Shown here one piece after another: positions 1 through 64,000 of a DNA stretch of 64,000 nt (position 1 is the stretch's first letter; each line of letters begins with the position of its first letter). The notes beneath the pieces are model-generated. The model was not told the origin of the DNA and did no database searches. It worked only from the letters and a program-made list of their open reading frames with translations. The position numbers and the translations under genes are program-made. This DNA is from Prevotella sp. (GTDB taxonomy: Bacteria > Bacteroidota > Bacteroidia > Bacteroidales > Bacteroidaceae). The stretch lies in contig JAFUST010000083.1 of assembly GCA_017467535.1 (NCBI GenBank), positions 39,454 to 103,453 of the forward strand. Direction: 5' to 3'.

Positions 1-1
1 C

Positions 2-274
2 AATGGCTATACACTGAGTTTCTTTACTGATGGCCGGGTCAGCCTGACAGTGTCTTCCGGAAAATACAGAGATGTGTTTCATGGCACGTTCAAGGTTTCG
101 TCTGGCTATGAGATGACGTTCACCGCCAAGCAGGAGTTGCAAGAGAACTATACGTGGTCAGGGGAGCAGGCCGTTCAAGGTTCCGGGCATTGTGAGATAG
201 ACCTCGATGATATGCACGTGAACCTGCGGATAGGCAACGATGAGTTCGGCACCACGTATAGGAAGATGTATTAG
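2..274 (+). CDS. C-terminal part of an unknown protein (cut by window edge)
   Basis: The reading frame is open from the first bases of the window, so the start codon lies outside it. About 90 residues are visible, ending in a TAG stop. The stretch is rich in Ser, Thr, Gly and alternating polar and hydrophobic residues (for example GYTLSFFTDGRVSLTV), which suggests a beta-rich domain, perhaps of an envelope or lipocalin-like protein, but I recognise no family. A GTG at position 50 would give a 74-residue product, but coding-like sequence continues upstream of it, so a partial gene is the better reading. Confidence 0.5.
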   Translation, partial: NGYTLSFFTDGRVSLTVSSGKYRDVFHGTFKVSSGYEMTFTAKQELQENYTWSGEQAVQGSGHCEIDLDDMHVNLRIGNDEFGTTYRKMY

Positions 275-327
275 TTGGATGGTTCGTCAAGAATAATGGG
301 GGAAATCCAGAAAAATATGTATTTCTC

Positions 328-360
328 TTTGTTTTATTCCGAAAAAAGTCGTAACTTTGC
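328..360 (+). promoter_or_regulatory. Bacteroidetes-type promoter of purB
   Basis: TTTG at 328-331 and TAACTTTGC at 352-360 are separated by 20 nt, which fits the TTTG-(19-21)-TAnnTTTG consensus of the Bacteroidetes primary sigma factor. Transcription would start about 7 nt downstream and leave a leader of about 40 nt before the purB ATG at 410. Confidence 0.75.
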
Positions 361-409
361 AGTCTCTTAGTAAAATGGCTTTTATAAAAGTATAACGTAT
401 TAATAGTAA

Positions 410-1756
410 ATGGAATTAGATGTGTTGACGGCCATCTCGCCTATTGATGGTCGCTATCGTGGTAAGACAGAGCCGCTGAGCGAGTATTTTTCAGAATATG
501 CGTTGGTGAGATACCGTGTACGGGTGGAGATAGAATACTTCATAACGCTCTGCGAATTACCCTTGCCCCAACTTCAGGATTTCAATCACGCACTGTTTGA
601 GCCCCTGCGCGACATCTATCGTACTTTTACCGTTGCCGATGCGCAGCGGGTGAAGGACATTGAGAGCGTGACCAACCACGACGTGAAGGCCGTGGAGTAT
701 TTCATCAAGGAGAAACTCGACCAGATGGGCGGTTTCGAGCACTACAAGGAGTTCATTCATTTCGGCCTGACTTCACAGGACATTAACAACACCAGTGTCC
801 CCTTGTCCATCAAGGAAGCCTTGGACAATGTCTATCTGCCCCTGTTGGAGGAACTGATAGAGCAGTTGAACGACTATGCCGAGGCTTGGAAAGATGTGGC
901 TATGCTTGCCAAGACCCATGGCCAGCCTGCTTCTCCCACTCGCTTGGGCAAGGAGGTGATGGTCTATGTCTATCGTCTGGAAGAGCAGGTGCGGGCCTTG
1001 AAGGACACCCCCATCACTGCAAAGTTCGGCGGAGCCACCGGCAATTTCAATGCCCATCATGTGGCCTATCCCCAGTACGACTGGCGTGAATTCGGCAATC
1101 AGTTTGTCAGCGAGAAACTCGGTCTGGAGCGTGAGCAGTACACCACTCAGATTTCTAATTACGACTGGTTGGCAGGCCTGTTTGATGCCATGAAGCGTAT
1201 CAACACTATCATCATCGACTTGGACCGCGACTTCTGGATGTACATCTCGATGGACTACTTCAAGCAGAAGATCAAGGCCGGCGAGGTGGGATCGAGCGCC
1301 ATGCCTCACAAGGTGAACCCCATCGACTATGAGAACAGCGAGGGCAACCTGGGCATTGCCAATGCCATCCTGCAGTTCTTGGCACAGAAATTGCCTATTA
1401 GCCGTTTGCAGCGTGACCTGACCGACTCGACGGTGCTGCGCAATGTGGGTGTGCCTATGGGACATTCGCTCATTGCTTTCCAGAGCACGCTCAAGGGCTT
1501 GCGCAAACTGATCCTCAATGAGGATAAGTTACACGAGGACTTGGAGAATACATGGGCCGTGGTGGCAGAGGCCATTCAGACCATTCTGCGCCGTGAGGCC
1601 TATCCCAACCCTTATGAGACGCTGAAGCAGTTGACGCGCACCAACCAGAAGATGACAGCCGAGACCATTCACGAATTCATTCAGACGCTCAATGTCAGTG
1701 ATGAGGTGAAGGAAGAACTGATGGCCATCACGCCTTGGAACTACACAGGCGTTTAA
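410..1756 (+). CDS. purB: adenylosuccinate lyase
   Basis: This cytoplasmic enzyme makes two fumarate-releasing cleavages in purine synthesis (SAICAR to AICAR, adenylosuccinate to AMP). At 448 residues it matches the E. coli-type PurB length. Visible family features are TSQDINNT at about residue 121, KTHGQPASPT at about 168-177 with the conserved His, and the fumarase/aspartase superfamily signature GSSAMPHKVNP at about 294-304, which carries the catalytic Ser loop. The start follows a good promoter by about 50 nt. The next gene begins 87 nt downstream on the same strand and could be cotranscribed. The assignment is secure. Confidence 0.97.
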   Translation: MELDVLTAISPIDGRYRGKTEPLSEYFSEYALVRYRVRVEIEYFITLCELPLPQLQDFNHALFEPLRDIYRTFTVADAQRVKDIESVTNHDVKAVEYFIKEKLDQMGGFEHYKEFIHFGLTSQDINNTSVPLSIKEALDNVYLPLLEELIEQLNDYAEAWKDVAMLAKTHGQPASPTRLGKEVMVYVYRLEEQVRALKDTPITAKFGGATGNFNAHHVAYPQYDWREFGNQFVSEKLGLEREQYTTQISNYDWLAGLFDAMKRINTIIIDLDRDFWMYISMDYFKQKIKAGEVGSSAMPHKVNPIDYENSEGNLGIANAILQFLAQKLPISRLQRDLTDSTVLRNVGVPMGHSLIAFQSTLKGLRKLILNEDKLHEDLENTWAVVAEAIQTILRREAYPNPYETLKQLTRTNQKMTAETIHEFIQTLNVSDEVKEELMAITPWNYTGV

Positions 1757-1843
1757 GTGGCCTGAGACCTGATAGGAAAATAAGAACGAACAGAAAAAGA
1801 ACGCCGTGAGGCCAATATTAACCTTTTAAAGAGTATTTAGATT

Positions 1844-3226
1844 ATGGATTTTGAGAACGAGAACAAACAAGATGATCAATTGGTGGAGAAGGATGGTGGC
1901 CGTGATGGCTATCAGCGGGAGTTCCGCCCGGTAGGACGTTCGCCGCGTCCCCGTATCCACACCGGACAGCGCCCTTCTACGGGTTATGAGCGTCCCAGTT
2001 ACAGCAAGCACAATCAGGATGATGAGGGCGGCTTCCGCCCCGAAGGTTTTGGAGCAGGTCTGCAGAGCCAGGCGCCTCAGCATGGCTATCGTCCTCGTAC
2101 AAATAACTATAATAATGGTGGCTACGGCCAGCAGCGTCAGGGTGGCTATCAGCCCCGTCAGCAGCAGGGTGGCTATCGTCCCCGATATAATCAGGAAGGT
2201 GACGAGCAGGGCTATCAGCCCCGTCAGGGTGGCTACGGTCAGCCTCGTCAGGGCGGCTATGGCCAGCAGCGCCAGGGTGGCTATGGTCAGTCTCGTCAGG
2301 GCGGCTACGGCCAGCAGCGCCAGGGTGGCTATGGCCAGCAGCGTCAGGGCTATCAGTCCCGTCAGGGTGGCTACGGTCAGCAGCGTCAGAGCGGCTATGG
2401 CCAGCGTCCGCAGGGTGGCTTCCGTCAGCGTACGGCCGACTATGATCCCAATGCCAAGTATAGCCAGAAGAAGCGTATCGAGTATAAGGAGCAGAACTAT
2501 GATCCCAGCGAGCCCATCCGTCTGAACAAGTTCCTGGCCAATGCCGGTGTGTGCAGCCGTCGTGAGGCCGACGATTTCATCCAGGCAGGTGTCGTGACGG
2601 TGAATGGTGAGGTGGTGACCGAACTGGGCACCAAGGTGCTGCGCACTGATGTAGTGCGTTTCCACGATGATCCCGTCACACTGGAGAAGAAGGTCTATGT
2701 GCTCCTCAACAAGCCCAAGGACTATGTGACCACGAGCGACGATCCCCAGCAGCGCAAGACCGTGATGGACCTGGTGAAGAACGCCTGCCCGGAGCGCATC
2801 TATCCCGTTGGGCGTCTTGACCGCAACACCACGGGTGTGCTTCTGCTCACCAACGATGGCGACCTGGCTTCCAAGTTGACGCATCCCAAGTTCCTGAAGA
2901 AGAAGATATATCATGTCTATCTCGACCGCAACGTGACGGCTCACGACATGCAGCAGATTGCTGAGGGCGTGACACTCGATGACGGTGAGATCAAGGCCGA
3001 CGATGTCCAGTATGCCGACCCCGTAGACAGAAAGCAGGTAGGCATCGAGATCCATTCGGGCAAGAACCGCATCGTGCGCCGTATCTTCGAGAGCCTGGGC
3101 TATAAGGTCATCAAACTGGACCGTGTGCAGTTTGCCGGCCTGACCAAGAAGAACCTCCGTCGTGGTGACTGGCGCTATCTGACAGAGGATGAAGTTGATC
3201 GTTTAAGAATGGGAGCATATGAGTAG
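1844..3226 (+). CDS. rluB: RluB/RsuA-family 23S rRNA pseudouridine synthase with repetitive N-terminus
   Basis: The C-terminal half is a standard large-subunit pseudouridine synthase: an S4 RNA-binding domain from about residue 225 ([19 protein letters not shown]) followed by the catalytic domain with [17 protein letters not shown] near 325, whose Asp is the nucleophile. The N-terminal 220 residues are an unusual low-complexity tract built from repeats of the type GGYGQQRQ, rich in Gly, Gln, Arg and Tyr. Such tails are known on this family in Bacteroidales and resemble eukaryotic RGG/prion-like RNA-binding regions. A role in RNA binding or condensation is inference. The stop overlaps the asnS start by 8 nt, implying one operon. 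Confidence 0.9.
2116..2440 (+). repeat. Tandem 24-27 bp coding repeat in rluB
   Basis: About a dozen imperfect copies of a unit reading GGTGGCTATGGCCAGCAGCG plus CAG encode Gly-Gly-Tyr-Gly-Gln-Gln-Arg-Gln. Copies differ mostly at third positions and by small in-frame length changes ([12 protein letters not shown]), so the array probably expands and contracts without breaking the frame. Confidence 0.85.
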
Positions 3227-4658
3227 AACAAAGATAGTTGACGTACTGAAGAGTACGGAATACGGAAAAGAGGTGTGTGTGAAGGGCTGGGTGCGTACCC
3301 ATCGCTCCAGTAAGGCCGTTGACTTTATTGCCCTGAACGACGGCTCGACCATCAAGAACGTGCAGGTGGTGGTAGACCCCTCGCAGTTCGACGAGCAGTT
3401 GCTGAAGGACATCACCACAGGCAGTTGTATCTGTGCTGTCGGCAAACTGGTGGAGAGCCAGGGAGCCGGTCAGGCCTCGGAGATTCAGGCTACGGCCCTG
3501 GAGATCTACGGTCTCTGCGGTAACGACTATCCCATGCAGAAGAAGGGCCAGTCGTTTGAGGCCATGCGTAAGAACGCCCACATGCGTCTCCGTACCAATA
3601 CCTTTGGTGCCGTGATGCGCATCCGCCACAACATGGCTATGGCCATCCACACATACTTCCACGAGCATGGCTTCTTCTACTTCAACACGCCGCTCATCAC
3701 GGCCAGCGACTGCGAGGGTGCCGGCAATATGTTCCAGGTGACGACGAAGAACCTCTACGATCTGAAGAAAGACGAGCAGGGCAAGATCATCTACGACGAT
3801 GACTTCTTCGGCGAGCAGACCTCACTCACGGTGAGCGGTCAACTCGAGGGCGAACTGGGTGCTACGGCCCTGGGTGCCATCTATACCTTCGGCCCCACGT
3901 TCCGTGCCGAAAACTCCAACACCCCGCGCCACTTGGCCGAGTTCTGGATGGTGGAGCCCGAGGTGGCCTTCCTCGACCAGGAGGAACTGATGGATCTGGA
4001 GGAGGACTTCATCAAGTATTGTGTGAAATGGGCTCTCGATAACTGCAAGGATGACCTGCAGTTCCTCAACCAGATGATCGACAAGACACTCATTGGACGC
4101 CTGGAAGGTGTGCTGAAGGAGACCTTTGTCCGTCTGCCCTATACCGAGGGAATCAATATCCTGCAGGAGGCCATCAAGAACGGCAAGAAGTTTGAGTTCC
4201 CCTGCCAGTGGGGTGACGACCTCGCCTCGGAGCACGAGCGCTACCTCGTGGAGGAGCACTTCAAGAAGCCCGTCATCATGACCGACTATCCCCGTGCCTT
4301 CAAGTCGTTCTATATGAAGCAGAACGTGGATACTGCCGACGGCGGTAGCGTGGGCTACAAGGGTGCCATTGCTCCTGGTCCCACCATGCAGGGCACCGAT
4401 GTGCTGTTCCCGCAGATCGGTGAGATCATTGGTGGCTCAGTGCGTGAGGAGAGTTACGACAAACTGATGAGTGAGATAGAGCGTCGCCAGATGGATCAGA
4501 CCCACCTGTGGTGGTACATCGACACCCGTCGCTGGGGCTCTTGTCCGCATGCCGGTTTCGGCCTTGGCTTCGAGCGTCTCATCCTGTTTGTGACCGGTAT
4601 GCAGAACATCCGCGACGTCATCCCCTTCCCCCGTACCCCGAAGAGCGCAGAGTTCTAA
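3219..4658 (+). CDS. asnS: asparaginyl-tRNA synthetase
   Basis: This class IIb aminoacyl-tRNA synthetase charges tRNA-Asn with asparagine. The 479-residue length is typical. The N-terminal OB-fold ([20 protein letters not shown], residues about 19-40) binds the anticodon. Motif 2 reads [21 protein letters not shown]-like around residue 229, and motif 3 is [10 protein letters not shown] near the C-terminus. The ATG at 3219 lies inside the last codons of rluB, and a rho-independent terminator lies 28 nt past the stop. This suggests asnS closes the transcription unit. Confidence 0.97.
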
Positions 4659-4686
4659 TCTGTTTAAAGATATACATCTTCATCAG

Positions 4687-4721
4687 GCGGTGCTTCTTTT
4701 CACGAGAGGCACCGCTTTTTT
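4687..4721 (+). terminator. Rho-independent terminator after asnS
   Basis: GCGGTGC (4687-4693) pairs with GCACCGC (4709-4715) and is followed directly by six T. It is well placed 28 nt after the asnS stop. Confidence 0.85.
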
Positions 4722-4754
4722 AGTGGTTAGAACAAGAAAGTCTTCCAATATCTT

Positions 4755-4856
4755 CTTCGGGTGCAAGGTATGGCAAGTCAGGCAGTAAGGAATGGCACTT
4801 TACTATAGTAAAGTCCTATCGGAACGACCGTAAAGTGCCATACTTTGCACCCGAAG
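4755..4856. repeat. Nested 100-nt inverted repeat between asnS and the lipoprotein operon
   Basis: An outer pair CTTCGGGTGCAAGGTATGGC (from 4755) and its near-complement ending at 4856 match over about 20 of 21 positions. Inside, ATGGCACTTTAC (4792-4803) pairs perfectly with GTAAAGTGCCAT (4830-4841). The outer arm contains a second copy of the TGCCAT motif, so alternative pairings are possible. No reading frame is evident. Confidence 0.7.
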
Positions 4857-4891
4857 ATGGCTTCGGAACACCCCGAAGATGACGTCAGCAG

Positions 4892-4967
4892 GTTTGAAGC
4901 CTCCAAACAGGGAGTTTGAAGCCTCCAAACGATGGGTTTGAAGCCTCCATTCCCATCGTTTGGAGGC
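4892..4967. repeat. 22-bp-period palindrome array (type GTTTGAAGCCTCCAAAC)
   Basis: Three units start at 4892, 4914 and 4936, exactly 22 bp apart. The first two read GTTTGAAGCCTCCAAAC, itself an imperfect palindrome; the third diverges at its end. The array finishes with a perfect 16-bp inverted repeat, GCCTCCAAACGATGGG (4921-4936) against CCCATCGTTTGGAGGC (4952-4967). The layout matches the arrays at 22886 and 40096, although the unit sequence differs. Confidence 0.8.
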
Positions 4968-5026
4968 TCCAATCCTTATGGCGTGAAGCGTATTGTGACC
5001 TGATTGGAAAAAATGTTGCTAAAATG

Positions 5027-5058
5027 TTTGTGTTTTTGTTTTTTTTTCTTAAATTTGC
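5027..5058 (+). promoter_or_regulatory. Promoter of the lipoprotein/DUF5723 operon
   Basis: TTTG (5027-5030) and TAAATTTGC (5050-5058) are spaced by 19 nt within an AT-rich tract. The likely start point is about 30 nt before the first ATG. Confidence 0.75.
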
Positions 5059-5097
5059 ACTCGTAAAGTTAAAACTGTTATTCTCCTAATCGTGAAA

Positions 5098-6879
5098 ATG
5101 ATGAAAAGTATTGTAAAGACATTTGCTTTTTGCCTGCTGGCAGGTGCTTGGGGAGTTGTCGGTTGTACCGATGACAAGTACGACCTGGGCGACCTCGACA
5201 TGACAATGGGCTTGGGCAGCGACCAGTTGCAGTTGCCCGTGAAGAATTCTGTGAAGGACATTCTGCTGGATGACATTCTCGACATTGGGGACAGCGAGAG
5301 TGTGACTACGGATGAGAATGGAAACTACAAGTACGAACAGAGTTCCATTATTGATGATGTTACAGACATCAAGGTTGAGAAGATATCTCTAGCCAAGGCT
5401 GGCGATCCCATTGAGAACCCTGTCATACTGACAGTGGGTGCTTTCCCCGATGGTACGCCTGAGGGAACAGAGGTTCCCTATACCGGTGGTGACATAGAAG
5501 GCCAGATAGAGACCTTCGACTATATTTCCGACGAACAGGCACAAGTGATCGATCTGCGGTCAGGCGAACTGGATGGCGAAATGGCACTGACGGTCTATTT
5601 CTCTTCCAAGTTGAGGGCCGTGGTGGAGACCATTGATGAGATGAGTATCGAACTTCCTCAGTATATGGATTTTGAGGTAATCGATAAGTCGGACAATGCC
5701 GTGCGACAAGGCAACGTCATCAAGTTCACCAACCAGAACACAGACAATCAGGCTGTGGTGAAGATTAACGTGACCAAGTTGGACTTTGCAGCCGATAAGA
5801 ATACCTCTGCCGACAATAGCATCAAGTTCGACACTGACAAAAAAATCGTTGAGATGCACGGTAAGGTCAATGTGTTTGCCAAAATCAGCAAGACCAAGAA
5901 GCGCACAATAGCCGATGATGGCTACCCCGATGCAGCCATCCGCAGTACACTGGTTATCGACGATATCATGGTCAACAGCGCCCTGGGCAAGTTTGATCCT
6001 GACATTACAATAGAAGACAGCAAGATAGAACTGAACGACCTGCCGGACTTCCTGACCGACGATGACGTGGTGGTCGATCTCTACAATCCGCAGATTATCT
6101 TTACAGCCACCAGCCGACTGCCCATGCCTGGCACCATCAATGTCACGCTGGAGGCCAAGATGAACGACGGCACGGTGATCAAGACCATCGAGGTGGACGG
6201 TATCAAGGTCTTGCAGGAGGGCGACAACAAGGTCTGTCTGTCGCGTCTCGAACAGGACATCCCATCCGGCTGCACAGACTATAAGGTGGTGCCTAACCTG
6301 TCGGAAATCATTGAGAAAGTGCCCGACGTGATTGAGGTACGCATTGCTGCCAAGGCGGACGCATCCCAAGACTACACCCTTGAGTTTGGCCGTAACTATT
6401 CGCTCACGGGTATAGAGTACAGCATTCTGGCTCCGCTTGCCTTTGGTGATAAGGCCAGGGTCATCTATAACGACTATGTGGACGGATGGGCAGAGGATAT
6501 GCCCGACGACATGGACTTCGAGAAGGATGCCTACATCGAGGTGACGGCCAATATGGACAGCAACGTGCCTATGAACCTGACTATGAAGGTGAAGGCTGTG
6601 GATGTGGATAAGAACGAGATAGAGAATGTGGTCTGCCAGGTGGACAAGGACATCGCAGGAAGTGCCGATGGCAATATCGTGACCACCCCCATCAGGATTC
6701 TCATCAAGCGCAACAACAATGTGGGTTCGCTGACAGATGTCGATGGCATTCACTTCACACTGGAGGCAGCCTCCAATGATACGCTGAAAGGCAAGACGCT
6801 GAACGCAACGGAGAACAAATTAACGGCCCGCGACATCACCGTGACGATTCATGGTCGAGTGATAGCAGACTTCAATTAA
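5098..6879 (+). CDS. Large exported lipoprotein of unknown function
   Basis: The product is about 593 residues. A short positively charged start, a hydrophobic stretch and the lipobox-like VVGC (Cys about 23) indicate a lipoprotein. The first residues of the mature protein are acidic (TDDKYDLGDLD). I see no recognised catalytic motif; the sequence is beta-rich with repeated 'V...ITVHGRV/VNVFAK' strands and many acidic residues. It opens a three-gene unit with a DUF5723 protein (20 nt gap) and a small beta-barrel protein, so an outer-membrane or surface assembly role is likely. A GTG at 5092 in the same frame is the alternative start. Confidence 0.75.
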   Translation: MMKSIVKTFAFCLLAGAWGVVGCTDDKYDLGDLDMTMGLGSDQLQLPVKNSVKDILLDDILDIGDSESVTTDENGNYKYEQSSIIDDVTDIKVEKISLAKAGDPIENPVILTVGAFPDGTPEGTEVPYTGGDIEGQIETFDYISDEQAQVIDLRSGELDGEMALTVYFSSKLRAVVETIDEMSIELPQYMDFEVIDKSDNAVRQGNVIKFTNQNTDNQAVVKINVTKLDFAADKNTSADNSIKFDTDKKIVEMHGKVNVFAKISKTKKRTIADDGYPDAAIRSTLVIDDIMVNSALGKFDPDITIEDSKIELNDLPDFLTDDDVVVDLYNPQIIFTATSRLPMPGTINVTLEAKMNDGTVIKTIEVDGIKVLQEGDNKVCLSRLEQDIPSGCTDYKVVPNLSEIIEKVPDVIEVRIAAKADASQDYTLEFGRNYSLTGIEYSILAPLAFGDKARVIYNDYVDGWAEDMPDDMDFEKDAYIEVTANMDSNVPMNLTMKVKAVDVDKNEIENVVCQVDKDIAGSADGNIVTTPIRILIKRNNNVGSLTDVDGIHFTLEAASNDTLKGKTLNATENKLTARDITVTIHGRVIADFN

Positions 6880-6899
6880 CCTAAAAGACAGAAACAACT

Positions 6900-8294
6900 A
6901 TGAGATACAATAGACTATTCCTGATGGCTGTCTTCTCCACGTTGGTGGCAACAGCCAGTGCTCAGACTTTAAGTTCAGCCTACTTCACGCAGGACTATAA
7001 GTACCGTCATGATATGAACCCTGCTCTTGGCAATGACCAGAACTATATCTCTATACCCGTCCTGGGCAACCTGAGCATTCAGACTCAGGGCAACTTCGGC
7101 GTCGGGGATGTGCTCTTCCTTAATCCGGCTACTGGCCGTTACGACCGTACATTCATGCATCCCGATGTCTCGGTCAGCGATGCTCTTGGTGGCCTGAACT
7201 CTGACAAGAACAAGGTGATAGGTGATATCGGCATCACGCTTCTGTCGGCTGGTTTCAAGGGTTTTGGTGGATACAACACGGTGGAAATCAGTTCGAAAAC
7301 GCAGTTGGGCGTTTCGTTGCCTTATGATCTGTTCCGCTTTGCCAAGAACCTGAACAACGACATCTATGACATTGGCGATATCGATGTGCGTGCCCAGTCA
7401 TACGTCGAACTGGCCTTCGGACATTCCCGCCAGATTGGCGATGACCTCCGCGTGGGTGCCAAGGTGAAGTTGCTCTTTGGTGCGGCTCGCGCTGATCTTA
7501 GCCTGAAGGATGTTCGGGCAGAGATGCCCGCTGGTGCCGATAAGTGGATTGTCTCTGGCAATGCTCAGGCCGACGTGATGATGAAGGGCTTCATGTTCAA
7601 GTCTGGCCGCAAGGACTATGAACTGCGAAGCGGCTCTTATGACTATGTGAACGATGTAGATGTGGACGGTGCTGGCCTGGGTGGTTTTGGACTGGGCCTT
7701 GACCTGGGTGCCACCTACAAGGTGATGGACGGACTGACTGTCAGTGCTGCCCTGACAGACCTCGGCTTCATTAGTTGGAGCAACGACGTGCAGGCTGTCA
7801 ACCGCGGCACCTCTTTCGAGTTTGAGGGTTTCCGGGATATCTCCGTCAACGAAGACCGCAATCCCAATACCTTCAAGAAGACCAATAAGACCTATTCTGA
7901 CCAGATTGCCGACTTCATTCACTTGAAGGATGAGGGAGATCAGGGCTCTGTCACTAAGGGGCTTGCAGCCACTGTCCGCTTGGGAGCCGAGTATAAATTG
8001 CCAATGTACGACAAATTGTCGTTTGGACTCTTGCTCCAACAGCGCATCAACGGCCCGTTCTCTCTGACCGAAGGTCGCCTGAGTGCCAATTGGGTGCCCC
8101 TGAAGTGGCTCGATGGTGGCGTCAATGTGGCTGTGAACAACTATGCCGCCAGCACGGGCTGGGTGCTGAACATCCATCCCAAGGCGATCAACTTCTTTGT
8201 CGGTATGGATCACATCCTCGGAACGCAGACCAAGGAAGGCATTCCCCTCAGTTCTAATGCCAGTGTTAACTTTGGCATGAACGTGGCGTTCTGA
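6900..8294 (+). CDS. DUF5723 family outer-membrane protein
   Basis: The 464-residue protein has a clear signal peptide (MRYNRLFLMAVFSTLVATASAQ). It then carries the family-like opening 'YFTQDYKYRHDMNPAL...SIPVLGNLSI', followed by many amphipathic strands and a typical aromatic-terminated barrel end (NFGMNVAF). DUF5723 proteins are Bacteroidetes outer-membrane beta-barrels of unknown function, distantly like PorV/FadL types. The gene lies 20 nt after the lipoprotein gene and 47 nt before a second barrel gene, in one operon. Confidence 0.75.
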   Translation: MRYNRLFLMAVFSTLVATASAQTLSSAYFTQDYKYRHDMNPALGNDQNYISIPVLGNLSIQTQGNFGVGDVLFLNPATGRYDRTFMHPDVSVSDALGGLNSDKNKVIGDIGITLLSAGFKGFGGYNTVEISSKTQLGVSLPYDLFRFAKNLNNDIYDIGDIDVRAQSYVELAFGHSRQIGDDLRVGAKVKLLFGAARADLSLKDVRAEMPAGADKWIVSGNAQADVMMKGFMFKSGRKDYELRSGSYDYVNDVDVDGAGLGGFGLGLDLGATYKVMDGLTVSAALTDLGFISWSNDVQAVNRGTSFEFEGFRDISVNEDRNPNTFKKTNKTYSDQIADFIHLKDEGDQGSVTKGLAATVRLGAEYKLPMYDKLSFGLLLQQRINGPFSLTEGRLSANWVPLKWLDGGVNVAVNNYAASTGWVLNIHPKAINFFVGMDHILGTQTKEGIPLSSNASVNFGMNVAF

Positions 8295-8341
8295 CCGCAG
8301 ATTGTTTAGCATATACATTAACCCCCAAAAACAAAAGTGAT

Positions 8342-9169
8342 ATGAAGAATCTATTAGTCATCGCAGGAAGTCTACTGCTTTCTGTTGGCAGTGTCTCTGC
8401 ACAAGAAGACAACAACGTGTTCACGCATCTTGGAGCAAGCGTGGGAGTGGGTACAACGGGTGTCAGCATCGACCTCTCGACAAACATCACTGACTATGTC
8501 GGTGTGCGTGTGGGTGCCGACATTATGCCGAAGTTCAAGTACAGCACTGATATAGATATCAACAACAGTACTAATCTGCAGAATGAGTACAACACTTGGC
8601 GTCAGTACTACATCGCTACCAATCCTGGTGCTGAGGCTCCGGAGTTAACAGTTCCTTCGCAGGTGGATATAGAGGGCAAATTGAATAACACGACTGGTCA
8701 TGTTCTGTTTGATCTCTATCCTGGCAAGAAGATTGACTGGCATCTCACCGTTGGTGCCTACTTTGGCCCGACCGATGTGGTGAGTGTCTACACCACGAAG
8801 GATGAGCAGTTGGCTGACGTAGCCAAGTATAATGACTGGCAGAATGATAAGAGCCTGCTGATTGGTGCAGAACTGGGCGACTACTTCCTGACGCCAGATG
8901 CCAACGGTCATGTGGATGCCAGCATCAAGGTGAAGGGCTTCCGTCCCTATGTGGGGCTTGGCTGGGGGCGTGCCGTGCCGAAGAACCACTCGCTGGGCTT
9001 CTCGTTTGATGCAGGCGTGCAGTTCTGGGGCAAGCCAGAGGTTTATCTGCAAGGCGACAAGCAGAATGAAAGCAATTTCGATGGTGAGGATGGTGGTATC
9101 TTGAAGACGCTTACCAAGATCACTGTTTATCCTACACTGACCTTCCGCCTGACAGGCAAGATTTTCTAA
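8342..9169 (+). CDS. Outer-membrane beta-barrel protein
   Basis: The 275-residue product has a signal peptide ending in SVSA-QED, then repeated GxxxGxG-type strands (LGASVGVGTTGVSIDLSTNI) and a terminal aromatic residue (LTFRLTGKIF), as expected for an outer-membrane barrel. No specific ligand can be inferred. It is the last gene of the operon that starts at 5098, and its stop lies 2 nt from the end of the convergent cvfB gene. Confidence 0.7.
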   Translation: MKNLLVIAGSLLLSVGSVSAQEDNNVFTHLGASVGVGTTGVSIDLSTNITDYVGVRVGADIMPKFKYSTDIDINNSTNLQNEYNTWRQYYIATNPGAEAPELTVPSQVDIEGKLNNTTGHVLFDLYPGKKIDWHLTVGAYFGPTDVVSVYTTKDEQLADVAKYNDWQNDKSLLIGAELGDYFLTPDANGHVDASIKVKGFRPYVGLGWGRAVPKNHSLGFSFDAGVQFWGKPEVYLQGDKQNESNFDGEDGGILKTLTKITVYPTLTFRLTGKIF

Positions 9170-9171
9170 GA

Positions 9172-10017
9172 TCAGACTAACTGTATACCCTCCTCGGTGA
9201 GGATGATGAGCCGTCGGCGATAGAGGTCGCCGACGGCTTTTTTGTAGGCCTTCTTCGAGACCTTGAAGCGGTCGGCTATGAGTTCGGCAGGACTCTTGTC
9301 GTTCAGGTCGCAGCGCCCGTCGTTCTCATAGAGATAGCGCAGCAGCACCTCGGCGAAGTCGAGCGTGTGCTGCCGGCCAGTGGGCTGCAGTGTGATGTCT
9401 ATCTTGCCGTCCTGTCGCACGTGGTCAATGTAGGCCGTCAGGCGGTCGCCGCTATGCAGGGGCTGGAATATCTGGTTGTCGTAGATCTGGCCTTGATAGC
9501 GGTTGTCTACGATGACCTTGAAGCCCAGGTCAGTCTTCTGCCAGACCAAACAGTCGCAGGGTGTGCCGTGGGGGAGTTGGGGTAAAACTTCAACAGTCGG
9601 AACTGTCAGGTACCTCTCCACTTTGGCAGTGGCCATCAGACGGTGGGTCTCTTCGTCCTCTTTGACGTAGATGACATAGTGCTTGCCCACCTCCATGCGC
9701 TGTTTCTGTTCGCGGAAGGGGCAGAAGAGGTCTTTCATGAGGCCCCACTTCATGAAGGCTCCGTACTTGTTGATCCAGGCCACCTCCATCGAGGCGAACT
9801 CGCCGACCTTGGCCAGCGGGTGCTCTGTGGTGGCTATGATGCGTTCGTCTTGGTCGAGGTAGATGAACACCTCAATCTCGTCGCCGATGGTGAGACCATT
9901 GGGGGCATAACGGTTAGGCAGCAGGATGTCTCCCGTCTGTTCGTCGCCTTCGAGGTAGAAGCCGTGGTCGGCCTGCCGAAGGACTTTCAGGGTGGTATAG
10001 TCTCCGAGTTTTATCAT
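9172..10017 (-). CDS. cvfB: CvfB-like S1 RNA-binding protein
   Basis: The 281-residue cytoplasmic protein shows the CvfB layout: several S1-like OB folds in a row ([15 protein letters not shown] near residue 11; [16 protein letters not shown] near 77; [17 protein letters not shown] near 155) and a C-terminal winged helix ([20 protein letters not shown]). CvfB proteins bind RNA, and in Staphylococcus the homologue affects virulence gene expression. The start ATGA overlaps the stop of the upstream LolD-like gene by 4 bp, so the two are translationally coupled. Confidence 0.85.
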
Positions 10018-10664
10018 ACAATCAATCCGTCTTTAAGGTGAATGGTGCGGTCGGTCAGTGTGGCGAGGGCTTCGTCGTGGGTGACGATGACGAAGGTCTG
10101 GCCGAAGCGGTCGCGCAGGTCGAAGAAGAGTTGGTGCAGTTCCTCCTTGTTTTTGCTGTCCAGTGAGCCGCTGGGCTCGTCGGCCAGGATGACTGCAGGG
10201 TTGTTCACCAGTGCGCGGGCCACGGCTATGCGCTGCTTCTCGCCGCCTGAGAGTTCGTTGGGCTTATGGTTGGCGCGGTCGGTGAGACCCATGAACTGGA
10301 GCAGTTCCGTGGCGCGTTCCTTGGCCGCCTTCTGCGCAGTGCCGGCAATGTAGGCGGGAATCATGATGTTCTCAATGGCCGTGAACTCAGGCAGCAGTTG
10401 ATGGAACTGGAACACGAAACCCAGGTGGCGGTTGCGGAAGTCGGCCAGGGCTTTGCGCGAGAGGGTAGTGGTGTCGATGGCATTGACGCACACCTTGCCC
10501 GTGTCGGGCTTGTCGAGTGTACCGATAATCTGCAGCAGTGTGGTCTTGCCTGCACCGCTGGGGCCGACGATGCTGACCACCTCGCCTTTGTCGATGTGGA
10601 GGTCGATGCCCTTGAGCACCTGTAGCGAGCCGAAACTCTTAGTGATATTTTCTATTGTTATCAT
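10014..10664 (-). CDS. lolD: LolD-like ABC transporter ATP-binding protein
   Basis: This 216-residue ATPase has Walker [10 protein letters not shown] (about 33-41), the signature [15 protein letters not shown], Walker [14 protein letters not shown] and the switch His in VTHDEA. The length and the DEPSGSLDS sequence place it in the MacB/LolD/FtsE group, which drives lipoprotein release or mechanotransmission at the inner membrane. No permease gene (LolC/E-type) lies nearby, so the partner must be encoded elsewhere. It is sandwiched between the antiporter gene and cvfB on the minus strand. Confidence 0.85.
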
Positions 10665-10672
10665 ATTTAGCC

Positions 10673-10697
10673 TTAGCCCCCTAACTTAGGGGGCTTA
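10673..10697. repeat. Short solo copy of the CCCCCTAAGTTAGGGGG palindrome
   Basis: The palindrome AGCCCCCTAACTTAGGGGGCT is one end of the longer element seen at 28122, 43990 and 61800. On the minus strand it supplies the last codons of the antiporter gene (Ser-Pro-Leu-Ser-stop), as the longer copies do for gcvPB and lutB. Confidence 0.85.
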
Positions 10698-12810
10698 ACC
10701 AGTGGCGGAGCGTGTCGTAGATACTGCTCTCCTCACGGTGCTGAGCCTCGGTGAAACTCATCTTGTCTTCCTTGGTCTCGCCGTACTGGTCGGGGAAGAT
10801 AATCATGAGGTTTGTACCCGAGAAGTATTTCGTCAACTCGTCGGGCAGGCGGTCGAGGGCGTTCTTGTAACTGATGGTACCCTTACGGGCCGTGACCACC
10901 ACGAAGAGATGGTCATCGCCGATGGTGCCGGCTAACTTGGGCAGTTCGTTCCAGTGGGCCATGAAGGTGTATTCAGCCCTGACGCTGGGGTGACGGCTGT
11001 TGATGTATTCGCGGATGAACTCCATCGACTCATTGCGCCCGTGGAACTGCACGCGGCAGTCCAGTTGGCCGGCAAAGCGGCACAGGCGCTCCAGCCAGCG
11101 GTGGAAGCCCGGCTCAAATTCAGCCCTCGACGGCACGGCCACCTGAATGCGGCGCAGGGTGCTGAGGGGTTGGGCAAAGCGCATGAGCAGTATCTGGCGG
11201 TTCAGGCCGTTGTAGAGACTCTGTATGAACTCGCCCCAGAACTTGGTGGTCACCTCCGTATGGACGTGCATGCCCATGACCACCTCGGAGCAGCCGCTCT
11301 CGCGGAAGGCATGCTTGATGCCGTTGGCAATGTTGGTGGCCAGTCGCACCTGCGTCTGCACCCTCACCTCCGAGGCGCTGGCCTGCTGCTGCAGTTTCTC
11401 CAGCAACTGGATGCCCTGCTCGCGGTCGGCATTGCTGTTCTCTCCGTCGTAGACCACGTTGAGTGCCACGAGGTCGCGGTTCATCTTGTGGTTCCTGACG
11501 AGCATGGCCAGTTCCAGCAGTTGCGGTGCAATCTCGGGATATTTCACGCAGACCATGATCTTCTCGTCATCATCGGCTGCCGTGTCATCAGAAGTGGGAT
11601 GGGCGTTCTCGCTGAAGATGATCTGGCGCGAGGCGTAGTCGGTCATCAGCGTGGAGATGACGCAGGTGACCAGAATCATGATCACCACACCGTTCAGCAT
11701 ATTGTCGTCGGCCAGCGGTGTCTCCGGCCCCACCATCAGTCGCTTGCCCACCATCACCATAGCGATGGCACCGGCGGCGTGGGCCGATGTCAGACCGAAC
11801 ATCATGTGGCCGTCGGCCTTGGTCAGTCGGAAGAGCAGGGCCGAGAGATAGGCGGCCAGCGCCTTGCCGAACGTGCCGAAGAAGGCGATGAGGAACATGA
11901 TGCCCCACACCTCAGGTCCCGTGGTCAGCGAGCGCAGGTTGATCAGCATACCCACGCTGATGAGGAAGAAAGGGATGAACAGGGCATTGCCGATAAACTC
12001 GATGCGGTTCATCAGGGGCGACACCTGCGGTATGTACCTATTTAATATAAGGCCGGAGAAGAAAGCACCGAAGATGCCCTCCAGTCCGATGAGTGCCGAG
12101 AGGGCGGCGCTGATGAACATGACAGCCATGACGAAGATGTACTGCATCACGGCATCGCTGTAGCGGCGCAGGAAGTAGCGCGTCAGTCGGGGTATGATGA
12201 CCACGCTGCCCACGCAGAAGGCGGCGAACTTCAGGATGAACAGTAGCCAGAATGTCAGTCCGCTGTCTTCGCTGAACATACCGGCCAGTCCGGCCAGCAT
12301 GACCAGGGCCATGAACAGCGAGATCATCGATGACCCCACGCTGAGCATCACACTCGAGTTGCGCCCCAGGCCGTAGCGGCCGATGATGGGATAGGCCACC
12401 AGCGTGTTCGATGCCATGATGCAGCCCAGCAGGAACGACGCCCGCTGAGAGTATTCGAGCACGTTGACGGCCATCACGTAGGTGAGCACCAAGGGCACGA
12501 AGCAGGTCAGCAGTCCGAAGGTGACAAACCGCCGCGAGTTCTTCTTCACGCTCTCCAGGTCCATCTCCAGTCCGGCCAGGAACATGATGTAGTAGAGGCC
12601 CACCTGGCCGAAGACCTCAAACGAGTTGCCCCGCTCCAGGATGTTCAGCCCGTGCTGCCCTACGAGCACGCCGGCCAGCACCATACCGATGATGTGGGGA
12701 ATGCGCAGTTTGCTCATCACGATAGGGGCAAACAGAATGATGAGCAGCACCACGAAGAATATCATGGTGGGGTCCTGAATGAGGGGTTTTACGACAGGTA
12801 GTGTTTCCAT
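10681..12810 (-). CDS. CPA2-family cation:proton antiporter with C-terminal USP-like domains
   Basis: The 709-residue protein has an N-terminal membrane half of about 12 helices (residues about 15-395) with the Na+/H+ exchanger pattern '[22 protein letters not shown]' and '[14 protein letters not shown]', followed by a soluble half that resembles paired universal-stress-protein folds. KefB/C-type or NapA-type monovalent cation/H+ exchange at the inner membrane is expected. The last residues, 'LSPLS', come from an inserted palindrome (10673-10697). The gene heads a minus-strand unit with lolD and cvfB. Confidence 0.88.
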
Positions 12811-12816
12811 TTGTCT

Positions 12817-12825
12817 GCAAAGTTA
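12817..12825 (-). promoter_or_regulatory. -7 element upstream of the antiporter gene
   Basis: Read on the minus strand the site is TAACTTTGC, 7 nt before the ATG. No TTTG at the expected spacing is seen, so only the -7 half is supported. A start point here would leave almost no leader. Confidence 0.45.
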
Positions 12826-12899
12826 CAAAAAAATCTGTCCAACTGACACATATTTGGCAGAAAAGTTGTAATTTTGCACGCAAAAACCAAGAAAACGAA

Positions 12900-12940
12900 T
12901 ATGAAAGTAGCAATTGTGGGCGCGAGCGGCGCCGTTGGTC
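12900..12940 (+). pseudogene. Duplicated 5' end of asd (start codon to codon 13)
   Basis: The 41 bases are identical to 19414-19454, the first 40 bases of asd plus one preceding base. Identity stops abruptly after GCCGTTGGTC, where a fragment of another gene begins, and the copied frame runs straight into a stop (GR-stop). A TAATTTTGC -7-like element lies 23 nt upstream at 12869-12877. This looks like a recombination scar: either the original asd start left behind by an insertion, or a copied end. Confidence 0.85.
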
Positions 12941-12943
12941 GAT

Positions 12944-13173
12944 AGTTCCTTGCTGTCGATGTCGAGGACGGCAACAACTTCATTCCCGACCATGGGTCGC
13001 CTATCCGTAGCCTTTCCATCCTTGGAGAATACTGGCACTACAATCTCTGAGCGAGAAAGACTGCTGCATGCGATATGTCCTGGAAACTGTTCCACATCAG
13101 GAACGATAATGGTTCGTTGCTCTTTCCATGCCGTGCCGCAGACACCCTTTCCAAAGCCGATGTGCATACAAGC
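12944..13173 (-). pseudogene. Internal fragment of free methionine-(R)-sulfoxide reductase (fRMsr, GAF domain)
   Basis: The minus-strand translation contains ACMHIGFGKGVCGTAWKEQ, then IVVPDVEQFPGHIACSS and VVAVLDIDSKELS, the hallmark core of fRMsr including two of its redox cysteines. The normal N-terminal third and the last helix are missing. Upstream it is fused in frame to an unrelated signal-peptide-bearing fragment, and downstream it meets the asd copy. An active reductase is unlikely. Confidence 0.8.
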
Positions 13174-13374
13174 CATCTTTGCTCCCGACACATTCATCCT
13201 CGCCGTGATGGTCCACTTTGTTGCAGGACGCATGACATACGCCGTGTCTACATTGCCTTTACTATAGTTCTGCGTCAGAATGCTGTCAGCGCGATGAAAT
13301 ATAGACTGCGCCCCTGCGGGTACAATCTGACCAAGCAAACAAACACATGTAAAAACCAGTATTCTGATATTCAT
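13174..13374 (-). pseudogene. N-terminal fragment of a DUF4421-like outer-membrane protein
   Basis: Starting at ATG 13374 the frame encodes a signal peptide (MNIRILVFTCVCLLGQIVPAGAQ is the region, cleaved near AGA-Q) and then HRADSILTQ...NVDTAYVMRPATKWTITARM, which resembles the opening of DUF4421 proteins. After about 65 residues it continues in frame into the fRMsr fragment. A TACCTTTGC -7 element sits upstream at 13410-13418. If expressed, the product would be an exported chimera; I regard it as a decayed fusion. Confidence 0.65.
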
Positions 13375-13409
13375 CCCTTGGGATTGTTTCGGTTTTGAAA
13401 ATTCTGCCA

Positions 13410-13418
13410 GCAAAGGTA
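13410..13418 (-). promoter_or_regulatory. -7 element (TACCTTTGC) of the DUF4421-like remnant
   Basis: On the minus strand TACCTTTGC lies about 35 nt before the ATG at 13374. The -33 half is not clear. Confidence 0.5.
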
Positions 13419-13480
13419 CGTTTTTTTTCGTAAACCCGCACCTATTTCAGGAAAAAGTCTTATTCATTATCTTATTTCTT

Positions 13481-14125
13481 TTATGGTTTTAACTCTGGCC
13501 ATCCGTCTGCCGTCCACAAGATGGGACGCTGGATGAGCATGGCAGCACCGTTCTGCGTGGCGCTGTAGCCGTGGCAGATGAAGATGTCCTCGCCGTCGAA
13601 GTTATAGGCAGCGCAGTGTCCGGCAGCCTCCCACTCCGTCTTGTCGCCTTCCAGGAAGAGCGTGCCTCCACCGTTGACCATATCCTTTCCTGTGCGGTCG
13701 AGATAGGGCCCGTCAACCGTCTTGCTGCGACCCACAGTCACGCGGTAGTTGCTCTTGGCACCACGACAGCAGTAGTCCCACGACACGAAGAGGTAGTAGT
13801 AGCCGCCGTGCTTGAAGATGAACGGTGCCTCAATGGCGTTAGTGCCGGCATACTTCGACGTGGGATTCGGCTCCGTGGGTTTGTAGCTCGGGTCATAGCG
13901 ACGGGCGATGGTGCGTGGCTCTTTACCCTTGGCCATGTGCATCGTTGAGTCGAGTCGAGCCAGTTGGATGCCGTTCCAGAACGAGCCCCAGACAAGCCAC
14001 GGCTGGTCGTTGTCGTCGATGACGAAGTTCGGGTCGATGGCGTTCCAGTTGTCGCGCTTCTCGCGAGAGGTCACGATGCTGTGGCAATCAGAGGGACAGA
14101 TTTGATTGAAATTCCACGAATTCAA
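13481..14125 (-). pseudogene. Truncated GH43 glycosidase (arabinan endo-1,5-alpha-arabinosidase type), C-terminal part
   Basis: About 200 residues of a five-bladed GH43 enzyme remain: NAIDPNFVIDDNDQPWLVWG, then NAIEAPFIFKHGGYYYLFVS with the Glu expected to act as general acid, and a normal end (RPILWTADGWPELKP). The N-terminal blades with the signal peptide and the general-base Asp are missing. The homologous part begins within an inverted repeat (14086-14147) that supplies the apparent ATG. The product lacks a full active site and export signal, so I call it a pseudogene. Confidence 0.85.
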
Positions 14126-14162
14126 TCAAGTATCTGTCCCCCTGATTGGATGTCCCCCTGAT
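14086..14162. repeat. Inverted repeat at the GH43 break point
   Basis: The left arm (14086-14110) and right arm (14121-14147) pair through AATCAGrGGGACAGAT and TTGATTGAA with a 2-nt bulge, around a 10-nt centre. The 13-mer TGTCCCCCTGATT recurs at 14150-14162, directly after the right arm. The design resembles a REP or MITE end, and the GH43 coding sequence is lost exactly here. Confidence 0.75.
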
Positions 14163-14172
14163 TACCTATAAT

Positions 14173-17100
14173 TCACTTGATGACTTTTTTACGACCTCCA
14201 ATGATGTAGATGCCCTTCGGCAGGTTTTGACGAGAAGTAGTTTTGTTACTAAACCTTCTCCCTTGTAGATCGTATACATTGGTTTCTGTAGAGATCTTCT
14301 CCGTAACATCTTGTATTGCATCAATCAGGGCGTCGAACTCCTCAATCTTAAAGAAATTTTGCCAATGCGGTGCACTGCTGTATTTTTTCAACGCCCCGGT
14401 GGGCACATAGAGCGTAGCATTGCTGTAGACCACATCGTCGAAATCCTGCGTCACTTCTGCAGGTTCGGGATTGTAAACGTAGATTTTCTGCAGGGCATTG
14501 CAGGATTTAAAGAGGGCATCAGCATCAATCCACGTCAGTGTTGCAGGAAGCAACAGCTCTTCCAGGGCCGTACAGCCACGGAATGTAAAGCTTTCTAATC
14601 GACTGATCTGGCTTTTCTCCAGCGAAACGCGTTTCAGTTGATGACACTCAACGAAGGTACCACGCTCCAAATCGATTAGAGAGACAGGTGCATCAAATTT
14701 TTCGATAAGCGTATAACCCAACCCACTCATATACTCTATCGTTGAAGGCAAAACGATTTCTTTCAAGTTGAAACAATAATCAAACGAATTGTAGACAAAC
14801 GCCACACCTTCAGGGATAGTGACTTTTTGCAACGTCGGACACCAGGTAAAGGCGTCATTTATTTGTCTAATTCCATCTGGTATTGTGTAATCCGTTACCC
14901 CGTTGGCTATAGGATATGCAATTAGCATATTACCTTTCCGTTTTTCAATCAATGCATTATCCACAACCTTATAATTGGGGTTGTCACCGTCCATTGTAAT
15001 AGACTTTAGTTGTCGGCACTGACCAAATGCCCCATTGGCAATATATTGAACGGACGCTGGGATATTAATAGATTCCAACCTGGACTGGTTGAACGCCCAA
15101 GTGTCGATGGTTTCAATGCTGTTTGGTAATTGGACTTGTCGGATGTTGCTGTTCAAGAAACCCTGAAAACCGATGTCCGTTACGCGACAGGACTCTCCAT
15201 TGATTTCTACCGATGAAGGTAGAACAATATCGCCTCCAATAGAGGTGTCGCGCATCATGACTTTTGCTGTCCCATTGCCCGTAGCAACAAATTTCAGTCT
15301 ATCATCCAGAGTCTGCAGTCCCGTCAAGTCAATGTTCTTTAATTGAAAATCATTGCTATTCAACAAGTCGACTTCAGATTCATCTATATAATCATACTTA
15401 CCACTTAGGAAAGCTACGATTCTTGCGTTCTTAAGATTACATTCTGCCAATGGCGTTATAGTATATGTCTTCTGATATTCATTTCCTTTCCACTTTACAT
15501 AGTCGCCCCAAGCTCCCGTAACTATTTGTCTCAGAATGCCATCAAACTTGAAGTGATAGTCATATTTATATACATCACTTATATCTTCCGAGACACTCTC
15601 TATAGCCTGCCGCATCTCAACGGAATCTTCAACTATCCAAATTGTCAAATAGGCATCCCCTATTAGTTTTAGGTATTCATCATTTCGCTGTCCATCAACA
15701 CGAATCTCCAATTCTTTCTGTTCGTTCACTTGAGCAGAGATATTCACTGTAGCAAAAGCGGGGCGGGCGACTACTAAGGACAGTTCTTCCTCAAAAGACA
15801 TTTTGTTGCTGTGCATTCTGATATCTGCAGAACCCGGGTGAGCATCTCTGTCATACTGCAGGCCCGTTATCCATTCGTATGCCCCCATTAACGTAGCTTC
15901 ATTAGTATGTGGGCTAGTGACTAACAGCAGGTCGTTCCTATCTTTCATCACGTTTCTTACAGAAGCAACTATTTCTGGTTGGTTCAGAGCTTGATCATTA
16001 ACGCCCATCTCTATCATGGTTTTTTGTCTGCCAATATTCTGCGACCACACCTTATATTCTATATTTAAGGTGTCGCCCGCAGGATTTGATGGAGTATTAC
16101 CATTCACCGTACTGACATATACTTTAACGATATGTCTTCCGACAGGAAGATTTGCTGGCAAATGATAATAAATCGTTTGTTCATTTTCTTTCATTTTTGC
16201 CGAGCATTCCAAACTGCCGATGACCTCACCGTCATCTATCTTCCATTCTATCGTGCATTGCGGACTGTCTTTTCTGCCAACATTCAGAACCTTAAAAGAC
16301 AGAGCATCATCGACTGCAGTGCCCTGCTTTATGTACTTACTGACATTGTTTGGCATAGGTTGATCCTTGCTGTAACTGATTACAGTACGGAGAGGACATA
16401 ATTCAACATCGTAGTCATGGATATTGTCTCCTTCCAACAGGCATTGGAAGGCCAGCAGACCGCCCCAATTCAAATCTGTGACATCTTCCCACGTTATGGA
16501 TTCTTTGATTTTTACCAAACATGCACCTTTCTTACAGAATTCATCACCATTACGACAGGACGCAATAACATATCCATTTCCTTTCTCAGTATCATCGTAC
16601 TGTATACCCATATAAAGCCTGCTTCCATTCAAAATAATTGGTGTATTCAGTTTTACGACGTTCCATCCTCTTTGGACTGATGGTACATCCATTTCCAGTA
16701 CATCATGTTCGTCCAGCGAAGTGCCTATCCATACTTTGAAATTACTTATAGGACTTTCATCGGAATAACGATCAGAGAGGGCAAAACGGATATGAGTAAG
16801 CTTGTTTCCTTTAACCTGCTTCATCTTTTCTTCTGAATAAGCAGTCGCAAATAGGGCTGTGCCAGTTATAGCAACACCATTATCGTTAAAAATCCAATTT
16901 CCTGGTTCAACAGCACTGTTATAGTCATCCGTCGTGTAGTGCCCAAAGATCATCTGATGGTCGTTCAGATTGACAAAAGGATCTTCCATGACCCCATCGC
17001 CAATCGTTATCGTCTCTTCATAAAGTATTTCCCTTGTGTCTCCGCGTTCAATCCTTACAGCAAGGTTTCCCTTTATAGGACTGTAGCGGAATACGACATC

Positions 17101-18687
17101 GGTACTCTCTCCTGCTCTGACAAAGGCTCCGGTGGCTGATACGAGCCTGTTGTTTACGTACATAGTCAGTACTCCGTTATACTCATCTGTACTATTGTTG
17201 GTAACATTGGCCAAAACATCCTGCATGACATAGGGAATCTTACCGGCTGTGAACGTCAGAGAATTGACTTTGATGTTTACGAATGGATGCGTTCTATATG
17301 TTACAGAGCCATTGTTTGATGTTATTTCGACATATTCTCTGGCCGTGCCATCACAAAGGAGCCAGTCTTCTGCGCCCTGAGGACGGTATACTGGCTTTAA
17401 TGTATAAGTGCCATTTGCAACGTCTTTCATATCATTGACGTTGATATGTGTCAGATACCAACCGTTTGACTCTATATCTGTTGACTGACTTTTCAGAATG
17501 GAACTTGTTCCAGAATCGCTGAATAGTGCTACGCCTACATCACCCTTGAACGACTCGGTGTTGATATTCAAGAGATTCCAAAGAAAGTCGTTTTCTTCTG
17601 TGACACTCAGCCCCATTTGTATCAAGACTTTTTTGCCTTGAGATGTTTGTCCGACAGGCTTTTGTATGCCAATGATGGCAGATTGACTGATGGAATATCC
17701 ATCTGCTGTAGAACTACCACCAGTTCCACTACCATAAGGATTCAGAATAGACAGGCTGAAGAAACCATTACATGAGCCATCCCAGCCCCAATTGATATGA
17801 TAAAGACCGTCACGATAACCATCACACACAAAAGCATGTCCTGCATCTGTAGAATTACCACAATAAATGACAGGTCGCCTTGCGGCTAATTCTTCATAAA
17901 TCATCGTTTCCCACTCGTCGACACCGTAATTTGAACGTAAGACGTAACGGATGCCTGAATCGTATCCAAAATATTGGGGCAGTGCAATGGCCGGACTATA
18001 ATCGGAAGCCGCGGAGCCAGAAATATCATAATTCATCTGTACTGATGCACCACAATACAACATCAATTTGGCTACTTCGGCATTATTCATGTTCTCCCAA
18101 TCAAATGTAGTAACAGGAAGTTCATCGACAAAACTGTATTCCGGAATAACTTTTGTGGTAACAACAGGCCATTGGTGATAATTGATAACCTGAGCCATAG
18201 CTGTTGCAACACAGCCTGTAACGCATTTTTGTGGACACATGCTGTTATAAGGATGTCCCTGTCCCCAAGTTGTTTTCACTAACGGGGCAATATCGGCATG
18301 TTGAGCGCTTCTGGGAGTCGTCTGTATCTGCAGGTCGCCCAAAGAACGTATGACCTGCTCGTAGTAGCCAAGCCACGACTTTATATTGTCGGGCATATTA
18401 CTGGTGTCGAAGGTCCCAGTGTCTGAATATCCTAAGATTTCCTCCGTACGATCATCAGCCGACACGATAACAAAGCCGCCATCTTCCTCTACGTTGAAAA
18501 CATAGTAAGCATGGCTTTGCGATATTTGGGCAACTCTGCGAATACTGCGCGCCTTGGACTTTTGCATCAGTTGCTTTCCTTGCAAGAATCGTTGTGCCTT
18601 CTCCAGTGCTTGCTGTTCTGTTACTTCCCGGCCGTTTGCCATTAAACAGATTATAATTCCTGTCAGTAGTAAGGTCAGTCTCTTCAT
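14173..18687 (-). CDS. Large secreted C10 (streptopain-like) cysteine peptidase with BspA-type LRR region
   Basis: The 1504-residue protein opens with a signal peptide and a Spi-like prodomain (residues about 20-110). The papain-fold C10 domain has the catalytic Cys in GCVATAMAQ (C159) and His in GHAFVCDGY (H284), followed by HINWGWDG. A long middle region of unknown beta-domains follows, and the last 350 residues contain LRR_5/BspA repeats ('LESINIPASVQYIANGAF' type). The tail (VYDLQGRRF ... KGIYIIGGRKKVIK) looks like a T9SS-type sorting end. The gene is noticeably AT-richer than its neighbours, suggesting a different history. It has a leader of about 390 nt. Confidence 0.88.
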   Translation of the reverse strand: MKRLTLLLTGIIICLMANGREVTEQQALEKAQRFLQGKQLMQKSKARSIRRVAQISQSHAYYVFNVEEDGGFVIVSADDRTEEILGYSDTGTFDTSNMPDNIKSWLGYYEQVIRSLGDLQIQTTPRSAQHADIAPLVKTTWGQGHPYNSMCPQKCVTGCVATAMAQVINYHQWPVVTTKVIPEYSFVDELPVTTFDWENMNNAEVAKLMLYCGASVQMNYDISGSAASDYSPAIALPQYFGYDSGIRYVLRSNYGVDEWETMIYEELAARRPVIYCGNSTDAGHAFVCDGYRDGLYHINWGWDGSCNGFFSLSILNPYGSGTGGSSTADGYSISQSAIIGIQKPVGQTSQGKKVLIQMGLSVTEENDFLWNLLNINTESFKGDVGVALFSDSGTSSILKSQSTDIESNGWYLTHINVNDMKDVANGTYTLKPVYRPQGAEDWLLCDGTAREYVEITSNNGSVTYRTHPFVNIKVNSLTFTAGKIPYVMQDVLANVTNNSTDEYNGVLTMYVNNRLVSATGAFVRAGESTDVVFRYSPIKGNLAVRIERGDTREILYEETITIGDGVMEDPFVNLNDHQMIFGHYTTDDYNSAVEPGNWIFNDNGVAITGTALFATAYSEEKMKQVKGNKLTHIRFALSDRYSDESPISNFKVWIGTSLDEHDVLEMDVPSVQRGWNVVKLNTPIILNGSRLYMGIQYDDTEKGNGYVIASCRNGDEFCKKGACLVKIKESITWEDVTDLNWGGLLAFQCLLEGDNIHDYDVELCPLRTVISYSKDQPMPNNVSKYIKQGTAVDDALSFKVLNVGRKDSPQCTIEWKIDDGEVIGSLECSAKMKENEQTIYYHLPANLPVGRHIVKVYVSTVNGNTPSNPAGDTLNIEYKVWSQNIGRQKTMIEMGVNDQALNQPEIVASVRNVMKDRNDLLLVTSPHTNEATLMGAYEWITGLQYDRDAHPGSADIRMHSNKMSFEEELSLVVARPAFATVNISAQVNEQKELEIRVDGQRNDEYLKLIGDAYLTIWIVEDSVEMRQAIESVSEDISDVYKYDYHFKFDGILRQIVTGAWGDYVKWKGNEYQKTYTITPLAECNLKNARIVAFLSGKYDYIDESEVDLLNSNDFQLKNIDLTGLQTLDDRLKFVATGNGTAKVMMRDTSIGGDIVLPSSVEINGESCRVTDIGFQGFLNSNIRQVQLPNSIETIDTWAFNQSRLESINIPASVQYIANGAFGQCRQLKSITMDGDNPNYKVVDNALIEKRKGNMLIAYPIANGVTDYTIPDGIRQINDAFTWCPTLQKVTIPEGVAFVYNSFDYCFNLKEIVLPSTIEYMSGLGYTLIEKFDAPVSLIDLERGTFVECHQLKRVSLEKSQISRLESFTFRGCTALEELLLPATLTWIDADALFKSCNALQKIYVYNPEPAEVTQDFDDVVYSNATLYVPTGALKKYSSAPHWQNFFKIEEFDALIDAIQDVTEKISTETNVYDLQGRRFSNKTTSRQNLPKGIYIIGGRKKVIK

Positions 18688-19084
18688 GATTATCTCTGTA
18701 TTTATTGTTTAATAGTCACACCTAATTTATGCCTATAGCCCCCAGATTCAGTGGTTAGTAATATTTATACGTAAAGACGTGGGTGCTCTACTTCGCTTGT
18801 CCCACGTGAGGGCTCTTGCATTGCCTTGTGCAAGGATAAGCAACTCAAGATAGCCCACGCCGAGATATGTTGAAACTGTTCGTAAAAGAACAGGGTACAA
18901 TACACCCTATGTGGACGTTCCGGTTGCGCATCTTCTTGCACTTTGAATTTGCGAGATTCTCACATAGAAGATAATGTTCGTAAACGTCCTTTCCCATCAG
19001 CCTGCCCTACAAACGGCATGGTCGGCCTCTGGATTCCATCAATATATTGACTCACCCAGCCGCACGCGGTTGGCTTAGTCAGGG
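18688..19084 (-). promoter_or_regulatory. Long structured 5' leader of the C10 peptidase gene, with a 19-codon upstream ORF
   Basis: If transcription starts at the -7 element 19085-19093, about 390 nt precede the ATG. Just after the start a hairpin forms from TGACTAAGCCAACCGC and GCGGCTGGGTGAGTCA. Further on, ACGTGGG pairs with CCCACGT around a purine-rich loop, and CTATGTG pairs with CACATAG. A complete small frame (18960-19019, MPFVGQADGKGRLRTLSSM) lies in the leader. No known riboswitch was recognised. Confidence 0.55.
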
Positions 19085-19093
19085 GCAAAGATA
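19085..19093 (-). promoter_or_regulatory. -7 element (TATCTTTGC) for the C10 peptidase leader
   Basis: Minus-strand TATCTTTGC matches TAnnTTTGC. A TTTG at 19-21 nt spacing is not obvious. Confidence 0.5.
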
Positions 19094-19226
19094 CGAAAAT
19101 AAATTGGAATAATAACACTCCAGAGCAAAAAAACTGCAAAAAAGTTGGAAGATAACAGAAAAATACCTATCTGCAGCATCAGAACAATTAGGGAGATGAC
19201 ATGCATAATCATTCTCCTTTCTATGA

Positions 19227-19275
19227 GCAAAACGTAATTTTGCTATGGGCAAATCGTAATTTTGCTTAGAGCAAA
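19227..19275. repeat. 22-bp-period palindromes (GCAAAACGTAATTTTGC)
   Basis: Two near-identical palindromic units, GCAAAACGTAATTTTGC (19227-19243) and GCAAATCGTAATTTTGC (19249-19265), start 22 bp apart. A degenerate third begins near 19270. They lie between the C10 peptidase leader and asd, about 105 bp upstream of the asd -7 element, so an operator role is possible, but the period matches the post-gene arrays elsewhere. Confidence 0.7.
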
Positions 19276-19370
19276 TTGGTAGCAAACGACAACAGTGAGG
19301 TTAAGTCAAAAAAATGGGGGCTTGGCCTTACTTTTTTACTTTTTTGCTTTTCTACCTTTAAATTATTTAG

Positions 19371-19379
19371 TACCTTTGC
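19371..19379 (+). promoter_or_regulatory. -7 element (TACCTTTGC) of asd
   Basis: TACCTTTGC lies 35 nt before the asd ATG. The nearest TTTG (19343-19346) is 24 nt away, longer than usual. Confidence 0.6.
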
Positions 19380-19414
19380 AGCCCAAAATAGTATAAACGG
19401 AAAAGAAAAGACTT

Positions 19415-20428
19415 ATGAAAGTAGCAATTGTGGGCGCGAGCGGCGCCGTTGGTCAGGAGTTCCTGAGACTGCTCGACGAGAGAAATTTCCCGATGGACGA
19501 ACTGGTGTTGTTTGGCAGCGAGCGTTCTGCCGGCACCAAATACACGTTTCGTGGCAAGGAACTCACTGTGAAACTTCTTCAGCATAACGATGACTTCAAG
19601 GATGTCGACATCGCCTTCACCTCTGCCGGTGCCGGCACCTCGAAGGAGTTTGCCGAGACCATCACTAAGTATGGCTGCGTGATGATCGACAATAGTTCGG
19701 CCTTCCGCATGGACGACGATGTGCCCCTGGTGGTGCCTGAGTGCAATGCCGAGGATGCCCTGAAGCGTCCCCGTGGCATCATTGCCAACCCCAACTGCAC
19801 GACCATCATGATGGTTGTCGTGCTGCAGCCCCTGGAGCGCCTCTCCCACATCAAGCGCATCCATGTGTCGAGTTACCAGAGCGCCAGTGGTGCCGGTGCC
19901 GCTGCTATGGCTGAACTGCAGCAGCAGTACAAGGAGATCGTCGAGACCGGCGAGGTGAAGACCATCAAGAAGTTCCCCCATCAGTTGGCCTACAACGTGA
20001 TTCCCCAGATCGATGTCTTCCAGCCCAACGGCTACACCAAGGAGGAGATGAAGATGTACAACGAGACGCAGAAGATCATGCACACTGATGCGAAGTGCTC
20101 GGCCATGTGCGTCCGCGTGTCGTCGCTCCGCAGTCATTCCGAGAGCGTGTGGATTGAGACCGAGCGCCCCATTGGCGTTGAGGAGGCCCAGCAGGCCATC
20201 GCCGCCGCTCCCGGCTGCACGCTGGTGGACGATCCCGCTACGCTGACCTATCCCATGCCCCTCGATACCGCCGGCAAGGACGATGTCTACGTGGGCCGTG
20301 TTCGCAAGGACCTCAGCGACGACTGCGGCCTCACCTTCTGGCTCTCTGGCGACCAGATCCGCAAGGGCGCAGCCCTCAATGCCGTACAGATCGGCGAATA
20401 CCTGATCAAAGTTGGCAACGTGAAATAA
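19415..20428 (+). CDS. asd: aspartate-semialdehyde dehydrogenase
   Basis: This NADP-dependent enzyme makes aspartate semialdehyde for lysine/DAP, threonine and methionine synthesis. The 337-residue protein has the nucleotide-binding start [18 protein letters not shown], the catalytic Cys in [11 protein letters not shown] (C128), and the conserved [13 protein letters not shown] and AYNVIPQID segments. The DAP branch is relevant because ddh is also in this window. Its first 40 bases are duplicated at 12901-12940. A strong hairpin terminator follows the stop. Confidence 0.97.
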
Positions 20429-20435
20429 GCGAACC

Positions 20436-20466
20436 GGGAGTTTGCTCCGTGCAAACTCCCCGTTTT
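20436..20466 (+). terminator. Terminator after asd built from a single GTTTG...CAAAC unit
   Basis: GGGAGTTTGC (20436-20445) pairs perfectly with GCAAACTCCC (20451-20460), with loop TCCGT, followed by CGTTTT. The sequence AGTTTGCTCCGTGCAAACT is nearly the unit of the array at 22886. Confidence 0.8.
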
Positions 20467-20496
20467 GCTTGATTAAAAATCCTAAATCACTACCTT

Positions 20497-21255
20497 ATGA
20501 GAATGATTGCTATCATGGCGACGGCCTTTGTCGCCTGTATGTCGGTTGCAGAGACCTATGCCGCCACTGCCGACACCCTGACCGTGCGCATCAAGGGGAT
20601 GCGCTGCGGAGAGTGTTCCCACAAAGTGAAGAACATCGTGAAGAAAGGTCCTGGCATCGAGGGCATCCTCTTCAATCTGGAGCGGCGTACGGCCACCATT
20701 GCCTACGATCCGTCGCTGACCAGTGCCGACAGCATCAAAGCCCATCTGGATGCCACGGGCCGCTACAAGACTTCGTCCTACAGTCCCAACGACACCATCC
20801 TGCGCGGCTTTGGCCTGCGCATCGACGACATGCACTGTCAGAACTGCTACAACCGCATCAGTCAGCGGCTGCAGCCGATGGCGGGCATCGACAGCATGGC
20901 ACCCCACCTGGACAAGCACTATATCTTTGTGCGCTACGATGCCAACCGCACCTCGAAGGCCGACATCCGCCGCGTGCTGGGCGGACTCGGCTTCACGCCC
21001 GTCAACTACTATAGCGGCCCGAAGGTGGCCTTTGCCTACTACCATATCCCCGCCGAGGCTGTCAGCCAGGCCACCATCGACGAGGTGCTGACGCTCGATG
21101 GCGTGGAGGATGCGAACGTCAACGCCCGCCAGAAGTCGCTCGCCGTGACCTACTTCACCGACGAGACCACGGCTGAGCGTCTGACGGCTGACATCAAGCG
21201 CCTGGGCATCGAGGCCGTGGAGCCGCCCGCCCACGAGTGCAAGGAACAGCAGTAG
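20497..21255 (+). CDS. Exported protein with tandem heavy-metal-associated (HMA) domains
   Basis: The 252-residue product starts with a signal peptide (cleavage near TYA-A) and contains three HMA-like ferredoxin folds. The first carries GMRCGECSHKV (Cys 36 and 39 region), the second DMHCQNCYNRI, and the third lacks the CxxC. MxCxxC loops in HMA domains bind Cu(I) or similar soft metals. Export to the periplasm is unusual for CopZ-like domains, so metal scavenging or relay outside the cytoplasm is likely. A DUF4876 gene follows after 33 nt and is probably in the same operon. Confidence 0.8.
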   Translation: MRMIAIMATAFVACMSVAETYAATADTLTVRIKGMRCGECSHKVKNIVKKGPGIEGILFNLERRTATIAYDPSLTSADSIKAHLDATGRYKTSSYSPNDTILRGFGLRIDDMHCQNCYNRISQRLQPMAGIDSMAPHLDKHYIFVRYDANRTSKADIRRVLGGLGFTPVNYYSGPKVAFAYYHIPAEAVSQATIDEVLTLDGVEDANVNARQKSLAVTYFTDETTAERLTADIKRLGIEAVEPPAHECKEQQ

Positions 21256-21288
21256 AACACATATCTTATCACTTATAACCAAATCATT

Positions 21289-22887
21289 ATGAAATTATCT
21301 ACATCCCTCAGGATGCTGCCCTTTGTCGTGGGCGGCATCATGCTGGCTGGCGCACAGGTCTGCCAAGCCAAACTGGTCAAGCCCAGCGGTGGCTCCGTCA
21401 GTGGCAATCTGGTCATTAGTAAGGTCTTCTATGCCGGCAGCAAGACGCTGGCCGACAGCCCCAAGAACTACACCCTGAACCAGTACATCGAACTCTACAA
21501 CAACTCGGCCGACACGCTCGACCTGAAGGGCGTCTACCTGGCGCTGGCCAATACCGACGGCGGCACTGCTGCCTGGACGGCCCAGGATATGGCTGAGGCC
21601 CACAAGGACTCGGCCGTGGTGAAGCAGATCTTCCAACTCTCGCCCGATGCCACTTTCCGTCTGGATCCTGGCAAGAGCGTGGTCATCGCCAACTGTGCCG
21701 TCAACCACAGCGATGCTGCCACGGGCGGTGTCGACCTGTCGGCAGCCGACTTCGAGGCAAAGAGCGAGAACAAGACCTACAAGGACTCGCACAATGCCGC
21801 AGTGGCAGAACTGAAGTTGGTCAGCACCTTCGGCACCACCGACTTTATCAACCTGCTCAATGCCGGCCCTGCCAGCGTCATGCTCCTTGCCGCCGACACC
21901 AATCTGGAAAAATGCCCCAAGACCTTTGCCAACGGCAAGACCAAGGGCAGCGAGTACACCATCGTGCCTCTCTATAAGAGCATAGACTGCGTAGACATCG
22001 TTAAGCAGAAGACACCCTCGGCCGACGACAAGCGCTTTGCCCAGAGTTATGATGCCGGCTATGCCTGCACAGCCTCTGCGGACAACTTCAATGGTCAGGC
22101 CGTGGTGCGCAAGACGGCCTTCGTCACCAGCGACGGGCGCACCGTGCTCTTCGACACCAACAACTCCAGTACCGACTTCGAGTCGACCGGCGACCTCGCC
22201 CTCCGCACCTACGGCGAGACACCCGTCGGCCTGAGTGATTCGACGATTGTCATCCCCGAGAGCGGCTATCTGGCCATCAATCCCGCCAAGCCTTTCTGCG
22301 GTCCGAAGAATCTCACGTTCACCTATCTCAACGTGTCCAACAGCAACACCACGACTGACATGACCTACTACAACTATCCCGGCGATTCGCTGCTGCTGAT
22401 CAAGGGCCCGTGGATTGCCGTCGGTCAGCCCGGCACCTATGTGATCAAGTTGTCGGAGTCGCAGGGCGTGATGAAGAGCCGTTCGTCGGGCATGACCTGG
22501 AGCGACGAGGACACGAAGACCCTCTCGCAGACCAATCGCATGATCTACAAGTTCTGCAACGAGAAAGGAAACGTGGGTTTCAAGCGCGTGGAGGCCGTTG
22601 ACGGCAAGTATAACACCGCCACCTTCAGCGATGGCGACCGTCTCTATTATGCCATCACCGAGAGCATCGCCGACAAGATTGCCGCCGCCAACGGGGCGAC
22701 AGACCACACTGACCTGGCCTTCGTGAAGTGGCACGGTGCCACGCCTGACACTACTACGGGCATCAGCAACGTGACCGCCGTCGACGCGCCTGCTGCCAAT
22801 GTTGTCTATTCGCTGCAGGGCACACGCCTGAGCGAGCCCCGCAAGGGCATCAACATCGTGAATGGCCGGAAGGTCGTGGTGCGATAG
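21289..22887 (+). CDS. DUF4876 family secreted protein
   Basis: The 532-residue product has a signal peptide (MKLSTSLRMLPFVVGGIMLAG region) and DUF4876-like hallmarks: NQYIELYNNSADTLDL, GKSVVIANCAVNH, GVDLSAADFEA and VLFDTNNSSTDFES. DUF4876 proteins often sit beside TonB-dependent metal receptors; here the partner is the exported HMA protein, which supports a metal-related surface role (inference). The C-terminus VYSLQGTRLSEPRKGINIVN plus GRKVVVR resembles the sorting tail of the C10 peptidases. The stop codon TAG is the first base triplet before the 22-bp array. Confidence 0.75.
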   Translation: MKLSTSLRMLPFVVGGIMLAGAQVCQAKLVKPSGGSVSGNLVISKVFYAGSKTLADSPKNYTLNQYIELYNNSADTLDLKGVYLALANTDGGTAAWTAQDMAEAHKDSAVVKQIFQLSPDATFRLDPGKSVVIANCAVNHSDAATGGVDLSAADFEAKSENKTYKDSHNAAVAELKLVSTFGTTDFINLLNAGPASVMLLAADTNLEKCPKTFANGKTKGSEYTIVPLYKSIDCVDIVKQKTPSADDKRFAQSYDAGYACTASADNFNGQAVVRKTAFVTSDGRTVLFDTNNSSTDFESTGDLALRTYGETPVGLSDSTIVIPESGYLAINPAKPFCGPKNLTFTYLNVSNSNTTTDMTYYNYPGDSLLLIKGPWIAVGQPGTYVIKLSESQGVMKSRSSGMTWSDEDTKTLSQTNRMIYKFCNEKGNVGFKRVEAVDGKYNTATFSDGDRLYYAITESIADKIAAANGATDHTDLAFVKWHGATPDTTTGISNVTAVDAPAANVVYSLQGTRLSEPRKGINIVNGRKVVVR

Positions 22888-22975
22888 TTTGCTCCGTCCA
22901 AACCAGGAGTTTGCTCCGTCCAAACTGGGAGTTTGCTCCGTCCAAACCCATAGTTTCCTCCGTGGAAACTATGGG
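22886..22975. repeat. 22-bp-period palindrome array (AGTTTGCTCCGTCCAAAC) ending in a hairpin
   Basis: Three exact units AGTTTGCTCCGTCCAAAC start at 22886, 22908 and 22930. A fourth, modified unit forms a perfect 12-bp hairpin CCCATAGTTTCC/GGAAACTATGGG (22947-22958 with 22964-22975, loop TCCGT). The array begins at the stop codon of the DUF4876 gene. The hairpin may act as a terminator, although only a short TTGGTGTTTTT-like tract follows. Confidence 0.85.
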
Positions 22976-23009
22976 CTTGGTGTTTTTAGGGAAAAAACTT
23001 CCCGAATCC

Positions 23010-23042
23010 TTTGGCTATTCCACAAATATTTCATAAATTTGC
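23010..23042 (+). promoter_or_regulatory. Promoter of the lplA-gcv operon
   Basis: TTTG (23010-23013) and TAAATTTGC (23034-23042) are spaced by 20 nt, 32 nt before the ATG. No glycine riboswitch is visible in the short leader. Confidence 0.75.
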
Positions 23043-23074
23043 AGTCAGAATGCTAACCTTGAATTTTGTAGGGA

Positions 23075-23788
23075 ATGAAGTATGTCGTTCTGCCTGCTGA
23101 TAGCGTAAGACGCCTGTCGTTTTATCTGGCTATGGAGGAGTATGTCGCCCGTCATGTAGACGAGGACGACCTCTTCTTTATGTGGCAGGTACGCCCCACG
23201 GTCATCTTCGGTCGCAACCAGGTGATGGAGAACGAGGTGAACGTAGACTACTGTCGCGAGCACGCCATCGAGATGTACCGCCGGAAGAGCGGCGGCGGCT
23301 GCGTCTATGCCGACGAGGACAACGTGATGATGTCCTATGTCTCGAAGGACGAGAACGTGGGCCTCACGTTCAACCGCTTCATCGGCATGCTCCTGCTGGT
23401 GCTCCGCCGGATGGGCATTGAGGCTACCGGCACCACTCACAACGACGTGATGATAGGCGACCGCAAGGTGAGCGGCACGGCTTTCTACCATCTGCCCGGC
23501 CGCAGCATCGTGCATGCCACAATGCTTTACGACACCAATATGGAGCACATGCTCCGGGCCATCACCCCGAGCGAAGAGAAACTGCAGTCGAAGGGCATAC
23601 AGAGCGTCCGTCAGCGCATCACGCTGCTGAAGGATCACACCACGCTGTCGCTGGAGGACTTCAAGCATCTGGTACGCACCACCCTCTGCGAGGGCGAACT
23701 CGTGCTGACGCCCCAGCAGGTGGACGGCATCGAGCAACTGGAACAGGACTACCTGCGCCGGGAATTCATCGAACACATTAAATCTTAA
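23075..23788 (+). CDS. lplA: lipoate-protein ligase
   Basis: The 237-residue protein belongs to the biotin/lipoate ligase fold: ARPTVIFGR-like VRPTVIFGRNQ, the lipoate-binding RRKSGGGCVYAD loop and the catalytic Lys context DVMIGDRKVSGTAF. It would attach lipoate to GcvH, encoded two genes downstream, and to other E2 proteins. It lacks the extra C-terminal domain of E. coli LplA and so is of the compact type. It is 9 nt from gcvT and leads the operon. Confidence 0.9.
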   Translation: MKYVVLPADSVRRLSFYLAMEEYVARHVDEDDLFFMWQVRPTVIFGRNQVMENEVNVDYCREHAIEMYRRKSGGGCVYADEDNVMMSYVSKDENVGLTFNRFIGMLLLVLRRMGIEATGTTHNDVMIGDRKVSGTAFYHLPGRSIVHATMLYDTNMEHMLRAITPSEEKLQSKGIQSVRQRITLLKDHTTLSLEDFKHLVRTTLCEGELVLTPQQVDGIEQLEQDYLRREFIEHIKS

Positions 23789-23797
23789 ACAATAACT

Positions 23798-24904
23798 ATG
23801 GGAATCAAACAAGAACTGAAAGAACAGGAGAAACGCACGTGCCTCTACGACCGTCATCTGTCGCTGCGTGCCTTCATGTCGCCGTTTGCGGGCTTCCTGA
23901 TGCCTATCCAGTATTCCAACATCACGGATGAGCATGTGGCGGTGCGCGAGCATGTGGGACTCTTCGACGTGAGCCACATGGGCGAGGTGACCGTCAAGGG
24001 CCCCGATGCCGAGCGCTACGTGCAGCATATCTTCACCAACGATGTGGCCGGTGCGCCCGTGGGTAAGATATATTATGGTATGATGTGCTACGAGCATGGT
24101 GGCACCGTGGACGACCTGCTGGTCTACAAGATGGGCCCGCAGGACTTTTTCCTCGTCATCAATGCTGCCAACATAGACAAGGACTGGGCCTGGATGCAGG
24201 AGCAGGCCAAGGGCTTCGACATCGACTTGCAGAACCGCTCCGACGACTACGGCCAGATAGCCCTGCAGGGCCCGGAGGCCGAGCATGTGATGGAGACGGT
24301 GCTGGGGCTGCCCTGCCGGGAACTGGCGTTCTACACGGTGAAGACGATAGGCGACATCATCGTCTCTCGCACTGGCTATACCGGCGAGGACGGCTTCGAG
24401 GTTTATGCCTCGCCGGCCTATATTCAGGAATGCTGGGACCGGCTGATCAAGGCCGGCGTCACCCCCTGCGGACTGGGCTGTCGCGACACGCTGCGCTTCG
24501 AGGTGGGGCTTCCGCTCTATGGCGATGAACTCTCGGAGGAGATCACGCCCATCATGGCCGGTCTGGGTATGTTTGTCAAACTCGACAAGGCGGGCGGCTT
24601 CATCGGTCGCGACGCCTTGGCCCGGCAAAAGGCCGAGGGCGTGACGCGCAAACTGGTGGGCATCGAACTGCAGGACAAGGCCATCCCCCGTCACGGCTAT
24701 ACTGTTCTGAACAAGGAGGGACAGCCCATCGGCGAGGTGACCACGGGCTACCACTGCCTGTCGGTGGACAAGAGCGTCTGCATGGCCCTCATCGACAGCC
24801 GCTATGCCGCGCTGGGCACGGAGGTGGAGGTGCAAATCCGCAAGAAGACCTTCCCCGGCGTGGTGGTCAAGAAGCAGTTCTACAACAAGAGTTATAAGAA
24901 ATAA
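23798..24904 (+). CDS. gcvT: glycine cleavage system T protein (aminomethyltransferase)
   Basis: GcvT moves the methylene group from aminomethyl-lipoyl-GcvH to tetrahydrofolate and releases ammonia. The 368-residue length is typical. Visible motifs are VGLFDVSHMGEVTVKGPDA, the conserved Asp/Tyr segment NDVAGAPVGKIYYGMM, SRTGYTGEDGFEVY and the C-terminal domain IELQDKAIPRHGY. It sits between lplA and gcvH with short gaps. Confidence 0.97.
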   Translation: MGIKQELKEQEKRTCLYDRHLSLRAFMSPFAGFLMPIQYSNITDEHVAVREHVGLFDVSHMGEVTVKGPDAERYVQHIFTNDVAGAPVGKIYYGMMCYEHGGTVDDLLVYKMGPQDFFLVINAANIDKDWAWMQEQAKGFDIDLQNRSDDYGQIALQGPEAEHVMETVLGLPCRELAFYTVKTIGDIIVSRTGYTGEDGFEVYASPAYIQECWDRLIKAGVTPCGLGCRDTLRFEVGLPLYGDELSEEITPIMAGLGMFVKLDKAGGFIGRDALARQKAEGVTRKLVGIELQDKAIPRHGYTVLNKEGQPIGEVTTGYHCLSVDKSVCMALIDSRYAALGTEVEVQIRKKTFPGVVVKKQFYNKSYKK

Positions 24905-24915
24905 ACAATAAGACT

Positions 24916-25296
24916 ATGGCAAAAGTAATTGAAGGACTCTACTATAGTGAGTCGCACGAGTATGTGAGAGTAGAAGGTAACACAGGTTACATCGGTATCA
25001 GTGACTACGCACAGAACGCCCTTGGCAACGTGGTCTATGTGGATATGCCCGAGGTGGACGACGAGGTGACCGCAGGCGAGGAGTTTGGCGCCGTGGAGAG
25101 CGTCAAGGCTGCCAGCGACCTGATAGCCCCCGTCAGCGGCACGGTGGTCGAGGTCAACGAGGCCCTCGACGACCAGCCCGAACTGGTCAACCAGGATCCC
25201 TACGAGAACTGGATCATCAAGGTGGAACTCTCCGACAAGGCCGAACTGGACAACCTGATGGATGCTCAGGCCTACGAGGCATTCTGCGCCAAATAA
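24916..25296 (+). CDS. gcvH: glycine cleavage system H protein
   Basis: This lipoyl carrier shuttles the aminomethyl group between the P, T and L proteins. The 126-residue protein shows the lipoylated Lys in ESVKAASDL (K64), the family pattern GISDYAQNALGNVVYVDMP, and a C-terminal tail ending in FCAK. It is the natural substrate of the ligase encoded at the head of the operon. Confidence 0.97.
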   Translation: MAKVIEGLYYSESHEYVRVEGNTGYIGISDYAQNALGNVVYVDMPEVDDEVTAGEEFGAVESVKAASDLIAPVSGTVVEVNEALDDQPELVNQDPYENWIIKVELSDKAELDNLMDAQAYEAFCAK

Positions 25297-25302
25297 TCTC
25301 AA

Positions 25303-25331
25303 TCTTCAATTTTCAATTTTCAATGTTCAAT
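25303..25331. repeat. CAATTTTCAAT-type repeats between gcvH and gcvPA
   Basis: A run of CAATCTTCAATTTTCAATTT-like units ends in GTTCAATGAAC, just before the gcvPA ATG. The same GTTCAAT heptamer is tandemly repeated at 58111-58213. Confidence 0.6.
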
Positions 25332-26646
25332 GAACTATAAGTATTTTCCGCATACAGAAGAAGATCTGAGGGCGATGCTCGACAAGGTGGGGGCGAAGAG
25401 TCTCGATGACCTCTATGCCGAGGTGCCCGAGGCCATCCGCTTCCGTGGCGACTACCAGTTGCCGGAGGAGATGAGCGAACTGGAGGTGCGCCAACTCTTC
25501 GACCAACTGGGTTCGCAGAACCGGGTGCTCACCTGCTTTGCCGGGGCCGGCGTCTACGACCACTACACGCCCTCGGTCATCCCCAGCCTGCTGCAGCGCT
25601 CGGAGTTCCTCACCAGTTACACCCCCTATCAGGCCGAGATCTCGCAGGGCACGCTCCACTATATCTTCGAGTATCAGTCGATGATGGCCGAACTGACGGG
25701 CATGGACATCTCCAACGCCTCGATGTACGATGGCTCTACGGCCACCGCCGAGGCCGTGATGATGGCGGTGGCTGCCGGCAAGAAGCAACGCCGCGTGCTG
25801 GTCAGCGAGACCCTCGACCCCAAGACGCTGGCCGTTGTCAAGACCTATGCCCACTTCCACGGTATCGACCTGCAGATGATTCCGGCCAAGGACGGCGTGA
25901 CCGACCTCTCAACGCTCAAGTCTCAATTGTCTGCGAGCAACGATGTGGCTGCGGTGCTTGTCCAGCAACCCAACTTCTACGGTATCGTGGAGGACTACAC
26001 TGGCTTCGCCGAGGCCATCCACGACCGCAAGGCCCTGTTCATCATGAACAGCGTCATTGCCGACCTGGCCGTGCTGAAGACGCCGGGCGAGTGGGGGGCC
26101 GACATCGCCGTGGGCGATGGTCAGTCGCTGGGCATACCCATGCAGTGGGGTGGCCCCTACGTGGGCTATATGTGCTGTACGGAGAAACTCATCCGCAAGA
26201 TGCCCGGCCGCATCGTCGGTCGGACGCAGGACAACCGCGGCCAGCGCGCCTTCGTGCTGACCCTTCAGGCCCGCGAACAGCACATCCGCCGCCAGAAGGC
26301 CACCTCGAACATCTGCTCCAACCAGAGCCTCATGGCCCTCTTCGTTACGATGTATTGCTCGCTGATGGGCCGTCAAGGCCTGAAGGAGGCGGCCGAACTC
26401 TCCTATGCCGGTGCCCACTATCTCTGTGAGCAACTGCTGGCCACGGGCCGTTTTGCGCTGGTCTACGAGCAGCCCTTCTTCAATGAGTTTGTCGTCCGCT
26501 ACGACGGCGATGTCGATGCCCTGCAGCGTCGGTTCACCGACCACGGCATTTTCGGCGGCATCAAGGTGGCCCCCGATCAGGTGATGTTTGCCGTCACCGA
26601 GAAGCGCACCAAAGAGGAGATAGATAACCTGATCAGTGTAATATAG
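25330..26646 (+). CDS. gcvPA: glycine dehydrogenase (decarboxylating) subunit 1
   Basis: This is the first half of the two-subunit P protein, which decarboxylates glycine on PLP. The 438-residue length is standard. Motifs include CFAGAGVYDHYTPSVI, TPYQAEISQGTLHYIFEYQS and the C-terminal GQPLGIP-like GQSLGIPMQWGGPYVGYM. Subunit 1 lacks the PLP Lys, which is in GcvPB. A long hairpin separates it from gcvPB, perhaps tuning subunit ratio. Confidence 0.97.
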   Translation: MNYKYFPHTEEDLRAMLDKVGAKSLDDLYAEVPEAIRFRGDYQLPEEMSELEVRQLFDQLGSQNRVLTCFAGAGVYDHYTPSVIPSLLQRSEFLTSYTPYQAEISQGTLHYIFEYQSMMAELTGMDISNASMYDGSTATAEAVMMAVAAGKKQRRVLVSETLDPKTLAVVKTYAHFHGIDLQMIPAKDGVTDLSTLKSQLSASNDVAAVLVQQPNFYGIVEDYTGFAEAIHDRKALFIMNSVIADLAVLKTPGEWGADIAVGDGQSLGIPMQWGGPYVGYMCCTEKLIRKMPGRIVGRTQDNRGQRAFVLTLQAREQHIRRQKATSNICSNQSLMALFVTMYCSLMGRQGLKEAAELSYAGAHYLCEQLLATGRFALVYEQPFFNEFVVRYDGDVDALQRRFTDHGIFGGIKVAPDQVMFAVTEKRTKEEIDNLISVI

Positions 26647-26708
26647 CAGCGGACTACAGGACTGTAGGACTGCTTTAGTAAAAGTCCTGTAGTTCTGTTG
26701 TCCGTTGC
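26646..26708 (+). repeat. Intercistronic hairpin between gcvPA and gcvPB
   Basis: Arms 26646-26671 and 26683-26708 pair at 21 of 26 positions, with several mismatches that would be G-U pairs in RNA. The loop is 11 nt. No U tract follows, so it more likely affects RNA stability than ends transcription. Confidence 0.7.
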
Positions 26709-26723
26709 AAATAAGGAAAAGCA

Positions 26724-28136
26724 ATGAACAATCGACTATACGGAAATCTGATATTCGAACTGTCGCAGCCGGGCCGCCGCGGCTACTCGCTGCCCAAAAA
26801 TCGCTTTGGCGACTACCAGGTGCCGCAGCACCTGCGCCGACAGGAGGATGCCGCCCTGCCTGAATGCGACGAGATGACGGTGGTGCGCCACTATACCAAT
26901 CTGTCGGCCAACAACTTCGGCGTGGACAACGGCTTCTATCCGCTCGGCTCCTGCACGATGAAGTACAACCCGAAGATCAACGAGGAGGTGGCTGCCCTGC
27001 CGCAGTTCCAGAACCTGCATCCCCTGCAGCCTGCTGAGACGGTGAAGGGGGCCGAGGCCGTCTGCACCCTGCTCTGCCGTGCGCTCTGCTCGCTGACGGG
27101 CCTTCACGCCTTCACGCTGAAGCCCTATGCTGGTGCCCACGGCGAACTGACGGGCCTGATGGTCATCAAGCGCTACCACGAGAGCCGGGGTGACCTGCAG
27201 CGCACCAAAATCATCGTGCCTGACTCGGCCCACGGCACCAACCCCGCCTCTGCCGCCGTCTGCGGCCTCGACATCATTGAGGTGAAGTCGCTCAGCGACG
27301 GCACCGTAGATGTGGAAAACCTCAAGGAAGTCCTTTCAGTAAGCGGCGATTCTATCGCCGCCATGATGATGACCAACCCCAACACCCTTGGTCTCTTCGA
27401 GCGCCAGATTCCCCAGATAGAGCGGCTCATCCACGAGGCTGGCGGCCTGATGTACTACGACGGGGCTAACCTCAATCCCCTGCTGGGTGCCTGCCGTCCT
27501 GGCGACATGGGCTTCGACGTGATGCACATCAATCTGCACAAGACCTTCTCCACGCCCCACGGCGGAGGTGGCCCCGGTGCCGGCCCTGTCGGCGTGCGCA
27601 AGGGCTTGGAGGAGTTCTTCCCCGAGGTGTCGCCCTATCATGGCAACTTCGCCGTCGCCATGCGGGCCTACGCCTACATCCTCTCCCTCGGTCGCGAGCA
27701 TATCAAGGAGGTAGGCCCGTTGGCCACGCTCAATGCCAACTACATCAAGGAGTGTCTGAAGGATGTCTATGAGTTGCCCATCGACGGCCTGTGCAAGCAC
27801 GAGTTCGTCTTCGATGGCTTGAAAGATAAGTCTACTGGCGTCACCACGATGGACGTGGCCAAGCGTCTGCTGGACTACGGCTATCATGCGCCCACCATCT
27901 ACTTCCCCCTGCTCTTCCACGAGAGCCTCATGATAGAGCCCACGGAGAATGAGTCGCGCGAGACCATCGACGGCTTTATCGCCGTGATGCGCCAGATAGC
28001 CGAGGAGGCCAAGGCCGACCCGGAACTGGTGAAGGGCGCCCCCCACCAGACACCCATCGGTCGTGTGGATGACGTTCTGGCAGCCAAGCATCCGGTAGTG
28101 ACCTATCGTCAACTAACTCTTAGCCCCCTAAGTTAG
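26724..28136 (+). CDS. gcvPB: glycine dehydrogenase (decarboxylating) subunit 2
   Basis: This subunit carries PLP on the Lys of HINLHKTFSTPHGGGGPG (K273). The 470-residue length is normal. Other family segments are FYPLGSCTMKYNPKINE, DSAHGTNPASAAVCG and YDGANLNPLLG. The C-terminal residues 'LSPLS' before the stop are encoded by a palindromic element (28122-28229) that continues into lpd. Confidence 0.97.
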   Translation: MNNRLYGNLIFELSQPGRRGYSLPKNRFGDYQVPQHLRRQEDAALPECDEMTVVRHYTNLSANNFGVDNGFYPLGSCTMKYNPKINEEVAALPQFQNLHPLQPAETVKGAEAVCTLLCRALCSLTGLHAFTLKPYAGAHGELTGLMVIKRYHESRGDLQRTKIIVPDSAHGTNPASAAVCGLDIIEVKSLSDGTVDVENLKEVLSVSGDSIAAMMMTNPNTLGLFERQIPQIERLIHEAGGLMYYDGANLNPLLGACRPGDMGFDVMHINLHKTFSTPHGGGGPGAGPVGVRKGLEEFFPEVSPYHGNFAVAMRAYAYILSLGREHIKEVGPLATLNANYIKECLKDVYELPIDGLCKHEFVFDGLKDKSTGVTTMDVAKRLLDYGYHAPTIYFPLLFHESLMIEPTENESRETIDGFIAVMRQIAEEAKADPELVKGAPHQTPIGRVDDVLAAKHPVVTYRQLTLSPLS

Positions 28137-28229
28137 GGGGATGGGGGTCTGAACAAGCAAAAGACTCTTCGTATGATTGATTTAATGGACAATGTGGGTC
28201 GTTCAGACCCCCAACCTAACTTAGGGGGC
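28122..28229. repeat. REPIN-like inverted element spanning the gcvPB end and the lpd start
   Basis: The left end GCCCCCTAAGTTAGGGGG then TGGGGGTCTGAACAAG pairs with the right end TCGTTCAGACCCCCAAC then CTAACTTAGGGGGC, about 40 nt away. Each end is itself a 17-nt palindrome. The left arm encodes Ser-Pro-Leu-Ser-stop of gcvPB; the right arm encodes GRSDPQPNLGG of lpd. The right arm is 3 nt shorter than in the copy at 61800, which keeps the frame. Confidence 0.9.
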
Positions 28230-29489
28230 GCAAGTGACCTCCTCATCATCGGTGCGGGCCCTGGTGGCTACCGCACTGCTGAATATGCCGCCAAGCAGGG
28301 TCTGAAGGTGACCATCTTTGAGTCCGACGAGGTGGGTGGCACCTGCCTCAATGTAGGCTGCATCCCCACGAAGACCTACGTCCACGCCGCCTCGTTTGCC
28401 GAGGCCCGTGAGCGGATGCCCCAGGTGGTGGCCCAACTCCGTGCAGGCGTCGAGGGCATCCTCTCTCACCCCAACATCACCCTCATCCGCGAAAAGGCCT
28501 CCTTCGTCGATGCCCGCACGGTTACTTGTCCCGTATGTGGCGATATCATCGCCACCAAGGCCATCATCATCGCCACCGGCTCAGAGACCAAGTGGCTCCC
28601 CCTGCCCGACATCGGCAGCGACCCTCGCGTGGTCGACTCCACCGGCCTGCTCCGCCTCGACACGCTGCCCCGCCGCCTCGCCATCATCGGTGCTGGCGTC
28701 ATCGGCATGGAGTTTGCCAGCGTCTTCCAGCGTTTCGGCTCCGAGGTCACCGTCATCGAGTATCTCAAGGAGTGCTTGCCCGCCCTCGACAGCGACATAG
28801 CCAAGCGGCTGCGCAAGACGCTGGAGAAGCAAGGCATCACCTTTAAGATGAAGACCGCCGTACAGTCGCTGGCCGACATCGATGCCGACGTCATCCTGAT
28901 GGCCACGGGCCGCCATCCTCGCACCGAGGGCCTGAACCTGCAGGCCGCTGGCATCACGCTCGCCCCCAACGGCAGCATCCCCGTGGACGAACACTTCCGT
29001 TGTGTATGTGGCAATACTATTGCCACAAACGATGTTTACGCCATCGGCGACGTGAATGGCCGCCAGATGCTGGCCCACGCCGCCGAGATGCAGGGCATCC
29101 ACGTAGTTAATCAGATACTGGGAAAACCAGACAACATCCGCTTTGACATCATGCCCGCTGCCATCTTCACTGAACCCGAAGCAGCCAGCGTCGGCCCCTC
29201 CGAAGACCAACTTAAGGCCGAGGGCACGCCCTACGAGTGTCGCAAGGCCTTCTGGCGAGCCAACGGCAAGGCCCTGGCCATGAATGAGACCGAAGGCCTG
29301 CTGAAACTGTTCAGCGCCCCCGATGCAGGCCTCATTCTGGGCTGTCACGCCTTCGGTGCCCACGCGGTCGACATCATTCAGGAGGTCAGCGTGCTGATGT
29401 GCATGGGGGCCACCGTCGAGCAACTGCGCTCCATGGTCCACATCCACCCCACGCTCTCCGAGATACTGCTGTCGGCTGCCGAGGCGTAG
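28173..29489 (+). CDS. lpdA: dihydrolipoyl dehydrogenase (L protein)
   Basis: This FAD enzyme reoxidises dihydrolipoyl-GcvH with NAD+. The 438-residue protein has the FAD motif LLIIGAGPGGYRTAEYA, the redox disulfide GGTCLNVGCIPTK, the NAD-binding IIGAGVIGMEFA, AIGDVNG and the active-site HIHPTLSE. No start codon exists between the inserted element and the FAD motif, so residues 9-19 (GRSDPQPNLGG) are translated from the element. Two 23-bp palindromes inside the gene each encode a VCGxxIAT peptide that is not usual for the family. Confidence 0.93.
   Translation: MIDLMDNVGRSDPQPNLGGASDLLIIGAGPGGYRTAEYAAKQGLKVTIFESDEVGGTCLNVGCIPTKTYVHAASFAEARERMPQVVAQLRAGVEGILSHPNITLIREKASFVDARTVTCPVCGDIIATKAIIIATGSETKWLPLPDIGSDPRVVDSTGLLRLDTLPRRLAIIGAGVIGMEFASVFQRFGSEVTVIEYLKECLPALDSDIAKRLRKTLEKQGITFKMKTAVQSLADIDADVILMATGRHPRTEGLNLQAAGITLAPNGSIPVDEHFRCVCGNTIATNDVYAIGDVNGRQMLAHAAEMQGIHVVNQILGKPDNIRFDIMPAAIFTEPEAASVGPSEDQLKAEGTPYECRKAFWRANGKALAMNETEGLLKLFSAPDAGLILGCHAFGAHAVDIIQEVSVLMCMGATVEQLRSMVHIHPTLSEILLSAAEA
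28533..28555. repeat. In-gene mini-palindrome, copy 1 (lpdA)
   Basis: GTATGTGGCGAT-ATC-ATCGCCAC forms a stem of TGGCGAT with ATCGCCA. It encodes part of CPVCGDIIATK. Copy 2 at 29004 differs at four positions, two of which are paired (G-C to A-T). Confidence 0.7.
29004..29026. repeat. In-gene mini-palindrome, copy 2 (lpdA)
   Basis: GTATGTGGCAAT-ACT-ATTGCCAC keeps the stem seen in copy 1 through a compensatory change. It encodes part of CVCGNTIATND, just before the AIGDV motif. Confidence 0.7.
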
Positions 29490-29554
29490 AGCCCCTCGGT
29501 GCTTTTCATCCCGCAACTGTTCAGAGGCAGGAAAGGCGTACAGGGTACGAGATA

Positions 29555-29593
29555 CAAAAAAAGAGCGTGTCCCGCGGGGCACGCTCTTCTTTC
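29555..29593. terminator. Bidirectional terminator between lpdA and the smalltalk gene
   Basis: AAGAGCGTG (29561-29569) pairs with CACGCTCTT (29580-29588), preceded by seven A and followed by CTTTC. It can end lpdA transcription, and the A tract gives a T tract for the minus-strand HU/smalltalk unit. Confidence 0.85.
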
Positions 29594-29602
29594 AGTTGTT
29601 GT

Positions 29603-29698
29603 TTAGTTCATGCAACTCGCCACTCCCAGTGCGGTTGCCAGTGCTGTCAGGATAGAGATGGTCACCTGCAGCAGCACCTTCCACGTCTCCTTTTTCAT
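29603..29698 (-). CDS. smalltalk protein (31 residues, single membrane helix)
   Basis: The frame encodes a basic start (MKKETWK), one hydrophobic helix (VLLQVTISILTALATALGV) and a final ASCMN. This pattern fits the tiny 'smalltalk' proteins that Bacteroidales carry next to HU-like DNA-binding protein genes. The Cys after a hydrophobic segment could be lipid-modified, but the function is unknown. It lies 35 nt downstream of the HU-like gene on the same strand. Confidence 0.8.
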   Translation of the reverse strand: MKKETWKVLLQVTISILTALATALGVASCMN

Positions 29699-29733
29699 AG
29701 TGCATAGTGTTTTTAGGGGTTAATAGATGTTGG

Positions 29734-30180
29734 TTAGTCTCCGTTGCCCGTGGGTTCGGTCTTGGGCGACTTCTGTGTGGTGTCCACAGCGTTCTTGGCC
29801 GTTTCGGTGGCAGTGCCTTCCAGGGCCAGTTGCTTCCTCGTGAACTCGCCGGTGGCACGAGCACGCAGGCGGTAGGCCAGGATGTCGGTGCGGGCGTTGA
29901 AGTCGCCAGGCATAGCCACGCCCTTGCTCTTGATGCCGATGGAGAAGATGGCCAGGTTGTCGATCTTCACCTGCTGGCCCTCCAGCGTCAGTTCCCTCAC
30001 GCAGGTGACCATGTCGGTCAGGAATCCCTTGATGGTTCCCTTCGAGAACGGGGTGTTGTGCTTTGCCATGTGGGCGGCCAGACCGTCCAGGTCCATGGGC
30101 TTGTCGCATACCGGCTGGGCGTACCACTTGCCAAAAGCGGTCGACTCAGCATTGTTGTTTCTCACTAATTTGTACTTCAT
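29734..30180 (-). CDS. HU-family DNA-binding protein (HU-like fold, Bacteroidales type)
   Basis: The 148-residue protein begins MKYKLVRNN, then AESTAFGKWYAQPVCDKPMD and a HU/IHF-like core with 'GTIKGFLTDMVTCVRELTL' and 'VKIDNLAIFSIGI'. The C-terminal 35 residues are a polar Thr/Lys/Glu tail. Such proteins are common in Bacteroides and Prevotella in pair with smalltalk genes, often near amidase genes; no amidase follows here. DNA binding is expected from the fold; the target is unknown. Confidence 0.85.
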   Translation of the reverse strand: MKYKLVRNNNAESTAFGKWYAQPVCDKPMDLDGLAAHMAKHNTPFSKGTIKGFLTDMVTCVRELTLEGQQVKIDNLAIFSIGIKSKGVAMPGDFNARTDILAYRLRARATGEFTRKQLALEGTATETAKNAVDTTQKSPKTEPTGNGD

Positions 30181-30346
30181 AGTGTTTAGTTTTTGTGTTG
30201 GTTGTACATGTTGTTAAAGATCTCTTGTGCGTCTCATGATTCTAACCGGTTTTCATCTGTTTGACGACGGCAATGATGCGATTAAGCGAGAGCAATGAGA
30301 ACGCGTTCTCTTTTGCCGAGCGTAAGCATCTTCGCTGTTTTCGACG

Positions 30347-30355
30347 GCAAAGGTA
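30347..30355 (-). promoter_or_regulatory. -7 element (TACCTTTGC) of the HU/smalltalk unit
   Basis: Minus-strand TACCTTTGC with an ATTG at a spacing of 20 nt (30376-30379) in place of TTTG. It implies a leader of about 160 nt, in which I see no reading frame of note. Confidence 0.55.
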
Positions 30356-30558
30356 CGGCGACTTTTCCAATCCCGCAATACTTTCGTGCCCTTCTGACCA
30401 GACTTTTTTCAGAAACCCCGATAAACAGGGCGTTTCCAGAGGGGGAAGACAACTATTCCCGATTCCATCAATTCATGTTTAAAAGGCGAATATGAAGGAA
30501 AAAAGCATTTTTCTGATTTTTTTTTGCCTAAAGAGATGGCGTTTTAAATAAAAATATG

Positions 30559-30567
30559 TACTTTTGC
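30559..30567 (+). promoter_or_regulatory. -7 element upstream of the 6S-like RNA
   Basis: TACTTTTGC fits TAnnTTTGC and lies about 50 nt before the closing stem of the RNA candidate. The -33 box is weak. Confidence 0.5.
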
Positions 30568-30617
30568 AATCGGAATCGGGAGAAATCCGGTTTCAATGAT
30601 GCATTAGCTTTTATTTC

Positions 30618-30806
30618 GCACTTGACTGAAGTAGCCTGAGAAACTCCTTTTTAGAATAGTCCGATTTTAGAAGCAAAGGGAAGCCGAGGAAGACTACCCC
30701 TATCACACAGCATTAGCTATGCACGCGCCTCTATGGCGTGGTTGCATTCTTATAAATGTGTGAAGGGGTTCTAAAGTTTCTCAGGCTCGCCCCTTAGGTC
30801 AAGTGC
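30618..30806 (+). ncRNA. ssrS: Probable 6S RNA (ssrS / Bacteroidales-1-like)
   Basis: The 189-nt segment folds into one long rod. The closing stem is GCACTTGAC (30618-30626) with GTCAAGTGC (30798-30806); next is a perfect 12-bp stem GCCTGAGAAACT (30634-30645) with AGTTTCTCAGGC (30775-30786); then a large open internal region; then ACCCCTaTCACACA with TGTGTGAAGGGGT. The length, the closing stem and the central bubble are those of 6S RNA, which binds the housekeeping RNA polymerase. The Bacteroidales-1 motif has the same general form. A GGATGGC-CAC-GCCATTC hairpin follows directly. Confidence 0.7.
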
Positions 30807-30837
30807 ATAGGGATGGCCACGCCATTCTTTGTGTCTA

Positions 30838-30846
30838 TACCTTTGC
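30838..30846 (+). promoter_or_regulatory. -7 element (TACCTTTGC) of the BACON lipoprotein gene
   Basis: The site lies 69 nt before the chosen ATG at 30915. The -33 box is not clear. Confidence 0.5.
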
Positions 30847-30914
30847 ATCCTCTTTCAACAAACTGCGATAGTATCTTTTAATTATTAATGTATCACATTT
30901 TAAAAATTACAGTT

Positions 30915-32429
30915 ATGAAGAAAAAGGGTTTTCTATGGAGTTTGCTGGCCATTGTGATGGGAGCGGCTATGAGTGTGGGGCTATCGTCGTGCGGTGACGA
31001 TGACCCTGATCCTGAACTGACCGTAAGTCCTCTTGACATTACTATCGATGCAAACGGCGGCAGTAAGAGTGTAACCGTTACGGCGAAAGAAACTGACTGG
31101 ACGGTAGAGGTGACGCGCGGTGACGATTGGCTAACTGCCAACAAGAATGGTAATCAAGCATCGCTCAGAGCGTCTAAAAACGAAGGAACAGAGAAACGTG
31201 AAGGTAGCGTGCGTATTACTGCAACAGCAAACGGAAGCCTAACCTTTATGGTAAGTGTAACTCAGGATGGGGCAACTGGTTCAATTCTGATTGACGGCAC
31301 CTCAAGTTCTGCCAATCGTACTTTTGAGGGCAACTTTGGTGGCAATAGCGGCATTGTTTTCAAGCAGAGCCTACAGATAGTGTCCAATGTGCAATGGAAC
31401 GCACAGGTCAGTTACGAAACAACTGGCCAAACAAACTGGCTTAGCATTTCGCCTACTACAGGCAAAGGAACCGTGACTATGGACATATACCCGATAAGCG
31501 AGAATGAGACCTCTGCCAACCGTGAAGCGACCATCACCCTTTCTGGCGAAGGTATCAATAACACGATTAAGGTAATACAGAAGGGCGGAAAACCTGTCTG
31601 CTATGTGGAACCTGCCAATACCGTTGCTCTATACGACCGCATCGCATGGGAGTACAAAACAACTGGCAACGTGAATAAATTCCATTGGATTCTTTTGGAA
31701 GAAAGAGAATTCAACCGTCTGACCGACCGTGAACTCACGGCAGAACTAAATACCACAGCGGAATTGAAATTCCAAGACAATTACCTGAGCGTGGCGGGCT
31801 ACGACAGCCATGATAACCGAATCACTTCAAGCACTACTTATTACATGGTGACTTTAGCATACGATGCCGATGACAAGTCGGGTGAACTGCGAAAGATAAA
31901 GATTACGACTCCAGACTTCAAAGGCGTCAACGATGATGCTTGGGTGACGTTCGACAACCTCTATTACATCTCCAATTGGGGCGGCTTCGGATTTGAAACA
32001 ATCAAGAAAGGGTATTGCGATAAGTATCATCTCATCTATGGCCTTTACACTGAGCAAGTGAACCCCGCCGTGTTTGCATTTGAGATTAACTACTATCTGA
32101 AGAACAGGAAGAAGCACTGGCTGGCAGAAAACTGGGGCTGGGAGATTGTGACAAACTACCCCAATAACGATTCCTTCATTTATTACTCAAGCAGTCTGCC
32201 GAGTGACCTTCGTCCTTATGCATCCTATATTCCGTGGTGCTTTGGATATGCATGGGGCATCTTCCAGAATGGGACCATCTCGTCGGATATTCTAGGATTC
32301 CAAGTTGACCTGACGGATTACAACTATAGCCGAATGAAGGTCAGGAGAAATGCTGAGAGCAAAGTTGAGAATGTCATCATCCGTCAATCTGTGGAGCGCG
32401 AAAGGGCAAAGGCATTGATTGGAAAATAA
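30915..32429 (+). CDS. BACON-domain surface lipoprotein
   Basis: The start at 30915 is preferred over 30888 because it gives a proper lipoprotein signal (MKKKGFLWSLLAIVMG ... LSSC-GDDD). The 504-residue product has two BACON-type beta-sandwiches, residues about 30-115 (LTVSPLDITIDANGGSKSVTV, WTVEVTRGDDWL) and about 120-220 (WNAQVSYETTGQTNWLSISP). A C-terminal half of unknown fold follows. BACON domains occur on carbohydrate- or mucin-active surface proteins. No hydrolase motif is seen. A perfect 14-bp hairpin follows the stop. Confidence 0.85.
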   Translation: MKKKGFLWSLLAIVMGAAMSVGLSSCGDDDPDPELTVSPLDITIDANGGSKSVTVTAKETDWTVEVTRGDDWLTANKNGNQASLRASKNEGTEKREGSVRITATANGSLTFMVSVTQDGATGSILIDGTSSSANRTFEGNFGGNSGIVFKQSLQIVSNVQWNAQVSYETTGQTNWLSISPTTGKGTVTMDIYPISENETSANREATITLSGEGINNTIKVIQKGGKPVCYVEPANTVALYDRIAWEYKTTGNVNKFHWILLEEREFNRLTDRELTAELNTTAELKFQDNYLSVAGYDSHDNRITSSTTYYMVTLAYDADDKSGELRKIKITTPDFKGVNDDAWVTFDNLYYISNWGGFGFETIKKGYCDKYHLIYGLYTEQVNPAVFAFEINYYLKNRKKHWLAENWGWEIVTNYPNNDSFIYYSSSLPSDLRPYASYIPWCFGYAWGIFQNGTISSDILGFQVDLTDYNYSRMKVRRNAESKVENVIIRQSVERERAKALIGK

Positions 32430-32447
32430 AACAACATCTAAACTCAC

Positions 32448-32484
32448 ATGGGCAGGTGTGCAGGCCAATGGCACACCTGCCCAT
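32448..32484 (+). terminator. Perfect 14-bp hairpin between the BACON and M6 genes
   Basis: ATGGGCAGGTGTGC (32448-32461) pairs exactly with GCACACCTGCCCAT (32471-32484), with a 9-nt loop. No U tract follows, so it may be a stability element or partial terminator ahead of the protease gene. Confidence 0.6.
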
Positions 32485-32499
32485 TATACTGTATCACGA

Positions 32500-34752
32500 A
32501 TGAATATTAAACTGATTTTTACCACCTTACTATTGCTAACCGCCCACGCAATAAACATCTGGGCCATACCTGCCTATCCACGCCCCATCACGGTGAAAAC
32601 AGACAATGGCAAGGAGGTTCTGATTACCATGCGAGGTGATGAGAACTTGAAATATGCGCTGACAACTGATGGATATACACTCATTAGCGACAATAGTGGC
32701 TGGTGGTATGCCGAGGCTGATGAACAAGGGCGTATAGTCAAGTCGGGACACAAGCTTATGGCTATCGAGGATGAGGATGCCGGTCTTAGAAACTTCAAGA
32801 CAATCTGTCCTAAAGGACTGATACCCATGCGAGACACCATAACCAGCGTACGCAGGACACCTGGCACAAGATACGCGAATGGGCACAAGACTGCCATTGG
32901 TGAGCGCAGGGCACTTGTGATACTTATGGAATATCCCGACTTACGGTTTAAAACGTCTTATGAGGATTTCGAGAATCTTTTCAACGCTGTTGACTACCAT
33001 GAAGATGGTGTGACGGGCAGTGTGAGAGATTTCTACCGCTTTGCGTCACAAGGGCAACTTGACTATGTGTCGGATGTTTATGGCCCATATATGGCTATGA
33101 ACACTATGAATTACTATGGGGGGAATACTACTATGGGCGGAAACGATGCCCATGCTGTTGACCTCTGCATAGAAGCAATGAAAAGTCTGCCAGACACTAT
33201 TGATTTCACAAAATACGATAACGACAACGACGGTTTGATAGATAATGTCCATATCATATTTGCTGGATATGGTGAAGAAGCAGGCGGCCCATCAACCGCA
33301 ATATGGTCGCACGAATACCCGCACCGCATCATTCTGACAAGCGAGATTGGCTATTCGCTGGCGGGCTATTCCTGCTCACCCGAACTTCGCAGCAATAGGG
33401 GTTCCAGTATTTCATATATCGGAGTGGTGTGTCACGAATTGGGGCATGCACTTGGTGCCATGGACTACTACGACACAAACTATGGGACTGGAGGTGAGTA
33501 TGATGGCACAGGCAAGTGGGACATTATGGCCAGTGGCAGTTGGAATGACAACGGACAGACCCCTCCTAACTTCAATCCATACGTGCGTAGTGTTATCTTT
33601 GGCTGGAACGATCAACAGATTCTGCAACCCGATGAACAGGTCGTCATGCCAAAAATGGAAGTCGGAAATGCCGAACAGACGAAAGTCTACAGAATGAATA
33701 CAGGCAGCAGCAATGACTATTTCCTCTTGGAAAACCGACAGCAGCAGTGGTTCGACGCAGCCCTACCGGGAGCCGGGCTTATGGTGTATCATGTTCATCC
33801 TAACTTGGAGCGATATAGATCTACAAATACCATCAATGCCACACACCCGCAAATGTTCTATCCAGTTTGCGCTGGCTATTCTGACCCGTCCATAAGAAAA
33901 TATGGCAACATCAATTCGACCGAATGTCCTTTCCCTGGAATAAGCCATTCCACGACATTTACACCAACCACAAGCCCATCTGCCGTGGCATGGAACGGCA
34001 GCGCAGCCACTGTTTCCATCCAAAACATTACCCAATATGCTTCAAGTGGAGAGATCGCTTTTAGCACAGGCGGTGACATCATTGTAGGCCCTGATGATAC
34101 GAATGAGCCCATGGAGAAGAATATCCTCTACAAAGAAAGTTTTGAGGGCAACATCACGGACAATATTACCATTACAAATACGCAAGGAAATGCTGGGTGG
34201 CAAACTTACAAAAAAGGTAATTTCGTGCTTGGCGCAAGTGACATTCCAAAAGCAACCGATGGTGACAGAATCCTGATGCTTTTTGCATCGAAATCAAATA
34301 TTGTCAGCGAATCGGAGGCTATCGGTCCTTATATTGAAATTGAAGCAGGAAAGAGTTACACTCTCGCACTCGACCTCTATATGGCCTCAGACCCTAATCG
34401 AAATATATCTCAGTTTACGCTTTTCATGGAAGATGATTATGGAGAGTATAAGATGTTCAGTCAAAACGAGTTCACCGACAAGTGGCAGTCTGTAGACCTG
34501 CCAATGGTGTTTGCAGGAAACAGAGTACGGTACAAACTGCATGGGCGCATCGTCACGGGAGGAATCTTTGTAGACAACTTAAGACTGCTGGCTGAAGAGT
34601 TGCCGTCTTCAATTGCAACTACTGATGTTGTTAAAGGTAATGAATGCAGAAATATTTACTCTATCATGGGCGTAAGACTGTCACAGAAGAAAAGGGGTAT
34701 AAACATTGTCAAAAAATCTGATGGAACCGTAATTAAGTTCATATCAAGATGA
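32500..34752 (+). CDS. Secreted M6-family metalloprotease
   Basis: The ATG at 32500 gives a signal peptide (MNIKLIFTTLLLLTAHA) that the longer upstream frame would bury. The 750-residue protein has an N-terminal propeptide-like region, then the M6 catalytic domain with YDNDNDGLIDNVHIIFAGYG and the zinc motif CHELGHALGAMDYYD (H312, E313, H316). A C-terminal jelly-roll-like domain (about 560-700) and a tail NIYSIMGVRLSQKKRGINIV complete it. M6 proteases (InhA/PrtV type) degrade host proteins. It overlaps the next frame by 4 bp. Confidence 0.9.
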   Translation: MNIKLIFTTLLLLTAHAINIWAIPAYPRPITVKTDNGKEVLITMRGDENLKYALTTDGYTLISDNSGWWYAEADEQGRIVKSGHKLMAIEDEDAGLRNFKTICPKGLIPMRDTITSVRRTPGTRYANGHKTAIGERRALVILMEYPDLRFKTSYEDFENLFNAVDYHEDGVTGSVRDFYRFASQGQLDYVSDVYGPYMAMNTMNYYGGNTTMGGNDAHAVDLCIEAMKSLPDTIDFTKYDNDNDGLIDNVHIIFAGYGEEAGGPSTAIWSHEYPHRIILTSEIGYSLAGYSCSPELRSNRGSSISYIGVVCHELGHALGAMDYYDTNYGTGGEYDGTGKWDIMASGSWNDNGQTPPNFNPYVRSVIFGWNDQQILQPDEQVVMPKMEVGNAEQTKVYRMNTGSSNDYFLLENRQQQWFDAALPGAGLMVYHVHPNLERYRSTNTINATHPQMFYPVCAGYSDPSIRKYGNINSTECPFPGISHSTTFTPTTSPSAVAWNGSAATVSIQNITQYASSGEIAFSTGGDIIVGPDDTNEPMEKNILYKESFEGNITDNITITNTQGNAGWQTYKKGNFVLGASDIPKATDGDRILMLFASKSNIVSESEAIGPYIEIEAGKSYTLALDLYMASDPNRNISQFTLFMEDDYGEYKMFSQNEFTDKWQSVDLPMVFAGNRVRYKLHGRIVTGGIFVDNLRLLAEELPSSIATTDVVKGNECRNIYSIMGVRLSQKKRGINIVKKSDGTVIKFISR

Positions 34753-35386
34753 GAAGAGTATTAATGTATGTCATCGTCTCGGTGCAATGTTTCTCTGCAT
34801 TTGCACAAGAATCCGAGAAAAGCAAAATAAGATTCTACAGGCACGAAGTGAATGTCAGTATTGGGGGCATCAATGTCCGTTCTGGTTGGAGTGATGATTA
34901 TGAAAGAGATGTGATGGATAGGTTTGGATTGGTGTCTGGTATATCAGGTGACTCCTATTCTGGAAGTAGGGTTTGGTATGACTGGGATGAAACTCCACGT
35001 CTTTTCAATAATAGCCTTTTCATGGCCGTAAGTTATTACTATCATTTCACTCCTCATATTGCTATATCTTACCCTCGGTAAAGTGGGCATACTCCAGATA
35101 TTTCTATATGCGTGGGGGATTGGGGATACAGCTCAATAAATATAGCATAGACGCGACCGTTATTGATGAATCTCAGCCCTCGCCTATCTGTGATGAACAT
35201 TGGCGTTTCGCCTACCAATTGGTACCAATAGGTGTTGAGTTGTCTCTCCCTGATGATTATTTATTCAAATATGGATCTCCTGTTAAGTTTCATGTCGAAC
35301 TGGGTTATGGAATGGAGGGTATTTTGAATTTTGGTTTTTCTTATAGGTTTAAACGGCAGTCGCATTCTCAACATCCGGGCAAGTAA
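34749..35386 (+). pseudogene. Frameshifted outer-membrane beta-barrel gene
   Basis: The first frame (34749-35081, 110 residues) has a signal peptide (cleavage near AFA-Q) and barrel-like strands up to SLFMAVSYYYHFTPHIA, then stops. The continuation KWAYSRYFYMRGGLGIQLN ... and an aromatic-rich barrel end (EGILNFGFSYRFKR) is in another frame, open from about 35066 to 35386. One small indel near 35060-35080 would join them into about 210 residues. The ATGA overlap with the protease gene implies translation coupling before the break. A sequencing error is the alternative. Confidence 0.7.
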
Positions 35387-35405
35387 AGGTCGTGACGTCA
35401 ACATA

Positions 35406-35445
35406 CAACAGCAATTACAATCACCAACGAATGTAACTGCTGTTG
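35406..35445. terminator. Hairpin between convergent genes
   Basis: CAACAGCAATTACA (35406-35419) pairs with TGTAACTGCTGTTG (35432-35445) with one mismatch. It lies between two convergent units and may end both. Confidence 0.6.
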
Positions 35446-35497
35446 CAATACTAATATTCTATTGAAGTCTGTAATTTGTCAATACTTAGCAACGATG

Positions 35498-37300
35498 CTA
35501 AGAATCTTTCTTCGCTACATACTTTTTACCTTTCTTTATCAGAAGTCCTTTATCGCCTTTCTTGGCCCGCTGGCCGCTGGCATGATAAATGGAGTGCTCG
35601 TTTGAATCATCTCTGTTCACGTCGCCAATGACAGTTGGTGAGGGGTCTTTGGCAATATGCTCATAATCGATACTGATTGTGGCCCCTTGGGTATCCGTCA
35701 TATCATGGAGGGCTAAATAGAAACTTCCCGTCTCTTCTGCATGGCAGCCAGACCAATCCGTTGAAATTGCTCCGGAAACACTGAAAAGTTCATTACCAGA
35801 TGGTGAGAATAACTGCATGGTGGCTTCACGATCAAGTTTAAACCTTAGACTGTCGCCACTTGCTGCCACCACCTTATACCATTTCATCTTGCCTTCCTCT
35901 GGCTTGGCAGTCGTTTCGCGTACCCCAGACTTCAACAATGTAATGTCTGTAATTTCCTGTCGTACTCTTTCATCCACATACTGGCTTGTAGTATCAACAA
36001 AGCACCCAGTTGCATCATAGAATCGGATATGGAAGTCATTCTTGGCATATACTACAGGTTGGTTGTTTTCTACACAGAACTGGAAAAGAGATGTACGCAG
36101 AGGTAGGCTTTCCACTGGCAACAATGTTATCAGCGAGAACGGGTTTTGCCGTTCTGGCAGTTTCACCTTGGTAGCCAGACTGTCAGCCTGGTCGTTCTGC
36201 CAATACCAGTACTCGGCGATGCCATTGCCGCCCAAAGGTGTCTTCACGAAAAATTGCGACTGAGTATTGGTTGTTACGCCTTTTCCGTTAGACAGCACGT
36301 AGGCTATGCGGTGCAGCCCATCAGAGAGTGTTGATACATCGAGGTCGAAGTGAAATGTTCCGTCAGCCAGTTGACCGGCCTCCATAAACGACTCTACACC
36401 ATCGATGGCATAGACGCACTTCATCTGAGTGAACTCATCGGGAGTGGTCTCACGTACAAACAGAGCCTGATAGGCCGAGGTTGCCACACCACTGGGGGTG
36501 ACCACCTGCACATACATACGATGCAGTCCCTGCGGCAGCGATGATACGTCAAACTGCCAGTTAACTATTCCGCCATTTGCTGACACACGCTCCTGTTTGT
36601 AAAGTTGATCGTCAATGATACAAAGGCATGTCAGATAGTCTACGCCTATCACCTGCGGAATCTTGATAAACGGGCGTGCAACGGGCACTGAAGCCCTGCC
36701 ACCAGGGCCATCTATCTGAGTATGGAGCACGTGATAGCCATCGGCTAGATGAGTGACTTCGAGTACGATGGTTTCGCCAATGTTGTCACCGCTCAGCGTA
36801 GAGACAGTGTCATTGTCAAACCAGCAATGCCAGCGGTTCTTTGTTGGCATATTTACCTTATAGAAATGGCGACTGAAAGTAGTCGAGGGAGTTCCGTCTT
36901 CGCTGGTCACCATCAGGCGCAGGGTATGAAAGCCCTCCGGAAGTACGGCTACATCAACATCTATCGCACTCTGGAACTGTTGCGTGGTGACTGCCGAGGA
37001 GTCGTCATCGTCAAACCAATAGCGAGTTTTTGAAGCGCTCTGGGTGGGCAACTTCATGAAATAGCGGGTGATGGGTGAACTGTAGTTACCCCCCTTGTCG
37101 CATACTTGCAAGTGGATGGCATGCAGCGACTCGTCCAGCCCACTCAGGTCGGCCTTCACCTTCCATGACCCCGATTCGGAACTGCCCGAACGCAGTGTGC
37201 TGCGGTCGTTGTCGAACCAGTAGTCATAGTCGTAGCCCGTCTGGCCCCGCGCTGCTATATGCAGGCAGAAGGCCATTAGTATAAATATGTATCTTCGCAT
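35498..37300 (-). CDS. Secreted protein with repeated WFDND-type domains
   Basis: The ATG at 37300 gives a signal peptide (MRRYIFILMAFCLHIAARG). The 600-residue product contains about five repeats of some 65-80 residues. The first three open with YWFDND, YWFDDDD and CWFDND, and most close with 'L.DGLH.(I/L)....V...G..S'. No catalytic motif is seen, so an adhesive or binding scaffold is likely. The C-terminus (HASGQRAKKGDKGLLIKKG) resembles the sorting tails of other secreted proteins here. The gene follows a beta-helix protein gene by 40 nt, in one unit. Confidence 0.7.
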   Translation of the reverse strand: MRRYIFILMAFCLHIAARGQTGYDYDYWFDNDRSTLRSGSSESGSWKVKADLSGLDESLHAIHLQVCDKGGNYSSPITRYFMKLPTQSASKTRYWFDDDDSSAVTTQQFQSAIDVDVAVLPEGFHTLRLMVTSEDGTPSTTFSRHFYKVNMPTKNRWHCWFDNDTVSTLSGDNIGETIVLEVTHLADGYHVLHTQIDGPGGRASVPVARPFIKIPQVIGVDYLTCLCIIDDQLYKQERVSANGGIVNWQFDVSSLPQGLHRMYVQVVTPSGVATSAYQALFVRETTPDEFTQMKCVYAIDGVESFMEAGQLADGTFHFDLDVSTLSDGLHRIAYVLSNGKGVTTNTQSQFFVKTPLGGNGIAEYWYWQNDQADSLATKVKLPERQNPFSLITLLPVESLPLRTSLFQFCVENNQPVVYAKNDFHIRFYDATGCFVDTTSQYVDERVRQEITDITLLKSGVRETTAKPEEGKMKWYKVVAASGDSLRFKLDREATMQLFSPSGNELFSVSGAISTDWSGCHAEETGSFYLALHDMTDTQGATISIDYEHIAKDPSPTVIGDVNRDDSNEHSIYHASGQRAKKGDKGLLIKKGKKYVAKKDS

Positions 37301-37340
37301 AATTGTCAATTTTCGGTTGTCAATTGCCAATTATCTCTTT

Positions 37341-38339
37341 TTACTCTGCTCCGTTCACCGTGATGTCAACACTCAGTTTGCCGTCAGCAGTCGACTTAGC
37401 GGCCACATTACACTTCGTAATCTGCGGATTGCTGGGAGTAGAGTCAAAGGGCATATTGCCGCCATAGATACCCACCTGTGTGCCGTCGATGCCCAAGAGG
37501 GTCGTGCTTGCTTCGTCAGTCAGTTCGAATGTCTCACTGTCGTTGTAGGTTGTGCCTGTCAGCGTCTTGAACACCTCTGCATATTTTTTAAGAGAATTGG
37601 TCGTGTTCGGGATATTGTTAAACATGCCAGAATTCCCAATGCCAATACAATAATATGTGGCACAATTGGAAAGGATTGAACTTGACGGAAATAGAAGTAC
37701 GCAATTTTTGTATGATGACGATTTAATAGCATCTGCTATGTCCCTGAATATCACACAATTTTGAAAATCGAAATTACTGCTGGTACCATTATGGCAGTCA
37801 GGCCTCCAAATGACACAATTAACGCAACTTGCACTACTATTATCGCCAAGATAAAATTGGGAAGATATTCTGCAATGAATGAATGTGGCATTCTTTAGTT
37901 CACCGGTACCACTACCAGGATATGTGATTTTGTTTAGTCTGTCTTTGATAAAGGTTGCATTTGTCAATGTGCCTTTATATGTAATCGTATGATTACTATA
38001 TATCCCCTCTATCGTCAGTCGACCTGTTGATTCTTCAGGGATGTTGATGGAGAAATCGCCAGTGATGACGGTAGGCTCAATCAAAAGTTCTTTGTTCACC
38101 TCCATGCCGGCACCATGAATAGTGACAGCCTTGGTGATGTCTACCGAAAGAAAACTGCCGCTCGACAGCGTGATGACGTCACCGTCGGCAGCGGCACTGT
38201 GAGCCTCGCGCAGTGCTGTGGCTCCATAGTAGGTGGTGATGTCGCCCTCGTGGCTAAGGGTGGCAAGCATCGAACTCTGTGAATAGGTTGCTGTAGCGGC
38301 CATGATGGTGGCTACGATTGAGAGAAATAATCTTTTCAT
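37341..38339 (-). CDS. Secreted protein with parallel beta-helix-like region
   Basis: The ATG at 38339 gives a typical signal peptide (MKRLFLSIVATIMAATA, cleavage near TYS-Q) that a longer frame would disrupt. The 332-residue product runs through short periodic strands (ITLSSGSFLSVDITKAVTIHG; LKNATFIHCRISSQFYLG; CVNCVIWRPDC; FQNCVIFRDIA), the pattern of a right-handed beta-helix with a Cys/Asn ladder. Polysaccharide binding or cleavage is possible but no active site is evident. It has a structured leader of about 250 nt and is followed by the WFDND gene. Confidence 0.65.
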   Translation of the reverse strand: MKRLFLSIVATIMAATATYSQSSMLATLSHEGDITTYYGATALREAHSAAADGDVITLSSGSFLSVDITKAVTIHGAGMEVNKELLIEPTVITGDFSINIPEESTGRLTIEGIYSNHTITYKGTLTNATFIKDRLNKITYPGSGTGELKNATFIHCRISSQFYLGDNSSASCVNCVIWRPDCHNGTSSNFDFQNCVIFRDIADAIKSSSYKNCVLLFPSSSILSNCATYYCIGIGNSGMFNNIPNTTNSLKKYAEVFKTLTGTTYNDSETFELTDEASTTLLGIDGTQVGIYGGNMPFDSTPSNPQITKCNVAAKSTADGKLSVDITVNGAE

Positions 38340-38591
38340 ACGTGTTACATTTTTATTTGTTAATACTAAAGTTGTTCCTCGCCCCGTGGAAGCCTGCACC
38401 AACTATAAGAAAAGCGCAGGTATTCACCATACGCGACTCAGGTTTGGAACTTACCTATACCTCCTATGATGAAACCTGCGCTATAAAGCACAAGCCCCAT
38501 TAGAGGTATTATTGCTCGTTCACTTTTCCGAGGTTCCAATTCGAGTCGCGATTGAGCAAATAAAAATGTGTGTGCATCACAATGCACGGCT
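38340..38591 (-). promoter_or_regulatory. Structured 5' leader of the beta-helix/WFDND unit
   Basis: On the minus strand GCGACTCgaaTTGGAAC pairs with GTTCCAAaccTGAGTCGC, and AGCGCAGGT with ACCTGCGCT. The two helices interleave: each half of one lies on opposite sides of a half of the other, so they form either a pseudoknot or alternative folds. That arrangement is typical of regulatory RNA. No known riboswitch class was recognised. Confidence 0.55.
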
Positions 38592-38623
38592 ACAAAGATA
38601 AGAAGAAAAATCGGAACTGCAAA
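38592..38623 (-). promoter_or_regulatory. Promoter of the beta-helix/WFDND unit
   Basis: On the minus strand TTTG (38620-38623) and TATCTTTGT (38592-38600) are spaced by 19 nt. Confidence 0.7.
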
Positions 38624-38721
38624 ATAAATTCAGAAAAATCTTGGACAGTACCGGAAAATTATCCTATTTCACATAGGGGTGGTTATTTAGTTTGTTTTCT
38701 AGATCAACCAACGATTTTTGC

Positions 38722-38751
38722 CCAAATGTGGGTGTTTTGACCCAGATTTGG
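38722..38751. repeat. Hairpin upstream of the AAA ATPase gene
   Basis: CCAAATGTGGGT (38722-38733) pairs with ACCCAGATTTGG (38740-38751) with one mismatch. Two direct repeats TTTTGGATAAT follow at 38794 and 38808, just before the promoter, and could be a protein binding site. Confidence 0.55.
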
Positions 38752-38820
38752 ACGAAAATGTGTACACATCTTAATTTAAGTTAGTTTTATCCATTTTGGA
38801 TAATCTTTTTTGGATAATTG

Positions 38821-38853
38821 TTTGGAGATGTGAAGATAAAGACGTATCTTTGC
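38821..38853 (+). promoter_or_regulatory. Promoter of the AAA ATPase gene
   Basis: TTTG (38821-38824) and TATCTTTGC (38845-38853) are spaced by 20 nt. The ATG at 38869 is about 8 nt from the expected start point, so the mRNA is nearly leaderless. Confidence 0.75.
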
Positions 38854-38868
38854 ATCGTCTAAAGATTT

Positions 38869-39987
38869 ATGTGTATGATAGAAAATCCATTCATCACCTA
38901 TGGCTATGAGTCGGCGGAATACTTTTGCGACCGTAAGTCTGAAACAAGAGAGTTGACTTCCTTGCTCACCAATGGCAATCATACGGCACTGATTTCTCCC
39001 CGTCGTATGGGAAAGACGGGTCTGATTCATCATTGTTTTGCACAGCAGGCAATGCAGGATGATTACTATACTTTCTTGATTGACATTTATGCAACGAAGA
39101 ACCTGCAGGACATGGTCTACCGCATCGGACAGTCTATTGTGAATAGGCTGAAGCCACGTGGACAGGCTGTCGTAGACACGTTCCTGCGCTTTGTCACGTC
39201 TTTGCGTACAGGCATCTCCTTCGACGGTCAGGGCAATGCCAGTTGGAACATCGGGCTCGGGGATATTAAGTCACCGGATTTTACGTTGGAAGAGATTTTC
39301 AACTACCTGAAGTCTGCAGACCGTAAGTGTATTGTTGCCATCGACGAATTCCAGGCCATTGCTGATTACCCGGAACAGAATGTGGAGGAACTGATGCGCA
39401 CGCACGTGCAGGATTGCCGGAATGCCGTGTTCGTCTTTTCCGGGTCTCAGAAGAGCATGATGAGCGAGATGTTCTCATCGCCTGCCCGCCCATTCTATCA
39501 GAGCGTCTCGCTGATGTTTCTGAAACCTGTGCCCCTGTCGGAATATGAACAGTTTGCCAAAAGGCATTTTGAGTATGCAGGGAAAACAATAGCCAGCGGG
39601 GTGGTGCGTGCTATCTATGAGCGCTATGATGGAACAACATGGTATTTGCAGAAAGTGTTGAACCAATTGTTTGCCAACAACGATAGTGTTATCGTCGGTG
39701 ATGTGGAAAAGGCCGTAAATCAGATTATCAATCAGAATGAAGAGGCCTATAAAGACATTCTCTACCAACTGACAGCCCGCCAGCGTGATCTGCTGGTGGC
39801 TGTCAGCCGTGAAGGAAAAGCCCGCCAAATAACTGGTATGCAGTTCGTCAAGAATCATCACCTGTCCTCAGCCAGTAGCGTCCAGAAGTCTGCACAGGCT
39901 CTCTTGGAGAAGCAACTGCTGACCCACCAGCACGGAGTCTACGAGGTCTACGACAAGTTCCTGTCAGAATGGCTTGCACGGACCTGA
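38869..39987 (+). CDS. AAA-type ATPase of the STAND/archaeal-ATPase group
   Basis: The 372-residue protein has the Walker A variant SPRRMGKTGLIHH (about 46-58), Walker B KCIVAIDEFQA (about 148) and a C-terminal winged-helix-like part (QRDLLVAVSREGKARQITG). 'NPFITYGYESAEYFCDRKSE' at the start is the usual opening of this group, found widely in Bacteroidales, often in accessory DNA. Roles in defence or toxin control have been suggested for relatives but nothing here fixes the function. It is monocistronic with its own promoter. A start at 38875 is possible. Confidence 0.85.
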   Translation: MCMIENPFITYGYESAEYFCDRKSETRELTSLLTNGNHTALISPRRMGKTGLIHHCFAQQAMQDDYYTFLIDIYATKNLQDMVYRIGQSIVNRLKPRGQAVVDTFLRFVTSLRTGISFDGQGNASWNIGLGDIKSPDFTLEEIFNYLKSADRKCIVAIDEFQAIADYPEQNVEELMRTHVQDCRNAVFVFSGSQKSMMSEMFSSPARPFYQSVSLMFLKPVPLSEYEQFAKRHFEYAGKTIASGVVRAIYERYDGTTWYLQKVLNQLFANNDSVIVGDVEKAVNQIINQNEEAYKDILYQLTARQRDLLVAVSREGKARQITGMQFVKNHHLSSASSVQKSAQALLEKQLLTHQHGVYEVYDKFLSEWLART

Positions 39988-40095
39988 ATGCTTACTCAAT
40001 GGTTATCCACAGCGTCTTGTCGCGCTCTTACTCCCTTTTTCGCCCCAAGGAGTACCCTACACCCCAAAAGTACACTCCCTGCCGCCCTTTGAATC

Positions 40096-40174
40096 AGTGT
40101 GTGCAACCCATCTGCACAGTGTGTGCAACGCCTTGAAACAAAGTGTGCAACGCCTTGAAACAAACTGTTTCAAA
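40096..40174. repeat. 22-bp-period array (AGTGTGTGCAAC...) ending in a hairpin
   Basis: Units start at 40096, 40118 and 40140, exactly 22 bp apart; the second and third share GTGTGCAACGCCTTGAAAC, while the first has a different second half. A final unit closes a hairpin TTGAAAC/GTTTCAA around AAACT (40155-40173). The layout is that of the arrays at 4892 and 22886 with an unrelated unit sequence. Confidence 0.8.
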
Positions 40175-40210
40175 GCCCCATGTCACGGTAGTGAGCCCTC
40201 CGAAAAAGTC

Positions 40211-40270
40211 ATTTGCCATCTGCCACCACGTAACTGCCTGATTATCAGTCAAAGGTTGCAGATGGCAAAT
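40211..40270. terminator. Long-loop hairpin between the convergent ATPase and GH28 genes
   Basis: ATTTGCCATCTGC (40211-40223) pairs perfectly with GCAGATGGCAAAT (40258-40270). AAAA follows on the plus strand and GACTTTTTC flanks the other side, which suits termination on the minus strand. Confidence 0.55.
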
Positions 40271-40295
40271 AAAACGCCATTCAAATGATGAATGT

Positions 40296-41714
40296 TTACT
40301 TCGCCTTGTTCGAAATCAGCCGCACGTCGGTGAGATGCAACCGTGCGGTTTTTTCGTCTATCTGCCGTTCCACCTTATTATAGATGATGGTGGTGTTGCT
40401 GATGTCGATGTCGTGCACGCAGTTGAGGCCGCTGATGCCGCTGGCCTTGATGGCAGTGGCGCAGCCGTGGCAGACCACGTTGGTGATGTGGATGTCGCTG
40501 AAGTCCGGTGCCCAGCGACGCTGCTCCTCGGTGAAGGTGGGCGTCTTGCCGTCATCACCGGCGGCACGGTTTACGTAGTCGCACTGGAAGATGATGGCCT
40601 CGTCCTTGATGTCGGTCATCATGATGTCGCTCACGAAGAGTTGCTTCGTCTGTCCGCCGCGGCCCAGTCCGCTCTTGAAGCGCAGGCCCACGTCGGTGCC
40701 GATGAAGCGGTTGTGGCGCACCACCATGCGCTCCACGCCGCTGGCCGTCTCGCTGCCCAGCACGAAGCCGCCGTGGGCATGCAGCACGGTGTTGTCCTGG
40801 ATGACGATGTCGCGGCAGCCGCTGATGCGCGGTGCCTTCTGCGGCAGTCCGCTCTTCATGCAGAGGCCGTCGTCGCCCACGCTGACCGTCGAGTTGACGA
40901 TGAGGGCGCGGTGGCAGTCGGAGAGGTCGATGCCGTCGCCGTTCTGTACGTTCCATTCGGAGAGGACGGTGACGCCGTCGATGATGACGTTCTCACAGTA
41001 GCAGGGATGGAGGTGGAAGCGGGGCGAGTTCATGATGGTGACGCCCTCTACCAGCACGTTGCGGCAGTCGGTCAGCCGGATCAGGTCGTTGCGCATGCCC
41101 TCCTGCTTCTGCGGCGTGTCGGCAATGTCGGGGTAGCCGTTGTTCATCTGCCAGGGGTACCACAGGTCGCCCTTCTCGGTCACCTGCCCGCCCATGGCCT
41201 GATACTGGTTCCACTCGGCGTCGCTGTTCTTCCCCCGTTTCACGGGGCGCCACTGCTGGCCGTTGCCGTTGAGCACGCCCTCGCCGGTGATGGCGATGTT
41301 GGTGCGCTTCGAGGCACGGATGCAGGGATAGACGCGCTTGGCGTTAGGAGCCTTGTCCAGGAAGAGACGCTTGTCGGGAGAAAAGAGCACGATGGCGTTC
41401 TTCTCCAGATGCAGGTCGATGTTGTCCTTCAGCATGATGGGCCCCGTCAGCCATACGCCCTCGGGCACCACCAGTCGGCCGCCGCCCAATTTTGACAGTC
41501 GCGAGATGCCCTTCTCGAAGGCCTCCGTGCAGAGTGTCATGCCGTCGCCCACGGCCCCGCAGTCGGTCAGCATCACCTGGTTGGCAGGAATCACAACGGC
41601 CTCCACGCGCTTCACCTCCACGGGCAGGTTCTGGTAGTACTTCCCATAGTCGGCTGCTGCCACTGCCAGCACAGTCATCAGCAAACAGCCCATTGTCCAT
41701 AGTCTTTTCGTCAT
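40296..41714 (-). CDS. GH28 family polygalacturonase-type glycoside hydrolase
   Basis: The 472-residue protein has a signal peptide (MTKRLWTMGCLLMTVLAVAAA) and a right-handed beta-helix with GH28 active-site segments: QNGDGIDLSDC (about 255), VGDDGLCMKSG (about 280) and the later HAHGGFVLGSE and RFKSGLG. Three Asp residues in these motifs do acid/base catalysis on galacturonan. It would act in the periplasm or at the surface on pectin. No SusC/D pair or other pectinase lies in the window, although a GH43 remnant does. Confidence 0.92.
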   Translation of the reverse strand: MTKRLWTMGCLLMTVLAVAAADYGKYYQNLPVEVKRVEAVVIPANQVMLTDCGAVGDGMTLCTEAFEKGISRLSKLGGGRLVVPEGVWLTGPIMLKDNIDLHLEKNAIVLFSPDKRLFLDKAPNAKRVYPCIRASKRTNIAITGEGVLNGNGQQWRPVKRGKNSDAEWNQYQAMGGQVTEKGDLWYPWQMNNGYPDIADTPQKQEGMRNDLIRLTDCRNVLVEGVTIMNSPRFHLHPCYCENVIIDGVTVLSEWNVQNGDGIDLSDCHRALIVNSTVSVGDDGLCMKSGLPQKAPRISGCRDIVIQDNTVLHAHGGFVLGSETASGVERMVVRHNRFIGTDVGLRFKSGLGRGGQTKQLFVSDIMMTDIKDEAIIFQCDYVNRAAGDDGKTPTFTEEQRRWAPDFSDIHITNVVCHGCATAIKASGISGLNCVHDIDISNTTIIYNKVERQIDEKTARLHLTDVRLISNKAK

Positions 41715-41766
41715 AGTCTTGCTCTCCTTTTATTGGTTGTTTATCTAAGTTATGTCTTTCAGGAAT

Positions 41767-42486
41767 CTACAATCTGATTCTGCGCCAGATCCATCGCGGG
41801 ATTCTTCGCCAGACGGCTGTCAGGATGCGGTATTTCCAGTCGATGACGCGAATGTGCTTGTGGTGGTTGATGGCACAGACAATTTCCTTTGCCACCTTCT
41901 CCGGCCGTAGCATCATGGGATATCTATAGTCGCCGCTCAGCAGGGCCGTGTCCACGAAGCCTGGTCGGATGTCGGTAAAGCGGATGTCCAGCCCGCGGGC
42001 TCGGGCTAGTTGCTCCAGTGCCTGCAGATATACGTTCTGCATGGCCTTCGTGGCAGAATAAGACGGCGCGGGGCCAAGCCCCTTCGTGCCCGCTATCGAC
42101 GTGATGGCAGCAATGTGTCCGCAGCCCTGCTTGGCAAAGTATCGGTAAGCCTCGCCGACCATCCGCGTAAAGCCCACTCCGTTCGTCTGTAGCGTTGCCA
42201 GTTCTATATCCTCTGCCAGTTCACGGTTCTGCTTGCCGATGCCGGAGGCATAGAAGAACAAATCCATGCCGCCCAACTGGCCGATAAGCCGCTGCAGACC
42301 GTCGGTCGCGTCGTCAGTCGTCACGTCGATTCGTTCCAACGCAGCCGCTCCGATGCTCTGCAGCAGTTCCACCCGTCTGGCAGCAACGCCGACCGTCCAG
42401 CCCTGCTCCATCAGCATCTTTGCCACTTCAAGTCCGATGCCCGACGAGGCACCCACCACGATGGCTTTCTTTCCCTGTTGTCTCAT
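41767..42486 (-). CDS. short-chain dehydrogenase/reductase
   Basis: The 239-residue protein has the NAD(P)-binding VGASSGIGLEVAKML, the structural segment MDLFFYASGIGKQN in place of NNAG, Ser in AAITSIAG and the catalytic SYSATKAM (Tyr-x-x-x-Lys). The C-terminus is strongly basic and aromatic (WRRIPRWIWRRIRL), which may associate with the membrane. The substrate is unknown. It is 25 nt downstream of the acetyltransferase gene, the last of a ddh-acetyltransferase-SDR unit. Confidence 0.88.
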   Translation of the reverse strand: MRQQGKKAIVVGASSGIGLEVAKMLMEQGWTVGVAARRVELLQSIGAAALERIDVTTDDATDGLQRLIGQLGGMDLFFYASGIGKQNRELAEDIELATLQTNGVGFTRMVGEAYRYFAKQGCGHIAAITSIAGTKGLGPAPSYSATKAMQNVYLQALEQLARARGLDIRFTDIRPGFVDTALLSGDYRYPMMLRPEKVAKEIVCAINHHKHIRVIDWKYRILTAVWRRIPRWIWRRIRL

Positions 42487-42511
42487 ATCGCTACAAAGAT
42501 TCTTATTCCTC

Positions 42512-43084
42512 TTATTGCTGAAAGCCGGGCAACCGCTTGATGACCTGACAGGGGTTGCCGACGGCGACCGTGCCAGAGGGGATGTCCTTCACGACCACGG
42601 AGCCGGCACCGATGGTGACATTGTCGCCGATGGTGACGCCGGGGAGGATGGTGGTGCTGCCGCCAATCCACACGTTGTTGCCTATGGTGACGGGGCGCGC
42701 CCATTCCTGGCGGGTGTTGCGCTCCGTGGGGTCGGTGCTGTGGCAGGCGGTGTAGATGCTCACGTTGGGCCCGATGAAGCAGTCGTCGCCGATGGTGACG
42801 AGGGCTTCATCGAGCACGGTGAAGTTGAAGTTGGCAAAGAAGCGGCGGCCCAGGCGGATGTGCTTGCCGTAATCGCAGAAAAAGGGCTGATTGATGAAAA
42901 ATTCATCATCAGCCACATGGCCCAGCAAGTCCTTCAGCAATGCCTTCCGTTCGGCAAAGGCTGACGGCTTCAGTGCGTTGTATTCGTGAATAGTGTCCTT
43001 GACCGCATTCAGTTCCCTGATTAGGTCGGGGGCGATGGCAGAGTAGACTTCGCCTGCCAGCATTTTTTCTTTCTCGGTCCTCAT
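42512..43084 (-). CDS. maa: maltose/galactoside O-acetyltransferase-like protein (left-handed beta-helix)
   Basis: The 190-residue protein has the Maa N-terminal domain (EKMLAGEVYSAIAPDL) and hexapeptide repeats ending in WIGGSTTILPGVTIGDNVTIG, GAGSVVVKDIPSGTVAVGNPC, the standard LacA/Maa acetyltransferase layout, with the catalytic His in YTACHSTD. It acetylates sugars with acetyl-CoA; the true substrate is unknown. Its ATGA overlaps the ddh stop by 4 bp. Confidence 0.9.
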   Translation of the reverse strand: MRTEKEKMLAGEVYSAIAPDLIRELNAVKDTIHEYNALKPSAFAERKALLKDLLGHVADDEFFINQPFFCDYGKHIRLGRRFFANFNFTVLDEALVTIGDDCFIGPNVSIYTACHSTDPTERNTRQEWARPVTIGNNVWIGGSTTILPGVTIGDNVTIGAGSVVVKDIPSGTVAVGNPCQVIKRLPGFQQ

Positions 43085-43980
43085 ACCAGATGGCTGATGA
43101 GGTCTTCGCGGTCGCCGGGCAGCATATCGATGACGGGAATCTCGACCATCGTGTAGCAGCCGGGCTGCAGGCGCATGGAGGCACGGGCCACGTTGACCAG
43201 CACCTGACCAGTGAGGGCGGGGTTGTTGATCGACATGTTGAACTCCAGACGCTGGTTCTGGGTCTTGCCGCTGACACCCTTGCGCACCAGATTGACGCCG
43301 TGGCCCATGTCGCGCACGTCGTCGACGCTCTCCACCTGGAACACGTGAGTCTCATCGCTGGCGAAGTAGGGGTCGGCCTTGATGGCTGCCGTCACCTCCT
43401 CCAGTTTGGCGCCGTCCTCCAGTTCCACATAGACCATGCGGCGATGGATGCCCTCGCCGAGGGGGATGGTCATCGAGAGGGCGTTCTTGACGCCGGCCTT
43501 AGAGCGCACGCAGACGCTGTGGCCCATCGACATGCCCGGGCCGAAGTTGGTGTAGGAGAGGCCCTTGGGAGCAAGGCTCTGCATGAGGGTGCGCACGATG
43601 CTGTCGGAACCCGGATCCCAGCCGGCGGCGATGACGCTGACGGTGCCCGTCTGCTTGTTCAGTTCCATCAGGTTGCGGCGGTAGTCGCGAATCATGGTAT
43701 GGATGTCGAACGAGTCGACGGTATTGATGCCCAGGGGCAGTATCTGCTTGGCATATTCTTCGCAAGAGCGGGTGGGGGTGGCAAGGATGGCCACGTCTAC
43801 GTTGCTCAGTTCGCGGATGTCCTTCACTACTTCGTACTGTGCCAGTTCGGCGGGCTTGTTCTCGGCACCCTGGCGGCGCACGATGCCTGCCACCTCGAAG
43901 TCGGGAGCGGTCTCGAGTGCCTGGAGTGCATACTTTCCGATGTTGCCGTAACCAACGACGGCTGCTCTGATCTTTTTCAT
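43081..43980 (-). CDS. ddh: meso-diaminopimelate dehydrogenase
   Basis: The 299-residue enzyme reductively aminates tetrahydrodipicolinate to meso-DAP with NADPH, a one-step route to lysine and peptidoglycan. Motifs: AAVVGYGNIGKYAL (nucleotide binding), ATPTRSCEEYA, AGWDPGSDSIVR, NFGPGMSMGHSV and THVFQVESVDDV. It works downstream of asd, also in this window. Its leader contains a REPIN-like element (43990-44109). Confidence 0.95.
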   Translation of the reverse strand: MKKIRAAVVGYGNIGKYALQALETAPDFEVAGIVRRQGAENKPAELAQYEVVKDIRELSNVDVAILATPTRSCEEYAKQILPLGINTVDSFDIHTMIRDYRRNLMELNKQTGTVSVIAAGWDPGSDSIVRTLMQSLAPKGLSYTNFGPGMSMGHSVCVRSKAGVKNALSMTIPLGEGIHRRMVYVELEDGAKLEEVTAAIKADPYFASDETHVFQVESVDDVRDMGHGVNLVRKGVSGKTQNQRLEFNMSINNPALTGQVLVNVARASMRLQPGCYTMVEIPVIDMLPGDREDLISHLV

Positions 43981-43989
43981 AATCTTAAT

Positions 43990-44109
43990 GCCCCCTAAGT
44001 GAGGGGGATGAGGGTCTGAACAAGCGAATCAGACAATTGCTTAAAATGTTTGTGTTAGCCATAAGGGCCTGCGCCTGTTCAGACCCCCATCCCCCTAACT
44101 TAGGGGGCT
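43990..44109. repeat. REPIN-like inverted element in the ddh leader
   Basis: The ends CCCCCTAAGTGAGGGGG and CCCCCTAACTTAGGGGG flank GGGTCTGAACAAG and CTGTTCAGACCC, about 45 nt apart. Unlike the copies at 28122 and 61800 it does not overlap coding sequence; it sits between the ddh promoter and its ATG, so the leader RNA would fold into this structure. Confidence 0.9.
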
Positions 44110-44117
44110 TATCGGTT

Positions 44118-44149
44118 GCAAAATTACATTTTTTTGCTGACATGACAAA
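44118..44149 (-). promoter_or_regulatory. Promoter of ddh
   Basis: On the minus strand TTTG (44146-44149) and TAATTTTGC (44118-44126) are spaced by 19 nt. Confidence 0.75.
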
Positions 44150-44217
44150 CATTTATGCAATAAAAAGTGAGGTGGAAGCGTTAATTCAATTGTATATATA
44201 CATAAAAGGACTACATA

Positions 44218-44820
44218 ATGATAGAATACATCAGGGGCGAGTTGACCGAACTCACTCCCGCTTTGGCTACCATCGAGGCGGCCGGGGTGGGCTACGGACT
44301 GAATATATCGCTCACCACTTATTCGGCCCTGCAGGGCAAGAAGGAGGCGCGGCTCTACGTCTACGAGTCGATTCGCGAGGATGCCTACGTGCTGTATGGC
44401 TTCTATAATAAAAAGGAACGCGAGATGTTCATGCTGCTCATCACGGTGAGCGGGGTGGGGGCCAACACGGCCCGCATGATGCTCTCGTCGATGAGCGTGC
44501 AGGAACTGTGCTCGGCCATCTCGACGGGCAATGCCAAGTTGATTCAGAGCATCAAGGGCATCGGCAAGATGACTGCCCAGCGCATCATTGTCGACCTGAG
44601 AGACAAGATTGTGACGATGGGCATTACCAGTGAGATTCCGGCTGGCGGCAGCGTGGCTACACCTGTGGATAATGCGGTGAAGGACGAGGCCGTCAGTGCC
44701 CTGACCATGCTGGGCTTTGCACCTGCTCCTACGCAGAAGGTGGTGATGCAGATACTGCAAGAGCAGCCCACGCTGCCTGTGGAACAGGTGGTGAAGTTGG
44801 CGTTGAAACAAATCAAATGA
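44218..44820 (+). CDS. ruvA: Holliday junction DNA helicase subunit RuvA
   Basis: The 200-residue protein has the RuvA three-domain layout: an N-terminal OB fold (MIEYIRGELTELTPALATIE), two helix-hairpin-helix motifs (TVSGVGANTARMML; IKGIGKMTAQRIIVDLRDK) and the small C-terminal domain III that contacts RuvB (EAVSALTMLGFAP). It binds Holliday junctions and loads RuvB. I could not find a clear promoter; TATATATACAT lies near 44190. The stop overlaps the sprA start by 4 bp. Confidence 0.96.
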   Translation: MIEYIRGELTELTPALATIEAAGVGYGLNISLTTYSALQGKKEARLYVYESIREDAYVLYGFYNKKEREMFMLLITVSGVGANTARMMLSSMSVQELCSAISTGNAKLIQSIKGIGKMTAQRIIVDLRDKIVTMGITSEIPAGGSVATPVDNAVKDEAVSALTMLGFAPAPTQKVVMQILQEQPTLPVEQVVKLALKQIK

Positions 44821-47800
44821 GAAGACTGGCGGTATACATATTGCTGACAATGGCCTGTCTCACGGCAGTGGCTCAGAATGACAATACGCAGGAAAAGCGC
44901 GCTGTCCCTAAGGCGCAGCCCAAGGCTTTGGTCGTGGAGGACGAGACGATACCCGACTCGCTGCTGCATCCGCGCTGGAAGATTCAGAAGACGGCCCCCG
45001 TATTGACGGCCGACCTCGACTCGAGTGCACTGGATCTGCGGATGCCCGACAACGTGAAGGTGCAGCCCGTCTACGATGACTCGCTCGGCTTCTATATTCT
45101 TGGCTCGAAGATGGGTGAATCCTACCTGAACGCCCCCATCTTTATGACGCCCGATGAGTATATGAAGTGGAGCGAACGCCGGGCCCGTCAGCAGTTCTTC
45201 CGCCAGAAGGATGCCGAGAACGCCAAGGCGAAGGGCAAGGAGAAGTTCGACTTCTCGGACATGAAGTTCGACCTCGGCCCGGCAGAGAAGATATTCGGCC
45301 CCGGCGGCGTGAGGGTGAAGACCCAGGGAACGGCCGAACTGAAGGTGGGTGCCACGCTGAAGGACATCGACAACCCCTCGCTGCCCATCCGCAACCGTAA
45401 GACTACGGCCTTCGACTTCGACGAGAAAATCAACCTGAGCGTCAACGGCAAGGTGGGTGACAAGGTGAACATGAACCTGAACTACAACACCGATGCCACC
45501 TTTGACTTCGACACGAAGAACCTCAAACTGAAGTATGAGGGCAAGGAGGACGAGATCATCAAACTGGTGGAGGCAGGCAACGTGACCTTCCCCTCCAACA
45601 ACTCGCTGGTGCATGGTGCCTCGTCGCTCTTCGGCATACGCACCGACATGCAGTTTGGCAAACTGAAACTGCAGACCGTCGTCTCGCAGAAGAAGTCCAC
45701 GTCGAAGAGCGTATCCAGTAAGGGCGGCACGCAGACCACTCCCTTCGAGATCGATGTGGCCGACTACGAGGAGAACCGCCACTTCTTCCTCTCCCACTAC
45801 TTCCGCGAACGCTACGACAAGGCCATGCAGACCCTGCCCAACATGACCACAGGCATCAAGATCAACCGTGTGGAGATCTGGGTGACCAATAAGTCGGGCA
45901 CCACCTCCAACTCGCGCAACATTGTGGCCTTCAGTGAGATGGGCGAGAACTCCTATATCGTCAATCCCTTGTGGCAGACCACGGGTATGGCTGTGCCCAG
46001 CAATCAGGCCAACACGCTCTATTCGACACTGGTGGCCAATGTCGACTCCGCCTCGCGCGGCATCGACCAGGTGACCGTCCGGTTGGAGGGCATCAATGGC
46101 ATCACTGGTGGCGTGGACTATGAGAAACTGGCCAGTGCACGTCTGCTGGCTTCTACCGAATATACCGTCAACGAGGCCCTGGGCTACGTGACGCTGAAGA
46201 CCGGTCTGCAGACCGACCAAGTGCTGGCTGTGGCCTTCGAGTACACCTACGGCGGACATACCTATCAGGTGGGCGAGTTCTCCACCGATGTCACCCAGAC
46301 CAACAAGTGCCTCTTCGTGAAGTCGCTGAAGAATACCTCGAACAATCCCACGCAGGCCAACTGGCGCCTGATGATGAAGAACGTGTACTATCTGGCGACG
46401 ACGGTGGAGAAGGAACGCTTCAAACTGGACATCAAGTACCAGAGCGACACCACCGGCACCTATCTGACCTACCTGCCCGAGGAACAACTCAAGTCGATTC
46501 CACTGCTCCGCGTGATGGGCCTCGACCGTCTGGATGCCAACATGAAACCTCATGCCAACGGTCAGTTCGACTTCGTGCAGGGCTATACCGTCAGCAATGG
46601 CCGTGTGTTTCTGCCCGCTGCCGAGCCCTTCGGCGACTATCTACGCAACTATCTGGAGCAGAAAGGACTGGGCGCTCTGGCTGACAAGTATTGCTACGAC
46701 CAACTATACGACTCGACGAAGACCGTGGCCCAGCAGAATGCAGAGCGCGACAAGTTCATCCTGTCAGGACAATATAAAGGTACGGGCGCGAATGTCATTT
46801 CGCTGGGTGCCTACAATGTGCCTCAGGGTTCGGTGGTGGTCACGGCTGGTGGCGTCACCCTGCAAGAGGGCAGCGACTATTCGGTGGATTACTCTGCTGG
46901 CGAGGTGACCATCCTCAATCAGAGCATCATCGATGCCGGCACCAATGTCAGCGTGTCGCTCGAGGACAACACCAGTTACGGCATGCAGCGCAAGACGATG
47001 CTCGGTATGAACTGGCAGTATGACTTCACCAAGAACTTCACCCTCGGCGGTACGCTGATGCACCTCTCTGAGCAGGCGCTGACTACGAAGGTCAACATGG
47101 GCGAGGAACCGCTGAACAACACCCTGTGGGGACTGAACGTCAACTGGAAGCAGGAGTCGCAGTGGCTGACCAACGTGCTCAACAAGATTCCGTTGCTGCA
47201 CGTCACCCAGCCCTCGCAGATCTCCTTCACCGGCGAGTTTGCCCAACTCATTGCCGGCAGGGCCAGCGGCACGCAGGACAACGCCTCCTATCTGGACGAC
47301 TTCGAGAGTGCCAAGGACCTCTATTCCGTCAGCGACCCCAAGGCATGGGTGCTCTCGAGTGTGCCGACGATGTTCCCTAACTACAACGACAAAAACACGG
47401 TGAGCAGCGGTTATGACCGTGCGCTGCTGGCCTGGTACAACGTAGATCCCATCTTCACCCGTCGCTCCAGCAGTCTGACGCCCGGCCATATCAAGAGCGA
47501 CCTGGAACAACTGTCGAACCACTATGTGCGTGAGGTCTATGTGAAGGAACTCTATCCCAACCGCGACCAGTCTACCTACAATGGTGCCGTCAGCACGCTG
47601 TCGGTACTCAACCTGGCCTACTACCCGCAGGAGCGTGGCCCCTATAACCTGACCACCGACTTCAATGCCGACGGCACGCTGAAGAACCCCACCCAGCGTT
47701 GGGGCGGCATGATGCGCCGTCTGGAGACCACCGACTTCGAGCAGGCCAACATCGAGTATGTGGAGTTCTGGCTGCTCGACCCCTTCATCTACACCCGCAA

Positions 47801-50800
47801 GGACGGCACGGCCAGTCAGCACAGTGGCGACCTGTACATCAACCTGGGTGAGGTGAGCGAGGATGTGCTGCGCGACGGCAAGAAGTTCTATGAGAGCGGC
47901 ATGCCCGTCGACGGCACTTCGAGTTTCGAGCAGACGCAGTGGGGCCGAATTCCCGTGCAGGCCACCCAGACCTATGCCTTTGCCACTACCAGTGGCTCGC
48001 GCCAGTTGCAGGATGTGGGCCTGAACGGTCTGACCGACGAGGAGGAACGCTTGTATGATGCTTATGCCCAGTGGCTGAGCAATGTGAGTACCATCGTCAG
48101 CAACGACTCACTGCTCGAGGCCTGGCGCAACGACCCTGCCGGTGATGACTATCATTACTTCCGCGGCTCCGACTTCGACGCTGAGCAGAAGAGCATCATG
48201 GACCGCTACAAGCGCATCAACAACCCGCAGGGCAACTCGCCTGCCAGCGATAACCAGACCGAGGGCTACGACACCTCTTATAAGACAGGTCCCGACGTGG
48301 AGGACATCAATCAGGACTACACCCTGAACGAATATGAGCGCTACTACCAGTACCGCATCCCCATCAGTGACGACGAACTGCAGGCCTACAACCGCGGGGC
48401 GAAGTCGGAGAACTCCCATATCGTAGACCACCGTGACTACAACGCCAAACTGCGCAATGGCGACTCCCTCACCGTGCGCTGGTACCAGTATCGCATCCCC
48501 TTGGCTGAGTTCGACTCGAAGGTGGGTTCCATCAACGACTTTACCTCCATCCGCTTCATGCGTATGTTCCTCACCGGCTTCCAGCAGCCCATCGTGCTCC
48601 GCTTCGGCTCGCTCGATCTGGTGCGCGGCACGTGGCGCCAGTACAAGCAGAGCCTGCAGACCTCGGCTGCCGAGACAGGTACGCTGGAGGTGAGTGCCGT
48701 CAACGTGGAGGAGAACACCGAGCGTCAGCCCGTGGCCTACGTGCTGCCGCCGGGCATCACCCGTGTCAGCGACCCTGGCCAGCCGCAGTTGACGGAGGAG
48801 AACGAGCAGTCGCTCTGTCTGGTGGTGAAGAACCTGGCACAGAACGAGTCGAAGGCCGTCTACAAAAACACCAATCTGGATCTGCGCCAGTACAAGCGCC
48901 TGCAGATGTTCGTGCATGCCAACCATTTGGTGCCCAACAGCACACAACTCGAGGACAACCAACTGGCTGTGTTCATCCGTCTGGGTTCCGACTACAAGAG
49001 CAACTACTACGAGTACCTCATCCCGCTGAAGATTACGCCGCAGGGCCACTACCGCTGGAACGTGCCCTCTGACCGTCCCCTCGTTTGGCCACAGGAGAAT
49101 ATGCTCGACATCGACATGAGCGTCTTCACCGATGTGAAGAAGGCCCGCAACATGGCACGGGCTGACGGCACTGCCGACTTCAATCGTCTGTTCTCGAGTT
49201 ACGACCCTGACAAACCTAATAATAAGGTGTCGGTCATCGGCAATCCCTCGCTGGGTGAGGTGAAGACGATGATCATTGGCGTGCGCAACCTGACGGCCTC
49301 GGCCAAGTCGGGCGAGGTGTGGGTCAACGAACTGCGTCTGGAAGAGCCCAACAACGAGGGCGGCTGGGCAGCATCGGGCACCATGAACGTGCAACTGAGC
49401 GACCTGGGCAGCGTCAACATGACGGGCCGCTATATCTCTTCGGGCTTCGGCGGACTGGAGGAGAGCGTCATGCAGCGGTCTACCGACAACGAGTCGTCAT
49501 ACAGCGTGACGGCCAACATCGAACTGGGCAAGTTCTTCCCCGACAAGGCCAAGGTGACGGCCCCGCTCTATTATTCGTATTCTAAGGAGGTGGTCAGTCC
49601 GAAGTACAATCCGCTGGACACCGATATGTTGCTGGACGATGCCCTGGATGCCGCTCTCGATGACCATGAGCGCGACTCCATAGAGAGCATTGCACTGACC
49701 AAGCGTATACAGCGCAACTTCTCCATTTCCAACGCCCGTGTCGACATCAAGAACAAGCGTCACCCGATGCCCTACGACCCGGCCAACTTCTCGTTCACCT
49801 ACAGCCACTCTCACAACCGCTCGTCGGGCGAGACGACTGTCTATGACAAGGAAGACCGCTGGCGTGGTGCCCTGAACTATTCCTATTCGCCGGTCTTCAA
49901 GACCTGGGAGCCATTCAAGCAGTCGAAGTCAAAGTCGAAGTGGATGCAGTTCCCCAAGGCCCTGGGCTTCAACTACCTGCCGCAGAGCATCTCGTTCAAT
50001 ACCGAGATTACCCGCTTCTACAGTGAACTGCAGGAGCGCGACCTGGAGAATACCGAGAACCCCAACCTGCCGCTCACGTTCAGCCAGCAGTTCCTGTGGA
50101 ACCGTGAGTTCCAACTGCGCTGGGACTTCACCAAGAACCTGCACATGAACTTCCAGTCGGCCACCCATGCGCAGATTGAGGAACCCTATACGCCCGTCAA
50201 TCAGGATCTCTATCCCGACCGCTATACGGCCTGGAAGGACTCTGTGTGGAACAGCATCCGCCACCTGGGCACGCCGCTCGACTATCAGCAGTCGTTCACG
50301 GCCAGTTATCAGATGCCCCTGGACAAACTGCCCCTCTTCGACTGGCTGAAGGCCGACGGTAACTATTCGGCTACCTACTCGTGGCTGCGCGGCACGGAAC
50401 TGGACGATGGCACGTCGCTGGGCAACACCATCAACAACAACCGCAACATCAATGTCAACGATGCTCTCAATCTGGAGACGCTCTACAACCACGTGCCTTT
50501 CCTGAAGAAGACCAACGAGCGCTTCAAGAAGCAGCCTCAGAAACCAGTCAAGAAGACCGCCGCCAAGAAAACAACCGCTTCGTCTGGAGCGAATCAGTCG
50601 CAGCCCCCCACCAAGGATGAGAAGGAACTGCCGAAGAATAAGAATACTTTCCAGAAGGAGATTACCCTGCTCCCCGACACCGTCATCGAGGTGCAGCATG
50701 GCAAGAAGTCGAAGCGCCTCATGGTCTCTGCCCGCAACAAGGACGGCAGACAGGTGCAGGTGAAGTGGAAGGTGGTCGACGAGAACAAGATCAAGGTTTG

Positions 50801-52409
50801 GTTGCCGAAAGGAAAAGCCCCCCATTTGTCCCCCGAGGGGGACACAATAGCCTCTCCCCGTAACAAGACTATAGAAGCCCCCTCGGGGGCCGTAGGGGGG
50901 GCTATTAAACTCTCCGTCACGCCCAAGCAGCCGCTCGACCAGCAGTGGTGGTACGATCCTGCCCAGCAGGTGGCTCGCTTCCTGATGATGGTGCGCAATG
51001 TCAACGTCAGTTATCGCAATCAGCACTCGATGACGCTGCCCGGCTTCATGCCTAATGTGGGTGATGCCTTCGGTCAGCGCACGGGCAGCGTGATGTCGCC
51101 AGGCCTCGACTTTGCTTTCGGCCTGACAGGCGATAGTTTCGTGGATAAGGCCCAGGAGCGCGGCTGGTTGCTCAACAACGAAAGCGTGGCCACGCCTGCC
51201 ACCACCTCGTCAATGGAGGACCTGCAAATCAAGGCCACCCTTGAACCTGTGCGTGACCTGAAGATCGACCTCTCGGCCTCGCGTACCGTCAACAATGCCC
51301 GCAGCGTGCAGTTTATGTATGTGGGATCGCCGACCACCTACAGCGGCTCGTTCAACATGACCACCATCTCTCTGGGCAGTGCACTGGAAGGTATGGGCGA
51401 TGCCAACAACGGTTATCATTCGGCCACCTTCGACCGCTTCTGCGCCAGTCTGCCTGCCTTCCGTGAGAGAGTGCAGGCGCAGTATCCCACCGAAAATTCC
51501 GGAATGCCTGGAATATCCGCCAACTCCGTCAATCCTGTTGACCCCTACAGTGCCGACGTGCTCATTCCCGCCTTCCTCGATGCCTACACCGTGGGAGCCG
51601 GTGGCTCGCTCGACATCTTCCCCACGCTGACGCGCATCCTGCCCAACTGGACTGTGCGCTACTCCGGCCTGTCGAAACTGTCTTGGCTGCGCGACCACTT
51701 CAAGAGCGTCAACATCAATCACAGTTACAAGAGCGTCTACTCCGTAGGCTCTTATGCTTCCTACAGTTCGTGGCTGGAGTATATGGGCGGCCTTGGCTTT
51801 GTGCAGGCTGCCGACGGCTCCTACACACCCTCATCGCGCTACAATATATCGACCGTCAGCATCAACGAAGCCTTCTCGCCACTTCTGGGTCTCGATATGA
51901 CCTTCAACAACAACCTGACGGCCAAGTTTGAGTATCGCACCACCCGTGTGCTCAACCTCTCGATGACCAGTGTGCAGATCAACGAGTCGCAGTCGAAGGA
52001 CTGGGTTGTCGGCCTGGGCTATAAGATCAACAACTTCAATTTCTTCGGCCTGGGCGGCACGAGCAGCCGTAAGGTGAAGGGTGCCAAGGGCAAGAAAAAC
52101 GACGACCAACAGAACAAACAAACCTCAACGAAGAGCAAGGGCGTGAATCACGACCTGAATACCCGTGTCGACGTGTCGTTCCGTCGCCAGGCTGCCATCA
52201 CGCGCGACATTGCCACCGGCGTTTCATCTGCCAGCAGCGGCAACTCGGCCCTGAAGATCTCCCTGCAGGCCGACTACACCCTCTCGCGTCTGCTCACCCT
52301 CACGGCCTACTATGACCGTCAGACCAACACCCCGTTGCTCTCCAGCAGCAGTTATCCCACCACGACACAGGACTTCGGCGTGTCCATGAAATTCTCCTTG
52401 ACCCGATGA
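44817..52409 (+). CDS. sprA: SprA, outer-membrane translocon of the type IX secretion system
   Basis: The 2530-residue protein with signal peptide (MRRLAVYILLTMACLTAVAQ) matches the exceptional size and composition of SprA/Sov, the 36-strand barrel through which T9SS cargo leaves the periplasm. Family-like segments include LKDIDNPSLPIRNRKTTAF near the start, 'YLDDFESAKDLY' near 830 and 'VWVNELRLEEP' near 1500. Residues about 2000-2030 (KAPHLSPEGDTIASPRN...) are encoded by a palindromic insert. It is coupled to ruvA and mutY by 4-bp overlaps. Several proteins in the window carry tails fitting T9SS export. Confidence 0.95.
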   Translation: MRRLAVYILLTMACLTAVAQNDNTQEKRAVPKAQPKALVVEDETIPDSLLHPRWKIQKTAPVLTADLDSSALDLRMPDNVKVQPVYDDSLGFYILGSKMGESYLNAPIFMTPDEYMKWSERRARQQFFRQKDAENAKAKGKEKFDFSDMKFDLGPAEKIFGPGGVRVKTQGTAELKVGATLKDIDNPSLPIRNRKTTAFDFDEKINLSVNGKVGDKVNMNLNYNTDATFDFDTKNLKLKYEGKEDEIIKLVEAGNVTFPSNNSLVHGASSLFGIRTDMQFGKLKLQTVVSQKKSTSKSVSSKGGTQTTPFEIDVADYEENRHFFLSHYFRERYDKAMQTLPNMTTGIKINRVEIWVTNKSGTTSNSRNIVAFSEMGENSYIVNPLWQTTGMAVPSNQANTLYSTLVANVDSASRGIDQVTVRLEGINGITGGVDYEKLASARLLASTEYTVNEALGYVTLKTGLQTDQVLAVAFEYTYGGHTYQVGEFSTDVTQTNKCLFVKSLKNTSNNPTQANWRLMMKNVYYLATTVEKERFKLDIKYQSDTTGTYLTYLPEEQLKSIPLLRVMGLDRLDANMKPHANGQFDFVQGYTVSNGRVFLPAAEPFGDYLRNYLEQKGLGALADKYCYDQLYDSTKTVAQQNAERDKFILSGQYKGTGANVISLGAYNVPQGSVVVTAGGVTLQEGSDYSVDYSAGEVTILNQSIIDAGTNVSVSLEDNTSYGMQRKTMLGMNWQYDFTKNFTLGGTLMHLSEQALTTKVNMGEEPLNNTLWGLNVNWKQESQWLTNVLNKIPLLHVTQPSQISFTGEFAQLIAGRASGTQDNASYLDDFESAKDLYSVSDPKAWVLSSVPTMFPNYNDKNTVSSGYDRALLAWYNVDPIFTRRSSSLTPGHIKSDLEQLSNHYVREVYVKELYPNRDQSTYNGAVSTLSVLNLAYYPQERGPYNLTTDFNADGTLKNPTQRWGGMMRRLETTDFEQANIEYVEFWLLDPFIYTRKDGTASQHSGDLYINLGEVSEDVLRDGKKFYESGMPVDGTSSFEQTQWGRIPVQATQTYAFATTSGSRQLQDVGLNGLTDEEERLYDAYAQWLSNVSTIVSNDSLLEAWRNDPAGDDYHYFRGSDFDAEQKSIMDRYKRINNPQGNSPASDNQTEGYDTSYKTGPDVEDINQDYTLNEYERYYQYRIPISDDELQAYNRGAKSENSHIVDHRDYNAKLRNGDSLTVRWYQYRIPLAEFDSKVGSINDFTSIRFMRMFLTGFQQPIVLRFGSLDLVRGTWRQYKQSLQTSAAETGTLEVSAVNVEENTERQPVAYVLPPGITRVSDPGQPQLTEENEQSLCLVVKNLAQNESKAVYKNTNLDLRQYKRLQMFVHANHLVPNSTQLEDNQLAVFIRLGSDYKSNYYEYLIPLKITPQGHYRWNVPSDRPLVWPQENMLDIDMSVFTDVKKARNMARADGTADFNRLFSSYDPDKPNNKVSVIGNPSLGEVKTMIIGVRNLTASAKSGEVWVNELRLEEPNNEGGWAASGTMNVQLSDLGSVNMTGRYISSGFGGLEESVMQRSTDNESSYSVTANIELGKFFPDKAKVTAPLYYSYSKEVVSPKYNPLDTDMLLDDALDAALDDHERDSIESIALTKRIQRNFSISNARVDIKNKRHPMPYDPANFSFTYSHSHNRSSGETTVYDKEDRWRGALNYSYSPVFKTWEPFKQSKSKSKWMQFPKALGFNYLPQSISFNTEITRFYSELQERDLENTENPNLPLTFSQQFLWNREFQLRWDFTKNLHMNFQSATHAQIEEPYTPVNQDLYPDRYTAWKDSVWNSIRHLGTPLDYQQSFTASYQMPLDKLPLFDWLKADGNYSATYSWLRGTELDDGTSLGNTINNNRNINVNDALNLETLYNHVPFLKKTNERFKKQPQKPVKKTAAKKTTASSGANQSQPPTKDEKELPKNKNTFQKEITLLPDTVIEVQHGKKSKRLMVSARNKDGRQVQVKWKVVDENKIKVWLPKGKAPHLSPEGDTIASPRNKTIEAPSGAVGGAIKLSVTPKQPLDQQWWYDPAQQVARFLMMVRNVNVSYRNQHSMTLPGFMPNVGDAFGQRTGSVMSPGLDFAFGLTGDSFVDKAQERGWLLNNESVATPATTSSMEDLQIKATLEPVRDLKIDLSASRTVNNARSVQFMYVGSPTTYSGSFNMTTISLGSALEGMGDANNGYHSATFDRFCASLPAFRERVQAQYPTENSGMPGISANSVNPVDPYSADVLIPAFLDAYTVGAGGSLDIFPTLTRILPNWTVRYSGLSKLSWLRDHFKSVNINHSYKSVYSVGSYASYSSWLEYMGGLGFVQAADGSYTPSSRYNISTVSINEAFSPLLGLDMTFNNNLTAKFEYRTTRVLNLSMTSVQINESQSKDWVVGLGYKINNFNFFGLGGTSSRKVKGAKGKKNDDQQNKQTSTKSKGVNHDLNTRVDVSFRRQAAITRDIATGVSSASSGNSALKISLQADYTLSRLLTLTAYYDRQTNTPLLSSSSYPTTTQDFGVSMKFSLTR
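50816..50906. repeat. In-frame palindromic insert in sprA
   Basis: AGCCCCCCATTTGTCCCCCG (from 50816) and its partner ending near 50906 (CCTCGGGGGCCGTAGGGGGG then GCT) form a GC-rich inverted repeat of about 90 bp. Removing about 29 codons (PHLSPEGD...GAVGGA) restores the plausible text WLPKGKA-IKLSVTPKQPL. The insert is in frame and free of stops, but differs in sequence from the CCCCCTAAG element. Confidence 0.8.
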
Positions 52410-53386
52410 ACTCCTTTGCACTGACATTGTTGGAGTGGTATCGTGACAACGGACGGGCACTGCCTTGGCGGCAGACGCAGGATCCCTATGCCATCTGGCT
52501 CAGTGAAATCATCCTGCAGCAGACGCAGGTGAAGCAGGGCCATGACTACTGGGTGCGCTTCATGCGCCGTTGGCCCACAGTGGAGCAGTTGGCAGCCGCT
52601 ACCGAAGACGAGGTGCTGCGCGAGTGGCAGGGCCTCGGCTACTACAGCCGTGCCCGTAATCTGCATTTTGCGGCCCGTCAGATTGTCGGGATGGGCGGCT
52701 TCCCCCGAACGATGGACGGCATCAAAGGCCTGAAGGGCGTGGGCGACTATACGGCGGCGGCCATCGGCTCGTTTGCGTTCGGACTGCCTGCTGCCGTGGT
52801 CGACGGAAATGTCTATCGTGTCCTTGCCCGTCACTTTGGCATCGAAACGCCCATCAACACCACCGAGGGGAAAAAAGAGTTTGCGCTGCTGGCTCAGGAG
52901 ATGTTGCCTGCCGGCGAAGCCTCGGCCTACAACCAGGCCATCATGGACTTCGGCGCCACGCAGTGCACGCCTCAGTCTCCCCGTTGCCTGCTGTGTCCGT
53001 TGCAGGAGTCGTGTGTGGCATTGCGTGAGGGCAGGGTGGGGCAACTTCCCGTGAAACTGAAGACGCTGAAGGTGAAGGAGCGTCATCTGGTCTATGTCTA
53101 CGTGAGGCATCAGGGCCAAACGGCCATCCACCGTCGTGGCGAGGGTGACATCTGGCAGGGCCTCTACGAACCGCTGCTCACCGATGAAGCCCCGCCTGAC
53201 GCAATCCCATTGCGCCAACGTGTCAAGCACGTCCTCACCCACCGCATCCTTCTGGCCGACTTCTACCTGTGGGAGCCGGCAGAGCGTCCGCAGTTGCCGG
53301 AGGGCTATTTCTGGATAGAAGAAACGGAACTCGACGATTACGCCAAGCCCCGTTTGATAGAAATCCTGTTGGACAGTCTTACCTGA
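52406..53386 (+). CDS. mutY: A/G-specific adenine glycosylase
   Basis: MutY removes adenine mispaired with 8-oxoguanine. The 326-residue protein has LSEIILQQTQVKQG with the catalytic Glu, the helix-hairpin-helix LKGVGDYTAAAIGSFA and Asp133 in VVDGNVYRV. The iron-sulfur loop is C-x6-C-x2-C-x5-C (CTPQSPRCLLCPLQESC). The C-terminal NUDIX-like domain that reads 8-oxoG is present in short form. It overlaps sprA by 4 bp and the convergent C10 peptidase gene by 8 bp. Confidence 0.96.
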   Translation: MNSFALTLLEWYRDNGRALPWRQTQDPYAIWLSEIILQQTQVKQGHDYWVRFMRRWPTVEQLAAATEDEVLREWQGLGYYSRARNLHFAARQIVGMGGFPRTMDGIKGLKGVGDYTAAAIGSFAFGLPAAVVDGNVYRVLARHFGIETPINTTEGKKEFALLAQEMLPAGEASAYNQAIMDFGATQCTPQSPRCLLCPLQESCVALREGRVGQLPVKLKTLKVKERHLVYVYVRHQGQTAIHRRGEGDIWQGLYEPLLTDEAPPDAIPLRQRVKHVLTHRILLADFYLWEPAERPQLPEGYFWIEETELDDYAKPRLIEILLDSLT

Positions 53387-56300
53387 CCACCACTTTCTTA
53401 TTGTTCTTTATATAGAGGCCCTTTGCGGGCTTCTCCACCATTCTTCCCTGCAGGTCGTAATAACTGTGAACGGTGGACTTTGAACCGTCAACGGATTCGA
53501 TTCCCGTGGTATCGGTGATGGTCAGCGTGCCGCTCACGTAGGTGAAGATGTAGTTCTGCGCTTCACCGCCAGAGACGCGAATCTCGTAGGTGCCTGCGGG
53601 GCTCTGCTCGTCGGCATCGCAAGTGGCCACCGGCTGCTGAGTGAAGACCTCGGCAGTCTCGCGGTTGCGGAATGCGCTATAGGTGACTTCAAACACCGGG
53701 TTGGGCTGGCCCTTCTCGCGGGTGTAGGATGTGGCTGTGGCAGTCATCTTTGCCGGCTCCACGGTGAACACACCCTCCCTGATTTGTGCATTGGGGGTGG
53801 TGACCGTGCCGACGCCTACCGTGATGGGATACTGGCCCACAACGGCATAGCGGTCTTTAATCTGGTCGCACGCAGTCGTCGGCTCGCCTTCTATGGGAGC
53901 ACCGTCGACGATGGGCTTGATGGTGGCAGCCGTGCGTCCATACTCTCTGCTGGCCGTGGCTGACACGATGGGCTGGCCGGTGTAGGCCGAGAGGTGATAC
54001 AGGGTGCTCCAGTCCGGGTCTGCCTGATAGTCAGCCAGCCTGTCGGCAGGAACGAACAGCGTGGCCGAGGTGGGCACGTAACTTTCCTTGTGAGACACCA
54101 TCTGCTGGTCGTTCTCCATGATGACATACTTCAGGGCATCGCAGCGCAGGAAGGCATACTTGCCCATCGACTGCACGCTCTTCGGAATGGAGATGGTGGT
54201 CAGGTTGGAGCAGTCGATGAAGGCACTGTCGGGGATGCTGGTCAGTGCAGTGAAGTAGCGCAGTTCCTCGAAGGTCTTGATGGCGTTGCTCTTGCGGAAG
54301 GTCTGACTGATGTCGGTGACGCTGGCCACCTCGCTCATGTGAATCTCGCCGTCGCCATTGGTGTCCCAGTTGGTCACGCACAGCGACTTGACCTTAGCAT
54401 CGCTGAAGTCGATGAAGTGCAGTTTCTTGCGGGCTGAGGCAATAGCGTCCTTCAGGTCGCTGATAGTGCTGCCTATGTTGTTGTAGACAGCCTCCTCCTC
54501 GCTGACGTCCGTTCCCTCCTGATGGCCCATGTCGAGCAGGGTGGCCAGTTCGGCTGCAGTCTTGTCGATAGTCAGGGCAGTGTTCATGTCCTCCTCGGTG
54601 ATGAAGGCCCACTGCGTGTATTTGTTGGCCCCCTTGATGTCCCAGTAGAGACCGTTGGTGGGACTGGCGGCACCGCTGGTGTGACGCTCGTCGATGCCCA
54701 GGTATTCGCCTTCGGTATGGTTGTCATCGCCCTCAGGCACCTGCAGCGTGTAGACATTGTCGCCTGCCATTGCCGTCTGCCAGTAGGCATTGGCCGACAG
54801 CGAGCCGTCGCCGAAACAGGTCTTGACGCCTTCGCCCACCTTCGAGTCCTTCATGGTGCGGAAGACCACCTTGCCGCTGCTCATGTCGTAGAGGTAGTAG
54901 ACGCCATCGGCCATCGCATTGCTGCGACGCCACTGGTACAGGCGACCCTTGACGCCTACCACCGACTGTGTGCCGTATGCCTCACCCAGGGTGATCAGTC
55001 TTCGCGTACCAATATTATAGATATAGCCTGACTGGTTTTCGGCGATGGGCGAGAACTTGGGCTGCATGGCGGTGCGGATTTCCACAATCTGTCCGAATTC
55101 CTTCCAGGTGGGGGCAGCCTCATAGAGGGCCTTCGAGCCGAGAGGCACGCGCAGGGTGCACTTCTGCAGGTCGACGCTGCTGAAAATGTTGCTGCCCAGG
55201 CTGATGGTGGCAGGATCGGGACTCTCTACTGTCACCTCGCTCAGGGCCGAGCAGCCGGTGAAGCAGTTGTCGCCGATAGTAGTCACGTAGCCGGGAATGT
55301 TGATCTTCGTCAGTTTCTTGCAGTTGTAGAAGGCGCGGTAGTAGATGTGGATGAGGCCTGCAGGCAGCGTCACCGACTCCAGATTGGTGCAGCCAGCGAA
55401 GGTGTTGCCGTAGAGGTCGGGCACGGAAGTGAAATACTTCAGTTCATCGAAACTCTTGAGCGACGTGTTGTTGTATAACGAGATGCTTTCTGTCAGGTCG
55501 TCTATGTCAGCGGCCTCGGTGATGCCCACCTCGCCGTCGGCATTGCTGTCGTAGAGTGTGACGCACTTTGCCCTGACCAGCGGGTCGGCAAAGTCGATGA
55601 GGCCCATCTTCCTGCGCAGGCTGCTCTGTGCGGCCTTCAGTTTCTCGATGGTGCTCCCGATGTTGTCGTAGACGGCCTGCTCCTCGCTGTGCTTGATGCT
55701 GCGCTTCTTGGCCAGCGTCAGCAGGTTGTCCAGCACCTCTGCGGTCTCGTAGATGGCGGTCTGAGCCTCGTCGTAGAGGGCAAACTGCCACTGGCAGTTA
55801 TACTGGTGGGCATCGTAGTCTACGTCGCTGTAGACGCCATAGGTGGGTGAGGCGGCATCGCTTCTGTGGTCGGTCTGCACACCCCAGTATTTGCCCTCGG
55901 CATAGTTGGTGCCGCCAGCGGGAATTTGGATGGTGTAGACCTGATCTTTCACGGCCTTGATCTGCCATTGGGCATTGGCCGTCAGGCTGCCGCCGTCGAC
56001 GAAGGCTGCAGCGACGCCAGAGCCCACGTTGGAGTCGGTGAAGGTGCGGAACAGGTAGGTGCCGCTCTTGCCAGTGTCAGGCGATGTGAGGTAGTAGACG
56101 CCCTCAGCCATCGATGCACCGTGGTTCAACTTGAAGCGCATCGGCTCGTCGCCCACGATGGCCTGTGTGCCCCAAGCCTCGCCTTTGGTCAGATAGCGGC
56201 CGGTGCCCACGTTATAGAGGTAGTATGTCTTGCCAGTCTCTATGGCAGCAAACTTTCCGCCGGAGCGTTCACGGCTCTCGGCAATGAGACCAAAGTCCTT

Positions 56301-58064
56301 CCACTGTTCGGCCGAGGCGAAATAGACCTTCATGCTCTGCTTCACATGCAGCGTGGCTGCGCTCAGGTCTACATTGCCGAAGACCTCAGTGCCCATGGCG
56401 ATGTTCTCCGGATGGAGCGTCTTCACGGTGAAGTCGGTCAGCGCCTTGCAGCCGCTGAAGGCCTGATCGCCCAGCGACTCCACGCTGACGGGCAGTGCGA
56501 TCTCGGTCAGTGCGGCGCAGTCCTTGAAGGTGGCGGCCCCGATGGCAGGCAGTTCCTCGGGCAGCACGATGCCTGTCAGTGCCTTGCAGCCGCTGAAGGC
56601 TTCGGCGCCGATGGCCTTCATGCTGGCGAAGAAGTCCACCTGAGTCAGCCGCGCGCAGTCCTTGAAAGCCCTTGCTCCCACCTGCTTCAGCGACTTGGGC
56701 AAACGGAGGGCCGTCAGTTGTGCGCAGCCGTTGAAGGCATCGTCGGCCAGTGCCGTCAGGCCGGTGAAGTAGTACAGTTCGTTGAAGGTTCTGATGTTCT
56801 GTCCTTGGAATGCGTTGCCCAGGCTCTCCACGGCAGCCGCCTCGCCATAGGTCAGGCGGCCGTCGCCGTCGGCATCCCAGTTGCTCAGACAGATGTTGCG
56901 CACGGTGGCATCGCTGAAACTCATGGCCTTGGCCTGATAGTTCTCCGGCTCAATGCCTACGACCACCTCGCGCCAGCCGTTGTAGCCGGAAGCACTGCCG
57001 CCGATGCCCTGGCCGTCGCCGGGCGTCAGGTTGGTCAGATAGTACCAGCCGTCGCTCTGTCCGCCCCAGCCCCAGTTGATGTAGTAGCGCAGGTTGCCGT
57101 CGTAGCCGTGGGCAATGAAGGCGTGGCCTGCCGACGAGTTGGCACCGCTGATGTAGATGGGGCGTCCGGCGGCCATTTCGGCATAGACGATGCGGTCCCA
57201 CTCGGCGTCGCTGGTGATGTCGCTGGCGCTGTAGTACTTGACCTTCGAGCCGTAGCCGAAGTAGTTGCGTATGGCGTTGTAGACCTCGTATGACTGTGCT
57301 CCCGACGAGCCGCTGGTGTAGTCCATCTTGACGGCAACGCCGCAGTAGAGCATGAGTTGTGCTACGGCGGTCTTCTGCAGTTCGGTGGCCGAGCCGTAGG
57401 TGTCTACCATGTGATCCCAGTCGATGGGTGCCCCGGCTGCGATGCCGTCCACGTGTATGCCCTTGGTCCAGGTGTCGTAGGCAGGAATGGCGGCCTGCGT
57501 CTCCGTCACCGACTTCTCACGGTTGTAGTAGAGCAACTGTGCGAAGGCCGTAGCCACGCAGCCCGTCACCGAGCGGCTGCCGCCGTCGAGGGGGCACAGG
57601 CGGTTGTATGGGTCGCCCTGGCTCCACTTGCTCTTCATCATCGGTTCCACGCGGGGATGGGTGGGGATGACGTCGCTGATGACGGGTGCTCCGGCCTGTA
57701 TGCGGGCCAACTGTGCGGCATAGTCGTCCAGCCACTCCTGCAGGGCCGGCGGCAACTGGTCGTAGTCGAACGAGCCGCTCTCGCAGTAGCCCAGCACGCT
57801 GATGGTCTGGTCGTCGCCCGACACGATGACGAAGCCCTCGCTGTCGCCACGGTCGAACACGTAGTAAGGTTCTGGTGCCGTCTGGGCTACGTGGCGTGGA
57901 GCCAGTCGCTTGGGGCTGGTTACGGCCTTTAGCCTCTTCTGCCCACTCTTGTTTTTCAAAAATTGCTCGGCCTTCTGCCTGGCCTCTTCTCTGCTGATGG
58001 GCTCTGCGTGTAGCGTCACTATGCTCGCCATGCATATCAGCAAAGCCAATGAGAAATGCTTCAT
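53379..58064 (-). CDS. Giant secreted C10 cysteine peptidase with repeated LRR/EF-hand-like modules and MBG domain
   Basis: The ATG at 58064 gives a signal peptide (MKHFSLALLICMASIVTLHA); an upstream frame would run through heptamer repeats. The 1561-residue protein has a Spi-like prodomain, then the C10 domain with Cys169 (VTGCVATAFAQ) and His314 (GHAFIAHGY, then YINWGWGG). Three modules follow, each with an EF-hand/dockerin-like loop (DADGDGRLTYGE; DSNADGEVGITE; DTNGDGEIHMSE) and BspA-type LRRs. An MBG-like segment (KMTATATSYTREKGQPNPVF) and a sorting-type tail (YYDLQGRMVEKPAKGLYI) end it. It is GC-rich, unlike the C10 gene at 14 kb. Confidence 0.88.
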   Translation of the reverse strand: MKHFSLALLICMASIVTLHAEPISREEARQKAEQFLKNKSGQKRLKAVTSPKRLAPRHVAQTAPEPYYVFDRGDSEGFVIVSGDDQTISVLGYCESGSFDYDQLPPALQEWLDDYAAQLARIQAGAPVISDVIPTHPRVEPMMKSKWSQGDPYNRLCPLDGGSRSVTGCVATAFAQLLYYNREKSVTETQAAIPAYDTWTKGIHVDGIAAGAPIDWDHMVDTYGSATELQKTAVAQLMLYCGVAVKMDYTSGSSGAQSYEVYNAIRNYFGYGSKVKYYSASDITSDAEWDRIVYAEMAAGRPIYISGANSSAGHAFIAHGYDGNLRYYINWGWGGQSDGWYYLTNLTPGDGQGIGGSASGYNGWREVVVGIEPENYQAKAMSFSDATVRNICLSNWDADGDGRLTYGEAAAVESLGNAFQGQNIRTFNELYYFTGLTALADDAFNGCAQLTALRLPKSLKQVGARAFKDCARLTQVDFFASMKAIGAEAFSGCKALTGIVLPEELPAIGAATFKDCAALTEIALPVSVESLGDQAFSGCKALTDFTVKTLHPENIAMGTEVFGNVDLSAATLHVKQSMKVYFASAEQWKDFGLIAESRERSGGKFAAIETGKTYYLYNVGTGRYLTKGEAWGTQAIVGDEPMRFKLNHGASMAEGVYYLTSPDTGKSGTYLFRTFTDSNVGSGVAAAFVDGGSLTANAQWQIKAVKDQVYTIQIPAGGTNYAEGKYWGVQTDHRSDAASPTYGVYSDVDYDAHQYNCQWQFALYDEAQTAIYETAEVLDNLLTLAKKRSIKHSEEQAVYDNIGSTIEKLKAAQSSLRRKMGLIDFADPLVRAKCVTLYDSNADGEVGITEAADIDDLTESISLYNNTSLKSFDELKYFTSVPDLYGNTFAGCTNLESVTLPAGLIHIYYRAFYNCKKLTKINIPGYVTTIGDNCFTGCSALSEVTVESPDPATISLGSNIFSSVDLQKCTLRVPLGSKALYEAAPTWKEFGQIVEIRTAMQPKFSPIAENQSGYIYNIGTRRLITLGEAYGTQSVVGVKGRLYQWRRSNAMADGVYYLYDMSSGKVVFRTMKDSKVGEGVKTCFGDGSLSANAYWQTAMAGDNVYTLQVPEGDDNHTEGEYLGIDERHTSGAASPTNGLYWDIKGANKYTQWAFITEEDMNTALTIDKTAAELATLLDMGHQEGTDVSEEEAVYNNIGSTISDLKDAIASARKKLHFIDFSDAKVKSLCVTNWDTNGDGEIHMSEVASVTDISQTFRKSNAIKTFEELRYFTALTSIPDSAFIDCSNLTTISIPKSVQSMGKYAFLRCDALKYVIMENDQQMVSHKESYVPTSATLFVPADRLADYQADPDWSTLYHLSAYTGQPIVSATASREYGRTAATIKPIVDGAPIEGEPTTACDQIKDRYAVVGQYPITVGVGTVTTPNAQIREGVFTVEPAKMTATATSYTREKGQPNPVFEVTYSAFRNRETAEVFTQQPVATCDADEQSPAGTYEIRVSGGEAQNYIFTYVSGTLTITDTTGIESVDGSKSTVHSYYDLQGRMVEKPAKGLYIKNNKKVVVR

Positions 58065-58093
58065 AGTTATGTTTAAGTTAGTAATTACTGGGT

Positions 58094-58102
58094 GCAAAGA
58101 TA
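58094..58102 (-). promoter_or_regulatory. -7 element (TATCTTTGC) of the second C10 peptidase gene
   Basis: On the minus strand TATCTTTGC lies 30 nt before the ATG at 58064. The expected -33 position falls in the heptamer repeat, with no TTTG. Confidence 0.55.
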
Positions 58103-58110
58103 GTGATTTT

Positions 58111-58213
58111 ATTGAACATTGAACATTGAACATTGAACATTTTTGATTCTTCGGAAAGTTAAATTTGTATAATCCCGACTGAAATTTTCAATGTTCAATG
58201 TTCAATGTTCAAT
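58111..58213. repeat. Inverted ATTGAAC heptamer arrays between divergent promoters
   Basis: Four tandem ATTGAAC units (58111-58138) face about 24 nt of inverted GTTCAAT units (58190-58213) across a 50-nt AT-rich spacer. The whole can form a long cruciform between the divergent C10 peptidase and aldehyde dehydrogenase genes. Related units occur at 25303. Confidence 0.85.
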
Positions 58214-58221
58214 GATTTTTG

Positions 58222-58230
58222 TAACTTTGT
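58222..58230 (+). promoter_or_regulatory. -7 element (TAACTTTGT) of the aldehyde dehydrogenase/lut operon
   Basis: TAACTTTGT lies 38 nt before the ATG. The -33 position falls in the heptamer array, which may replace or modulate it. Confidence 0.55.
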
Positions 58231-58268
58231 GGGCAGAATTTGTCTACTAACTAAAAACCAATACACGT

Positions 58269-59711
58269 ATGAAGGACTTAAAAATGTACATCAACGGCCA
58301 GTTCTGCGAGAGCAGCAACGGCAAGTGGATTGAAGTGTTGAACCCCTCTACCGAGGAAGTCATCTCCCGTCAGCCCGAAGGTACCATCGAGGATGTGAAC
58401 CGTGCCCTTGATGCAGCCCGTGCCGCCCAGAAGGCCTGGGCCAAGACGCCTGCCATCGAGCGTGCCCAGTATCTGCTGAAGATGGCTGCCGGCATCAAGG
58501 CCCGTGAGGAGGAGTTCACCCAGATCATCATGCGCGAGCAGGGCAAGACCCGCAACTGGGCCTCCATCGAGGTGGGAGCCACCATTTCCTATTTCGAGTA
58601 TATGGCATCGTTCGCCCGTCACATCGAGGGCGAGATCATCCCCAGCGACCGCCCCAACGAGACCATCCTGCTGACCAAGAAGCCCATCGGTGTCGTGGCT
58701 GGCATCCTGCCTTGGAACTTCCCCTTCTTCCTCATTGCCCGCAAGGCCGGTGCTGCCCTCATCGCCGGTTGCACCATCGTCATCAAGCCTTCGCAGTTGA
58801 CACCTGAGAACTGCACCGAGTTCGCTAAGGTGGTGGCCGAGACTGGTCTGCCCGCAGGCGTCATCAATATCGTGACGGGCAAGGGGTCTGTCATCGGCAA
58901 CGAGATGGCTGGCTCGCCGAAGATCGACATCGTCTCCGTCACCGGTTCCGTCTCTGCCGGCGAGAGCATCATGGCCGCCGCTTCGAAGAATATCACGAAG
59001 GTGTCACTCGAGTTGGGCGGAAAGGCTCCCGCTATCGTCTGCAAGGATGCCGACCTGGAGCGCGCTGCCCAGTGGATAGTCGACTCCCGCATTGGCAACA
59101 ACGGCCAGATCTGCAACAACGCCGAGCGCGTCTACGTGCAGAAGGAGGTCAAGGAGGCCTTCACCAAGATACTGGTAGACAAGATGGCAGCCGTCAAGGT
59201 GGGCGACCCCTGTGCCGACGCCACTGTCGACATGGGTCCGCTGGTGGAGAAGCGTGCGCTGGAGAGCGTCACCGAGAAGGTGGAGCGAGCCATCAGCCAG
59301 GGCGCCAAGTTGCTCTGCGGCGGCAAGCGCGTGGGCGAGAAGGGCTACTTCTATGCCGCCACCGTGCTGGACAACTGCCGTCAGGACATGGACATCATCC
59401 ACGAGGAGACCTTCGGCCCGGTGATTCCGCTGGTCGAGTTCGAGACCATCGACGAGGCTATCTGCATGGCCAACGACTGCGAGTACGGTCTGGCATCGAG
59501 CATCTTCACCAAGGATCTCAACATCGCCACCAAGGCCTGCCGCGAACTGGAGTTCGGCGAGACCTACATCAACCGCGAGCACTTCGAGGCCATCCAGGGC
59601 TTCCACGCCGGCGTGAAGAAGAGCGGCATCGGCGGTGCTGACGGTAAGCACGGCGTAGAGGAGTATCTCGTCACCCACGTGACCTATCTGGATACTTATG
59701 AAGATATGTAA
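58269..59711 (+). CDS. aldA: aldehyde dehydrogenase, lactaldehyde (AldA) type
   Basis: The 480-residue NAD-dependent enzyme matches E. coli AldA in length. It shows GILPWNFPFFLIARK, the cofactor region VTGSVSAGESI, the catalytic Glu in SLELGGKAP and the catalytic Cys in NNGQICNNAERVYVQ. AldA oxidises L-lactaldehyde (from fucose or rhamnose) to L-lactate. The neighbours lutABC oxidise L-lactate to pyruvate, which supports this substrate over glycolaldehyde or succinate semialdehyde (inference). The gap to lutA is only 3 nt. Confidence 0.88.
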   Translation: MKDLKMYINGQFCESSNGKWIEVLNPSTEEVISRQPEGTIEDVNRALDAARAAQKAWAKTPAIERAQYLLKMAAGIKAREEEFTQIIMREQGKTRNWASIEVGATISYFEYMASFARHIEGEIIPSDRPNETILLTKKPIGVVAGILPWNFPFFLIARKAGAALIAGCTIVIKPSQLTPENCTEFAKVVAETGLPAGVINIVTGKGSVIGNEMAGSPKIDIVSVTGSVSAGESIMAAASKNITKVSLELGGKAPAIVCKDADLERAAQWIVDSRIGNNGQICNNAERVYVQKEVKEAFTKILVDKMAAVKVGDPCADATVDMGPLVEKRALESVTEKVERAISQGAKLLCGGKRVGEKGYFYAATVLDNCRQDMDIIHEETFGPVIPLVEFETIDEAICMANDCEYGLASSIFTKDLNIATKACRELEFGETYINREHFEAIQGFHAGVKKSGIGGADGKHGVEEYLVTHVTYLDTYEDM

Positions 59712-59714
59712 TCT

Positions 59715-60449
59715 ATGAAAATCGGATTATTCGTACCCTGCTATGTCGACGCGCTCTACCCTGAGGTGGGCGTGTCGACATATCGCTTGCTGCGGAGCCT
59801 GGGGCTCGACGTGGACTACCCCGAGCGACAGACCTGTTGCGGTCAGCCGATGGGCAACGCCGGCTTCGAGCACATGGCGCAGCCGCTGGCGCAGAAGTTC
59901 GACGACCTCTTCTCGCCCTACGACTACGTGGTGGCTCCCTCGGCCAGTTGCGCCGCCTATGTGCGCTGCTTCCACCCCGGACTGATGAAGGGACGCTCGT
60001 GCGATGCTGCCGGCAAGACGGTAGACATCGTCGAGTTCCTGCACGACGTGCTGAAGGTAGACCACCTCAACGCCCGCTTCCCCTATAAGGTCAGCGTGCA
60101 CAACTCGTGTCACGGCGTGCGCGAACTGGGCCTCTCGTCGCCCTCGGAGCGCAACGTGCCTAAGTTCAACAAGATCATCGACCTGCTCCATCTGGTCGAG
60201 GGCATCGAGGTGGTGGAGCCCGAGCGGCCCGACGAGTGCTGTGGCTTCGGTGGTATGTTCGCCGTCGAGGAGCAGGCCGTCAGCCGTCGCATGGGCATCG
60301 ACAAGGCGCAGCGCCACATCGCCACCGGCGCCCAGTACGTCACCGGCCCAGACTCCTCCTGCCTGATGCACATGCAGGGCATCGCCGAGAAGGAGCACCT
60401 GCCCATCCATTTCATTCATGTCGTCCAAATATTAGCCGCCGGCCTATGA
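59715..60449 (+). CDS. lutA: L-lactate oxidation complex subunit LutA (CCG-domain protein)
   Basis: The 244-residue protein has two CCG domains: RQTCCGQPMGNAGF near residue 40 and DECCGFGGMF near 175, with NSCHGVRELG between them. In LutABC this subunit is related to the heterodisulfide reductase/GlcF subunits and passes electrons from L-lactate. It follows the aldehyde dehydrogenase by 3 nt and overlaps lutB by 4 bp. Confidence 0.92.
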   Translation: MKIGLFVPCYVDALYPEVGVSTYRLLRSLGLDVDYPERQTCCGQPMGNAGFEHMAQPLAQKFDDLFSPYDYVVAPSASCAAYVRCFHPGLMKGRSCDAAGKTVDIVEFLHDVLKVDHLNARFPYKVSVHNSCHGVRELGLSSPSERNVPKFNKIIDLLHLVEGIEVVEPERPDECCGFGGMFAVEEQAVSRRMGIDKAQRHIATGAQYVTGPDSSCLMHMQGIAEKEHLPIHFIHVVQILAAGL

Positions 60450-61813
60450 GTACACAACATGCAAAGGCTGCTGAGCGCTATCAGCAGCGTCCCGACGTGG
60501 TGGAACGCCACGACCAGACCTTCTTCGGCGTTCGCCAGAAGCGCGACCGTATGGCACAGGCGCTGCCCGAGTGGGAAGACCTGCGCGAGGCCGCCAGTCA
60601 GATCAAGAAGCACACCATCACCCACCTGGCCGACTATCTGGAGCAGTTCGAGCAGAACGCCACCCGCAATGGCGTCCATGTCCACTGGGCCCGCGATGCC
60701 CGTGAGTACAACCAGATTGTCTGCGACATCCTGCAGAGCCACGGCGTGAAGAAGGTGGTGAAGTCGAAGAGCATGCTCACCGAGGAGTGCCACCTCAACC
60801 AGAATCTGGAGAAACAGGGCATCGAGGTCGTCGAGACCGACCTGGGCGAGCGCATCCTGCAGATGATGCGTCTGGCTCCCAGCCACATCGTCATGCCCGC
60901 CCTCCATGTGCATCGTGAGGACATCGCCGCCTGCTTCCGCCAGTACGGCCTCCCCGTCGAGAGCGACGACCCGACGCATCTCACCTACGTGGCCCGCATG
61001 CACCTGCGCCAGCAGTTCATGGAGGCCGGTGCAGGCATGACCGGTGCCAACTTCGGCATAGCCGCCACGGGCGACGTGGTGGTATGCACCAACGAGGGCA
61101 ATGCCGATATGTCCACCTCGATTCCCAAACTGCATATCGTGTCGATGGGCATCGAGAAACTCATCCCCGACTATTCCTCGATGGCCGTCTTCCAGCGGCT
61201 GCTGGCCCGCAACGGCACCGGACAGGAGACCACCGTCTACACCAGCCACTTCCGCGGCCCGCGCCCCGGCGGCGAGATGCACATCGTGCTCGTAGACAAC
61301 GGTCGCAGCAGCATCCTCTCCAACCAGGAGCACTGGCAGACGCTCAAGTGCATGCGCTGTGGAGCCTGCATGAACACCTGCCCCGTCTATCGTCGCTCCG
61401 CCGGCTACAGTTACACCTACTTCATCCCCGGCCCCATCGGCATCAACCTCGGCATGCTGCGCGACCCGCGTCAATATAGCGACAACGTGTCGGCCTGCTC
61501 CCTCTGCTGCTCGTGCGACAATGTCTGTCCCGCCAAAGTCGACCTCTCCACGCAGGTCTACCGCTGGCGCCAGCAACTGGACTCCCTCGGCAAAGCCGAC
61601 CCGATGAAGAAGATCATCTCCGGGGCGATGGCCTTCCTCTTCGACCGTCCGCAGGTCTACACCGCGGCGCTCCGCCTGTCGCCCGCCGCCAACTGGATTC
61701 CCGGCCCCGTCATACAGAGCAGTCTGAATCCCTGGGCCTACGGTCACCAGATGATGAAGTTCCCACAGAAGTCGTTCCACCAACTATGGAAGACCCTGCG
61801 CCCCCTAAGTTAG
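60446..61813 (+). CDS. lutB: L-lactate oxidation iron-sulfur protein LutB
   Basis: The ATG at 60446 overlaps the lutA stop (ATGA) and gives the usual 455 residues. An N-terminal LUD domain (AASQIKKHTITHLADYLEQF onward) is followed by two 4Fe-4S motifs, CMRCGACMNTCPVYRR and CSLCCSCDNVCPAKVD. It relays electrons in conversion of L-lactate to pyruvate. The last residues (LRPLS-stop) are encoded by the left arm of a REPIN-like element. Confidence 0.93.
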   Translation: MSTQHAKAAERYQQRPDVVERHDQTFFGVRQKRDRMAQALPEWEDLREAASQIKKHTITHLADYLEQFEQNATRNGVHVHWARDAREYNQIVCDILQSHGVKKVVKSKSMLTEECHLNQNLEKQGIEVVETDLGERILQMMRLAPSHIVMPALHVHREDIAACFRQYGLPVESDDPTHLTYVARMHLRQQFMEAGAGMTGANFGIAATGDVVVCTNEGNADMSTSIPKLHIVSMGIEKLIPDYSSMAVFQRLLARNGTGQETTVYTSHFRGPRPGGEMHIVLVDNGRSSILSNQEHWQTLKCMRCGACMNTCPVYRRSAGYSYTYFIPGPIGINLGMLRDPRQYSDNVSACSLCCSCDNVCPAKVDLSTQVYRWRQQLDSLGKADPMKKIISGAMAFLFDRPQVYTAALRLSPAANWIPGPVIQSSLNPWAYGHQMMKFPQKSFHQLWKTLRPLS

Positions 61814-61914
61814 GGGGTTGGGGGTCTGAACAAGTACCCTATATAGAAAGAAATATGATAGAACAGAAAAGCACGGTGGGTCGTTCAGACCCCCAACCCC
61901 CTAACTTAGGGGGC
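61800..61914. repeat. REPIN-like inverted element spanning the lutB end and lutC start
   Basis: The left arm GCCCCCTAAGTTAGGGGG then TTGGGGGTCTGAACAAG and the right arm GTCGTTCAGACCCCCAACC then CCCTAACTTAGGGGGC are inverted copies 43 nt apart. The left arm encodes the lutB end, the right arm GRSDPQPPNLGG of lutC. Arm sequences match the copy at 28122 apart from a 3-nt in-frame difference. Confidence 0.9.
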
Positions 61915-62520
61915 ATAGAGGCAAAACAACAGATACTCGACGCCCTGCGGCGTCACACCCGTGAGACCTACGATAAACCCGACCTCGGGTCGCTGAAGCC
62001 CATCACCTTCGCCGACCCCGTGGCCGAGTTCAAGACGAAGACCACCACCACCGCCGGTGCCCGCCTCATCGAAGTGAGCGAGGGCGCCGACCTCAACGCC
62101 GTCGTGCGCCAGGCCTACCCCGATGCAAAGACCATCGCCAGCAACCTGCCCGCCGTCAACGCCCAGTTGAACCCCGATACCGTTGCCCGTGCGCAGGAGT
62201 TGGAGCGGGCCGACGTGGGCGTCATCCGCGGCGAGATAGGGGTGGCCGAGAACGCCTGCATCTGGATTCCCCAGACCATGAAGGAGCGGGCCGTCTGCTT
62301 CGCCTCCGAGCAACTTGTCATCGTGCTCCGTGCCGACGCCATCGTCAGCAACATGCACGAGGCCTACGCCCGCATCGCCGCCTCGGCCGACTACTTCCGC
62401 GACTACAAGTTCGGCACCTTCATCAGCGGTCCCAGCAAGACGGCCGACATAGAGGGCGCATTGGTCTACGGAGCCCAGGCAGCCCGCGGCGTGACCGTTG
62501 TGCTCGAAAACACAAGATAA
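61855..62520 (+). CDS. lutC: L-lactate utilization protein LutC (LUD domain)
   Basis: The 221-residue protein is the third Lut subunit, a single LUD/DUF162 domain with 'GVIRGEIGVAENACIWIP', 'LVIVLRADAIVSNMHEAY' and the final GPSKTADIEGALVYGAQAARG. Residues 9-20 (GRSDPQPPNLGG) come from the inserted element, and no later in-frame ATG precedes the domain, so the peptide must be translated. It ends the aldA-lutABC unit. Confidence 0.92.
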   Translation: MIEQKSTVGRSDPQPPNLGGIEAKQQILDALRRHTRETYDKPDLGSLKPITFADPVAEFKTKTTTTAGARLIEVSEGADLNAVVRQAYPDAKTIASNLPAVNAQLNPDTVARAQELERADVGVIRGEIGVAENACIWIPQTMKERAVCFASEQLVIVLRADAIVSNMHEAYARIAASADYFRDYKFGTFISGPSKTADIEGALVYGAQAARGVTVVLENTR

Positions 62521-62554
62521 TTTGCATTCGAAGTACAAAATAAGTCCGCAAAAG

Positions 62555-62587
62555 TTTGGCCGTTTCACTGAAAAAGCCTAACTTTGT
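62555..62587 (+). promoter_or_regulatory. Strong orphan promoter after lutC
   Basis: TTTG (62555-62558) and TAACTTTGT (62579-62587) are spaced by 20 nt. No gene of normal size follows on the plus strand before the convergent clpB, so it most likely drives the RNA below. Confidence 0.7.
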
Positions 62588-62593
62588 AGCAAA

Positions 62594-62858
62594 GAAGAAT
62601 CCAACCTATTGCTACCTTAAATTTACATGACTAAACAGGATACAAGAAAGAGAGATGTCGCGAGCGAGTGGCATCCCTCTTTTGGCATATAGGGTAATAT
62701 TAGTTGATACCTTTCGGTCCATTTCGATGCGTCGGGATATGGGTAAGCATGAGCCGGCCTGCTACTAACCCTTGGTTTGCCCCGTGGTATCAAGGCACTC
62801 TCTGCGATGATCCTGTCCTTTAAACGCATACGCATACGTTTATGCGTTAAGCGTTTTT
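62594..62858 (+). ncRNA. Candidate non-coding RNA between lutC and clpB
   Basis: The stretch has its own promoter upstream and ends in a hairpin AACGCATA/TATGCGTT (62823-62848) followed by AAGCG and five T. Inside, AGAGAGATG pairs with CATCCCTCT (about 62650-62677) before a TTTT, and TTGATACC (about 62714) pairs with GGTATCAA (about 62787) enclosing GGGTAAGC...ACCC. The only plus-strand frame is 21 codons (from 62627). I recognise no known RNA family. Confidence 0.5.
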
Positions 62859-62866
62859 CAATAGGT

Positions 62867-64000
62867 TTAGTTGCGGAACACTAGCCCGTCGCCGAAGGAG
62901 TCGACGATGATGGGCTTTTCGCGCGAGACCTGATTGGCCAGCAGACGCTTCGACAGGTCGTTGAGCAGATACTGCTGGATGGCTCGCTTCACGGGGCGAG
63001 CACCGTAGTCGGGGTCGTAGCCCTCCTGTGCCAGCCAGTCTACGGCCTGCGGGGTCACCTCAAGGGTGAAGCCTTGCGGACGGAGCATGGCCTTCACGCG
63101 GTCGAGTTGGAGGGTGACCACCTGGGCTATCTCCTGTTTGGAGAGCGGCTGGAAGGTGATGATCTCGTCGATGCGGTTGAGAAACTCGGGGCGCATGGTC
63201 TGGCGCAGTTGCTCGCGGGTGGCATTAGAGGTCATGATGATGATGGTGTTCTTGAAGTCGGCGGTGCGGCCCTTGTTGTCGGTCAGACGGCCGTCGTCCA
63301 GCACCTGCAGCAGGATGTTGAACACGTCGGGGTGCGCCTTCTCTATCTCGTCGAACAGCACCACGGAGTAGGGCTTGCGGCGCACGGCCTCGGTCAGTTG
63401 TCCGCCCTCGTCGTAGCCCACGTAGCCCGGAGGTGCGCCGATGAGTCGGCTGACGGTGTGCTTCTCCTGATACTCCGACATGTCGATGCGGGTCATCATG
63501 GTCTCGTCGTTGAAGAGGTATTCGGCCAGCGTCTTGGCCAGTTCGGTCTTGCCCACGCCCGTGGTGCCCAGGAAGATGAACGAGGCGATGGGTCGCTTGG
63601 GGTCTTGCAGGCCGGCACGCGAGCGGCGCACGGCATCGCTGACGGCGGTGATGGCCTCGTTCTGGCCGATCACGCGGCGGTGCAGTTCCTCCTCGAGGTG
63701 GAGCAGTTTCTCGCGCTCGCTCTGCATCATGCGGGTGACGGGGATGCCCGTCCAGCGGCTGACCACCTCGGCGATGTCGTCGGCGGTCACCTCCTCTCGC
63801 ACTAATTTGCTGCCCGACGAGGCGTTGAGCGTCTGCTGCGTCTGGGCGATGTGGGCCTCCAGTTCCTTCATCTTACCGTAGCGTATCTCGGCCACACGGC
63901 CGTAGTTGCCCTCACCTTCGGCGCGCTCGGCCTCATATATCAGGGTCTCCATCTGTTGCTTGTCCTGCTGAATCTGGTTCTCCAGTTGACGCTCGCCCTC
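62867..64000 (-). CDS. clpB: ATP-dependent chaperone ClpB, C-terminal part (cut by window edge)
   Basis: The frame is open to the last base of the window, so the N-terminal domain, the first AAA domain and most of the coiled-coil lie outside. Visible are the end of the coiled-coil ([19 protein letters not shown]), the second AAA domain with Walker [13 protein letters not shown] and Walker [18 protein letters not shown], the pore-loop [13 protein letters not shown], and the C-terminal D2-small domain ([16 protein letters not shown]). ClpB works with DnaK to dissolve protein aggregates. About 377 of the usual 860 residues are present. Confidence 0.96.

What the first reader, a model, noticed from the sequence alone, without database searches (positions are those of the whole stretch)
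28122..28229. REPIN-like element translated into both gcvPB and lpdA
The left arm of the inverted repeat encodes Ser-Pro-Leu-Ser-stop of gcvPB and the right arm encodes GRSDPQPNLGG near the start of lpdA. No other in-frame start lies between the element and the FAD motif, so the peptide must be made. The same peptide with one extra Pro appears in lutC (61879-61914). Two unrelated genes using the same frame of the same repeat argues for tolerance or selection of the coding frame.
Basis: partly seen in the sequence, partly recalled or inferred. Interest (0 to 1): 0.85.

Follow-up and report, generated by a model that had tools for sequence, protein, structure and literature searches.

The report
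Nuclease-linked repeat carrying start codons
The repeat between gcvPB and lpdA looks like a short copy of a mobile DNA element whose longer form, in related genomes, carries a homing-type nuclease gene; sitting between operon genes it supplies a stop codon to one gene and a start codon to the next, so that part of it is translated into host proteins.

Summary
The left arm ends gcvPB (SPLS*). The right arm is translated near the start of Lpd; most relatives read lack it. The "same frame" argument fails: the other two frames of this arm contain stops, so only SDPQPPNLGG can be read through.

The repeat has 40 loci (one only a 12-mer) in this 79%-complete rumen Prevotella MAG. All 30 loci callable on both sides have co-directional flanks, 3 of them inside genes. 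Copies place the start codon just past the right arm or inside the loop, or lie in frame inside genes.

Main result: wider copies with the same arms, in related genomes, enclose a DUF559 (EDxHD/Vsr-like homing-endonuclease family) gene. In fetched Prevotella loci 43 of 49 short DUF559 genes are bracketed by inverted repeats. In 21 of the 43 the downstream gene starts before the right arm and is translated through it. Family-A DUF559s form one clade, 8 of 8.

I read the window repeat as a non-autonomous relic of a DUF559 element. Mobilisation by DUF559 is inferred, not shown: no target duplication was found, and no family-A DUF559 was found in this MAG.

The parts
28122..28154 (+). left arm; its first 15 nt are the last codons S-P-L-S-stop of gcvPB
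28155..28200 (+). A-rich loop with candidate lpdA start codons ATG 28173, ATG 28185 and GTG 28194
   Evidence: similar loop (by eye) and identical left arm at the same junction in G280
28201..28229 (+). right arm, translated S-D-P-Q-P-N-L-G-G in Lpd; one CCC codon shorter than the usual arm, frame kept
28173..29489 (+). lpdA fused at its N-terminus to the repeat; Pyr_redox_2 match starts at residue 22
26724..28136 (+). gcvPB, whose stop codon is supplied by the left arm
61799..61831 (+). second copy, left arm; ends lutB with ...RPLS*
61832..61882 (+). loop with lutC start ATG 61855
61883..61914 (+). right arm, translated S-D-P-Q-P-P-N-L-G-G in LutC
43991..44107 (-). class I copy: start codon of the minus-strand gene lies 10 nt past the arm, not inside the loop
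10677..10693 (-). solo palindrome (perhaps a collapsed copy) 12 nt before a minus-strand start codon

Best explanation
The repeat is a short, non-autonomous copy of a mobile element. Shown: a longer form with the same arms, found in related genomes, is left arm - DUF559 gene - right arm. The left arm can end the upstream operon gene (SPLS* or AP*). There are two layouts on the downstream side. In layout II the ATG of the next host gene lies before the right arm, usually overlapping or just preceding the DUF559 stop, and reads through the open frame of the right arm into the host protein. In layout I the DUF559 gene ends in or before the right arm, and the host ATG lies at or just past the arm. 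The short copies in the window mirror these layouts: lpdA and lutC are layout II without the nuclease; 43991 is layout I. Inferred: the arms are the cis sites of the nuclease. Its cut, followed by repair copying, spreads the element between alleles of the same junction (homing). Short copies arise by loss of the nuclease gene. Insertion survives in tight or overlapping operon junctions because the element brings its own stop and start. Dispersal to new loci and its chemistry are not explained.
For: (1) All four wide family-A arm pairs (about 390-530 nt inside) that I read hold a DUF559 gene (L085, L373-L375); three pairs with 95-135 nt inside (L376-L378) do not. More came up later (L098, L109, L172, L405; L078 broken). 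Pfam DUF559 E 8e-33 for L085. (2) 43 of 49 short DUF559 genes in fetched loci are bracketed by inverted repeats above a shuffle null. Some loci had been chosen for their arms; in the 30 loci given for the best hits of a 200-genome search (L384-L413), 19 of 22 distinct short genes are bracketed. The three DUF559 hits of this genome are all bracketed (L328, L414, L415). (3) Of the 43, 21 have the downstream fusion (16 with the ATG 1-11 nt before the first base of the DUF559 stop), 17 a start at or past the arm, 5 neither. (4) Family-A DUF559s form one clade, 8 of 8, support 99/85; all arm labels together need 16 changes versus a shuffled mean of 34.2, 0 of 200 as low. (5) Fixed orientation: 62 of 67 class I copies have a gene start 3-20 nt past one defined end, against 8 with a start within 40 nt of the other end; 30 of 30 callable loci are co-directional, 3 of them inside genes. 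(6) Residues E24, D53, E64, D66, H70 and D79 are invariant in 49 of 49. A DUF559 gene is assigned to the EDxHD homing-endonuclease family in print (PMC9403480, passages). (7) Two loci of this genome (GH43 and purE) share an identical 53-nt loop including the ATG, so loop and arms can be copied together.
Against: No target-site duplication: mean 3.25 versus 3.08 for shuffled flank pairs, 118 elements. None of the three DUF559 hits in this 79%-complete MAG has family-A arms, although it has 40 family-A loci. Presence of DUF559 in a genome predicts family A only weakly (29 of 39 versus 92 of 161, p 0.067; 14 of 16 arm-rich genomes, p 0.03); Y1_Tnp does so at least as well (29 of 39 versus 82 of 161, p 0.011). 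Family B alone is not one clade in the tree, and arm labels were set by my own patterns. In other Bacteroidota only 7 of 19 tested DUF559 loci show arms; 11 more lie inside long ORFs and were not tested for arms. Of 11 long or fragmentary DUF559 ORFs 3 have arms. Some loop-coded peptides resemble native N-termini (ilvH MDKNKE versus native MEDKNK), so in some genes the loop may be native. No structure model came back.
Confidence: 0.72

Rival explanations
1. REPIN/RAYT system: the arms are REP doublets moved by a Y1 (HUH) tyrosine transposase elsewhere in the genome; DUF559 is a passenger.
For: Shape of inverted doublets, many short copies, no target duplication; Y1_Tnp is present in 29 of 39 family-A genomes and once in this genome.
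Against: None of the nine Y1_Tnp loci looked at has a family-A arm; G149, 92% complete with 37 arm hits, has no Y1_Tnp hit; DUF559 lies inside the arms and family-A DUF559s form their own clade.
Confidence: 0.12
2. The hairpins are host regulatory or translation-initiation structures kept by selection at operon junctions (mRNA stabiliser, re-initiation insulator); translation of the arm is incidental.
For: Fixed orientation and 6-11 nt spacing to the start codon in 54 of 62; A-rich sense-strand loop core, A 781 versus T 445; early class II codons are 58% A versus 44% in class I gene starts; strong folds.
Against: Most relatives read lack them at the same junction (48 of 55 lpdA; 29 of 29 purE; 22 of 28 ilvH rows); unrelated arm families occupy the same junction; longer copies carry a nuclease gene; in-frame copies lie inside genes.
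Confidence: 0.12
3. Plain tolerated insertion of a palindrome into coding ends, as for Rickettsia palindromic elements, with no dedicated enzyme.
For: In-frame internal copies in ABC-F, UvrA, alpha-amylase and VapE-like ORFs of this genome.
Against: Does not predict DUF559 inside the arms, clade-arm matching or the ATG/stop overlap.
Confidence: 0.04

Closest known systems
Rickettsia palindromic elements (RPE)
   Same: palindromic mobile repeat read in frame in unrelated genes (PMC10969869, passages)
   Different: no enzyme gene inside is mentioned in those passages; here many copies sit at operon junctions, supply stop and start, and have a nuclease-bearing form
REP/REPIN with RAYT (TnpA-REP)
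   Same: inverted doublets, many short copies, each repeat family with its own enzyme, enzyme gene flanked by the repeats in REPtrons (PMC6006769 and PMC3733652, passages); PMC3733652 also mentions REPs at NH2 and COOH ends of proteins
   Different: enzyme is DUF559 (PD-(D/E)XK/EDxHD type), not HUH Y1; the stop-start arrangement at operon junctions is not described in the passages seen
EDxHD (Vsr-like) homing endonucleases, I-Bth0305I
   Same: nuclease family; PMC9403480 places a DUF559 gene in it (passages); PMC3943268 describes the family (passages); VsrA of Caulobacter has DUF559 (PMC12907096, passages)
   Different: those passages describe intein, intron, phage or repair contexts; none describes arm-bracketed operon cassettes with short non-autonomous copies
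Enterobacterial RU/ERIC repeats fused to ORFs
   Same: small repeats fused in frame to gene ends (PMC2759123, passages)
   Different: no nuclease form and no stop-start arrangement at operon junctions in the passages seen

Membership tests
REPIN/RAYT | two REP-like arms in inverted orientation | tested here: met
REPIN/RAYT | cognate Y1 tyrosine transposase gene flanked by the same repeats | tested here: not met
   0 of 9 Y1_Tnp loci looked at have family-A arms; 111 of 200 genus genomes have a Y1_Tnp match, so this is a small sample
MITE-type non-autonomous derivative | longer relative with the same terminal inverted repeats and an enzyme gene | tested here: met
   DUF559 inside family-A arms in other genomes; not found in this MAG
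MITE-type non-autonomous derivative | target-site duplication | tested here: not met
EDxHD homing endonuclease element | DUF559/EDxHD catalytic domain with conserved acidic and His residues | tested here: met
   Pfam E 8e-33; E24, D53, E64, D66, H70, D79 in 49 of 49; which of these are catalytic is recalled, not tested
EDxHD homing endonuclease element | cuts the empty allele at the insertion site | not testable with these tools
   needs biochemistry
Rickettsia palindromic element | in-frame translated palindrome in unrelated genes | tested here: met
Rickettsia palindromic element | sequence membership in an RPE family | not tested
   no RPE sequences compared
Rfam RNA family | match above gathering score | tested here: not met
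   window 28000-28400 only

The most novel reading that the evidence does not exclude
DUF559 genes in Bacteroidota are the engines of a large, undescribed class of inverted-repeat elements. They spread through operon junctions by carrying their own stop and start codons, leave short start-codon relics that add N-terminal peptides to housekeeping enzymes, and in some lineages sit in frame inside large enzymes (LeuS, MetH, HsdR) as translated, unspliced nuclease inserts.
Probability: 0.55. Interest if true: 0.92.

Novelty: new variant of a known kind. Interest (0 to 1): 0.82.

Why it matters
It would give DUF559 ("unknown function") a concrete mobile role, explain a class of unexplained N-terminal peptides on conserved enzymes, and show how a selfish element survives in the tightest places of a bacterial genome: it closes one gene and opens the next. 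It also makes a long-standing question testable: how far translated mobile DNA feeds new protein termini.

Tried and rejected
RAYT as partner: rejected on linkage, though its co-occurrence is at least as good as that of DUF559. Target duplication: none. Frame-preserving indels in class II arms as proof of coding constraint: dropped because class II is defined by an open frame. "Loop is always the native start region": not general. purE has no ATG at its native position and shares its loop with a GH43 gene; at L133 (hisA-like) and L151 an ATG that can be the native start still lies past the arm while the loop has its own start. In ilvH a native origin is not excluded. Rfam on 28000-28400: nothing above gathering score.

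In print: searches (the last found no paper). DUF559 occurs in 14 held papers; by titles and abstract starts none concerns inverted-repeat elements, and I saw passages of two of them. The I-Bth0305I and RPE originals are not held.

Rows dropped: one search left out 5 of 27 class II rows (two doubtful ORFs, one class I read backwards, two duplicated arms). In one search, 3 of 31 loci gave no motif. In one search one duplicate locus (L267) was skipped. In one search near-identical DUF559 cores were counted once (67 hits, 60 kept). Of 11 long ORFs with DUF559, 8 were scanned with Pfam.

Full report
Gene names without a Pfam match cited here (gcvPB, lutB, lutC, ilvB, ilvH, argC, argG, gpsA, paaK and so on) come from my reading of the sequences, not from a call.

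WHAT WAS CLAIMED AND WHAT IS THERE. The inverted repeat at 28122-28229 is real. The left arm gives gcvPB its last residues and stop (SPLS*). The loop holds the lpdA start codons. The right arm is translated as GRSDPQPNLGG before the FAD motif, and no other in-frame start lies between. lutB/lutC carries a second copy, a third copy lies at 43991-44107 and a solo palindrome at 10677. Of 55 lpdA N-termini of relatives (the best-scoring loci of two searches, not a random sample), 48 carry no translated arm, 6 carry family A or B, 1 is unclear; those 48 mostly start M plus a few residues then DLIIIGAG, sometimes with the start overlapping the gcvPB stop. The insertion is therefore acquired. G280 shares it, with a similar loop (by eye) and an identical left arm, at 77% identity over the aligned region.

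FRAME. The right arm reads VQTPNPLT*, FRPPTP* or SDPQPPNLGG. Only the last is open, so any gene started in the loop must use it. The shared frame of lpdA and lutC is forced and is not evidence for selection. In a second repeat family (B), whose right-arm consensus is open in all three frames, two different frames are in use.

THE FAMILY IN THIS GENOME. There are 40 loci in the 2.39 Mb, 79%-complete MAG, one of them only a 12-mer. All 30 loci with both flanks callable are co-directional, 3 of them inside genes; 10 could not be called. Class I: a start codon just past the arm. In 121 distinct doublets from this and related genomes, 67 have the class I inner end; 62 of these have a start 3-20 nt past the same end, 54 of them at 6-11 nt, and 8 have a start within 40 nt of the other end; in 21 of 60 with a detectable upstream stop that stop lies inside the left arm. 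Class II: start in the loop and right arm translated: lpdA, lutC, a GH43 gene, a DUF3098 gene, purE, parE/gyrB, ispD, an RNase H gene and a CN-hydrolase, the last with a right arm only. In purE the native ATG is gone, while 29 relatives have no element peptide (28 with a visible native start, one cut by a contig end). Class III: whole or partial copies in frame inside ORFs for an ABC-F protein, UvrA, an alpha-amylase, a VapE-like protein and one ORF without a Pfam match. GH43 and purE share an identical 53-nt loop, so loop and arms can be copied together. In the genus, 39 of 200 genomes match the family-A arm pattern.

UNRELATED ARMS AT THE SAME JUNCTIONS. At gcvPB/lpdA, family A sits in 4 genomes (this one included) and family B (PLPHREGQGG) in 3. 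At ilvH, family B sits in this genome, in G416 and in G050, family A in L201, other repeats in L346 and L356. At parE, family A is found here and in L122, and a third arm family with a DUF559 gene in G144 (L390). At argG and gpsA this genome has a class I family-A copy, others have different arms with a DUF559 gene.

THE NUCLEASE. Wider copies of the same arms contain a DUF559 gene: first seen in L085 (family A, before ilvB) and L328 (family B, this genome, between two paaK-like genes). Among 60 distinct DUF559 ORFs in fetched loci, 49 are 110-200 aa, and 43 of these are bracketed by inverted repeats above a shuffle null. Some loci entered because they had arms. In the 30 loci given for the best hits of a search of 200 genus genomes, 19 of 22 distinct short genes are bracketed. 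In 21 of the 43 the downstream host gene starts before the right arm and is translated through it; in 16 of these the ATG lies 1-11 nt before the first base of the DUF559 stop. In 17 the host gene starts at or past the arm (-2 to +34 nt); 5 fit neither. In several family-A copies the DUF559 stop itself is the right-arm frame VQTPNPLT* or a variant. DUF559 phylogeny follows the arm family in part: family A 8 of 8 in one clade; C nearly so (2 changes); B not alone in its clade; all labels need 16 changes against a shuffled mean of 34.2. The residues E24, D53, E64, D66, H70 and D79 are invariant in 49 of 49, and L109 matches PDB 3hrl, endonuclease-like protein, E 2.8e-14. Published passages place a DUF559 gene in the EDxHD homing-endonuclease family (PMC9403480) and call a DUF559 protein Vsr-like (PMC12907096).

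BEYOND PREVOTELLA. In 198 genomes drawn from the phylum 109 have DUF559. Of 30 loci read, 11 have DUF559 inside a long ORF; of the other 19, 7 have arms above the null. Pfam on 8 of the 11 shows host domains on both sides of DUF559 in LeuS (2), MetH (2), HsdR (2) and a type ISP enzyme; in an HsdM protein host sequence continues past DUF559 without a further domain. The flanking residues resemble translated arms (by eye). Splicing was not tested.

HOW IT PROBABLY WORKS. Shown: anatomy, placement, frames, coupling of family-A arms to one DUF559 clade. Inferred: DUF559 cuts empty junctions and repair copies the element; short copies are relics that lost the nuclease; the stop-start design lets it survive in operons. 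Not explained: movement to new loci without a target duplication, and the absence of a family-A nuclease from this incomplete MAG. Genome-level co-occurrence is weak, and Y1_Tnp does as well or better, so the case rests on physical linkage and co-divergence.

VERDICT. Closest relatives in print are RPEs, REPINs and EDxHD homing endonucleases; the searches of the held library showed me no description of this combination.

Noticed in passing
L436, L439, L456, L462, L440, L442, L450, L434: DUF559 domains lie in frame inside LeuS, MetH, HsdR, HsdM and a type ISP enzyme of other Bacteroidota, flanked by PSPxGRG / LPLGEDLGEG-like peptides.
   Followed up: partly
L318, L328, L338 and other family B loci: A second repeat family (CCCTCCCTNNNAGGGAGGGGCAGGGGG) is also present in this genome; of its doublets read in several genomes many have the start codon in the loop (e.g. 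ilvH, L318).
   Followed up: partly
L065:2400-2560: UvrA of this genome carries an in-frame repeat copy; PMC3733652 (passages) also reports REP insertions in uvrA and uvrB of other bacteria.
   Followed up: no
L189:5865-5970 and L189:7066-7164: The left arm plus about 10 nt of loop is tandemly duplicated at two loci of one contig, perhaps a trace of the copying mechanism.
   Followed up: no
L271, L272, L231: The region upstream of lpdA in other genomes carries further unrelated inverted repeats.
   Followed up: no
L244 (G000:C108:19825-19986): The only Y1_Tnp match of this genome lies in a long open frame (434 aa) with no family-A arm in the fetched locus.
   Followed up: partly
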